From assembly GCA_024401455.1 (NCBI GenBank), contig JAKSLA010000027.1:1-39092 (forward strand): a DNA stretch of 39,092 nt, written 5' to 3'. Both the position numbers and the translations under genes were made by a program. The notes below the pieces were generated by a model. The model was given only the letters and a program-made list of their open reading frames with translations. It searched no databases and had not been told where the DNA came from. This DNA is from Paludibacteraceae bacterium (GTDB taxonomy: Bacteria; Bacteroidota; Bacteroidia; Bacteroidales; Paludibacteraceae). Positions 1-39,092 of this stretch are shown here, piece by piece; position 1 is the stretch's first letter, and the number at the start of each line of letters is the position of its first letter.

Positions 1-262
1 GCAACTCCTTGATTTGAGCCTTCAACTCTTCGGACATTTGTCCTTGGTTGTTTTCGAGCAACGCTTTCAACTCGGCCTTGATCTCCTCCGATTGCTTGCT
101 CTGCTCGTCTTTGAGCATTGCTTTCAATTCAGCCTTCAACTCTTCGGACATTTTGCCGTTACCGTTGTTGATGAGCTCCTCTACGATGCTCTTGAGTTCC
201 TCGGTGCTGATGCCTTGGTTTTCGTTGAGCAACTCCTTGATTTGAGCCTTCAACTCTTCGGA
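1..262. repeat. Intragenic direct repeats in the coiled-coil gene
   Basis: Bases 1-34 and 229-262 are identical, giving a 228-bp (76-codon) repeat distance inside the lipoprotein gene. A shorter related copy occurs at about 130-150. The repeats encode the SEELKAQIKELL-type helical blocks. The window edge falls exactly in this repeat, which may be why the assembly stops here. Confidence 0.75.
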
Positions 263-559
263 GATTTGGCTCTGCTCGTCCTCAAGCAACGCTTTTAATT
301 CAGCCTTGATTTCATCGGCTTGTTTCTGTTGCTCAACTTGGATCATGACTTCCAATTCAGCCTTTAGTTCGGCCGATAATTTACTTTGTTCGTCATTGAG
401 CAGTTCTTGTATAATACTTTTGAACTTGGCATAATCAATGCTATCGGATTGAGACTCCTCAGGCAAGGATTTCAAGTAATCGCAGTAGTGCGGCTCGTCA
501 TCGCAGGATGCGAGTCCAGCGAGAACTGCGACTGTGGCTATAAATAACCATTTTTTCAT
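2..559 (-). CDS. Coiled-coil repeat lipoprotein, 3' end missing
   Basis: An open frame runs from an ATG at 559 to the left window edge with no stop (186 codons visible). It begins MKKWLFIATVAVLAGLASC, a lipoprotein signal peptide with lipobox LAGLASC and Cys19 as the lipidated residue. The cysteine is followed by DDE, an acidic tract like the surface-export signals reported for Bacteroidetes lipoproteins, so display on the outer face is possible. From about residue 50 the chain is Lys/Glu/Leu-rich and repeats blocks such as SEELKAEL, SEELKAQIKELL and DEQSK, consistent with a long alpha-helical coiled coil. No enzyme domain is visible. The gene lies downstream of the giant T9SS gene on the same strand, 156 bases away, with two hairpins between. 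Its function is unknown; a spacer or surface-fibre role is only a guess. The reading frame is convincing; the full length cannot be known. Confidence 0.85.
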   Translation of the reverse strand, partial: MKKWLFIATVAVLAGLASCDDEPHYCDYLKSLPEESQSDSIDYAKFKSIIQELLNDEQSKLSAELKAELEVMIQVEQQKQADEIKAELKALLEDEQSQISEELKAQIKELLNENQGISTEELKSIVEELINNGNGKMSEELKAELKAMLKDEQSKQSEEIKAELKALLENNQGQMSEELKAQIKEL

Positions 560-574
560 AAATCTTTCTTTTGG

Positions 575-611
575 GGTGAATTCTATAAATTCACCGTTTT
601 TTTAATTTTTT
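575..611. other. Perfect 8-bp hairpin with T-rich tail
   Basis: GGTGAATT (575-582) and AATTCACC (588-595) form a perfect stem with a 5-nt loop. On the plus strand it is followed by a T-rich run, the shape of an intrinsic terminator, yet no plus-strand gene leads into it. On the minus strand it sits in the leader of the coiled-coil lipoprotein, ending 15 bases before its ATG, where it could be an mRNA-stability or translation hairpin. Confidence 0.5.
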
Positions 612-640
612 AGTAACAAGTAATTTGTTGTTTTCGGTGT

Positions 641-689
641 TTTTTGAATTTGTTTTGGCAACTGGTGTAAAGCCAAACAAATTCAAAAA
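641..689. repeat. Long intergenic inverted repeat
   Basis: Bases 641-659 and 672-689 are reverse complements except for one bulged T, giving an 18-bp stem with a 12-nt loop. It lies between the stop codon of the giant T9SS gene and the lipoprotein downstream. There is no U tract after the stem on either strand, so it is not a textbook intrinsic terminator. It could protect the 3' end of the giant gene's mRNA or attenuate read-through. Confidence 0.6.
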
Positions 690-715
690 TCACTCGAAAT
701 CAATTAAATGTCACA

Positions 716-3700
716 TTATTTTTTCAAAACTTTAGCAGTGCTTGTCTCTCCGTTGATGCTTACCGTAAGGATGTAAGAACCAGCGGCCATCTGAGCTGCG
801 TTGATTGTTGTATTGACGTTGCCGTTGGCCACTTCAACCTCACCCACGTAGATGACGTTTCCAAGCACATCGAAAACTTCGATTGTTGCTTTGCCGTCTT
901 GAGCGAAATGACCTTGAACGTTCATCTCGTCTTCTACTGGATTAGGGGTGATTGTCAAACCTTCTTCACGCTCTTCCCATACGAAGTTGAGTACGACAGG
1001 TTGGTCTGGTGTACCGTAAACAGCATCCTTCTCAAATTTCATCGAGTTGCTTGCAGTAAGTCTCTTACCTCCGCGTTCAAGAGTGAACTTGATTTCTTCG
1101 TTGCGGTCTGCAGAAACATTGATGAACTCAACCGTCTTGTCATCCTCCAATTTTACAGGAACAGCTCTGTTCTCCTTTCCGTTTACAACAGCATTGACGA
1201 TGTCACCATCTTCAAAGTCAGGAACGTAAGCGATGATGCTCATGTTGGACTCGAATTCAGATGCCTTAGCTTCAGAAGCGACAGATGCCGAACGCAAAGA
1301 AGATGCACTGGTAGGGTAGAAGAACTTTCTGGAAGAGGAAGTTGACATTCTCTTCAACATATAACCCATGTTAGGTTGCATGTAAGTGAGAGAACCGATC
1401 CACTCGTTACCGTGATACATTGCAAAACCATCAATAGACTTGATGATGTCTCCACTTTTAGCCTCGTAACCAGACAAAGCATAGTTCAAAGGCATGTTGG
1501 TGCTTGGTACGTAAGCGATGTAGTTCCATCCCTTTTCAACGGTGATAACCGTATTTGAAGGATTAGCCGCAGTACCAGCAACGGACAACACTTGTTCTTC
1601 ATCAGAGTAAATCTTGAACATGTTTTTATTGTTCAAGGTAAGGCTATCCAGATTATACCACTCTTTGTGTTGAACAGAGTAAGCGGATGCCTTTGCAAGG
1701 CTCTTCACCGTACTCTTGCTTCCCCAAGTACCGTTGGCAAGGAATATGTCCAAATTGTTCATGTCCTCGTTGGCCACGTTGAATGAAACCCAGTTCCATC
1801 CCTTGTTCAAGTGGATGTTTTGGTATGTCATCTTCGTGCCCTTGAATACGATTGGGTTGGTAGTGGTACCAAGGACTGCATTGTTCTTGAATGTTATAGT
1901 CCTTGATGGTTTCGCATCATAAATTGTACCTGTGCTAGCTTCGTACATGCGGAATGTAATGGCATCGCTTGCAATAGTATCGCAATAGATAGTCAACATT
2001 GCGTACCACATGTCGTTTGAACTGTTGTAGGTACTGTGTGTTAAACCAACACACTTGCCTTTGTAGAAGACAGCAAGAAGGTCACCTTCATCGGCAGAAT
2101 AGCCATCGCTGAATTGAAGTTTTCCGACAACGGACATATTGTACTCATACATTGATTTGTCCACTGTCCAATCAGGAACATCTCCCTTGACTGACACCTT
2201 GATGTTAAGTGGTTCGCTAATGTTATTGTCGTTTGTCAAATAAACGATCTCTTCATAAGTGCCCACATTGAGTGAAGGGTCAATGGTGAACTTAATCTTG
2301 TCCGTAGAGATAGGAGCAAGACTTCCATTGTCTGGCGTTGCAGTCATCCAAGATGGAAGGTTGTCTAATGTATAGTTTTGGATAGTTCCGCCATTATTGA
2401 CAATAGCCACCTCAAATTCACTTTCGCTGTACAACTCATGTTCAATTTCAACTGAATTCTCTTGCCACTTCAATTGGTTGCGGCTGATGTATGCGCTCCA
2501 TGTGATAGGAGAAAGGATAGAGTTGCCGTTGACATCACGAATGTCGTCCAATGTGAATGTAATGGTTGTGTTCTCAATGCGGTAGTCATCCTCCTTGAGG
2601 TTGATGATGATAGCGTCATTGTTCACTACGTAATCAAACAAAAGAGAAGAGACTGGAGCCTTCGTTTTAACAGGAGGAATGTCGCCTGAGAATTTGGCGC
2701 TTCCGACCAATTTAGCCTCAGATGTTTCGTTGTTGGCATTGTCAATCAAACTAGTCTGAAGTTCTGGCGTTCCTTGCCAAATGATGTACTTCTCGAATGG
2801 ATAGTAGAGTAGCAATCCCTTTTCGTCCCCGGTGAGCTTCTCGTTGTATAAAGTCTCCAATTGATTTTGTTGACGATAAAGGTTCCAAAGACGAATTTCA
2901 TCCACCTTGCCAGTGAAGTATTGATCGTACTTTGCACCCTCTTCTGAATTGATGATGCGAGCACCGGCAATCATACGAGCTGCAGCAAGACTTCCGATTT
3001 TTTTCGCAGAGAAGTAACATTTCAACTCGCCATCTATGAAGATGCGGGCAATACCCGATGAACGGTTGACAGCCAATGCAAAACTGTGCCAGTTATTGTT
3101 GGCATAAGAGCCTGCCACATTTATAGTGTCGTTGTTATGGATAAAGCAGAGTGTGCCTTTGTCGTTAAATCCAATGTTGAATGTTTTAGAATAACTGTCT
3201 TCCAAATCCTTGATGCCAGCACCGGTACTCAAAATGGTTTGACCCTTAGTTCCAGACTTAGCGTTGAACCAGAATTCAAGGGTGAAGTCCATCTCAGGCA
3301 AGATGACAGCCGAAGAACTATTCATGCTCAAGTAACCATTCCCTGAGAAAACGGCACTATGACCTGCAGGCAAAGCCCATTGGCAACCATTCATTATCAA
3401 GTTAGCTCCACATGCCTTGTCTTCTGTAGCAGTCCCTTTAGCCTCGTCCATGTCGTAGTAAGCCATCAAGCCAATTTCGTTGCCGGACAACAATTCGTTG
3501 CTTCCAGCTTGAATGGTAGAGGCAGAACGTGCAGCATTCCAGATGCGGAACTGATCGACTTTACCGCCAAAGTTGGCAGAGTTGCCGCTTACACTTCGTC
3601 CTACGTACACCCTACCTTTGCTTACATAAGTAGGAGCAGGTGCATTAACAATGTATTTGACGAAGTTGACAAATGCCGAAACTTCGTTTGTGCTATTGTT

Positions 3701-6700
3701 AAGTGTCAATGCAATGTGATTCCAAGAATCCTTCTCCCAAGCAGGTACGTCTTCTGATACGAGGACAACTGCATTGGTAGTGTCTCCCACCTTGACGCTA
3801 ATCTTGCCATTTTCCAACAGTCCCATCTCGATGGATCTGTATTTGGTACCATGACTGAAGAATGTCATCTCCTTATAGTCGGAGAAGTTCACCCAACACT
3901 CGAAAGTCAAATCTTTCTTTGAGAAGTCTTTGTAAACTTCAGTTGCAAGGTAATCGTTGACACCGTCCAATGAGATGGCTACATCGTGAGATGTGACAGC
4001 ACCATTTCTTATGCCCGTCACTGTAAAGTTGTTCTTTGAGAGCAAGCCTTCGGCGATTGTCTCATTGAAGTTAGCACGAACATCATCTGAAATTGTCAAT
4101 ACGCCATTAGCTGGAGTAGGAGTACCGAAGAGCCTTGGATTGTACATGTCTTTGATACCACTAACTACTTTGGATGGATTCTCGTAAATTACATTGTTGA
4201 TGTTACAGAAACTTACGGCACGCAAATCATACTTTTGGTCTGGAAGTGCGTCCATGAAGAAGTTGTAGTTGATTATACCGCCATCTTTAGAATCGATTGT
4301 CATTGCGTTAAAGCCGTTTGCGATGGCTTGTTGTGTCAATGAGTCATTGGCATAATAGTAGGCCAAAGCCACCCAATCGTTGTCGGATGCGGCTACGCTC
4401 TTATACTGCAACTCGATATGCTCGAAATCAGAGTAGTTGACGTCGAATCCGGAAATGGAAATTGGCATGTAGTGTTTTTCCAATCCATCTACTGAATCTG
4501 TTTTGCACTTCGTGTTGTAAGTCCAGTTGTTTGATGGAGCCACTATCTCTACATCACTACAAGTAGGGACAAAGTGAACTGAGAACGACACCGTATCAGC
4601 AATGATGTCCAAGAACGATGTAGGGTCGGCTTGACATTTAGAGGCCAGCACCAACTTCAAGTTGTCGTAGTTGAGGGCCTTCCCCTTGCTGACTGCCACT
4701 GTTTTGACAAGGGTCTCACCTGCAGGAACCAAATAATCAAGTGCGAAACCTGACATGGAATTACCGTCAATCGAAACAACGGCGCCATCAGGGTTTGAGG
4801 CATCTACAAGTCGAAGGTCGAACCATTGGTCTTCGCTTGTCTCAGAGTTGTTGCGCATGTAAAGAGTCAAGAAAGCCTCTTCGCCAGAAGGAACATTCTC
4901 TACGAAATCGTTCTTCATGGCAATGCTTGGCACCTCCAACTGCAAGGTGTTGGCGCCGATCACAGTACCTTCCTTATAGTATTTGGTCACGTACGCTTTC
5001 TCGTAAGGACATGAGGTTGCTCCACCACGAGTGATGAAGATGAATGAAGAGTAGTAATCTTTCTCCTTGATGTCAGAATCATCAACCATGCCTCCATGGA
5101 CAGGAGTGTCGTATTCTTCGTCTTTAGCTTCCCATCCTTTTTCACGGTAAACATCGACAGAGATGTAGTCGTCATCGCCCTCTTCTGCAAGGACAAATCC
5201 CTTGCTGTGGTTACGCTCAACTTCGCTCTCGAAGGTGCCTCCTTGTGTGGTTGTGATTTTCTCTTCCAATGCAAAAGAAGCGTAAGAGCCTATGCCTATG
5301 CCTTCAATTTCTGCATCAGTTGAATTTTCCACGCTTGCACCGATCGTGATGTGGAATGTACTTGTGTGGTTGCGACCGGAGGAGTATTGCTCTGAATATT
5401 CGATTGGCGAACCAGCATGGAAAGAGTAGTTCTCCAATTTGTCACTATCGGCAACTTTGTCTTTGAAGTAGGCTTTGGCCTCTTCGTTGTCTTTGATTCT
5501 TTCTTTCCAACCGTCAATCCATTGGTTGATGGTGTTGATGGTGTCACGGACAGGAATGAGTTTGCCGATTTTGTCAGCTGGTTTTCTGATGATCAAGTAA
5601 CTTGGTCCGTCAATCTCACTGGATGGATTTCCCCATTCCTTGTTCTTGATGCTCTTGTCAGAATTGCTCTTTCCGTAGTCGGGATCGTCTTCCGGCAAGT
5701 AGGAGAGATAGAACGTTTCGCCTGTCTCGTATGCGAGTTTTCTCAAAGCGGCTGTGTCTGCCGTACTGAACGGCATCAAAACACTGTTTCTCAACTCCTC
5801 AAGATTAGGAATCAATGTCTGCTCGATATATACTTGCGGATAGGCAAATAGTGTTCCGAACGATTGACCAACATTTACAGCCGTTGACTTGGCAAGCATG
5901 TATTGGCTGTTGGTGGTGTCTGTATAGACAACACTGTAGTTGGAAGGGTCTTGGTAATAATCTTTTTTGGAAACAAGAGAAACAGCATCGCTTGCACCAA
6001 AGAAGATATTGGTGGAGTGACCGATATAGACGTCACCATCTGCACCTACATACAAAGGATCACTACTTGTCTCAAATCTTGAAGTTATGGTATTGGTGGA
6101 CTTCCTTGTGTTAGAACCTTCATACTCTTCTTCATGAACAACCCCTACTTTGACTGTCTGTGTGAATTTGTTTTGTGCTTCAGTCAAAGCTGCCGCACCT
6201 GGAGCGACAGTACCTGTAATCAATTTTACAGTACTACCCATTGCAATATTAGAGCCTATGAATCCTTCATTTGAAACAGAGCCTGTGTATGTGGATGATT
6301 CAGAGAAAGAGATTCCCTTTTCAAGGTAGGAGTATGAGTTGCTGCCCGGAGGGTCACGCAATACGGTGAGCACCTTGTCTGGACCAGCTGTCACGAAGTT
6401 GGTTCCCTTCATGTGTGAACCGACTACATAAACTTGGTTAGAACCATTCACGGCAAAAGGACACTCCCAGTTGATGGAGGTCGGATTGTCGCTGTCGCCA
6501 CAAGTGACTTTTGCGGAGATGGTAGAGGTGGCAGAGGTCAACTCTGGTTCGCCGACATAGAAGTCTGCCAAAGCATAACCGTTGGAGTCTGCTTCCACTG
6601 AGAATAGCTTCTCTCCGTATGCAAACTTGATTGAATATTCGATTGTCGCATCGCTGACAGGAACCATGTCAACCTTGTTTGTCGTAGAGTGCTTGTAGCC

Positions 6701-9700
6701 CTCATAAACGTCTGCTCTCAAATAGTAGTGAGCGTTCTGCTCATAGACAGGCGAACCGAAATAGTAGGTGCCAGTCTTTTTGTTGAAGACTCCCACGTTA
6801 GTTGTTTCGCCGAAAAGGTTGGTGCTTGACAATGAGTCCAAACCGAAATGGTCGCTTGGTGTGCCACTGTTGTTGCATTGGCTGATGCTGAGCGTAGGAG
6901 TGACACGCTTGATGAATTGTTGCATCTTGTTGTATCTTACCGTGTCGTTGAATGTCTTCCATACGCCATCGATAGAGTCTTTGTAGCTGTAAGCAGATGC
7001 GGTTGAATCCATCATTACAACGGATGAGAAGTTGACTTGTGAACCTGAACCATTGATGTCCGTATAGCCATCGGCTGTGACTTCTACTGTGTAAGTCTCA
7101 GGAATGACGTAAGCCACAAATTCACCAGTCGTGTCATTGACGTGAATCAAAACACCGTCTGCAGAATATTCTACCTTGTTGGTGTGAACGGTAGGCACGT
7201 ATGAAAGGGCGTGGTCTGGCACGTAGTGCTTCTCGACTGCCACGCTGTCGTTCGTACTCATTTTGTAGTTGTCGCGAGTGTGCTTCAACTTTACAGTGAT
7301 GCCATCGGCCAAGTTGTTGGTTGACAAAGAGTGTCCGACAGGATAAGCCTCTTGGACAGTACCTCCCGCAACACGTCCTATATACTTGACTTTCGTGTTG
7401 TCATATAATTTTAAGCCTGTGACAATGTCTTGGTAGTTACGGTCTGTGCCGTCGCTGTTGCAAATGCGTCCGTCTAATTCGAAAGTGTGGCCATACTTGA
7501 CAGCTTTCACTTCGTGAGTCCCAACGGGCACTGAAATTTTAAATATACCATTTTCATCGGTCGTTACAGGTACTCCGTTTTTAAATACAGTTGCACCGTC
7601 TATCGTAAATGAAACACCTTCTACAGGATAAGTTCCTCCATTGTAAACAATAGTACCATCCACATCGAATGAACTTTTGTCTGTGAAGTTAACGGTGTGG
7701 CTTTGGTCGTTCTCGTTGATGAATCGAATCTCTTGAACCGACTCGAATTGGTGAGTGCCCTTCCTTGGGGTAATTGTATAAGCTGTACCATTTCCTTTGT
7801 AAGGGATAGAACGAATGGTGTATGAACCATCACGGTTGCTGATACCCTTGTAACTCAATTGGTCCGTAGTAGGAATGTCGTTTGTTAGGTTAGCTCCCAT
7901 AACCACACCGTGGTTGGCATTGAACTTATCTTCCACAAAGGAGTTGTCGTAGAACTCATGATCTAATGAGTAGTCGAAGGTATAGTAGCCAACCAATCCC
8001 TTCTCGTTTCCAACCAAATATCTGCTATAGTTTCCTACAATGGCGGTGCTGTCAAGACTAATGTTCCATAGACGAACTTCGTCTATTAGACCAGCATATC
8101 CTAATCCGATTGTAATGGCTCCATTCTTCTTTGTTATAGTGCTTTGGGGATTGGATACAGATGCATCTTTTTTGCCGTTTATGTAAAATTCAATGCCTGA
8201 GTCGGGAGAGTTTGTGACGGTTACTTGACAGTAATCGTTTTGGTTGTTGGTTTCATATTCGCTAATGGTCTTCTTGCTGAAGAGAGAGTCTGTTCCAACA
8301 ATGAATACAAAGTGGTTGTCGATGGCTTTCAAGTCAAACATTCCTTCTTTACGAAGAATGCTTCCATTAATATCATCTTTTGCCGCTACCCATGCTTGCA
8401 AAGAAAACCTGGTTGCGTCTGACAATAAATCATTGTTGCTGATTGCCAGATATCCGCCTCCCGTGAAGTTGTAGGCCTTCCCTTGTGCATTATTATTGTC
8501 GGTTTGCTCCAATCTGATCTCTACACCTTCTTCCGCATCTCCATTCTCAAATGTGATGCGTCCGTAGATATCTCCTGTTGGTGTCCTAAATCCGACATTT
8601 TCAGAAGATGGGCTTTCCACAATATTTCCACCGCATTGAAGGAGACCTACTACCTTATAGTCATAAATGACACCTGGACGGGCCTTCTCGTCGGTGTATT
8701 GGTAAGTTTTGGTGAGCGAATTTCCGTTGATTTGATCAATTTGCTGATAAGAGGTACCGTTATGTTCACGACGCATGATAGCAAAAAGATCAAGTGGCAG
8801 TCCGTCTGTTTCCCATTCTAATATAATATGGCTATTATAATATCCTTTAGATGCAATGAAAGAAACAATTGAACCGATATTAGAACTGAAAATTTTCTTT
8901 TGGGAAGCAACTGCCAATTTTGTTTGCTCTTTATATTCAGTGTTTCCTGGCTTTACTTGTATTTTATAACTATACACATCGCAGGTGGTTGGCAGTTCGT
9001 CTGTGAATTTCTTGTTTTCGACGTCTGCGTCTGGAATTGTTATTGGGTCATCATCCTTTCCTGTCGTTTCGTTCTTTCTTGTTAGGATGACTGTTGAGTT
9101 TTTAGACCAAATGTTTCCTTCGTCCCATTCCCATGTGATTTCAACTTTTTTGTCTTCTTTGACGGCTGCAGTGGCTGACTTCACTTCTCTGTGGGCCATC
9201 CCAATTTTGAGGGTCGTTGATCTGCATGCTGCCTCATCCCAGTCCCAACCGTTGTCACTTCTGCCAATGCGATAGTAAAATAGGCCGTTCAAGTTTTTGT
9301 CATTTACCACATCTGTGAATGAGTAACTTGTGTTGTCCGATAACGTCGCACCTATTTTGACGGTTCCGACTTGAACCGCATCAGAAAAGTCTGCTTTGGA
9401 ACTTCTTTGGATTATCCATGAGGTGTTCTTATCTTGGTATTGGTGGTCCTTGTCAAATGAATTTGCCTGCACCTCCCATTTTAAGACAACATTAGCGTCA
9501 TTGTTTTGCTCGGCAGTAAATGTATTAGGCATGAAATATGCATCGCAAGCAAAAGATAATGCTTCGTCTATTTCCTGCCATGGAGATATATAATGGAAGT
9601 ATTTAAAGTTCGGCCAAAGGACTGAATTGCTGAGCGGATAATCGACCTTTAGCACATCTCCCTTTTTACCATATTTCCCCTTCTCTGTTATCGATGAGTT

Positions 9701-10453
9701 TTGTGGAGATGTATATTCATATCGGTCATTGGCTGCGCTGGCAGTCAGCGACATAGTCATATTCATCGGTTTGTCCGTCGACAAACTCATAGTTGGGTTT
9801 GGTGTCTCTGGAAGAGTGAAAGAAAATGTTTCATTTTTCTTACGTTCATAGTCAGACTTGGAGTTGCAGCGAACATTAAGGCGAACTAAAATTGTTATTT
9901 CCCCTTTTAACAGAGCCCCTTTAGGATATATACGGACTTTCGAAGAAGCAAGACTGCCGCTTTTTTTTGTTGCTGAATAGTACACCTCATTTTGGATGAA
10001 ATCGACCCAACTGGTACTTCCTCCATTGGTTAGTTCTCCTGCAATATGAGCGTCATTGCTGATATTCTTGAATCTACACCAGTACCAGTCGCCTGAATCT
10101 TGATCTTTGTTGCCATTATTGGCTGACCACATATACAGCACTTTTGTGCCGTTTACACTGATGTAAGAATAGTCGTTATCCTTGCCGTTGTTGAAGAGAT
10201 ATTCGTCAGCATCAGCCTCATCGTAATGAGGAAATTTGATTTCTATGTATCCCTTACTTTGAAATTGGCTGACATCGAAAGTGATGTGCTCCACTCTTAT
10301 GTCATCACTGGCTTTTGCTAACGGAGTTACCGCTAACAAAAGCAAAATGGTTACTAAATGTCGCCACCGCAGTAGTGTACTGTAGGCGGTTTTCATCAGT
10401 TCGCGGCTCAGTCCTCTGGGCTTCGTCGCATACGCTTTGCTTTTAAAATGCAT
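716..10453 (-). CDS. Giant multidomain T9SS-secreted surface protein
   Basis: A 3245-residue secreted protein. The signal peptide has its hydrophobic core at LVTILLLLAV and ends near LAKA (about residue 48). A second ATG at 10396 (Met20) would give a more usual signal length, so the start is uncertain. In order one sees: fibronectin-III-like segments (about 290-640); a LamG/jelly-roll domain from about 660 (beginning near YNFTGGGYLAI); a carboxypeptidase-regulatory-like domain (about 945-1000); an unassigned middle; two more LamG-like domains from about 2160 (ISLDGVNDYLA) and 2370 (VFSGNGYLSM); a BACON-like segment near 2700-2755 (LPSWMTATPDNGSL); two GWNW/GWNY modules near 2885 and 2973; and a type A T9SS sorting domain in the last 75 residues (TPNPVEDEM to TAKVLKK). 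It probably reaches the cell surface or medium through the T9SS. An adhesin or glycan-binding role is inferred from the LamG domains. No catalytic motif was recognised and the frame is intact throughout. Confidence 0.93.
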   Translation of the reverse strand: MHFKSKAYATKPRGLSRELMKTAYSTLLRWRHLVTILLLLAVTPLAKASDDIRVEHITFDVSQFQSKGYIEIKFPHYDEADADEYLFNNGKDNDYSYISVNGTKVLYMWSANNGNKDQDSGDWYWCRFKNISNDAHIAGELTNGGSTSWVDFIQNEVYYSATKKSGSLASSKVRIYPKGALLKGEITILVRLNVRCNSKSDYERKKNETFSFTLPETPNPTMSLSTDKPMNMTMSLTASAANDRYEYTSPQNSSITEKGKYGKKGDVLKVDYPLSNSVLWPNFKYFHYISPWQEIDEALSFACDAYFMPNTFTAEQNNDANVVLKWEVQANSFDKDHQYQDKNTSWIIQRSSKADFSDAVQVGTVKIGATLSDNTSYSFTDVVNDKNLNGLFYYRIGRSDNGWDWDEAACRSTTLKIGMAHREVKSATAAVKEDKKVEITWEWDEGNIWSKNSTVILTRKNETTGKDDDPITIPDADVENKKFTDELPTTCDVYSYKIQVKPGNTEYKEQTKLAVASQKKIFSSNIGSIVSFIASKGYYNSHIILEWETDGLPLDLFAIMRREHNGTSYQQIDQINGNSLTKTYQYTDEKARPGVIYDYKVVGLLQCGGNIVESPSSENVGFRTPTGDIYGRITFENGDAEEGVEIRLEQTDNNNAQGKAYNFTGGGYLAISNNDLLSDATRFSLQAWVAAKDDINGSILRKEGMFDLKAIDNHFVFIVGTDSLFSKKTISEYETNNQNDYCQVTVTNSPDSGIEFYINGKKDASVSNPQSTITKKNGAITIGLGYAGLIDEVRLWNISLDSTAIVGNYSRYLVGNEKGLVGYYTFDYSLDHEFYDNSFVEDKFNANHGVVMGANLTNDIPTTDQLSYKGISNRDGSYTIRSIPYKGNGTAYTITPRKGTHQFESVQEIRFINENDQSHTVNFTDKSSFDVDGTIVYNGGTYPVEGVSFTIDGATVFKNGVPVTTDENGIFKISVPVGTHEVKAVKYGHTFELDGRICNSDGTDRNYQDIVTGLKLYDNTKVKYIGRVAGGTVQEAYPVGHSLSTNNLADGITVKLKHTRDNYKMSTNDSVAVEKHYVPDHALSYVPTVHTNKVEYSADGVLIHVNDTTGEFVAYVIPETYTVEVTADGYTDINGSGSQVNFSSVVMMDSTASAYSYKDSIDGVWKTFNDTVRYNKMQQFIKRVTPTLSISQCNNSGTPSDHFGLDSLSSTNLFGETTNVGVFNKKTGTYYFGSPVYEQNAHYYLRADVYEGYKHSTTNKVDMVPVSDATIEYSIKFAYGEKLFSVEADSNGYALADFYVGEPELTSATSTISAKVTCGDSDNPTSINWECPFAVNGSNQVYVVGSHMKGTNFVTAGPDKVLTVLRDPPGSNSYSYLEKGISFSESSTYTGSVSNEGFIGSNIAMGSTVKLITGTVAPGAAALTEAQNKFTQTVKVGVVHEEEYEGSNTRKSTNTITSRFETSSDPLYVGADGDVYIGHSTNIFFGASDAVSLVSKKDYYQDPSNYSVVYTDTTNSQYMLAKSTAVNVGQSFGTLFAYPQVYIEQTLIPNLEELRNSVLMPFSTADTAALRKLAYETGETFYLSYLPEDDPDYGKSNSDKSIKNKEWGNPSSEIDGPSYLIIRKPADKIGKLIPVRDTINTINQWIDGWKERIKDNEEAKAYFKDKVADSDKLENYSFHAGSPIEYSEQYSSGRNHTSTFHITIGASVENSTDAEIEGIGIGSYASFALEEKITTTQGGTFESEVERNHSKGFVLAEEGDDDYISVDVYREKGWEAKDEEYDTPVHGGMVDDSDIKEKDYYSSFIFITRGGATSCPYEKAYVTKYYKEGTVIGANTLQLEVPSIAMKNDFVENVPSGEEAFLTLYMRNNSETSEDQWFDLRLVDASNPDGAVVSIDGNSMSGFALDYLVPAGETLVKTVAVSKGKALNYDNLKLVLASKCQADPTSFLDIIADTVSFSVHFVPTCSDVEIVAPSNNWTYNTKCKTDSVDGLEKHYMPISISGFDVNYSDFEHIELQYKSVAASDNDWVALAYYYANDSLTQQAIANGFNAMTIDSKDGGIINYNFFMDALPDQKYDLRAVSFCNINNVIYENPSKVVSGIKDMYNPRLFGTPTPANGVLTISDDVRANFNETIAEGLLSKNNFTVTGIRNGAVTSHDVAISLDGVNDYLATEVYKDFSKKDLTFECWVNFSDYKEMTFFSHGTKYRSIEMGLLENGKISVKVGDTTNAVVLVSEDVPAWEKDSWNHIALTLNNSTNEVSAFVNFVKYIVNAPAPTYVSKGRVYVGRSVSGNSANFGGKVDQFRIWNAARSASTIQAGSNELLSGNEIGLMAYYDMDEAKGTATEDKACGANLIMNGCQWALPAGHSAVFSGNGYLSMNSSSAVILPEMDFTLEFWFNAKSGTKGQTILSTGAGIKDLEDSYSKTFNIGFNDKGTLCFIHNNDTINVAGSYANNNWHSFALAVNRSSGIARIFIDGELKCYFSAKKIGSLAAARMIAGARIINSEEGAKYDQYFTGKVDEIRLWNLYRQQNQLETLYNEKLTGDEKGLLLYYPFEKYIIWQGTPELQTSLIDNANNETSEAKLVGSAKFSGDIPPVKTKAPVSSLLFDYVVNNDAIIINLKEDDYRIENTTITFTLDDIRDVNGNSILSPITWSAYISRNQLKWQENSVEIEHELYSESEFEVAIVNNGGTIQNYTLDNLPSWMTATPDNGSLAPISTDKIKFTIDPSLNVGTYEEIVYLTNDNNISEPLNIKVSVKGDVPDWTVDKSMYEYNMSVVGKLQFSDGYSADEGDLLAVFYKGKCVGLTHSTYNSSNDMWYAMLTIYCDTIASDAITFRMYEASTGTIYDAKPSRTITFKNNAVLGTTTNPIVFKGTKMTYQNIHLNKGWNWVSFNVANEDMNNLDIFLANGTWGSKSTVKSLAKASAYSVQHKEWYNLDSLTLNNKNMFKIYSDEEQVLSVAGTAANPSNTVITVEKGWNYIAYVPSTNMPLNYALSGYEAKSGDIIKSIDGFAMYHGNEWIGSLTYMQPNMGYMLKRMSTSSSRKFFYPTSASSLRSASVASEAKASEFESNMSIIAYVPDFEDGDIVNAVVNGKENRAVPVKLEDDKTVEFINVSADRNEEIKFTLERGGKRLTASNSMKFEKDAVYGTPDQPVVLNFVWEEREEGLTITPNPVEDEMNVQGHFAQDGKATIEVFDVLGNVIYVGEVEVANGNVNTTINAAQMAAGSYILTVSINGETSTAKVLKK

Positions 10454-10862
10454 AAAAAATTGATTATATAAAAAACATTAATTAAAATCACATCTACCAT
10501 CTTAATTTAGTCCAATAGTACCAAACACAAGGAATTATCGTACAACTTGGACTCTCAAATTATAAGTGCATGAATGTGTTTTTTCAAAATTAACATGATG
10601 AGAACGCTATCCTTAGAGAAACCTATTTTCCCTAAATAAGAACTTAAAGGCACTTTCCATTTGTTTAACTTTAAATGATTTACTAAGTATTTAGTATTGG
10701 TCAAAGTCTATTTCTGCTTAGAAGAATTCCAATTGTCATTGTCGTCCAGTTCTATTAAAAAAATAGCAAATATAGTCCTTGCTTTTATTGTGCGATGCAA
10801 AAATACATATTAATCATGAATTCCAAACCATTTTCATTGAAAAAAGTCAATTTTTAAATGCA
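10454..10862. other. AT-rich intergenic region upstream of the giant gene
   Basis: About 400 bases without a supportable gene. It should hold the promoter and 5' leader of the giant T9SS gene. Apart from one candidate -7 box at 10767-10774 and the palindromic repeat beginning at 10863, nothing recognisable was seen. Confidence 0.6.
10767..10801 (-). promoter_or_regulatory. Candidate Bacteroidetes promoter for the giant gene
   Basis: On the minus strand TATATTTG (10767-10774) fits the TAnnTTTG -7 consensus, and a TTTG lies upstream (10798-10801) with 23 bases between. The usual gap is about 19-21, so the match is imperfect. It would imply a leader of roughly 300 nt. Confidence 0.3.
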
Positions 10863-10914
10863 GTAGAGACGGTGTGCACACCGTCTCTACAACATTGCGC
10901 ATACCGTCTCTACT
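10863..10914. repeat. REP-like palindrome plus a half copy
   Basis: Bases 10863-10890 form a perfect 28-bp palindrome with arms GTAGAGACGGTG and CACCGTCTCTAC around TGCA. A further half unit (ACCGTCTCTAC) follows at about 10903-10913. On the minus strand the TAG of this half unit (10910-10912) is the stop codon of the YD-repeat lipoprotein. Related units occur at 35911 and 38025-38104. Confidence 0.8.
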
Positions 10915-11824
10915 CGTAGTATTCATATTCATACACGATTGTAGATTCATGCATATCATCTGGTTCTTCCGTGATGTTTCCTTTGCTGTCGTATTTATAG
11001 GTGTACTTGGCATACAACGAACCATCGGCATCATACCTACACTTTTCAATTCTATTTTCTTTGTCGTCGTACTGCGATATGTACTTGTACCAGAACGAGC
11101 CGTTGCCCCCATACAAACACTCCTCGATTTCCCTTCCCTGTCCGTCGTATTGGTAAACCCACTTGTTTGTCAACGAACCGCCATCGGCCCTGTACGCACA
11201 CTTTTCAAGCATATTTCCTTGGTTGTCGTATTGGCATTTGCATATCAACGTGCCATCGGATGTGTACGTACACATCTCCAGCATATTCCCTTGGTTGTCG
11301 TATTGGCAGATATCTTTGCCTCGCAACGTGCTATCAGCCCCGTACGTACACGTTTCCAGCACATTTCCTTTGACACCATATTGGTAGATCCACTTGTCAC
11401 GCAACGAACCATCATCTCCGTACTCACATTTTTCAAGCATATATCCTTGGTTGTCGTATTGGCAGACGTATTTGTAAATTAACGATCCATCGCCATTGAA
11501 GAAACACTCCTCCACCATATTTCCCTTGTCGTCGTATCGGAAAGTATCCTTGCTTTCTAACGAATTGTCACTTCTATAAAAGCGAGATTCTACCCTATTC
11601 CCCTTGTCGTCAAACAGGCGGATGTTTTGCCATAGTTTCCCATCGCCTCCGACAGAAAGCATCTTTACTGTTTTCACCTTTCCTTTCAACCCATCCCTCT
11701 CTACATCAGTCTTCTTGATTATTAAGATATCTGCTTCTACTTCTGTATTCTTGACCGAAGAGGAACAAGACGAAATCAACATGGCCATCGACAATGCCAC
11801 GAATAAAAAAATCTTATTTTTCAT
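10910..11824 (-). CDS. YD/MORN-like repeat lipoprotein
   Basis: A 304-residue lipoprotein. The start MKNKIFLFVALSMAMLISSC gives a lipobox with Cys20. From about residue 70 the chain is eight tandem units of 24-27 residues plus a partial ninth, each starting like YDNQGNMLEKC and ending near GSLxxKxxxQ. Most units carry a Cys at the same place (EKC, ETC, EMC, EEC), which is unusual for this fold. Such repeats are often auto-annotated as YwqK-type antitoxins, but nothing here supports a toxin-antitoxin pair. The repeats probably build an elongated beta-sheet structure. A canonical promoter lies just upstream (11873-11903). The stop codon lies inside a palindromic repeat. A smaller relative is encoded at 18502-18897. 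Function unknown. Confidence 0.88.
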   Translation of the reverse strand: MKNKIFLFVALSMAMLISSCSSSVKNTEVEADILIIKKTDVERDGLKGKVKTVKMLSVGGDGKLWQNIRLFDDKGNRVESRFYRSDNSLESKDTFRYDDKGNMVEECFFNGDGSLIYKYVCQYDNQGYMLEKCEYGDDGSLRDKWIYQYGVKGNVLETCTYGADSTLRGKDICQYDNQGNMLEMCTYTSDGTLICKCQYDNQGNMLEKCAYRADGGSLTNKWVYQYDGQGREIEECLYGGNGSFWYKYISQYDDKENRIEKCRYDADGSLYAKYTYKYDSKGNITEEPDDMHESTIVYEYEYYE

Positions 11825-11872
11825 ACACTTTCATTATTATGTCGCACAATTCCGTTTTCTCATACACTTTTG

Positions 11873-11903
11873 CAAAGATAACATTTTTATCAACCGACGC
11901 AAA
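11873..11903 (-). promoter_or_regulatory. Bacteroidetes-type promoter of the YD lipoprotein
   Basis: On the minus strand TTTG (11900-11903), 19 bases, then TATCTTTG (11873-11880) match the Bacteroidetes -33/-7 consensus with the expected spacing. The -7 box lies 48 bases from the ATG at 11824. Confidence 0.6.
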
Positions 11904-11956
11904 GCAAAAAGGCAAAAGAGGAACACGAAATCACATGGGCCTTAATGATTTATGCA

Positions 11957-11993
11957 TAAAAAAAACTCCCCATAACCAACTGATTACGGGGAG
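11957..11993 (-). terminator. Intrinsic terminator after the GGGtGRT gene
   Basis: On the minus strand CTCCCC (11988-11993) pairs with GGGGAG (11966-11971) across a 16-nt loop and is followed by an uninterrupted run of eight T. It starts 23 bases after the stop codon at 12017. Confidence 0.85.
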
Positions 11994-12016
11994 CCTAATG
12001 ATATAATCGTTACAGA

Positions 12017-13036
12017 TTATTTCTTGTTCAAGAACAAGTCAACCTCAACGGCGCAAGCAACAGTACAACCTACCATTGGGTTGTTACCGATTCCTAGGAA
12101 TCCCATCATCTCAACGTGAGCAGGAACTGAAGAAGAACCAGCGAATTGAGCGTCTGAGTGCATACGACCCAAAGTATCGGTCATACCATATGATGCAGGA
12201 CCTGCAGCCATGTTATCTGGGTGCAAAGTACGACCTGTACCACCACCTGATGCAACTGAGAAATACTCACGGCCAGCCAAGATTCTCTCCTTCTTGTATG
12301 TACCAGCAACTGGGTGTTGGAAACGAGTTGGATTTGTTGAGTTACCTGTGATAGATACATCTACATCCTCCTTCCACATGATAGCTACACCCTCACGAAC
12401 ATCGTCAGCACCGTAGCAGTTTACAGTTGCACGCTCACCGTTTGAATAAGCGATTCTCTTAACCTCCTTCAACTCACCAGTATAGTAGTCGAATTGAGTT
12501 TGAACGTATGTGAAACCATTGATACGAGAGATGATTTGTGCAGCATCCTTACCCAAACCGTTCAAGATACAACGCAAAGGCTTGTCTGCTGGTCTTGACT
12601 TGTTAGCCATCTTAGCAATCTTGATTGCACCCTCGGCAGCAGCGAAAGACTCGTGACCAGCCAAGAAAGCGAAACACTTAGACTCTGGAGAGAGCAAACG
12701 TGCAGCCAAGTTACCGTGACCGATACCTACCTTACGATCGTCTGCCACTGAACCAGGGATACAAAATGCTTGAAGACCCTCGCCGATGAACTTTGCTGCT
12801 TCAACAGCGTCCTTAGCCTTCTCCTTCAATGCGATAGCAGTACCTACAACGTAAGCCCACTTTGCATTCTCGAAACAGATCATTTGAGTTTCCTCACATG
12901 TCTTGTATGGATCCAAACCAGCCGCATCGCAGATTTGGTTTGCCTCTTCTATTGATTTGATACCGTGCTTTGCAAGCGCAGCGTTGATTTGCGCAATACG
13001 ACGGTCTTGAGACTCAAACTTTACTTCTCTAATCAT
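12017..13036 (-). CDS. GGGtGRT family protein
   Basis: A 339-residue protein carrying the motif that names the family, seen as SGGGTGRTLHPDNMA about two thirds along. It has no signal peptide or membrane segment and is therefore cytoplasmic. The family's biochemical role is not established to my knowledge, but its members recur beside a NifU-like Fe-S scaffold gene. Here that gene (13498-14199) lies upstream on the same strand, separated by an inserted four-helix-bundle cassette. Several cysteines are present, for example ICDAAGLDPYKTCEET near the N-terminus and MVGCTVACAVEVD near the C-terminus, and could be metal or cluster ligands; that is inference. Codon use is strongly biased, suggesting high expression. 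A strong terminator follows. Confidence 0.93.
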   Translation of the reverse strand: MIREVKFESQDRRIAQINAALAKHGIKSIEEANQICDAAGLDPYKTCEETQMICFENAKWAYVVGTAIALKEKAKDAVEAAKFIGEGLQAFCIPGSVADDRKVGIGHGNLAARLLSPESKCFAFLAGHESFAAAEGAIKIAKMANKSRPADKPLRCILNGLGKDAAQIISRINGFTYVQTQFDYYTGELKEVKRIAYSNGERATVNCYGADDVREGVAIMWKEDVDVSITGNSTNPTRFQHPVAGTYKKERILAGREYFSVASGGGTGRTLHPDNMAAGPASYGMTDTLGRMHSDAQFAGSSSVPAHVEMMGFLGIGNNPMVGCTVACAVEVDLFLNKK

Positions 13037-13041
13037 AACCT

Positions 13042-13076
13042 TATTTACTATTTAGTTATTTACCATTTACTATTTT
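13042..13076. repeat. Left arm of the cassette inverted repeat
   Basis: It begins TATTTACTATT and contains two ATTTAC units 7 bases apart. The stop codon of the four-helix-bundle gene (13060-13062) falls inside it, and it ends 5 bases before the GGGtGRT ATG at 13036. Confidence 0.75.
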
Positions 13077-13455
13077 TACTAATAGAATCTTTACCAATAC
13101 AATTTAGTTTATTCCTACAAGTGACAATCGAAGCAGTAATTATCTTCAACAACTCATTGCATTCATTTTGAATCAAAACCAACCGATCTTTAGATATAAT
13201 TTCAGATTCTGAAATCAACTCCAACCATCCTGCAGTTTCGTCCAATTCCTCTTCCACCATTTTCAACTTATTTAAAAAATCTTTATCCGACTTCGCTATA
13301 CAAGCTGAACGATAATTAGAAAAAGGAGAAGTACCTGAGCGAATGATTTGTTTAGCAAGAGCTTGTGAAGAAATCGTATTAGGCATTGAATCAACCAATC
13401 TGATAATTCTCAATGCAAAATCCTTGAACCGCTTCTTCAAGTCATCTTTCGTCAT
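13060..13455 (-). CDS. Four helix bundle protein (23S rRNA IVS family)
   Basis: A 131-residue protein recognisable as the four-helix-bundle family first found in intervening sequences of 23S rRNA genes. Typical parts are the opening KKRFKDFALRIIRLVDSMP, the IIRSGTSPFSNYRSACIA segment, and KLKMVEEELDETAGWLELI. It is basic and all-helical with no signal peptide. Members form pentameric bundles and relatives (Avd) act in diversity-generating retroelements, but no reverse transcriptase, template or variable repeat is visible here. The gene interrupts the NifU-like/GGGtGRT pair: 42 bases separate it from the upstream stop and 23 from the downstream start. Its translation start region and stop lie in the inverted-repeat arms, so transcript folding could control its translation. 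Role unknown; nucleic-acid binding is plausible. Confidence 0.9.
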   Translation of the reverse strand: MTKDDLKKRFKDFALRIIRLVDSMPNTISSQALAKQIIRSGTSPFSNYRSACIAKSDKDFLNKLKMVEEELDETAGWLELISESEIISKDRLVLIQNECNELLKIITASIVTCRNKLNCIGKDSISKNSKW

Positions 13456-13459
13456 TCAC

Positions 13460-13494
13460 AAAATTGTAAATCGTAAATTGTCCAATAGTAAATA
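13460..13494. repeat. Right arm of the cassette inverted repeat
   Basis: Reverse complement of the left arm at 28 of 35 positions: matching blocks of 11, 6, 6 and 5 bases. It covers the region where the ribosome-binding site of the four-helix-bundle gene would be, and ends 3 bases before the NifU-like stop codon at 13498-13500. Confidence 0.75.
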
Positions 13495-13497
13495 CAA

Positions 13498-14199
13498 TTA
13501 TTCTTTACGTGGGTCAATTGATTTAACGGCGCCATCCTCAGCCTTTGTACGGCCGTAAGTACCAGTAACACTCTTGAGAGCCTCGTCAGCAGGAACACCC
13601 TTCTTAACTGCATCCATGAACTTGCCCATGTGAACAAACTCATAACCACAAACTTGGTTGTCCTTGTCCAAGAACATCTTAGTGATGTAACCCTCAGTCA
13701 ATTGCAAGTAACGAGTACCCTTTGCCTTTGTTCCGTACAAAGTACCCATTTGTCCGATCAAGCCCTTACCAAGGTCTTCCAAACCAGCACCTACTGCCAA
13801 ACCGCCTTCTGAGAAAGCTGATTGAGTACGTCCGTAAACGATTTGAAGGAACAACTCGCGCATTGCTGTATTGATAGCGTCACAAACCAAGTCAGTGTTC
13901 AAAGCTTCCAACAATGTCTTGCCTGGAAGAATCTCAGATGCCATAGCTGCTGAGTGAGTCATACCTGAACAACCGATTGTCTCAACCAAGCACTCCTCGA
14001 TAACACCGTCCTTTACGTTCAATGTCAACTTACAAGCACCTTGTTGTGGAGCACACCATCCCACACCGTGAGTCAAACCTGAAATATCCTTGATTTCCTT
14101 TGCTTGAATCCACTTTCCTTCCTCAGGAATTGGAGCTGGTCCGTGATTTGGACCCTTAGCAACAGAACACATCTGTTGCACTTCGTGAGTGTAAATCAT
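13498..14199 (-). CDS. NifU/IscU-like iron-sulfur scaffold protein
   Basis: A 233-residue cytoplasmic protein with an IscU/NifU N-terminal-type core. WCAPQQGACKLTLNVKDG and IEECLVETIGCSGMTHSA followed by SEILPGKTLLEAL parallel the IscU segments that carry the first two cluster cysteines. The third IscU cysteine (an HCS-type site) is not visible in the following helix, so cluster chemistry may differ from classical IscU. About 45 residues precede the core and about 70 follow it, making it longer than IscU (about 128). It is usually paired with GGGtGRT, as here, and the two probably act together in Fe-S or redox metabolism; the exact role is unknown. The ATG at 14199 is supported by the 139-base gap to the upstream gene. 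Confidence 0.88.
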   Translation of the reverse strand: MIYTHEVQQMCSVAKGPNHGPAPIPEEGKWIQAKEIKDISGLTHGVGWCAPQQGACKLTLNVKDGVIEECLVETIGCSGMTHSAAMASEILPGKTLLEALNTDLVCDAINTAMRELFLQIVYGRTQSAFSEGGLAVGAGLEDLGKGLIGQMGTLYGTKAKGTRYLQLTEGYITKMFLDKDNQVCGYEFVHMGKFMDAVKKGVPADEALKSVTGTYGRTKAEDGAVKSIDPRKE

Positions 14200-14338
14200 A
14201 ATTAATTACTTAATTGATATATTAAAATACAAGTTTTTCAATCATTACCGAGCGGAAAACGCTCCACTCCATAATTCATACAAAAAAAACGAAAATTTGT
14301 TACATTTCATAAGAGACAGCTCATTTTTTATCAACAAA

Positions 14339-16198
14339 CTAAGGTCTTTTTGCATAAAAGTCATTTATAAGCGCCATCGTCTTAGCATACGTCAATGAGT
14401 CGAACGGTGCATCGCGTCTTACGTTCAAGTTTTTGTCCAACATCTCACAGGTGTGGTCATAATAGAAATTGGTAATGTTGCCCGGCTCATCGACAAAACC
14501 GTAGCCAATGTAACTATCCACCATCACGAAATCGCGAGGCGTCGTGTCGCGCAAAGACTTGCCAATGGAGTAGTCGGAAGAGGGATTGCTAACGCCAAAC
14601 ACATCCTGCATCAACGTAGGAACGACATCATAATGAATGGACCAATGATCATACTCTGCCGCTGCAAGCCTGCTGTCATAATAGACAAACGGCACCTGCA
14701 ACTGGTAGGCCGAATAATTGCCATTGTGCCCCCAGAATCCTTTTCCGTTATTATTGAACTCTTGCGAATGGTCTCCCGTCAAAATCACCACCGTGCTATC
14801 CAACACACCCTTCGCCTCCAAATCGGCAAGGAGGTTGCCAATGATACCGTCCAAATAATAAGCCATATTTCTATACAGATTAAAGAAATTGGTCGGATCC
14901 GTATTCTTGTCCAACAACTCATATTTCGGATAACTCCACTCCGAAGGGTACTTCGGCTTATACGAACTATCCGAAGGCTCAATCATACTATGCAAAGAGT
15001 CGTAGAAAAGCAACGAAAAGAATGGGCGGGCATCAGCCGGACGCGAGGCGATGAACGACCGAAAATTATTCGTCAAATTCACATCCCGCTCCCAAGCCTG
15101 GCTTCCCTTCGAAGCGAAACATTGGTCGGCATACTTTGCAAAGACGTTCTTATCCAATGGCGGGTTACGCAACGATGCGCTCGGGAACAAACGAACATCG
15201 TAATTCTGTTTTCCGAATTCGTCCATCAGTACAGGAGACACTCTCTGATCTTCAAAATCGGCCCAATAGACACCAGGCAGACCGAAGAAGATAGAAAAGA
15301 CACCCGTACGCGTTCCATTGCTTCCACTATAGTGGTGGTTGAAACGCTGAGAACGCTTCGCAAACTCCGACAGACGAGGCATGTTGATGCTATCAAAGAC
15401 TATCGGATTCCACGAATCCAAGACAATCATCAACACATTCTTCTCCCCTTTTTGTGCAACAATCGGATTTTTAGGATAGTTGTATGTATTCCCTTGCGAT
15501 TTGAAATGGAAAGATTGCATCGGCTCTATGATTCCTACCGACGAAAGCAGTTTGTTGGCATTCAGCGGAGAGCAGAAAGGGAAACAGCGGACAATTCCCA
15601 CCATATATCGATTATTCTTCACCACGCCATATGCATGAGACAACTGGGCGAAAAGAAAGACTGCACACAAGAAAGTGCAAATTCCATAGAGCAGACGCAA
15701 GTCCGCTTTCTCGGCCCACTTGTAAGAAATCTTGAACGCGAGCGTCTCCAAAAAGAAAAGGAGTGCAAAAATGGCCAAGGCCAAAAAATAGATGGCTACC
15801 GACATCTCAAACACCTGGTCGGCATCCGGACCTAACAATTGGTCAATCACCGACTTGTTGAAATGGAATCGGTAGAGCGAAAATATATAGGAATCTACCA
15901 CAAAGACAATCAAGGAGATTGTGGAAACCGTAGCGGCGACAATCGAACTTGTCCGCTTATTCTTGGTCAAAATGGTCAATGGAACGTATGCAAAGAAAAA
16001 AGGCAAAAAAGCCAAGAACACAAAGTGAGAGATCTGCAACGAATAGAGGAAGAAAGGAGAATCCGCCCTTGCATCTTCCGGCACAAACGAAAGATACCTA
16101 AATGACAAGATAAGGAAGAGTACGGCATTCATCAAAAAGAAATAGACTCCTGCCTTCAACAAAGTCCTCCTACTCACAACATTTTCACTTGCTTGCAT
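14339..16198 (-). CDS. YejM/PbgA-like membrane sulfatase-fold protein
   Basis: A 619-residue inner-membrane protein. About five hydrophobic helices fill residues 15-200, then a large alkaline-phosphatase/sulfatase-fold domain begins at NVLMIVLDSWNP. The segment SGSNGTRTGVFSIFFGLPG closely parallels the YejM (DUF3413) family. Candidate metal and nucleophile residues are present: Asp261, Thr296/Thr298, Asp476-His477 in LTGDHSQEF, and a later His in FWGHNGNYS. E. coli YejM, which regulates LPS synthesis through LapB/FtsH, lacks part of this set, so this protein may be an active phospho-transferase or hydrolase in the periplasm. It could instead be an LtaS or phosphoethanolamine-transferase relative. 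The gene appears monocistronic, with a candidate -7 box upstream. Confidence 0.88.
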   Translation of the reverse strand: MQASENVVSRRTLLKAGVYFFLMNAVLFLILSFRYLSFVPEDARADSPFFLYSLQISHFVFLAFLPFFFAYVPLTILTKNKRTSSIVAATVSTISLIVFVVDSYIFSLYRFHFNKSVIDQLLGPDADQVFEMSVAIYFLALAIFALLFFLETLAFKISYKWAEKADLRLLYGICTFLCAVFLFAQLSHAYGVVKNNRYMVGIVRCFPFCSPLNANKLLSSVGIIEPMQSFHFKSQGNTYNYPKNPIVAQKGEKNVLMIVLDSWNPIVFDSINMPRLSEFAKRSQRFNHHYSGSNGTRTGVFSIFFGLPGVYWADFEDQRVSPVLMDEFGKQNYDVRLFPSASLRNPPLDKNVFAKYADQCFASKGSQAWERDVNLTNNFRSFIASRPADARPFFSLLFYDSLHSMIEPSDSSYKPKYPSEWSYPKYELLDKNTDPTNFFNLYRNMAYYLDGIIGNLLADLEAKGVLDSTVVILTGDHSQEFNNNGKGFWGHNGNYSAYQLQVPFVYYDSRLAAAEYDHWSIHYDVVPTLMQDVFGVSNPSSDYSIGKSLRDTTPRDFVMVDSYIGYGFVDEPGNITNFYYDHTCEMLDKNLNVRRDAPFDSLTYAKTMALINDFYAKRP

Positions 16199-16251
16199 AA
16201 CAGTTTCTTTAATAGAGCCGAGCGTCCAAACCCGACATTTTCAATGTGGCA

Positions 16252-16259
16252 CAAAAATA
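16252..16259 (-). promoter_or_regulatory. Candidate -7 box for the YejM-like gene
   Basis: TATTTTTG on the minus strand, fitting TAnnTTTG, 53 bases upstream of the ATG at 16198. No good TTTG lies at the expected -33 distance. Confidence 0.35.
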
Positions 16260-16294
16260 CGCAAAAAAAATCATTGGTTCGCACTCAACCGACA

Positions 16295-16330
16295 AGAAAG
16301 AAAAAGGGCGCATCGAAATTCGACACGCCC
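16295..16330 (-). terminator. Intrinsic terminator of the DUF2490 operon
   Basis: On the minus strand GGGCG and CGCCC (outer stem, 16306-16330) enclose TCGAA/TTCGA (inner stem) and are followed by TTTTTCTTTC. It lies 14 bases after the DUF2490 stop codon. Confidence 0.8.
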
Positions 16331-16343
16331 AGTCCCGTTTGCT

Positions 16344-17039
16344 TTAGAAACTATAATTATAGAAGAGGCCTAACAAGCAACTACTCTCAGGTTTCTTCAC
16401 AAAAATATCTTGGTTATACCTAACGGAGAAATCGATGGAATTATGCTTGTTAAATTCATAGCACACACCCGCTTGGCCGCGAATCCTATCCATCACATTG
16501 CCCTTATAGTTGTTCAACTGATAGAAGCATTCGAACGAAACGTACGGTTCGAAATGCGAGTGCCTGATATTATAAGCAACATTCAACTTATTTCTCCAGT
16601 AATTCTTGGGATTCCACTTCTCGTACCCATAAGATTCGCTCTTATAAGTCATCTGATAGCGGCTCTTCCAAGAGATGTTGAAGCGGGAGATGTCGTGTTT
16701 CAAGACGAAATAGCCATTGAAGCGATGCTTGAATTCAAAGAATTCGTCGTGTTCGTCCCAATCGCCGATAAAATCATAACCGACGCCCAACTTGAAAATT
16801 CGTTTAACCAACGTATAAGAGACATCTGTTTCCGTCACCCATTTGTCTATATCGCCGCAGTTGTTCTTCAAGCGAAATTCTTCGCCCACGCCGACGCTCA
16901 ACCTCTTCCACAACTTCTTCTCAGCACTCAGTCCGAAGCGAGCGCCAAAATCTTCCTTCTCCTGGGAGAATGCGAAGGCAGAGGTCAGCAACGATGCCAA
17001 CAACAGCAACAGAACCCTATGTCCCCAATAATTAACCAT
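16344..17039 (-). CDS. DUF2490 outer-membrane barrel protein
   Basis: About 231 residues. The start at 17039 (MVNYWGHRVLLLLLASLLTS) is preferred because it gives a clean signal peptide ending near AFAFS; an upstream ATG at 17069 would only add a tail overlapping the previous gene. The mature part is made of alternating aromatic beta strands typical of DUF2490, for example FGARFGLSAEKKLWKRLSVG, and ends with FYNYSF, the terminal aromatic of an outer-membrane barrel. Function is unknown. It overlaps the DUF4956 stop by 8 bases, so the two are translationally linked in one operon with the VTC gene. An outer-membrane partner role for the VTC/DUF4956 pair is inferred from position only. Confidence 0.85.
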   Translation of the reverse strand: MVNYWGHRVLLLLLASLLTSAFAFSQEKEDFGARFGLSAEKKLWKRLSVGVGEEFRLKNNCGDIDKWVTETDVSYTLVKRIFKLGVGYDFIGDWDEHDEFFEFKHRFNGYFVLKHDISRFNISWKSRYQMTYKSESYGYEKWNPKNYWRNKLNVAYNIRHSHFEPYVSFECFYQLNNYKGNVMDRIRGQAGVCYEFNKHNSIDFSVRYNQDIFVKKPESSCLLGLFYNYSF

Positions 17040-17712
17040 TAAACTGACTTCTTTTGGTGATTTGATCAACTGTATTGATCTCTTTCGTGTTTGTCTTGTA
17101 ATATACCTTCAAGAATGCGATATCCTTCAAGAAATTGATGTGACCCACGTCAACCTTCGTCACCTCCAAGCCCGTGCGTTGCTTCAAGTCAGCCATCAAC
17201 TCCTCACGTTTCTCCGGCGTTATCAAAGCAATCTTCTCATAGACAATGAGTTTACAGCCCTCAGAAGCGATAAACGCAGAGCCTTCCATCAACCAAGCCA
17301 TCAAGATGAACAAAATGTTAGCCAACAAAAGTTCCACGATACTGACGCTCTCGGCAAGACCGTTAATGACAGAGACGCCAATCACCAAGAACAAGTAAGT
17401 CATCTCTCGAATTGGAATTTGCTCCGTTCTATATCTTACAATACCGAAGATGGCGAAGAGACCGAGAGCCATACCTGCCTGCAACTTCTCGTTACCCAAC
17501 AAGAAGATCAACAAGAAGATGGAACTACTGATCAATGAAAAAGTGAAGACATAATCACGTCTCTTTGATTTACTATAATACAACCATCCGATGATACATG
17601 CTGTAACAAGGGAATTGACGAGGAATCTCACTAAAAGCTCGCCCACGCCAGCCACATTAATAAGTTGGATGCCTGCCAACTCGATTTCACTCAAACTATC
17701 TAAAAGTGTCAT
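17032..17712 (-). CDS. DUF4956 membrane protein
   Basis: A 226-residue protein with about four hydrophobic helices in residues 25-145 (LVTACIIGWLYY, LISSSIFLLIFLL, YLFLVIGVSVI, ELLLANILFILMAWL) and a soluble C-terminal domain of about 80 residues with a ferredoxin-like pattern (EELMADLKQRTGLEVTKVDV). The motif LFAIFGIVRYRTEQIPIREM is characteristic of DUF4956. The family is repeatedly found next to VTC-domain genes, as here (22 bases after the VTC stop). Its function is unknown. A membrane channel or anchor for the VTC enzyme is a reasonable inference. Confidence 0.9.
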   Translation of the reverse strand: MTLLDSLSEIELAGIQLINVAGVGELLVRFLVNSLVTACIIGWLYYSKSKRRDYVFTFSLISSSIFLLIFLLGNEKLQAGMALGLFAIFGIVRYRTEQIPIREMTYLFLVIGVSVINGLAESVSIVELLLANILFILMAWLMEGSAFIASEGCKLIVYEKIALITPEKREELMADLKQRTGLEVTKVDVGHINFLKDIAFLKVYYKTNTKEINTVDQITKRSQFNG

Positions 17713-17734
17713 GACAATTATTGATTTAATGTTA

Positions 17735-18493
17735 TTACAATCTATTTATATAAAAGACCTTATCCTTAAAACGGTTGGCCTTCAAAGAAGCATCGGTCAA
17801 GACCATACCCAAACAGTACTTGCTGATACGTTTCTGCTTGATTCTCAAGCGAGAGAAATAATCACGGAAAGGAGAATATTGGTTTCCGTCCTGCTTCAAC
17901 TCAATGATACACAACTTGGAGATTCCTCCGTCCTCATTCGTTTTGAAATTGTGGAATTGGATGTTCATGTCGATTGTCAAACGCTCCGTCTTGGCTTTGT
18001 TCACCAACGTGATGCGACTGAACTTGTTTTGCAGACGGCAACTCAACTGATCCATCTCATAATTAGACTTCTCAGCGATGAAATCGACCGCTTCCGAATG
18101 TTTAGCCACCACATCGTCTGCAATCTTGATGCGCACCTTCTTCGTTCTTCCCTTATTGTTCTTGTTCTTGATTTCCAGGAAAAACTGTCCGGAACCCACA
18201 TATTCCCTCATTCGGATTTTCTGCCTGTTCAACTTGCGATTGTGGTGGACGACATACATTTCCGCATCCTGCGTATCATAATAAACCGTACGATAAGAAG
18301 CAATACGCGAACCATCGATTTCCTGAGCGTAGTAATCATTTTGGGCCATCTTCAGCAAGGTGGGCAACTGGTTCACATTGACCAAGTATTTCGTATCAAT
18401 TCTATTCATCAACTTGATGCCGCTCATCTGCTCCAAAGAGATAGGGTCAAACTGACTAAGGATTGAAGAAACTTCGTTAATTATAGCCTCCAT
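17735..18493 (-). CDS. VTC-domain polyphosphate polymerase-like protein
   Basis: A 252-residue protein that is essentially a single VTC domain. In order: MNRIDTKYLVNV (basic residues of the tunnel entrance), IASYRTVYYDTQDAEMYVVH, the basic strand NRKLNRQKIRMREYV, FLEIKNKNNKGRTKKVRI, and CIIELKQDG near the C-terminus, where the Glu would bind metal. In yeast Vtc4 this fold makes polyphosphate from ATP inside a basic tunnel. Bacterial members are annotated polyphosphate polymerase domain proteins, and their product is not well established. There is no signal peptide, so the site is cytoplasmic, probably at the membrane through DUF4956. The gene starts 8 bases after a YD-repeat gene, forming a tight four-gene run. 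Confidence 0.9.
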   Translation of the reverse strand: MEAIINEVSSILSQFDPISLEQMSGIKLMNRIDTKYLVNVNQLPTLLKMAQNDYYAQEIDGSRIASYRTVYYDTQDAEMYVVHHNRKLNRQKIRMREYVGSGQFFLEIKNKNNKGRTKKVRIKIADDVVAKHSEAVDFIAEKSNYEMDQLSCRLQNKFSRITLVNKAKTERLTIDMNIQFHNFKTNEDGGISKLCIIELKQDGNQYSPFRDYFSRLRIKQKRISKYCLGMVLTDASLKANRFKDKVFYINRL

Positions 18494-18501
18494 ACGATGT
18501 C

Positions 18502-18897
18502 TTATTTCAATATGTACTCAAACTCCTTTTTGCTCTTCAACTTTCCATTAGGCAAAAAAGTGCTCTGTGACTTTTTCTTGCCATTTTCATGGTATTCGAA
18601 AGTAACGGTCTTCTTCAACTTATTCGACTCGTCGTAATGAGACTCCTTTGAACACTTCTTACCGCTGTACTCATAAACGACGCGTTCACGCATCTTGCCA
18701 TCGGAATCGTATTCGATTTCTTCCACCTTATTACCTTTGTCGTCGTATTTGGTGACACCGTCAAGGGTCTTTTTCTTTCCGTCAATCTTCCACTCTTTCA
18801 CTTCTTGGATGGTCTTCCCGTCAAAATTCTTTTGCGCAGAGAGAGACATCGAGCAGAGGAAAGAGATAACCACCAATCCTAAAACCTTAATCTTCAT
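18502..18897 (-). CDS. Small secreted YD/MORN-like repeat protein
   Basis: A 131-residue protein with a signal peptide (MKIKVLGLVVISFLCSMSLSAQ, cleavage near LSA) and no lipobox cysteine at the usual place. The mature part contains about four short repeats of the form YDDKGNKVEEIEYDSDGK, YDESNKLKKTVTFEY and ENGKKKSQSTFLPNGK. It resembles the larger repeat lipoprotein at 10910-11824. It is probably periplasmic. It lies 8 bases upstream of the VTC gene and is likely co-transcribed with it, so it may belong to that system. Function unknown; the automatic label of a YwqK-type antitoxin would not be justified. Confidence 0.85.
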   Translation of the reverse strand: MKIKVLGLVVISFLCSMSLSAQKNFDGKTIQEVKEWKIDGKKKTLDGVTKYDDKGNKVEEIEYDSDGKMRERVVYEYSGKKCSKESHYDESNKLKKTVTFEYHENGKKKSQSTFLPNGKLKSKKEFEYILK

Positions 18898-18953
18898 ACC
18901 TTGTTTTTTTTATGAAGTTTAAAAGACATTATTATTTATTGCGACCGCAAGCA

Positions 18954-19679
18954 TCAATAGACGCCTACAGTAAGGTTCTTTGCCTTAACAATCGTAGAGG
19001 GCGAAGCGATATAAACCGTGTCTGAAACGGCAAAAGAGACGCCGTTCTTTTTCGTAAGCGATTCCGCCCACACTCTATACGACTTGCCTGGCTGCAGTCT
19101 GGTAAACAAATAATTACCTTCCGCATCCGTACGAGCATCCTCAACCGGACCGAGAACGCCGAGTTCACACAACGAAACTCTCAAGTCAAGAGCTGGACCC
19201 TCGTAGTTACCCGTCGCACTGAAATTACCGACAATTGCCGACAACCCGACATTCTTACCGCTTTGGATATAGATGTCCTCCATTTTCTTTGATGCTGAAT
19301 GGCCCACAAATTCCATACGGAATTCCGGAATCAACGTTCCACTTGGATTGTCGCTATACGCATAAACGGAGTACGTTCCAGAAACAAGATAATCGAAACG
19401 GTAACGTCCCTTATAATCTGTCTTGACTTTATCGCCATAGAATGCGTCCATGTCGGAGCCATAAATAATATACACGTCTTTATCGACAGCCGGAAGCGTA
19501 TCTTTCACAAAATAATAATCGCCGTTCTCATTTTTAGCTACTTTTCCGGCATCATTCACCATATACACTTGTCCCTCGATAGTAGAGTCTCCTCCCTCTC
19601 CTTCCGGACGCTCACATGACGACGTGCCCAAAGCAAAAGCCGACAATAAGAAAGCTGACACTATTTTTGCTTTTCTCAT
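18954..19679 (-). CDS. Lipoprotein with regulatory-like beta-sandwich domains
   Basis: About 242 residues. The start at 19679 (MRKAKIVSAFLLSAFALGTS then SC) gives a standard lipoprotein signal with Cys22; an ATG at 19688 is an equal alternative, while the longer frame to 19769 only adds an unlikely N-terminus. The residues after the cysteine are acidic and Gly-rich (ERPEGEGGD), compatible with surface export. Two segments look like carboxypeptidase-regulatory or prealbumin-like beta sandwiches: DYKGRYRFDYLVSGTYSVYA and DAEGNYLFTRLQPGKSYRVW. Such domains often serve in surface glycan or peptide machinery, but no enzyme domain is attached. The gene seems to be its own unit, 56 bases before the YD-repeat gene. 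Function unknown. Confidence 0.82.
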   Translation of the reverse strand: MRKAKIVSAFLLSAFALGTSSCERPEGEGGDSTIEGQVYMVNDAGKVAKNENGDYYFVKDTLPAVDKDVYIIYGSDMDAFYGDKVKTDYKGRYRFDYLVSGTYSVYAYSDNPSGTLIPEFRMEFVGHSASKKMEDIYIQSGKNVGLSAIVGNFSATGNYEGPALDLRVSLCELGVLGPVEDARTDAEGNYLFTRLQPGKSYRVWAESLTKKNGVSFAVSDTVYIASPSTIVKAKNLTVGVY

Positions 19680-19923
19680 ATAATACATTTTAAAATTCAA
19701 TCTACTTATCAAAGTGAGAACCCCCAGAAACCCGATAAAGACTTCATTCTCCAAACGTCGGGGTAACACTTCAAATACAAATATACACTTTATACTTTAA
19801 ATAATGTTGTTTTTCACTCTTCGATTACAAATAATTCAACAAACGCCGTCGGACGACTAATCATCTGACGTTTTGTAAAAGCAAAAACAACAACAGAGGA
19901 ATGGTTCATGGGGAAGAGGGATA

Positions 19924-19938
19924 CGGGGTAAAGCCCCG
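19924..19938. other. GC-rich hairpin in an intergenic gap
   Basis: CGGGG and CCCCG form a 5-bp stem with a 5-nt loop just beyond the stop codon of the pRiA4b ORF-3-like gene. There is no T run on the minus strand, so a terminator role is doubtful. The rest of the gap 19680-19948 is AT-rich with no recognisable gene; one weak -7-like box (TATATTTG on the minus strand) lies at 19778-19785. Confidence 0.35.
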
Positions 19939-19948
19939 CCCCACTCTT

Positions 19949-20500
19949 TTAATAATTTTGGTCAGCGAAATAATCGTCGCTGATATTCAAATCGCCGAGT
20001 TCTTCATCGTCAACGCCCTCGTCGTCGAAATCTTCGAGACCCAATGTGGCGTCAAACGCCTTGGCATTGGCAGTGAAATCCATAAAGAGATCGTCCAAAA
20101 TTTGTTTTGGTGCAGTTCCTTTGGAAGCGGTACACTTGGCAACCGGCAAATCCACGCCCGTCTTCACCTCGCGCAACTCCATAAAGAAAGAGCGCTCGTT
20201 CATCATATCAAACACGAACAACACCTTCTGGCCTTCGTCAGAGATCAACTCCTCCAACTTCGTATCGTCCATGACGTAATTGTCATATTCAGAAGACGTA
20301 TCCATCTCGATTTGAGTGATTTCTTGCTCCTTCTCCCAACTGTCGTCACACACGAAGAAAGATGTAATTTGATCCTTGCCATACTTTACGGAATCCAAGA
20401 TGGCATCGTGAAGTTCCATAAAGGTAGCCTCAGAATCTATTTGAATTTCTCTCATGAAGTTGTCGACCTCGTCAGACAACAGAATGAATTTATATATCAT
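19949..20500 (-). CDS. Plasmid pRiA4b ORF-3-like protein
   Basis: A 183-residue acidic cytoplasmic protein. The opening MIYKFILLSDEVDNFMREIQ, then ATFMELHDAILDSVKY and a segment near SFFVCDDSWE, fit the pRiA4b ORF-3-like family, which databases sometimes call IS1096 passenger TnpR-like. The C-terminal 40 residues are very rich in Asp and Glu (LEDFDDEGVDDEELGDLNIS). No transposase, resolvase catalytic serine or insertion-sequence ends occur nearby, so it should be read as a chromosomal hypothetical protein. It follows dnaA on the same strand, but a good terminator lies between them, so it is probably transcribed separately. Function unknown. Confidence 0.82.
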   Translation of the reverse strand: MIYKFILLSDEVDNFMREIQIDSEATFMELHDAILDSVKYGKDQITSFFVCDDSWEKEQEITQIEMDTSSEYDNYVMDDTKLEELISDEGQKVLFVFDMMNERSFFMELREVKTGVDLPVAKCTASKGTAPKQILDDLFMDFTANAKAFDATLGLEDFDDEGVDDEELGDLNISDDYFADQNY

Positions 20501-20573
20501 AATCTCTCTATATTTTTATGCGAAAATAATATTTCGACAAGACGTGAACAAATAAAAAAGGGAGAAAAACGCA

Positions 20574-20606
20574 TAAAAAAAAGAGACGAATCCATAGATA
20601 CGTCCC
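20574..20606 (-). terminator. Intrinsic terminator of dnaA
   Basis: On the minus strand GGGACGTATC (20597-20606) pairs with GATTCGTCTC (20583-20592) with one mismatch around a 4-nt loop, and a T-rich run follows (20574-20582). It starts 46 bases after the dnaA stop. Confidence 0.75.
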
Positions 20607-20651
20607 TTCTCTTTATCTCTTCGTCCTGAATATGGAAAATTCAGACGTTTT

Positions 20652-22046
20652 TCATTTTAGCGAACTTTCAATAGCGTCCAAACTAAAACGCATATCCTTA
20701 TCAATGTCAATTAAATCTGTCACCGTCTTACAAGCGTGAAGCACAGTTGCATGGTCTCGATTACCGATTTGTTCTCCAATTGACGACAATGAGTTCTTCG
20801 TGTACTTACGAGCCAAATACATCGCCACCTGACGGGCTTGGACCACTTCGCGTTTTCTCGACTTAGTCTGAATGTCATTCACGTTCAAATGGTAGTGGGC
20901 GCACACAGCCTCCTGAATAGAGAAAATCGTAATGTCCTTTTCCTCCACGTTGACCGTAGAGCCGACCACGCGACGAGCCAAGTCAAGATTGATCTCCGCA
21001 TTAGTCAATGTCGATTGCGCCAACAAAGAAATCACCACGCCCTCAATTGCACGGATGGATTCGGAAACCGATTTCGCTATATAGTCGATTACATCCTCAG
21101 GAATAGTCAAACCATCCTCTGCAATCTTGCGTCGAAGGATTGCCTTTCTTGTCTCCACATCAGGCTTCTCCAACTCAGCATGCAAGCCCCACTTGAAGCG
21201 GCTCAACATACGCTCCTCGAATTGAGCCAGAAGTTTCGGCGAGCGATCGGAAGTCAGAATGAGTTGTTTTCCTGATTGGTGAAGGTGGTTGAATATTTGG
21301 AAAAATGTATTTTGAGTTCCTGTCTTACCAACAAAATCTTGAATGTCGTCCACGATCAAGATGTCAATCATCTTGTAGAAGTTGAGGAAGTCATTCAACT
21401 TATTAGCAAGCATAGCCTCCTGGAACTGGCTTTGGAACTTGCTGGCAGGAACATAAAGAATGTTCTTCTCCGGATGCAACTCCTCGGCCATAGAACCGAT
21501 GGCCTGCACTAAGTGAGTTTTTCCCAAACCAGAGCCTCCGAAGACGAACATCGGGTTGAACGTCTTTCCTGGATTCTGGGCAATAGCCATACCTGCAGAG
21601 CGAGCCAACTTATTGCATTTGCCCTCCACAAAAGAATCCATCGTATAGGCAGGATTGAGTTGAGAATCTATTTTGTGATGCGATTTCTCCGAAAAAGGAT
21701 CAAATCCCGTAGTTGCATGAGAAGTCGGAGTTGTCTGTCCACTTGGGTAAACAACCGTCGTATCGTTCTTCTTCTCTACCAACACAGAATAATTCAACTT
21801 GAATCCTTTTCCCAAGACCTTAGTCAAGACAGCCTTCAAGATGTCATAGTAATGCTCTTCAAGGTATTCCATGAAGAAATTACTTGGAACCTTTATAAGA
21901 AGCGCCTTCCCATCGTACGTCGAAGGGACGATGGGCTTAAACCAAGTGGAGAATGCCGCCTCAGGAACAATATCCTTGATAATAGACAAACACTTGTCCC
22001 ATATCTCTTTTGCTGAATCAGAGACAAGTTCGCAATCATGATTCAT
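20652..22046 (-). CDS. dnaA: Chromosomal replication initiator DnaA
   Basis: A 464-residue protein with all four DnaA domains. Domain I opens with EIWDKCLSIIKDIVPEAAFS TWFKPI-type sequence; a short linker follows (about 92-130); domain III carries the Walker A GGSGLGKT at residues 170-177 and Walker B ILIVDDIQDF; domain IV contains GNRDHATVLHACKTV, the helix-turn-helix signature that binds DnaA boxes. It binds oriC, melts DNA and recruits the replicative helicase. Length and motifs are normal. The ATG at 22046 gives a typical start. The 395-base upstream region contains several DnaA-box-like motifs but was not shown to be an origin. Confidence 0.98.
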   Translation of the reverse strand: MNHDCELVSDSAKEIWDKCLSIIKDIVPEAAFSTWFKPIVPSTYDGKALLIKVPSNFFMEYLEEHYYDILKAVLTKVLGKGFKLNYSVLVEKKNDTTVVYPSGQTTPTSHATTGFDPFSEKSHHKIDSQLNPAYTMDSFVEGKCNKLARSAGMAIAQNPGKTFNPMFVFGGSGLGKTHLVQAIGSMAEELHPEKNILYVPASKFQSQFQEAMLANKLNDFLNFYKMIDILIVDDIQDFVGKTGTQNTFFQIFNHLHQSGKQLILTSDRSPKLLAQFEERMLSRFKWGLHAELEKPDVETRKAILRRKIAEDGLTIPEDVIDYIAKSVSESIRAIEGVVISLLAQSTLTNAEINLDLARRVVGSTVNVEEKDITIFSIQEAVCAHYHLNVNDIQTKSRKREVVQARQVAMYLARKYTKNSLSSIGEQIGNRDHATVLHACKTVTDLIDIDKDMRFSLDAIESSLK

Positions 22047-22383
22047 AATTTCACTTTTTTACATTTTTCCGAGAAGCAAATTTTGCGTTTTTTTTCATAA
22101 AAAAAAAGCATTCAAACATTTGCTAAATCAGAAAAAAGGTTACTCTTTCAAAATCAACAACTTATACAAATCTACTCATTACTAAGCACTTAAATCCATC
22201 ATTCATCACCTAAGTAATCTGACAAACAAGCACTTAGCCAATTAAAGGAAATTTATACAACGTTCTATACAAAATCCGTCAAAAGCCTTTACACAAAGAG
22301 GTTTGATGTGGTTTGGCTTTCCATTAACAATCTTTTCTTTATTTAGAATGAATCTAAACAACACCTTGATGGTATTAGATAAA
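22047..22383. other. AT-rich region upstream of dnaA with DnaA-box-like motifs
   Basis: No gene is visible. It holds TTATACAAA (22162-22170), TTATACAAC (22253-22261) and CTATACAAA (22265-22273) in one orientation, one to two mismatches from TTATnCACA, and two copies of AAGCACTTA (22184-22192, 22228-22236). An A/T block lies at about 22078-22110. It may be a dnaA autoregulatory region or part of an origin; the motifs are weak. A possible -7 box on the minus strand (TAGATTTG, 22167-22174) overlaps the first box. Confidence 0.3.
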
Positions 22384-22404
22384 GAAAGACTCTAAAAAAG
22401 AGTC
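22384..22404 (-). terminator. Weak intrinsic terminator after the MCE gene
   Basis: On the minus strand GACTC (22400-22404) pairs with GAGTC (22388-22392) around a 7-nt T-rich loop, followed by TTTCTTTA. The stem is short. It lies 38 bases after the MCE stop codon. Confidence 0.5.
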
Positions 22405-22441
22405 CTCCTTACTTATCTATTTCCGCAGAAAAGAGATGCGG

Positions 22442-23359
22442 TTAATCCTTCTTCGTCTCTTTATCCGACTTGCCAAACATCGAGAAGTGGACATACCTAC
22501 GAGGGTTTGCCTTCAAATCGACCAAAAGCGTGTTAGCACTTCCTGCCGTATTGGCAAGGTTATCGTACAATGTCCTATCGTTCAGCAACAAACCAACTGT
22601 ACCTTCACCCGAATTAACCTTGTTCGTGATGGTTTGCAAGTTGGACAATGTGGCGTCCATCTTACCCATCGTAGAGGCAAAATCAATGCGGCTCAAATTG
22701 GTACTAACCTTAGAGAAATCTGTTGTAATCGTGTTCACATTGCCTAAAATCAGAGGTACATCCTTGCTCATCATTGTATTGAGCGAAACCGATGCATGCT
22801 CTAAATTGGCAGTCAAACGATTGATGTTGCCCAACGTCTTCTGAATGGAATTGTCCTCCGTAATCATCCTCAAAGAGAGGATCAATGAATCCAACTGAGG
22901 AATAATAGACTGGATACGAGGCATTATCTCTGCCTGGACTGCTGACATCGGACCTTCGTCCATAATAGCAGGGATGGTATCGCCCGGCTTGTAGAATTGA
23001 CCGGGAGCCGTTTGTTTCATAGAAATAGAGACATCGGCGCCTCCAAGCAAGCCTGATGTCAAAACGGCACTGGAACCGACAGGGATACGCAACTCATCAT
23101 CTACTGACAACACCACAACAACGCCATCATTCACATTGTTAAAATTGTAGTTGATTGATTTCACCACGCCCAATTTCACACCTTGCACGGTTACCGAACT
23201 GGACTCCAATAGGCCATTAACCCTATCAAACTTAGCATAATAATAATTTGACGGATTGAACACGTTCACACCCTTCAAATAATTCACGCCAAAGAAGAGA
23301 ACTGCTACAGTCGCAATAACTAAAGCTCCGATTTGGAACTCTTTTGAAATCTTTATCAT
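22442..23359 (-). CDS. MCE/MlaD family lipid-transport protein
   Basis: A 305-residue protein with one N-terminal membrane helix (IGALVIATVAVLFFGVNYL) followed by a single MCE domain (about 38-115: YYAKFDRVNGLLESSSVTVQ, then GVKLGVVKSI, and GSSAVLTSGLLGGADVSI). The rest is predicted helical, as in MlaD-type proteins whose helices form the channel of a hexameric ring. Such proteins carry phospholipids between inner and outer membranes. The ABC transporter genes that usually accompany MCE proteins are not in the window. It starts 31 bases after the amidase stop and is likely co-transcribed with it. Confidence 0.92.
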   Translation of the reverse strand: MIKISKEFQIGALVIATVAVLFFGVNYLKGVNVFNPSNYYYAKFDRVNGLLESSSVTVQGVKLGVVKSINYNFNNVNDGVVVVLSVDDELRIPVGSSAVLTSGLLGGADVSISMKQTAPGQFYKPGDTIPAIMDEGPMSAVQAEIMPRIQSIIPQLDSLILSLRMITEDNSIQKTLGNINRLTANLEHASVSLNTMMSKDVPLILGNVNTITTDFSKVSTNLSRIDFASTMGKMDATLSNLQTITNKVNSGEGTVGLLLNDRTLYDNLANTAGSANTLLVDLKANPRRYVHFSMFGKSDKETKKD

Positions 23360-23390
23360 CGTTGTTTTAATTTATACTCAGCACCAATTG

Positions 23391-24629
23391 TCACTTCAAA
23401 TAAGGAGAAGCCTCGCTTGGCGGCAATTTTTTATTTCCTCTCATCACGACAACGAAAGCATCGGCAAACTCCTTGCGGACCTTCCTCTGAAGTTCCACCG
23501 CCTCGGAGAATGTAGAGGCCTTACCATACATATACTTATATATGCCGTTTTCGCAATATTCATAAGCCGGCACACATGATTTAAACTCACGGGCCTTCAG
23601 TGACAATTTCTTTTTCGAACTACAAAACTGCACGCGGTAACAAACCGTATCTTGTGCCACAGGGGCGACGGACTTACGCTCAACCTCTTTCGTCGGCTCT
23701 GCTGGCTTAACAGCAGCCGAATCTTTCTTGGGGCGCACAGGCTCCTTCTTCTCCTCCGCTGCAGACTTAGGTTCATCCACGACCGGTTTCTTTGCTAATT
23801 CACCTTTGGCAACAGCATCCGTCGAGTCATCTTCTACCGAAGCATTTCGGTTTTCGTAGTCCGCCTTATATTGCACAACCGCTTTGAAAATAGCCTTTGC
23901 CAATTCCTTGCGCGAAGAATCCTTCTTTAGATATTTCTCCTCCTTCGTGTTGGAGAGATAGCCCAACTCGACCAAAATGCTTGGCATGTTAGTCTGACGA
24001 AGGACAAGGAAGCCCGCTTGCTTAACACTCCTATCTGTTCGATTGCAAGTCGAGACAAATTGTTTTTGAACATGATGAGCCAAAGCAATACTCTGCTCCA
24101 AAAACGAAGACTGCATCATGTCAAACATAATATAGGATTCAGACCTGTTCGGGTCGAAACCGCCATATCGCGCCTTGTAGTTCTCCTCGTAAAGGATAGA
24201 GGCATTCTCTCGCATGGCCACCGCCATGTTTTCCTTGGACGAACTACCCACCACATAGGTTTCCGTTCCGTAAACCGTCTTTCGCGGAGCCGCGTTAGCA
24301 TGGATAGAGATGAAAAGGTCCGCCTTCTCCCTATTGGCTATTTGCGCACGCTCATCCAACGGAATGAAAACATCCGTCTTTCGCGTATAAATCACCTTGA
24401 ATCCCGGTTCATTATATAACAAGCGTCCAAGTTCCAAAGCAACAGAAAGGTTGACATCTTTTTCCTTCAACTTCAAAACCGAGCCAATCGCACCCGCATC
24501 CTTTCCTCCGTGCCCAGCATCTATGACCACCGTGATGCGCTTCTTTGACGACTGCGCCTTATCGGCGAAAGTCGGGAAAAAAGAGAACATCACGAACAGA
24601 AACGTCAAAGACAGTCTTGGAAATCTCAT
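23391..24629 (-). CDS. N-acetylmuramoyl-L-alanine amidase with SPOR-like tail
   Basis: A 412-residue secreted amidase that cleaves the MurNAc-L-Ala bond of peptidoglycan. It has a signal peptide (residues 1-22) and an Amidase_3 domain at about 31-245. The zinc ligands are His40 (IDAGHGGKDAG), Glu56 and His110 (FISIHANAA), and the catalytic Glu is 221 (ILVELGYLSNTKEE). A Lys/Pro/Glu-rich linker follows (about 255-320), then a C-terminal segment beginning CYRVQFCSSKKKLS that resembles a SPOR domain, which would bind denuded septal glycan. That points to cell separation. The gene diverges from lptD with 248 bases between, and the MCE gene lies downstream. Confidence 0.93.
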   Translation of the reverse strand: MRFPRLSLTFLFVMFSFFPTFADKAQSSKKRITVVIDAGHGGKDAGAIGSVLKLKEKDVNLSVALELGRLLYNEPGFKVIYTRKTDVFIPLDERAQIANREKADLFISIHANAAPRKTVYGTETYVVGSSSKENMAVAMRENASILYEENYKARYGGFDPNRSESYIMFDMMQSSFLEQSIALAHHVQKQFVSTCNRTDRSVKQAGFLVLRQTNMPSILVELGYLSNTKEEKYLKKDSSRKELAKAIFKAVVQYKADYENRNASVEDDSTDAVAKGELAKKPVVDEPKSAAEEKKEPVRPKKDSAAVKPAEPTKEVERKSVAPVAQDTVCYRVQFCSSKKKLSLKAREFKSCVPAYEYCENGIYKYMYGKASTFSEAVELQRKVRKEFADAFVVVMRGNKKLPPSEASPYLK

Positions 24630-24740
24630 CCTTCTACTTTCAAAACATGTTTACTAACCAATGTATGAAACCAACTCCAACAATCGTCAAGGAAGGACTC
24701 CTCCAAAAAGTTGGAATAGCAACCATACAAATTCACCCCA

Positions 24741-24748
24741 CAAAAATA
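24741..24748 (-). promoter_or_regulatory. Candidate -7 box for the amidase operon
   Basis: TATTTTTG on the minus strand, in the divergent region between the amidase and lptD. No clear TTTG at -33. Confidence 0.4.
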
Positions 24749-24843
24749 CAAAAATTTCAGTGCAGATAGCACCACTTTTTCTAAATTTAACGTAGGATTT
24801 AAAAATTAATGAGTTTACACCTATATTGTTCGCCCAAATTTCT

Positions 24844-24851
24844 TATTTTTG
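24844..24851 (+). promoter_or_regulatory. Candidate -7 box for lptD
   Basis: TATTTTTG followed by C, fitting TAnnTTTG, 26 bases upstream of the ATG at 24878. The nearest TTG upstream (24826-24828) is closer than the usual spacing. The same octamer precedes the glycogen synthase gene. Confidence 0.45.
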
Positions 24852-24877
24852 CAAAAAATTGACGCAAGATTTCGATA

Positions 24878-27607
24878 ATGTTTAATTCGCTAACAAACAA
24901 CATAATATACAAAGCGCTGATTTCTTTGGCCTTCATTTTCCTATCCCTTTCGGGCTGGGCCCAAACGTCGGACAATGAAAATTCGGAGGCTTCCAACCTC
25001 AAAGTAACCTCGTCCAAAGACGATTCGACCCGAATTCCGGTTACCATTGATTCTGTCAAAACAAAGAAAAAGGGAGAATCACTCAATGCAGAAGTAGCCT
25101 ATTCAGCCAACGACTCCATCGTGTTTTTCGCCAACGGTGTCGCTTACCTCTACGGAACAGCCAACGTAAACTACGAGAAAATGGAGTTGACGTCCAACAC
25201 GATTCGCATCAACATGGACAGCAGCCTCGTTCAAGCCCGCTGCGGCGTTGACTCCACAGGCGAATTCTTCGAAATGCCTAAATTCAAAGAGGGTTCAGAA
25301 TCTTACGAATCAAAATCCATCGACTATAACTTCAAATCAAAGAAAGGCCTCATTTACGGTGTAATCACGCAACAGGGCGAGGGCTACATCACGAGTGAAA
25401 AGGCTAAAAAGATGGATGACAACACGTTCCTCATGGTGGACGGTAAATATACCACTTGCGACAACCACGAACATCCACACTTCTACATTGACCTTACCAA
25501 GGCCAAAGTGAAACCGAAGGAATTTGTGGTGGCAGGTCCCGCCTACCTCGTCCTTGCCGACGTGCCATTGCCGTTGGCCATCCCATTCGGCTACTTCCCC
25601 TTCTCGGAGAAATACTCTTCAGGTTTGTTGATGCCAAGTTATGGCGAGGAATCGACCAGAGGTTTCTATTTGAAGGACGGAGGTTACTACTTCGCACTTA
25701 GCGACTACTACGACCTTGCCCTCAGAGGCGACATCTACACCAAAGGATCATGGGGCGTGAACGCGACGACTCGCTACAAAAAGAGATACAAATACAATGG
25801 TAACTTTTTTGCCAGTTACCAATACACGGAGTTGGGCGAACGCACTCTACCCGACTACTCGGAGAGCAAAGATTTGAAAATCACTTGGACGCACTCTCAA
25901 GACCCCAAGGCAAATCCATTCAGCAAGTTCTCCGCATCGGTAAACTACTCTTCCGTGGAGTATAACAAAAACGATTTGGACGCTTACTACAAGCCAAGCG
26001 TGTTCGGCGAGAACAACAAATCATCAAGTATCAACTACAGTTACAACTTCCCGGAGACGCCGTTCTCCATCAATGCCAACGTAACCGCCAACCAAAGGCA
26101 GAGCGACTCCACGCTCTCCCTCACGTTGCCGACGCTCTATTTCAACATGGCCAGAATTTACCCATTCAAGAAGAAAGAGCGCATCGGCAAAGAGAAGTGG
26201 CACGAGAAGACCTACTTCGGCTACAACATCAACTTCACGAACACGATTACAACCAAGCAAGACAAGATATTCGACGAGAACTTGATCAAGGATTGGAACA
26301 ACGGCGTGAAGCACCAAATGAACTTCGGTTCTTCTTACACCTTATTAAAATACTTCGTCCTTTCGCCCAACGTAAGTTACACCGAGAAATGGTATTTCAA
26401 GAAGGTTTACCAAAGTTGGAACGAAGAGACGAACAAGGTGCAGGACAGCATCATCAGCAACTTCTATCGTTTGAACAACATCACCACGAGTTTGGACCTC
26501 AGCACCCAACTCTACGGTTTCTACAAACCGATGCCATTCATATTCGGCGAAAAGATCAATATGATCAGACATGTGATGCAACCAACGGTCGGCGTATCTT
26601 GGAGTCCCTACTGTGACCGCTTCTACCCTTCTTTCGGAAGAACGGGATGGGAGTATTTCAACCACTACGACCGAAGAGTGCCGAATTCAGACGAGACGAA
26701 CAGAATCAAATACGGCTATTTTGACCATGCCTCTTTCGGAGGAGCCAGCACGTCTCGTGTGGGATCACTCAATTTTGGATTGACCAACAACGTAGAGATG
26801 AAGGTGACATCGCAAAAGGATTCAACAGGATTCAAAAAGATTTCCCTTATCGACAATCTCTCACTCAGTTCAAGTTACAACATGTTGGCAGACTCACTCA
26901 AATGGTCAGACATCTCGGCTGTGCTACGCTTGAAATTCACCCAAGACATTGGTTTGACCATCAACGCCAACTTCACTCCGTATGTTTATCAACTCAATGC
27001 CTACGGAGCGCCTGTCCGCGTGAACACCAGCGAATGGGACAGAAACAGACGCATTGCACGTCTTACCAACGCAAGAACTTCCATTGGCTATAGTTTCAAC
27101 AACGAAACATTCAAAAAGAAGGAAAAGCCAAAGAACAAGAAGAGCGACGATGGCGACGGCGACGAAGAGGGGGAAGAGTTAGCCTTCGAGAGCAGCAAGC
27201 AAAGCAACGGCGACAACGAATATGACGACCAAGGCTACTTGAAGTTCTCATTACCTTGGACACTCGGATTCGACTATTCGGTCAGCTATGCCGACAGCAA
27301 ATTCGATTATGAGACGTTGGAATATGACAAGAAAGTGAATCAATCACTCAACTTCAACGGCAGCATCAAATTCTCCAAAAACTGGAGTTTCGCATTCAGT
27401 TCAGGTTACGACTTTGATGAAAAGGACATCTCATACACATCCATCAACATCGGCAGAAACTTACACTGTTGGTCTGCATCATTGCGAATGGTTCCATTCG
27501 GTGCATACCAATCCTATAACTTCAACATCAGCGTTAACTCGTCAATGCTTCAAGACTTGAAATACGAGAAGAGAAGCAACCCGAACGACAACCCTGCATG
27601 GTATTAA
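24878..27607 (+). CDS. lptD: LPS-assembly protein LptD
   Basis: A 909-residue outer-membrane protein. The signal peptide ends near SGWAQ (about residue 29). Residues about 70-215 form the OstA/LptD N-terminal beta-taco (IVFFANGVAYLYGTANVNYE, YTTCDNHEHPHFYIDLTKAK), and the rest is the beta barrel, beginning near VPLPLAIPFGYFPFSEKYSS. A strongly acidic, low-complexity loop lies near residue 765 (KSDDGDGDEEGEELAFES). It receives LPS from the periplasmic bridge and inserts it in the outer leaflet. It diverges from the amidase and is followed 13 bases later by ridA. Length is in the range for Bacteroidetes LptD. The assignment is confident at family level. Confidence 0.93.
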   Translation: MFNSLTNNIIYKALISLAFIFLSLSGWAQTSDNENSEASNLKVTSSKDDSTRIPVTIDSVKTKKKGESLNAEVAYSANDSIVFFANGVAYLYGTANVNYEKMELTSNTIRINMDSSLVQARCGVDSTGEFFEMPKFKEGSESYESKSIDYNFKSKKGLIYGVITQQGEGYITSEKAKKMDDNTFLMVDGKYTTCDNHEHPHFYIDLTKAKVKPKEFVVAGPAYLVLADVPLPLAIPFGYFPFSEKYSSGLLMPSYGEESTRGFYLKDGGYYFALSDYYDLALRGDIYTKGSWGVNATTRYKKRYKYNGNFFASYQYTELGERTLPDYSESKDLKITWTHSQDPKANPFSKFSASVNYSSVEYNKNDLDAYYKPSVFGENNKSSSINYSYNFPETPFSINANVTANQRQSDSTLSLTLPTLYFNMARIYPFKKKERIGKEKWHEKTYFGYNINFTNTITTKQDKIFDENLIKDWNNGVKHQMNFGSSYTLLKYFVLSPNVSYTEKWYFKKVYQSWNEETNKVQDSIISNFYRLNNITTSLDLSTQLYGFYKPMPFIFGEKINMIRHVMQPTVGVSWSPYCDRFYPSFGRTGWEYFNHYDRRVPNSDETNRIKYGYFDHASFGGASTSRVGSLNFGLTNNVEMKVTSQKDSTGFKKISLIDNLSLSSSYNMLADSLKWSDISAVLRLKFTQDIGLTINANFTPYVYQLNAYGAPVRVNTSEWDRNRRIARLTNARTSIGYSFNNETFKKKEKPKNKKSDDGDGDEEGEELAFESSKQSNGDNEYDDQGYLKFSLPWTLGFDYSVSYADSKFDYETLEYDKKVNQSLNFNGSIKFSKNWSFAFSSGYDFDEKDISYTSINIGRNLHCWSASLRMVPFGAYQSYNFNISVNSSMLQDLKYEKRSNPNDNPAWY

Positions 27608-27620
27608 AATTCGATTCATC

Positions 27621-27998
27621 ATGAAGCAGATTATCTCGACATCCAACGCACCTGCTGCGATAGGACCTTACAGCCAAGCCATTCTCGCGAACGGCACTTT
27701 GTACGCATCAGGACAAATTCCGATCAATCCTAAGAGCGGCAACATCGAAGGCACAGACATCGTTGCGCAGACAAAGCAAGTGATGGAAAACATAGGCAAC
27801 CTACTCAAAGAGGCTGGTTTCGTTTACGACGACATCGTGAAGACCACCGTTTTCATCAGCGACATGGCTTTGTTCGTTGAATTCAACGAGACCTACAAAA
27901 CATATTTCACCAATTCGTTTCCCGCTCGCTCTTGCGTAGCCGTGAAAGGATTACCAAAAAACGCCCTTTTGGAGATTGAATGCATCGCATGCAAATGA
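27621..27998 (+). CDS. ridA: RidA family enamine/imine deaminase
   Basis: A 125-residue protein of the RidA (YjgF/YER057c) family. The opening NAPAAIGPYSQAILANGTLY, SGQIPINP, and PARSCVAVKGLPKNALLEIE are the signature segments. Arg103, which binds the substrate carboxylate, and Glu120 are present, indicating an active deaminase. The enzyme hydrolyses reactive enamines and imines such as 2-aminoacrylate made by PLP enzymes. It is cytoplasmic and trimeric in known members. It follows lptD after 13 bases and is probably co-transcribed; a functional link is not obvious. Confidence 0.95.
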   Translation: MKQIISTSNAPAAIGPYSQAILANGTLYASGQIPINPKSGNIEGTDIVAQTKQVMENIGNLLKEAGFVYDDIVKTTVFISDMALFVEFNETYKTYFTNSFPARSCVAVKGLPKNALLEIECIACK

Positions 27999-28059
27999 CA
28001 AGTTCCACAAAGAGAAGTTTTTATTTATTCGTAAAGTAGTAAAATTTTAATTTTTTCAC

Positions 28060-28067
28060 TATTTTTG
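28060..28067 (+). promoter_or_regulatory. Candidate -7 box for the glycogen operon
   Basis: TATTTTTG followed by C, 34 bases before the ATG at 28102, identical to the octamer upstream of lptD. No TTTG at -33. Confidence 0.45.
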
Positions 28068-28101
28068 CACATTCAGAGTAAAACGAAACTAACTATAGTA
28101 T

Positions 28102-29727
28102 ATGAAGAAAGACGACAAAAATATCGCTTACATTTTTGAAACCAGTTGGGAAGTTTGCAACAAAATCGGAGGAATATACACCGTATTGTCTTCTCAGGCA
28201 AAGGAGTTGCAAAATCTTGCCACAGAATCAGTCATTTACATTGGCCCTGATTTCGGCGACAACAAATCTTTCAAAGAGAGCAAGACCACTTTGAAGGCTT
28301 GGAAAAACGAGGCGAAAAAAGAAGGCCTCAACATCCGCATCGGAAAATGGGAAATCCCAGGCTCTCCGATTGCCGTATTGGTGGACCACAAACCATTCTT
28401 CGCCATCAAAAACGAATATTTTGGCGAGATGTGGCAAAACTTCGGCGTGAACTCGCTTCACGCTTATGGAGATTACGACGAGTCAGTCATCTTCGGCTAC
28501 GCAGCTGCCAAAGTGGTTGAGAGTTTTGCCAACTTCCACAAAAAAGAGATGGAGGGCAAAAATGTAATCGCATCCTATCACGAATGGACAACGGGTTCCG
28601 GTTTGCTTTACACCAAAGCACACAACCCGAACATCAAAACAATATTCACGACCCACGCCACGACGACGGGCCGTTCTATTTGTTTCAACAACAAGCCATT
28701 GTACGACTACTTTGAGCACTACAATGGCGACCAAATGGCCGGCGAGTTGAACGTAGAGGCAAAGCACTCCATTGAGAAGATGGCTGCCCACAACGCCGAC
28801 TGTTTTACAACCGTAAGTGACATTACGGCAAGAGAGTGCGCCCAAATCTTGGACAAGGCGCCAGACGTGGTCACTCCAAACGGCTTTGAGCCAGACTTCG
28901 TGCCAAGCGACAAGAACTATGACAAGCAACGCGAAGATGCAAAGAAGTCTTTGCGCAAGGTGTCAGAGGCACTTCTCGGCTACAAATTGCCAAAGAATAC
29001 ACTATTCATCGCAACCAGCGGCCGTTACGAATATAAAAACAAAGGTATCGACGTTTATTTGGATGCCTTGAAGCAATTGGAGGCCAATCCTGACTTCAAG
29101 GGGACAGCCGTTGCTTTCGTCATGGTCCCTGCATGGATAGCAGGTCCAAGAGAAGACCTAAAAGAGAAATTGGAGACAAAGTCAAAGGTGGAACTGAACG
29201 AGAAGAACTTCACACATGCGCTCAACAACCACGACGGTGACAACGTCTTGAACTCTTTGTGGAGCAGCCAACTTGACAACTCTGCCGACCGCAAAGTCAA
29301 GGTCATCTTCGTTCCTTCCTACTTGGCAGGCAACGACGGCATCTTCAACAAGAGCTACTACGATTTGCTTATCGGTTTGGACATGACGGTATTCGCCTCT
29401 TACTACGAGCCTTGGGGCTACACGCCTCACGAAAGTGCCGCATTCGGTATTCCATCCATCACGACCGACTTGGCCGGATTCGGAAAATGGGTTTCAGCAG
29501 AGCCAGTCGGCATCGAAAATGGTGTTGCCGTCCTCCACAGAACAGACAGCAACTATCAAGAGTTGGCCGGAGAGATTCAGAAGAACATTCTCGCCTACTC
29601 CAACATGAGCGAGGCAGAAAGAGCCGAAGTGACAAAGAAGACCTTCGCCATCGCAAAGAAGGGCGAGTGGAAGGAGTTCATCAAATATGTCAAGCAATCA
29701 TTTGAATTTGCATTAAAGAACAAATAA
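28102..29727 (+). CDS. Glycogen synthase, GT3 (eukaryote-like) family
   Basis: A 541-residue cytoplasmic glucosyltransferase that extends alpha-1,4-glucan. It belongs to GT3, the family of animal and fungal glycogen synthases, rather than the usual bacterial GT5. Seen are ETSWEVCNKIGGIYTVLSSQ at the N-terminus, ASYHEWTTGSG, ATSGRYEYKNKGIDVYLDAL, and YEPWGYTPHESAAFGIPSIT. The catalytic Glu is in EPWGYTPHE (Glu436 and Glu444 are the conserved pair). GT3 enzymes generally use UDP-glucose, so the donor here may be UDP- rather than ADP-glucose; that is inference. The gene is 22 bases upstream of glucan phosphorylase and the two form an operon for making and mobilising glycogen. Regulatory arginine clusters of the eukaryotic enzymes were not sought in detail. 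Confidence 0.94.
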   Translation: MKKDDKNIAYIFETSWEVCNKIGGIYTVLSSQAKELQNLATESVIYIGPDFGDNKSFKESKTTLKAWKNEAKKEGLNIRIGKWEIPGSPIAVLVDHKPFFAIKNEYFGEMWQNFGVNSLHAYGDYDESVIFGYAAAKVVESFANFHKKEMEGKNVIASYHEWTTGSGLLYTKAHNPNIKTIFTTHATTTGRSICFNNKPLYDYFEHYNGDQMAGELNVEAKHSIEKMAAHNADCFTTVSDITARECAQILDKAPDVVTPNGFEPDFVPSDKNYDKQREDAKKSLRKVSEALLGYKLPKNTLFIATSGRYEYKNKGIDVYLDALKQLEANPDFKGTAVAFVMVPAWIAGPREDLKEKLETKSKVELNEKNFTHALNNHDGDNVLNSLWSSQLDNSADRKVKVIFVPSYLAGNDGIFNKSYYDLLIGLDMTVFASYYEPWGYTPHESAAFGIPSITTDLAGFGKWVSAEPVGIENGVAVLHRTDSNYQELAGEIQKNILAYSNMSEAERAEVTKKTFAIAKKGEWKEFIKYVKQSFEFALKNK

Positions 29728-29749
29728 TAACATTCACATATTAGTCAAC

Positions 29750-32314
29750 ATGAAAGTAAAATTCAATCAATCTAATTTCCCTCAGTGGAAGGGAGTTTCG
29801 GTTAAGGCAAAGGTTCCTGCAAAGTTGGAGAAGCTTTTGCAAATTACCCAAAACATTTGGTGGGTATGGAACGAAGAAGTTTCTAATCTTTTTAGCGACA
29901 TCGACGACGAGCTTTGGAATGACTGCGGAAAGAATCCTGCTACATTCTTCGAGAAGATCGGCATCGACAAGTTGGAAGAGGTTGAGAAGAACGACCAACT
30001 CATCAAGAAGCTTGATAAGGTTTACGAGAAGTTCTTGAAATATGTAGAGACTCCAAAAGATGCTTCTAAGCCATCTGTAGCATACTTCAGCATGGAGTAT
30101 GGTTTGACAGACTTGTTGAAGATCTACTCAGGAGGTCTTGGTGTTTTGGCAGGTGACTACTTGAAGGAGGCCAGCGACTGCAACATCAACATGACTGCTG
30201 TCGGATTCCTTTACAGACACGGTTACTTCACTCAATCATTGTCAATGAACGGTGAGCAAATCGCTGTTTATGAGCCACAAAACTTCAATGCACTTCCAAT
30301 CAGCCAAGTTAAGGACGCAAACGGCAACCCAGTTGTTTTGGACGTTCCTTTCTACGACAGAAGCATCTACGCTAACATCTGGAAAGTAGCTGTAGGTAGA
30401 ATCAACCTCTACTTGATGGATACAGACCTTGAGCAAAATAGCGAATATGACCGTTTCATCACTTCTCAGCTTTACGGTGGTGACTGGGAAAACAGATTGA
30501 AGCAAGAGTATATGTTGGGTATTGGTGGTATGCTCATGCTCAAGAAGTTGGGCATCAAGCACGACACTTACCACTGCAACGAGGGTCACGCAGCCCTTAT
30601 CAACTTGCAACGTCTTTGTGACTACATCGAGACAGAAGGCTTGTCATACAACGAGGCATTCGAGGTAGTTCGCTCTTCTTCTATTTATACTGTCCACACT
30701 CCAGTTCCTGCTGGTCACGACAAGTTCGACGAAGGTTTGTTCGGCAAATACATGTACAAGTTCCCTGAAAGATTGGGTATCTCTTGGGACAACTTGATGG
30801 ATCTCGGCCGTGAGAACCCTGGCAACAAGGGCGAGAAGTTCTCTATGAGCGTATTCGCTTGCAATACTTGCCAAGAGGTTAACGGTGTGAGCTGGTTGCA
30901 CGGAGAGGTTTCAAAGAAGATGTTCGCTCCTATCTGGAAGGGTTACTTCCCAAGCGAACTTCACGTTAACTACGTAACAAACGGTGTCCACATGCCAACA
31001 TGGGCAGACGAGAAGTGGAAGAAGCTCTACGACAAGTACTTCGACAAGAACTTCTTGGCTGACCAATCTAACGAGTCTATCTGGTCTGCTATCCAAAAGG
31101 TTAGCGACGAGGAGATTTGGGAGGTTAAGACTGCTTTGAAGAAGAGATTGTACGACTTCATCAAGGTTAAGTACAAGGAATCTTGGATGAAGAACCAAGG
31201 CGATCCTAAGACTGTTATGTCTATCATGGAGAAGATCAGACCTAACGCCCTCACTATCGGTTTCGGTCGTCGTTTCGCTACTTACAAGCGTGCTCACTTG
31301 CTCTTCACTGACTTGGAGAGATTGGAGAAGATCGTTAACAACGACAAGTATCCTGTACAATTCATCTTCACTGGTAAGGCTCACCCTGCCGACGGTGCTG
31401 GTAAGGGATTGATCCAAAGAATCATCGAGATTTCTCGTATGCCACAATTCCAAGGAAAGATCATCTTCTTGGAGAACTACGATATGGCTTTGGCTAAGAA
31501 ACTCATCTCTGGCGTTGATATCTGGTTGAACACTCCTACTCGTCCATTGGAGGCATCTGGTACATCAGGTGAGAAGGCTTTGATGAACGGTGTTGTAAAC
31601 TTCTCCGTATTGGACGGATGGTGGTACGAAGGTTACAAGAAGGGCGCTGGTTGGGCTTTGACCGAGAAGCGTACTTACGACTATCAACCACACCAAGACC
31701 AATTGGACGCTGCTACCATCTACAGCATCCTCGAAAACGAGATTATTCCTATCTTCTTCGCTACAAACAGCAAGGGATTCTCTCCTGAGTGGATTCAAGT
31801 CATCAAGAACTCAATCGCACAAATCGCTCCTAACTTCACAATGAAGCGTATGCTCGACGATTATACAAGAAAGTTCTATGTGCCATTGCGCGACAGAATC
31901 CAATTCGTTTCTGCAAACAACTATGCTAAGGCTAAGGAAATTGCAGCATGGAAGGATAAGATCGACTGCATCTGGAACAACATCGAGGTAGTTTCTACTC
32001 AAGTTAACGACAAGGTAATCAACAACCCTGAAGTTGGTGACAACTACGAGGCAACTGTTGTTCTTGACGTTAAGGATCCTGGTTGCAAGGATATCGGCGT
32101 TGATTTCGTACTTGTCGCTACAGACAAGAACAACCAAGACGACTTGGTTGAGAGCTGCGAAATGCAATTGGTTAAGACTGAGGGCAGCAAGTTGTACTTC
32201 TCTCTTGACAACCGTATCTCTGTTGCTGGTTCATTCAAGTATGGTTTCCGTATGTTCCCTAAGAACGCCGACCTTCCATACCGCATGGACTTCTGCTACG
32301 TAAGATGGTTCTAA
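29750..32314 (+). CDS. glgP: Alpha-glucan (glycogen) phosphorylase, GT35
   Basis: An 854-residue enzyme releasing glucose-1-phosphate from alpha-1,4-glucan. An N-terminal DUF3417 segment (LEKLLQITQNIWWVWNEEV) marks the alpha-glucan-family phosphorylases rather than the muscle type. The body shows AYFSMEYGLTDLLKIYSGGL, YHCNEGHAALINLQRL, and the PLP site EASGTSGEKALMNG, where Lys609 should hold the cofactor. The C-terminal region from about 770 (VVLDVKDPGCKDIGVDFVLV) is a beta-rich extension. Codon use is strongly biased (mostly AAG for Lys, and GCT, GTT, TCT), more so than in the flanking genes, which suggests very high expression. It is co-transcribed with the synthase and followed by a strong terminator. 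Confidence 0.95.
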   Translation: MKVKFNQSNFPQWKGVSVKAKVPAKLEKLLQITQNIWWVWNEEVSNLFSDIDDELWNDCGKNPATFFEKIGIDKLEEVEKNDQLIKKLDKVYEKFLKYVETPKDASKPSVAYFSMEYGLTDLLKIYSGGLGVLAGDYLKEASDCNINMTAVGFLYRHGYFTQSLSMNGEQIAVYEPQNFNALPISQVKDANGNPVVLDVPFYDRSIYANIWKVAVGRINLYLMDTDLEQNSEYDRFITSQLYGGDWENRLKQEYMLGIGGMLMLKKLGIKHDTYHCNEGHAALINLQRLCDYIETEGLSYNEAFEVVRSSSIYTVHTPVPAGHDKFDEGLFGKYMYKFPERLGISWDNLMDLGRENPGNKGEKFSMSVFACNTCQEVNGVSWLHGEVSKKMFAPIWKGYFPSELHVNYVTNGVHMPTWADEKWKKLYDKYFDKNFLADQSNESIWSAIQKVSDEEIWEVKTALKKRLYDFIKVKYKESWMKNQGDPKTVMSIMEKIRPNALTIGFGRRFATYKRAHLLFTDLERLEKIVNNDKYPVQFIFTGKAHPADGAGKGLIQRIIEISRMPQFQGKIIFLENYDMALAKKLISGVDIWLNTPTRPLEASGTSGEKALMNGVVNFSVLDGWWYEGYKKGAGWALTEKRTYDYQPHQDQLDAATIYSILENEIIPIFFATNSKGFSPEWIQVIKNSIAQIAPNFTMKRMLDDYTRKFYVPLRDRIQFVSANNYAKAKEIAAWKDKIDCIWNNIEVVSTQVNDKVINNPEVGDNYEATVVLDVKDPGCKDIGVDFVLVATDKNNQDDLVESCEMQLVKTEGSKLYFSLDNRISVAGSFKYGFRMFPKNADLPYRMDFCYVRWF

Positions 32315-32344
32315 TCAGAGATTTATTCTCTTGAATATAACTTA

Positions 32345-32391
32345 AAACAAGAGAGTGCCAATTCTATTTGACACTCTCTTGTTTCTTTTTT
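32345..32391 (+). terminator. Strong intrinsic terminator of the glycogen operon
   Basis: A perfect 13-bp stem (32345-32357 with 72-84 of the same line, i.e. 32372-32384) around a 14-nt loop, then TTTCTTTTTT. It starts 31 bases after the glgP stop. It overlaps the most upstream ATG of the miaA frame, which argues against that start. Confidence 0.92.
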
Positions 32392-32418
32392 AGAAGCACG
32401 GTAATTGACTTTTATACA

Positions 32419-33327
32419 ATGCAAAAAACGCTTTTCATACTATTGGGGCCAACGGGGGTTGGGAAAACAGATTTGAGCATTCAACTGGCAAAAGAGATGG
32501 AGACGGAAATCGTATCGTGCGATTCTCGCCAATTCTTCAAAGAGATGTCCATAGGGACCGCTGCACCCACCAAGGAGCAACTGTCGATGGTAAAACATCA
32601 CTTTATCGGCAACCTCTCCATATTTGACTACTATAGTTGTGGGAAATTCGAGATGGATGCCCTCGCTTGTATAAACCGATTGTTTGAAACAAAAGATGCT
32701 GTGCTAATGACCGGAGGTTCCATGCTATACATCGATGCCGTATGCAAAGGCATTGACGACCTTCCGGACGTGGACCAAACCCTTCGTGACCAATTAAACG
32801 CGCGCTACGCCCAAGAAGGCATCGACGGCATCCGTGCCGAACTGAAAATATTGGACCCCGAATACTACCAAAAGGTGGACAAGAAGAACTACAAGCGCAT
32901 CATCCACGCTGTGGAAATATGCTTGACAGCAGGGAAACCCTACTCCGAGATAAGGAAAGAAAACGGGAAAGAGCGAAATTTCAACATAGTAAAGATTGGC
33001 CTCAAGAGAGACCGAGATGAACTCTACGACCGTATCAACCAACGCGTCAACATCATGATACAAGAAGGTTTAGAGGCCGAGGCAAAAGCTCTCTACCCTC
33101 ACAAAGAACTCAATGCCCTCAACACCGTAGGCTACAAAGAGATGTTCACCTACTTCGACGGTGAATGGAGCCTTGAGCGTGCCATCGAGATGATTCAACA
33201 AAATTCAAGACACTACGCGAAGAAACAAATGTCTTGGTTCAACCGAGACCAGGACATAACATGGTTTCACCCTTCTCAAGAAGATGAAATCTTGGCTTTT
33301 GTCAAAGAGACACTAAGGAATCAATGA
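32419..33327 (+). CDS. miaA: tRNA dimethylallyltransferase MiaA
   Basis: A 302-residue enzyme that adds a dimethylallyl group to A37 of tRNAs reading UNN codons. The P-loop GPTGVGKT lies at residues 10-17, followed by SCDSRQFFKEMSIGTAAP, TGGSMLYIDAVCKGIDDLPD, and NTVGYKEMFTYFDG with a C-terminal helical part (NSRHYAKKQMSWF). The start at 32419 (MQKTLFILLG) is chosen because the in-frame ATG at 32368 lies inside the terminator hairpin of the preceding gene and would add a non-conserved tail. Cytoplasmic; probably monocistronic, convergent with a small membrane-protein gene 26 bases beyond its stop. Confidence 0.96.
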   Translation: MQKTLFILLGPTGVGKTDLSIQLAKEMETEIVSCDSRQFFKEMSIGTAAPTKEQLSMVKHHFIGNLSIFDYYSCGKFEMDALACINRLFETKDAVLMTGGSMLYIDAVCKGIDDLPDVDQTLRDQLNARYAQEGIDGIRAELKILDPEYYQKVDKKNYKRIIHAVEICLTAGKPYSEIRKENGKERNFNIVKIGLKRDRDELYDRINQRVNIMIQEGLEAEAKALYPHKELNALNTVGYKEMFTYFDGEWSLERAIEMIQQNSRHYAKKQMSWFNRDQDITWFHPSQEDEILAFVKETLRNQ

Positions 33328-33353
33328 TTTCAGGATGCTACAACATTGAAGGC

Positions 33354-33584
33354 TTAAAGAGAACGTCCTCGTTTCTCCTCCTCTTCTCTTAATGCGGCTT
33401 CGCGCTCTTCTCTGAATTTTTCCTTTTTACGATACATGTACCAAAGCAACGCCAACAGTACGCACATCATACCCATGAAGGCAAAAGACTCCATTAAATC
33501 TATCGTACCCTTAAAATAGCCCCAGATCGTCATACCTAATGCATAGACGAACAAGATGGGTACTAACATCGTTGGTTTTCTCAT
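33354..33584 (-). CDS. Small two-helix membrane protein
   Basis: A 76-residue protein with two hydrophobic helices (MLVPILFVYALGMTIWGYF and MESFAFMGMMCVLLALLWYM) and a very charged C-terminus rich in Lys, Arg and Glu. The helical hairpin and basic residues after helix 2 suggest both ends in the cytoplasm. The sequence looks like a real gene: clean start, convincing membrane pattern, and a candidate -7 box (TATCTTTG, 33608-33615) upstream. It converges on miaA. No family recognised; function unknown. Confidence 0.75.
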   Translation of the reverse strand: MRKPTMLVPILFVYALGMTIWGYFKGTIDLMESFAFMGMMCVLLALLWYMYRKKEKFREEREAALREEEEKRGRSL

Positions 33585-33607
33585 ACCTCTTACTTTTTTA
33601 TTTTCGA

Positions 33608-33615
33608 CAAAGATA
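33608..33615 (-). promoter_or_regulatory. Candidate -7 box for the small membrane protein
   Basis: TATCTTTG on the minus strand, 23 bases upstream of the ATG at 33584, identical to the -7 box of the YD lipoprotein. No TTTG at the usual -33 distance. Confidence 0.4.
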
Positions 33616-33784
33616 GAAAGATTTGAGGCAAGAAACGGTTAAAAATATTCAAAATCAGTGAATAGGGCTACACCAAGGCTCTTTAAGTGCATCAAAAACA
33701 TGCTATACAACACATCTCCTATTTCTTAACATCCAAAATTTGCAGAGAAATCAATAAGTCTGTAAATTGCACCGTTTTTCAAAA

Positions 33785-33799
33785 GAATGAAAATCATTC
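33785..33799. promoter_or_regulatory. Perfect palindrome upstream of the glucuronoyl esterase
   Basis: GAATGA and TCATTC are separated by AAA, a 15-bp dyad 82 bases before the esterase ATG. It is a possible operator for a dimeric regulator. The rest of the gap 33585-33880 is AT-rich without a recognisable gene. Confidence 0.3.
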
Positions 33800-33880
33800 T
33801 ATAGATACATACCATTAAGCATAACAAGCACTCCAAGAGGGAGGCTAACATTTTATTTATACCATTAAACATTACATTTT

Positions 33881-35914
33881 ATGACAAGAAAATTGTGCGC
33901 AATGCTTACAATGGCATGCTCCGTTGTATCATTGGCTTATGCAGGAGATCTTCCGATTTCCTACAACAAGGAGAACACAGGTGCTGAATTTGCCGACCCG
34001 GCATTTCCATCCGTCTCTCAACTTCCAACCATCTCCAAATTACCCAACCCTTTTGAATGGTCTGACGGTAGCGGTGTCATCTCTGATTTCTGCGAGTGGT
34101 CGCAAAGGAGAAACGAAATCAAACGCGAGATCGAATACTACGAAATCGGAGAAAAACCTAAATTCGACAACTTAACCGCCTCTTTAGACGGCAACACGCT
34201 GACCGTGAAAATCACCAACGGAAGTAACACGTTGACGCTCACGAGCAAACTCGTCATCCCTTCGGGCAACGGACCTCACCCTATCGTCATCGGAATGGAC
34301 GGAAACACGGGAAGTCTCTCATCCAGCTATTTCTCTAAATGTATCCAATTGCCATTCACCCACACGCAAATTGCAGAATACAACAGCGGATTCAGTGGCA
34401 GCAGAAGCCAAAACGATCCATTCTACAAACTATACCCAGGCACATTCAACACGAAAGCCGACTACTGTGCTTGGTCGTGGGGAATCAGCCGCCTCATAGA
34501 CGGATTGGAGATCATCCAAGACAAAATCAACGCCGACCTTTCCCGCATTGCCGTAACAGGTTGCTCCTATGCAGGAAAGATGGCCCTCTATGCCGGCGCA
34601 TTCGACGAACGAATCGCCCTCACGATTGCCCAAGAGTCTGGCGGTGGAGGCATCAATTCATGGCGCGTCAGCGAGCAAATCGGTTCGTCTGTCGAGGGCA
34701 TCTCCAATACGAACTACGACTGGTTCCTTACTTCTTTCAAGAACAACTTCAACGGCAAGACCAGTAAAATACCTTACGACCACCACGAACTGATTGCCAT
34801 GATCGCCCCTCGCGCATTTCTTGCGTTCGGAAACCCCGATTACGAATGGTTGGGTGACAAGTCAGGCTTCATCTCACTCAAGGCAGCAGAAGAAGTATGG
34901 ATGGCCATGGGCATCGAAGACCGCTTCGGCTACGTCATCGAAGGCAACCACTCTCATTGCCAGGCATCTAACAACCAAAACCAAGCCGCACAAAAATTCA
35001 TCAACAAATTCCTTTACGGGAATGCTAACGAAGATACTAAAATAAGGAAAAGCACCGTTAGTGCCGACTACGATAGTTGGAAGAGTGCATGGGCAGGGCA
35101 TACCCTTACCATTGGCGACTGCGGAGCGCCAGTTGAGATTGACGACTCCACAGGCACAGAGACCTACTGGTTCGAAGCCGAAGCCAACACCTGCATCAAA
35201 ATAGGCGACAACTTCGTCATCTCGACTGACGACAAGGCGTCTGAAGGAAAATATGTTGTAATCCAAGAGGGGATGAACAGCACGGAAGCCGCACCAACCA
35301 GCAATGACGACATGGTGAAGATTCCATTCTCCGTAGAAAAAGACACGACATTCCATTTCCATGTCCGCGTCAACTGCGCATCCTACCCTAACGACTCCTA
35401 CTGGATCAGAGTGGATGACGGAGAGTTTACAAAATATAGCGGTCTTGGCACCAACGGAGAGTGGCAATGGTTCGAGCTCTTCAAACTTGACTTGACGGCA
35501 GGCAACCACGTCCTGACATTCGCCTATAGAGAAGAGGGAGCAAAACTCGACAAAGTATGCATCACGAGCAGAGGCAAGAGTCCGAAAGGGTTGGGCGGCG
35601 AGATGAACTATTGCGGTGACATCACGTCATCCAATGACATTGCTTTCATAGAAGGCTACGGACTAAACCCATGCTACCCTAACCCTGTGACAGAAGGCAA
35701 CGCTGAAATATCTTTCCGAATTGCCCAACGAGAGAACGTAACCATCCGCCTCTACAACGCATTAGGAATAGAGATCAAAGAGTTGGCCAACGAGATGTTT
35801 GACGCAGGAAGCCACACACTGAGCATCGACACCAACGGCTTGCCAAGCGGAATGTATTACTATATCATGCACTCGGAGAATTACAACGCAAGTCAAAGCC
35901 TCTTAATCCCGTAG
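33881..35914 (+). CDS. T9SS-secreted glucuronoyl esterase (CE15) with CBM-like domain
   Basis: A 677-residue secreted protein. Signal peptide: MTRKLCAMLTMACSVVSLAY. Residues about 40-390 form a CE15 alpha/beta hydrolase: nucleophile Ser229 in VTGCSYAGKMAL, Glu252 in IAQESGGGG, and His357 or His359 in EGNHSHC. CE15 enzymes cut the ester between lignin and glucuronic acid on xylan. Residues about 425-565 (TYWFEAEANTC to LDKVCITS) look like a family 6/35-type carbohydrate-binding beta sandwich. The last 75 residues are a T9SS sorting domain (CYPNPVTEGNAEISF to SLLIP). It therefore acts outside the cell on plant cell wall. No polysaccharide utilisation genes lie beside it. The stop codon is part of a palindromic repeat. 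Confidence 0.93.
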   Translation: MTRKLCAMLTMACSVVSLAYAGDLPISYNKENTGAEFADPAFPSVSQLPTISKLPNPFEWSDGSGVISDFCEWSQRRNEIKREIEYYEIGEKPKFDNLTASLDGNTLTVKITNGSNTLTLTSKLVIPSGNGPHPIVIGMDGNTGSLSSSYFSKCIQLPFTHTQIAEYNSGFSGSRSQNDPFYKLYPGTFNTKADYCAWSWGISRLIDGLEIIQDKINADLSRIAVTGCSYAGKMALYAGAFDERIALTIAQESGGGGINSWRVSEQIGSSVEGISNTNYDWFLTSFKNNFNGKTSKIPYDHHELIAMIAPRAFLAFGNPDYEWLGDKSGFISLKAAEEVWMAMGIEDRFGYVIEGNHSHCQASNNQNQAAQKFINKFLYGNANEDTKIRKSTVSADYDSWKSAWAGHTLTIGDCGAPVEIDDSTGTETYWFEAEANTCIKIGDNFVISTDDKASEGKYVVIQEGMNSTEAAPTSNDDMVKIPFSVEKDTTFHFHVRVNCASYPNDSYWIRVDDGEFTKYSGLGTNGEWQWFELFKLDLTAGNHVLTFAYREEGAKLDKVCITSRGKSPKGLGGEMNYCGDITSSNDIAFIEGYGLNPCYPNPVTEGNAEISFRIAQRENVTIRLYNALGIEIKELANEMFDAGSHTLSIDTNGLPSGMYYYIMHSENYNASQSLLIP

Positions 35915-35962
35915 TGACGTCCCCATGGAGCGTCTCCTTTTGAATGAAGAATTTTGAATTTG
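35911..35962 (+). repeat. REP-like element overlapping the esterase stop codon
   Basis: It opens GTAGTGACGTCCCCATGGAG and ends its palindromic part with CGTCTCC. Bases 2-4 of the element are the esterase stop TAG (35912-35914). The following tail TTTTGAATGAAGAATTTTGA closely matches the tail after the unit at 38025, so the conserved element is about 50 bp. Confidence 0.75.
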
Positions 35963-36056
35963 GGACTCCCCATACCATAGGCATTTCATCTTCCCCACTT
36001 CCGTTTTTCTGCTGCAAAGCATAAAAAGCAGAGGTGGGGAATTGACATGCTTTAAC

Positions 36057-36064
36057 TAAATTTG
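36057..36064 (+). promoter_or_regulatory. Candidate -7 box for the frameshifted T9SS gene
   Basis: TAAATTTG fits TAnnTTTG and lies 88 bases before the ATG at 36153. A -33 TTTG is not evident. The rest of the gap 35963-36152 has no gene. Confidence 0.35.
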
Positions 36065-36152
36065 CCTTGAAAAATTTTGAGTCGAAACGGTCTCTGCGAC
36101 CTTATTTTTTTATATAACAGAGGCCCCTATTTATTAATTTAACAGAAGTTAT

Positions 36153-37956
36153 ATGAAACAAAAACTACTCCTTTTTTCAATGCTTTCCATGAGTTGTTGG
36201 GGAGATTTCTGCCGAAGTTGTGCAGAAATCATTTGAAAAAAATCTCAAATGGGAAGGGGCATACGTTATATGCGAAGATGAATCCATAACATACACCTAT
36301 CTAAAAGACGATGGGTCCATTCTATCAGAGCCGGATGTTGCAGGCATTTCAAATGGGAAAGCAACCACAAACCCCTATACGATTAATTTAGCCGATTGCG
36401 AGAAAATCGAAAAAAAAGTCACAAACGAATATGGGGAGACCAAGCCCTATAAATTCTACACCTTCGACAATGGACTAACCATTGACACATTCAGGGCGGC
36501 AGTCTGCACACCGATAGAGGAAGTTTGGGTGGCAGAGCAAGGAGACATTTGGCCTGAGACCCACTGTTTCCAATTATCATTTGGCGACAAAATTCTCGCA
36601 GACAACAATACCATCAATGGTCCCATCTATGTACAAGGAGATGCAAACACTTTGAAATTCTTCGATGGTGACACATTGAGGTCGTATCTACTATTGACCG
36701 CCTTTGCTATTGTCCCATCCTATGAGACGGGCGACACCATCTCTCAATACCAAGATGCAATATTTAATGCAATGTGGAATGGACCAGTCTCTGAATTCGG
36801 ATACGCCTATGTCGATGTTCGCTGCGAAAACGAAGGCGAACGGTTTGATCCCGATGGCTCATGGCATGAGGGACAGGATGTTTTTAAAGCCCCTGACATT
36901 GCCGTCAAACTGCCCGTGGGAGAAAATCACGTGACGATTACGGCACAAACCTATACCACTACACGTGACTTTCAGCAAAAAGGATGGTATCAGTTTGACT
37001 ATACAGTCCATGTCAAATGCGAGTTGCCGGAATTGCCTCAGATAGAGACAATATTATTCCCAGACATCTCGGTTTGCGAAGGCGATGTGTTTGTATTGGC
37101 AATTGACGAACCCCTATACACGTCAAGCGATTTCTCAGAGCACTACAACGACTACCGGATCAAATATTCAATCAAATATGACAACCACACGTTCCAACTC
37201 AACAATGAACGGGAGTTCGAATTACATGCAAACGAGCCTGGAAGACACGACCTCATCATCACCCGTACGGATGCCTGCAAAAGAGTATCTCGCGACTCGG
37301 CTTCTATAAATGTTTTGCCAAGATTGCCACGAATGATACTTGAGGCGACTCCAGACGTATGTTTAGGGGATACTGTTCAACTGCACTTAGTCAACTGGCA
37401 AGATCTTGAGATGCTTTCCGAAGGTCGTGTCAAATATACAATTTTCGACATGAACCATCAGGTCTTAAAAGAAAACGCATTCATTGACGGACAAATTTTC
37501 TATCAAGTATGCAGTAATCTTGATGATAATGGTTTTATCGTTAGAAGAATAGACGCTTGCGGAAGGGAAGAGGAAGAGGTCATAGAATTCCATACGGACA
37601 ATTGCGAAGACGAATGTCCGAACGACACCATTCATATCAAGCCTCTCTCGTTTGACATCGTACAGAATGGCGTTTGCGACTTCTCATTGGTTTATACGTT
37701 GAAAAACGCAGAAGGCTGCACCATCCACTATGCCATTGATTTGAACATGGAGGATTGCGACGGCAACGAAGATGCTTCGACCATCGATTTGACTATTGAC
37801 GGCCAATATGTTGTTTTCAACGAAGAGACGAAAGTGGCCATCTTCTCCATCGACGGCCGCAAGATGTACGACGGAAAAAACAGTAACGTAAGACTCGAAT
37901 CCGGCATCTACATCATCACGACAGCCAATGCCTACAGAAAGGTGATCATACCGTAA
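36153..37956 (+). pseudogene. T9SS-type secreted protein with frameshift after the signal peptide
   Basis: An ATG at 36153 encodes MKQKLLLFSMLSMSCWG, a plausible signal peptide, but this frame stops at 36234. The long frame that follows is open from 36193, is shifted by one base, and runs to 37956. Removing one G from the run GGGG (36199-36202) joins them as SMSCWEISAEVVQKSFEKNL. The body (about 580 residues) has two PKD/Ig-like segments opening with SVCEGDVFVLAI and DVCLGDTVQLHL, typical of Bacteroidetes surface proteins, and ends with a T9SS-type tail (VAIFSIDGRKMYDGKNSN to YRKVIIP). Without the repair, translation could begin only at a GTG (36220) and the product would not be exported. It may be a real pseudogene, phase-variable, or a sequencing error. 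Confidence 0.75.
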
Positions 37957-37977
37957 ATCGAAACAAATAACCATTCC

Positions 37978-38017
37978 AAGGATGAATTGGTCACCAGACC
38001 AGTTCATCCTTTTTTTG
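37978..38017 (+). terminator. Strong intrinsic terminator
   Basis: AGGATGAATTGGTC (37979-37992) pairs with GACCAGTTCATCCT (37997-38010) with one G-T wobble, around a 4-nt loop, followed by seven T. It lies 22 bases after the stop of the T9SS-type gene. Confidence 0.92.
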
Positions 38018-38024
38018 TTTCCCC

Positions 38025-38104
38025 GTAGAGACGTCCTCATAGGCGTCTCTACTTTTGAATGAGGAATTATGAATTCGTAGAAACATCCCCACGAGTGTCT
38101 CTAC
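38025..38104. repeat. Two REP-like palindromic units
   Basis: Unit one (38025-38052) has arms GTAGAGACG and CGTCTCTAC; unit two (38077-38104) is degenerate, opening GTAGAAACATCCCC and closing GTGTCTCTAC. They are both 28 bp and 24 bp apart, and the spacer TTTTGAATGAGGAATTATGA matches the tail of the 35911 element. Related to 10863-10914. Confidence 0.8.
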
Positions 38105-38314
38105 CATGCGTCTTTCCTATGCCCCAAGGAGCATCTCTCCTATGTCCCCGCTCATCTCCTCCGTGCATGCCTCCGTAGATATCCACCATGCCTACTCCCC
38201 CGCACATGTCACTTCGCGCCATGTACGGGGTTACAGAAATAGCGTCTTAACAGACGCTGGGGGTGCCCTAAATGAAATGTTAGCCTACATCAAGTCCCCC
38301 TACTCTATCATTTG
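38105..38314. other. Gap between repeats and CRISPR with degenerate repeat debris
   Basis: No convincing gene. Fragments such as GCGTCTTTCCTATGCCCC and GCATCTCTCCTATGTCCCC look like decayed copies of the preceding 28-bp units. A perfect hairpin AGCGTCT/AGACGCT with a 4-nt loop lies at 38241-38258. If the array is transcribed leftwards this would be its trailer side. Confidence 0.5.
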
Positions 38315-39022
38315 TCCCTAATCCTTGTTTTAATGGAAGTTACCCTACGGGATTCAGTTATTCTTAATTTGAATGCTGAAATCAATGTGACTTAATCCTT
38401 GTTTTAATGGAAGTTACCCTACGGGTTTTTATGTTTAACCCTAAAATTATATATTATGGGAAGTCTTAATCCTTGTTTTAATGGAAGTTACCCTACGGGC
38501 GAATACAAATAGTTATGAATTTAGGAAACGATTTTCGTCTTAATCCTGTTTTAATGGAAGTTACCCTACGGGACAGCGTTGAAAATCTACAAGTTGTAGA
38601 AATCAGCCAAGGTCTTAATCCTTGTTTTAATGGAAGTTACCCTACGGGGTCATATGTTGCATATATATAGGCAAGGAGAATTAAATGTCTTAATCCTTGT
38701 TTTAATGGAAGTTACCCTACGGGACTCAGGTTGAGAAAGCCCTCGAGAAGGGCTGGTTCGTGTCTTAATCCTTGTTTTAATGGAAGTTACCCTACGGGTT
38801 ATAATATTAACTTTTAACCATTTAAACCCTCTTCGTCTTAATCCTTGTTTTAATGGAAGTTACCCTACGGGTATATATGATGTACTTCAAAAATCATTCT
38901 TGGAACGAGGTCTTAATCCTTGTTTTAATGGAAGTTACCCTACGGGTTTAGTCACTTTATATCATAAGAATAATATGAATTATTTGTCTTAATCCTTGTT
39001 TTAATGGAAGTTACCCTACGGG
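38315..39022 (-). CRISPR. CRISPR array, 10 repeats and 9 spacers, cut by the contig end
   Basis: The 37-bp repeat begins GTCTTAATCC and ends CCCTACGGG as written on the plus strand. Repeats start at 38315, 38389, 38463, 38537, 38612, 38687, 38762, 38835, 38910 and 38986. Spacers are 36-39 bp (37, 37, 37, 39, 38, 38, 36, 38, 39) and all different. The leftmost repeat has three changed bases at its 5' end, the second has one and the fourth lacks one T; the other seven are identical. Degenerate repeats mark the leader-distal end, and the reverse-complemented repeat ends ATTAAGAC, like the 5' tag of type I/III crRNAs. Both suggest minus-strand transcription from a leader to the right, outside the contig. 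No cas gene is in the window, so the subtype is open. Confidence 0.96.
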
Positions 39023-39050
39023 TGATTTATGTTATGTCATGTTTGTGTGG

Positions 39051-39092
39051 TCGGAAGAGCGTCGTGTAGGTGGTTTGTGTGGATTTCGGTGG
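39051..39092. other. Illumina adapter sequence at the contig end (artefact)
   Basis: TCGGAAGAGCGTCGTGTAGG (39051-39070) is identical to the reverse complement of the Illumina TruSeq universal adapter, and the next 22 bases agree with the adapter continuation at 14 of 22 positions, ending TCGGTGG. This stretch is not genomic. Bases 39023-39050 may be a partial tenth spacer. Confidence 0.9.

Follow-up and report, generated by a model that had tools for sequence, protein, structure and literature searches.

An S23 gene between inverted arms of seven-nucleotide words: an IVS-like cassette inserted in operons of Bacteroidota

The window, i.e. the whole stretch of 39,092 nucleotides that was analysed, carries on its minus strand a compact cassette of 461 nt (13037–13497), which takes up all the space from the stop codon of a NifU-like gene to the start codon of a GGGtGRT gene, and is composed of one S23 (four helix bundle) gene lying between two inverted arms built of seven-nucleotide words. 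The cassette is an inserted unit: in related genomes, the same site was found occupied, empty, occupied by a different element, or reduced to the arms. Related cassettes at dozens of operon gaps point to a widespread and little-noticed inserted element, and the operon S23 cassettes are read as a variant of the intervening sequence (IVS)-type elements, possibly a new class.

The S23 gene (13060–13455, minus strand, 131 aa) scored above the curated cut-offs of both PF05635 (6.5e-17; 62.1 bits against 33.8) and TIGR02436 (6.9e-25; 87.4 against 24). The gene upstream of it in the operon (13498–14199, minus strand) is called NifU-like from a weak match to TIGR03419 (8.9e-6, below the cut-off), while the downstream gene (12017–13036, minus strand) is GGGtGRT by PF14057 (1.9e-183). 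The first-pass annotation had described a unit filling exactly the space between these two genes, with 35-bp arms identical at 28 of 35 positions, the stop codon inside one arm and the start codon abutting the other. This description held, except that the S23 start codon lies 4 nt from the arm. The 5' arm (13460–13494, minus strand), which precedes S23 in the transcript, is complementary at 28 of 35 positions to the 3' arm (13042–13076, minus strand), which overlaps the last five codons of S23 and its stop codon. The 5' arm consists of period-7 words of the form ATTTACN and the 3' arm of their complement, and the repeat finder returned a longer version of the pair, 42 nt at 76% (13035–13076 and 13460–13501). 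The two arms gave the only period-7 rows of TRF in the window (13461–13494 and 13042–13075), and the 3' arm is the only lag-7 array at 19/28 or above. An ungapped scan of the whole window for inverted pairs of 35 nt whose paired positions lay 105 to 600 nt apart found no other pair above 24/35, and the local score of the arms was 35, compared with a mean of 16.2 and a maximum of 28 in 2000 dinucleotide shuffles. When the minus-strand transcript was folded, as the first-pass annotation had proposed, the arms paired in the predicted structure (z = -4.85), none of 100 shuffles being as stable. Location in an rRNA gene was considered and rejected, as there was no Rfam match in the window, where the cassette is flanked by protein genes, or in the 20 of the 30 phylum loci searched.

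The gap between the NifU-like and GGGtGRT genes was compared in 47 related genomes. It was empty (≤25 bp) in 28 of them, the empty sites that the first-pass annotation had suggested looking for, while 9 genomes had inserts of 424–501 bp and 10 had inserts of 45–266 bp. Empty gaps often hold a short purine-rich leader, e.g. aataggaggaagagatt. Eight of the nine long inserts are S23 cassettes by search or near copies of such, and in the remaining one (G079) a broken S23-like frame was recognized by eye. Eight of the ten remnant-sized inserts were scanned, and lag 7 was the best lag in seven of them (the exception being G061); a congener, G002, has lost most of the gene but kept the arms and the final part of the S23 frame. 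Within a single genus (g27), the gap is empty in G055 (5 bp) and contains two different elements in other members, one with TTCAAAA-type words in G074, and one with ATTTAC, as in the window, in G029 and G090. The G090 copy shows a frame shift of one base relative to that of G029. Window-type cassettes that are near-identical were noted in two species (L191 and L192), the S23 frame being intact in one and shifted by one base in the other.

A search of genome contigs, in which 80 relatives were kept, was extended by searches of the family and of the phylum, and revealed the same kind of cassette at many other operon gaps, another outcome that the first-pass annotation had asked about. S23 was present in 71 of 101 family genomes and in 147 of 198 genomes of the phylum Bacteroidota, with 1 to 15 copies in ordinary operons. 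Six copies fetched twice were dropped, as were L139, which is cut by a contig end, and L004, which nearly duplicates the window; both L001 and L009 were retained despite their identical proteins. The downstream flanks of the 146 non-redundant elements fell into 61 clusters, and the recurrent gaps were read as kdgK-kdgA (20), mutA-mutB (18), nifU-GGGtGRT (13), pheT-yebC (7), etfA-acyl-CoA dehydrogenase (6) and smaller ones. One of the kdgK-kdgA copies, L042, belongs to Bacteroides salyersiae DSM 18765. Pfam matches in the flanks support PfkB, KDPG aldolase, methylmalonyl-CoA mutase (on both sides), YebC, ETF alpha, fumarate reductase flavoprotein, Fer2, glyoxalase and carboxyl transferase; the remaining gene names are presumptive. 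Of the 30 mutA-mutB loci fetched, 4 could not be scored, and the other 26 comprise 13 with gaps of ≤45 bp, 4 with S23 and 9 with other inserts.

Cassettes at different sites were found to share 81–87% identity over the arms and the ORF and to diverge at the arm ends. This showed that the transferable unit is arm, S23 gene and arm, filling the stretch from one stop codon to the start codon that follows. Labels for nine named sites required 14 changes on a rough S23 tree, where the minimum is 8 and the shuffled mean 50.7; the sites therefore appear to be mostly inherited, with some moves, and distant S23 lineages occupy the same gaps. Movement between sites, as judged from these comparisons, is real but rare. 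No target duplication was evident by eye in 16 comparisons, none of which paired a very recent insertion with the corresponding empty allele. Recent proliferation was rejected, considering that the genome of the window and three congeners have one S23 each, and that the arms differ among the copies of six multi-copy genomes.

The period of seven is a general feature of the arms. Over 291 arm flanks, the best lag was 7 in 157.8, 8 in 48.7, 14 in 27.5 and 15 in 18.8, and lag 7 at 75% identity over 28 nt was reached by 34% of the arm flanks, compared with 0% of 287 control windows from neighbouring genes and 1.7% of the flanks of ordinary ORFs. The spelling of the words varies between copies, even inside one genome, so that G024 alone contains GAAGTTAC, TAACCAC, AGAGTCA, GAAAATT, GTTAAGA and others. 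In an all-against-all arm test of the first 79 loci (L041 having been dropped because of its short flank), the own partner ranked first in only 9, because close relatives mostly share the ATTTAC spelling, and the arms were therefore tested within genomes and site by site. Within six genomes, 35 of 40 copies had their best partner in the own arm, and the total score was 1421, whereas 20,000 permutations reached no more than 1049. In the phylum sample, it was best in 13 of 30, and the total of 895 (permuted maximum 649) was not equalled in any of 20,000 permutations. At orthologous sites, the own-arm match gave p = 5e-5 for kdgK-kdgA (n = 12), 3e-4 for mutA-mutB (n = 14), 0.003 for nifU (n = 9) and 0.004 for etfA (n = 6), even though, in the larger sets, the own arm came first in only 3 to 6 copies at each site; three further small sites gave p about 0.04 (maximum 0.043), and one more was too small. 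In G026 and G004, none of 237 ordinary ORFs but 7 of the 13 S23 genes reached an arm score of 30; over all six genomes, 22 of the 40 S23 genes did.

Arms of different copies in one genome resemble each other no more than background does, and arm similarity climbs with S23 identity, also at different sites; the spelling therefore follows the S23 lineage. Among 14 cassettes of one clade, the two arms were conserved at identities of 0.898 and 0.915, compared with 0.339 at fourfold sites and 0.41–0.53 just outside the arms. Conservation of the arms in the presence of saturated silent sites implies a constraint on their sequence, and not on pairing alone, and suggests that the words have a reader, for which S23 would be the obvious candidate. 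The protein itself, judging from the dN/dS values of 0.02–0.11 found in the 12 of 22 pairs for which they were computable (dS being saturated in the other ten), is under strong purifying selection. Its AlphaFold2 model (pLDDT 93.2) has four helices, and a Foldseek search with it returned 2rld (BT_0352 of B. thetaiotaomicron) and 2gsc, followed by Avd (4dwl) and by a ribonucleoprotein of a diversity-generating retroelement (DGR; 8ub7), with TM 0.69 for the last two. The predicted fold is thus the same four-helix fold as that of Avd, and the resemblance makes work on nucleic acids plausible; PF05635 is also described as Avd-like in the available text of PMC10053308.

The possibility that heptads are exclusive to S23 was ruled out by eight period-7 arrays devoid of S23 in 380 kb. 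Such arrays are mostly one-sided, and among ten arrays inspected there was one compact hairpin. In this hairpin (L270:3317-3421), heptad arms enclose no gene, and it may be an arms-only form.

A second cargo was found in comparable arms. The mutA-mutB inserts of G035 and G036 (L285 and L293) and, in a broken form, that of G010 (L281) encode GxxExxY (TIGR04256, PF13366), i.e. PDDEXK_3, of the PD-(D/E)XK nuclease superfamily. After removal of four weak or partial loci out of 30 with PF13366, the remaining 26 have arms that match within the copy, with a total of 805 where permutation reached at most 616 (0 of 20,000 as good), the own arm being best in 13. Like the S23 cassettes, GxxExxY genes therefore have matched inverted arms, and they share sites with them, e.g. 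mutA-mutB. The best lags over 52 flanks were, however, 8 in 11.6, 9 in 7.6, 10 in 8.4 and 7 in only 1.0, so the words are of 8–10 nt and not of 7, and word length thus goes with the cargo.

Heptamer repeats of Cyanobacteria are known as STRR. A search of plasmids for the S23 protein returned 26 records, 24 of which are cyanobacterial; 18 of the 26 were fetched and 16 entered the arm matrix, where the own arm was best in 12. Words of the plasmid copies include GTAGGGA, GGTGACA, AGGAGTC, GGGAAAA and TAGGGTG. Inverted heptads were also seen by eye in Azospirillum (L220). In L208, long arrays of CTAAAAG-type heptads lie on both sides of S23 in direct instead of inverted orientation; words in direct orientation were seen by eye in Gemmatirosa (L221), and no words were seen around S23 in L223. 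According to annotation, plasmid S23 is co-directed with both neighbours in 12 of 16 cases, antisense to both in 3 and mixed in 1. It may be added that in L207, L208 and L214 the cyanobacterial plasmid S23 lies inside CRISPR operons, its neighbours being cas6 and cas4 in two of them and cas10 and a cmr3-like gene in the third.

The closest known counterparts are the 23S rRNA IVSs that contain an S23 ORF, such as that of Coxiella burnetii. The available text of PMC4990558 describes its 28-bp stem, reports that excision by RNase III was shown, and discusses horizontal acquisition and an inverted-repeat-based origin. As far as can be judged from that text, the likeness includes the protein family, a single ORF bounded by terminal inverted repeats able to pair, and a unit of about 430–460 nt; in addition, the window cassette, like 23S rRNA IVSs, is sporadic, with empty sites in relatives. 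Unlike them, it resides in a protein-coding operon and not in rRNA, and its arms, unlike those described for C. burnetii in the same text, are tandem 7-nt words with copy-specific spelling.

The explanation that we favour, and to which we give roughly even credence, is an operon-dwelling IVS-like cassette with word-built arms, whose S23 protein reads its own arms, the arms pairing most likely in the transcript. An oligomeric S23 would recognize the arms of its own cassette, as the association of words with S23 lineage suggests, and the two arms would form a duplex, most likely within the polycistronic message, placing the S23 cistron in a loop. By analogy with what the available text of PMC4990558 reports for the C. 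burnetii IVS, the loop could be excised by RNase III or another RNase that acts on double strands, after which the host cistrons would be separated and yet survive. The cassette presumably has no obvious promoter of its own, and S23 would be expressed by read-through, which would explain a nearly constant co-direction with the neighbours: both neighbours are co-directed with S23 in 128 of 146 elements (5 could not be called on one side) as well as 28 of the 30 phylum loci by amino-acid log-odds, and in 121 of 146 by longest ORF. Pairing and cutting of the RNA are taken as the likeliest mode because of this orientation and of the position between cistrons.

The RNA-level comparisons did not add to this. 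Over 89 elements, G.U pairs in the sense RNA were not favoured (109, against 162 for the antisense counterpart), a count confounded by A-rich leaders. The pooled excess of antisense wobble had p 0.0015 over 271 transitions, and counted by element it was 27 against 42 (p 0.09). The share of sense wobble was 0.451 in own pairs and 0.507 in swapped arms, i.e. there was no gain, and RNAalifold on the conserved clade gave a negligible covariation term, with changes on both sides in 5 of 70 pairs. Given that there is no wobble preference, selection on the sense RNA is therefore without support. The idea of the first-pass annotation, that of an IVS-like mobile unit that has moved into an operon and whose arms could pair in the message, mask the ribosome-binding region of the gene and perhaps be processed, thus stands as regards the inserted unit, the empty sites, the potential for pairing and the presence at other operon gaps; it does not gain from wobble as regards the sense RNA, and the mobility appears slow. 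A gene always present at this position, family members elsewhere devoid of arms, and arms unable to pair stably, which would have spoken for abandoning it, are not what was found.

A serious rival to pairing in the RNA, and one that we consider unlikely, is that the arms act as DNA. They might be the ends of a small transposon-like unit mobilized in trans by a host or foreign enzyme, and form DNA hairpins in replication, with template switching keeping the two ends alike and the transcript uninvolved. Such an origin would agree with cassettes at different sites that have arms and ORF in common and stop at the arms, with the antisense copies that exist inside operons, with the missing wobble preference of the sense RNA, and with a second cargo resembling a nuclease. 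On the other hand, the co-direction is unexpected for an element without orientation preference, target duplication was not seen by eye in the compared pairs, and no recent multi-copy burst was seen inside any of the six genomes compared. Copying through RNA by a reverse transcriptase acting in trans, with S23 as an Avd-like accessory, is suggested by the match of the model to 4dwl and 8ub7 and by the likening of PF05635 to Avd, and we regard it as very improbable. Unlike in diversity-generating retroelements, there was no PF00078 match at 1e-10 in G000, and among the listed ORFs of the window no reverse transcriptase, template or variable repeat was noticed next to the cassette; PF00078 occurs in 29 of 101 family genomes, among them G024 and G033, and is missing from the S23-rich G004 (8 copies), G026 (11) and G078 (12), which weakens reverse transcription in trans. 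Overall, the presence and absence of PF00078 relative to S23 does not bear this candidate out.

It is also conceivable, if distinctly improbable in our opinion, that the cassette is a domesticated module kept by host selection, in which S23 would bind the arms in the mRNA and tune the ratio of neighbouring subunits (e.g. mutA/mutB, sdhA/sdhB, or etfA/acyl-CoA dehydrogenase). The mostly inherited sites, the purifying selection on S23, the conserved arms and the recurrence of sites between subunits of one enzyme are all in its favour. However, a host function sits poorly with the many genomes in which the cassette is absent from the nifU-GGGtGRT and mutA-mutB gaps, with broken copies and arms-only remnants, and with the use of the same gaps by distant S23 lineages and by another cargo. 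Finally, the arms could be passive slippage repeats of AT-rich gaps where an S23 gene lies by chance, as heptad repeats without S23 occur in the same genomes and such repeats are reported to be common in bacteria in the available text of PMC4692102 and PMC4679880. This seems hardly credible, considering that private words match at both ends of a copy, that the sampled ordinary ORFs have no matched arms, and that the arms are 90% conserved despite saturated silent sites.

Bacterial heptamer repeats are known and unexplained, as far as the available text of PMC4679880 and PMC4692102 goes. The former describes TAACTGA repeats in Beggiatoaceae, Cyanobacteria and Bacteroidetes, with relatives lacking repeats at the same gap, and the latter GGGNATC repeats in Xanthomonas and Nostoc. 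Compared with these descriptions, the cassette arms are likewise intergenic, have period 7 and occur in the same phyla, but their words stand in matched inverted pairs around a gene and are freely spelled. The terms S23 and four helix do not appear in the available text of PMC4679880, nor does 'four helix' in that of PMC4692102, and a partial literature search, which covered neither subscription papers nor preprints, found no paper that connects S23 to such repeats.

The heptad words, their private yet matching spelling, the spread beyond Bacteroidota and the second cargo had escaped the first-pass annotation. We tentatively propose, with somewhat less than even confidence, a general class of compact one-gene intergenic cassettes enclosed in inverted arrays of tandem words. 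In this class, the cargo would set the word length (7 nt for S23, 8–10 nt for GxxExxY), the spelling would be private to the copy and identical at both ends, and the protein would read the arms of its cassette. The long-known and unexplained heptanucleotide repeats of Bacteroidota and Cyanobacteria would in that case consist in large part of active arms, or decayed remnants, of S23 cassettes. The S23/IVS element is taken out of rRNA and placed in ordinary operons of most of the Bacteroidota sampled, and two old puzzles, namely the role of the S23 protein and the abundance of 7-nt repeats in bacteria, are joined. Both become testable, as each copy has its own matched pair of words, and an exchange of words from one copy to another would probe binding, pairing and cutting. 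Should the transcript be cut at the arms, operon messages would be divided in a way that is absent from current annotation.

Elsewhere in the window, a CRISPR array with a repeat of about 37 nt (GTCTTAATCCTTGTTTTAATGGAAGTTACCCTACGGG) occupies positions 38300–39020, up to the contig end, where the last bases (39045–39092) resemble sequencing-adapter read-through and are presumably a contig-end artefact. In addition, about 3.8 copies of a 78-nt repeat are located at 11180–11466, within an ORF on the minus strand (10910–11824), and encode protein repeats of 26 residues.
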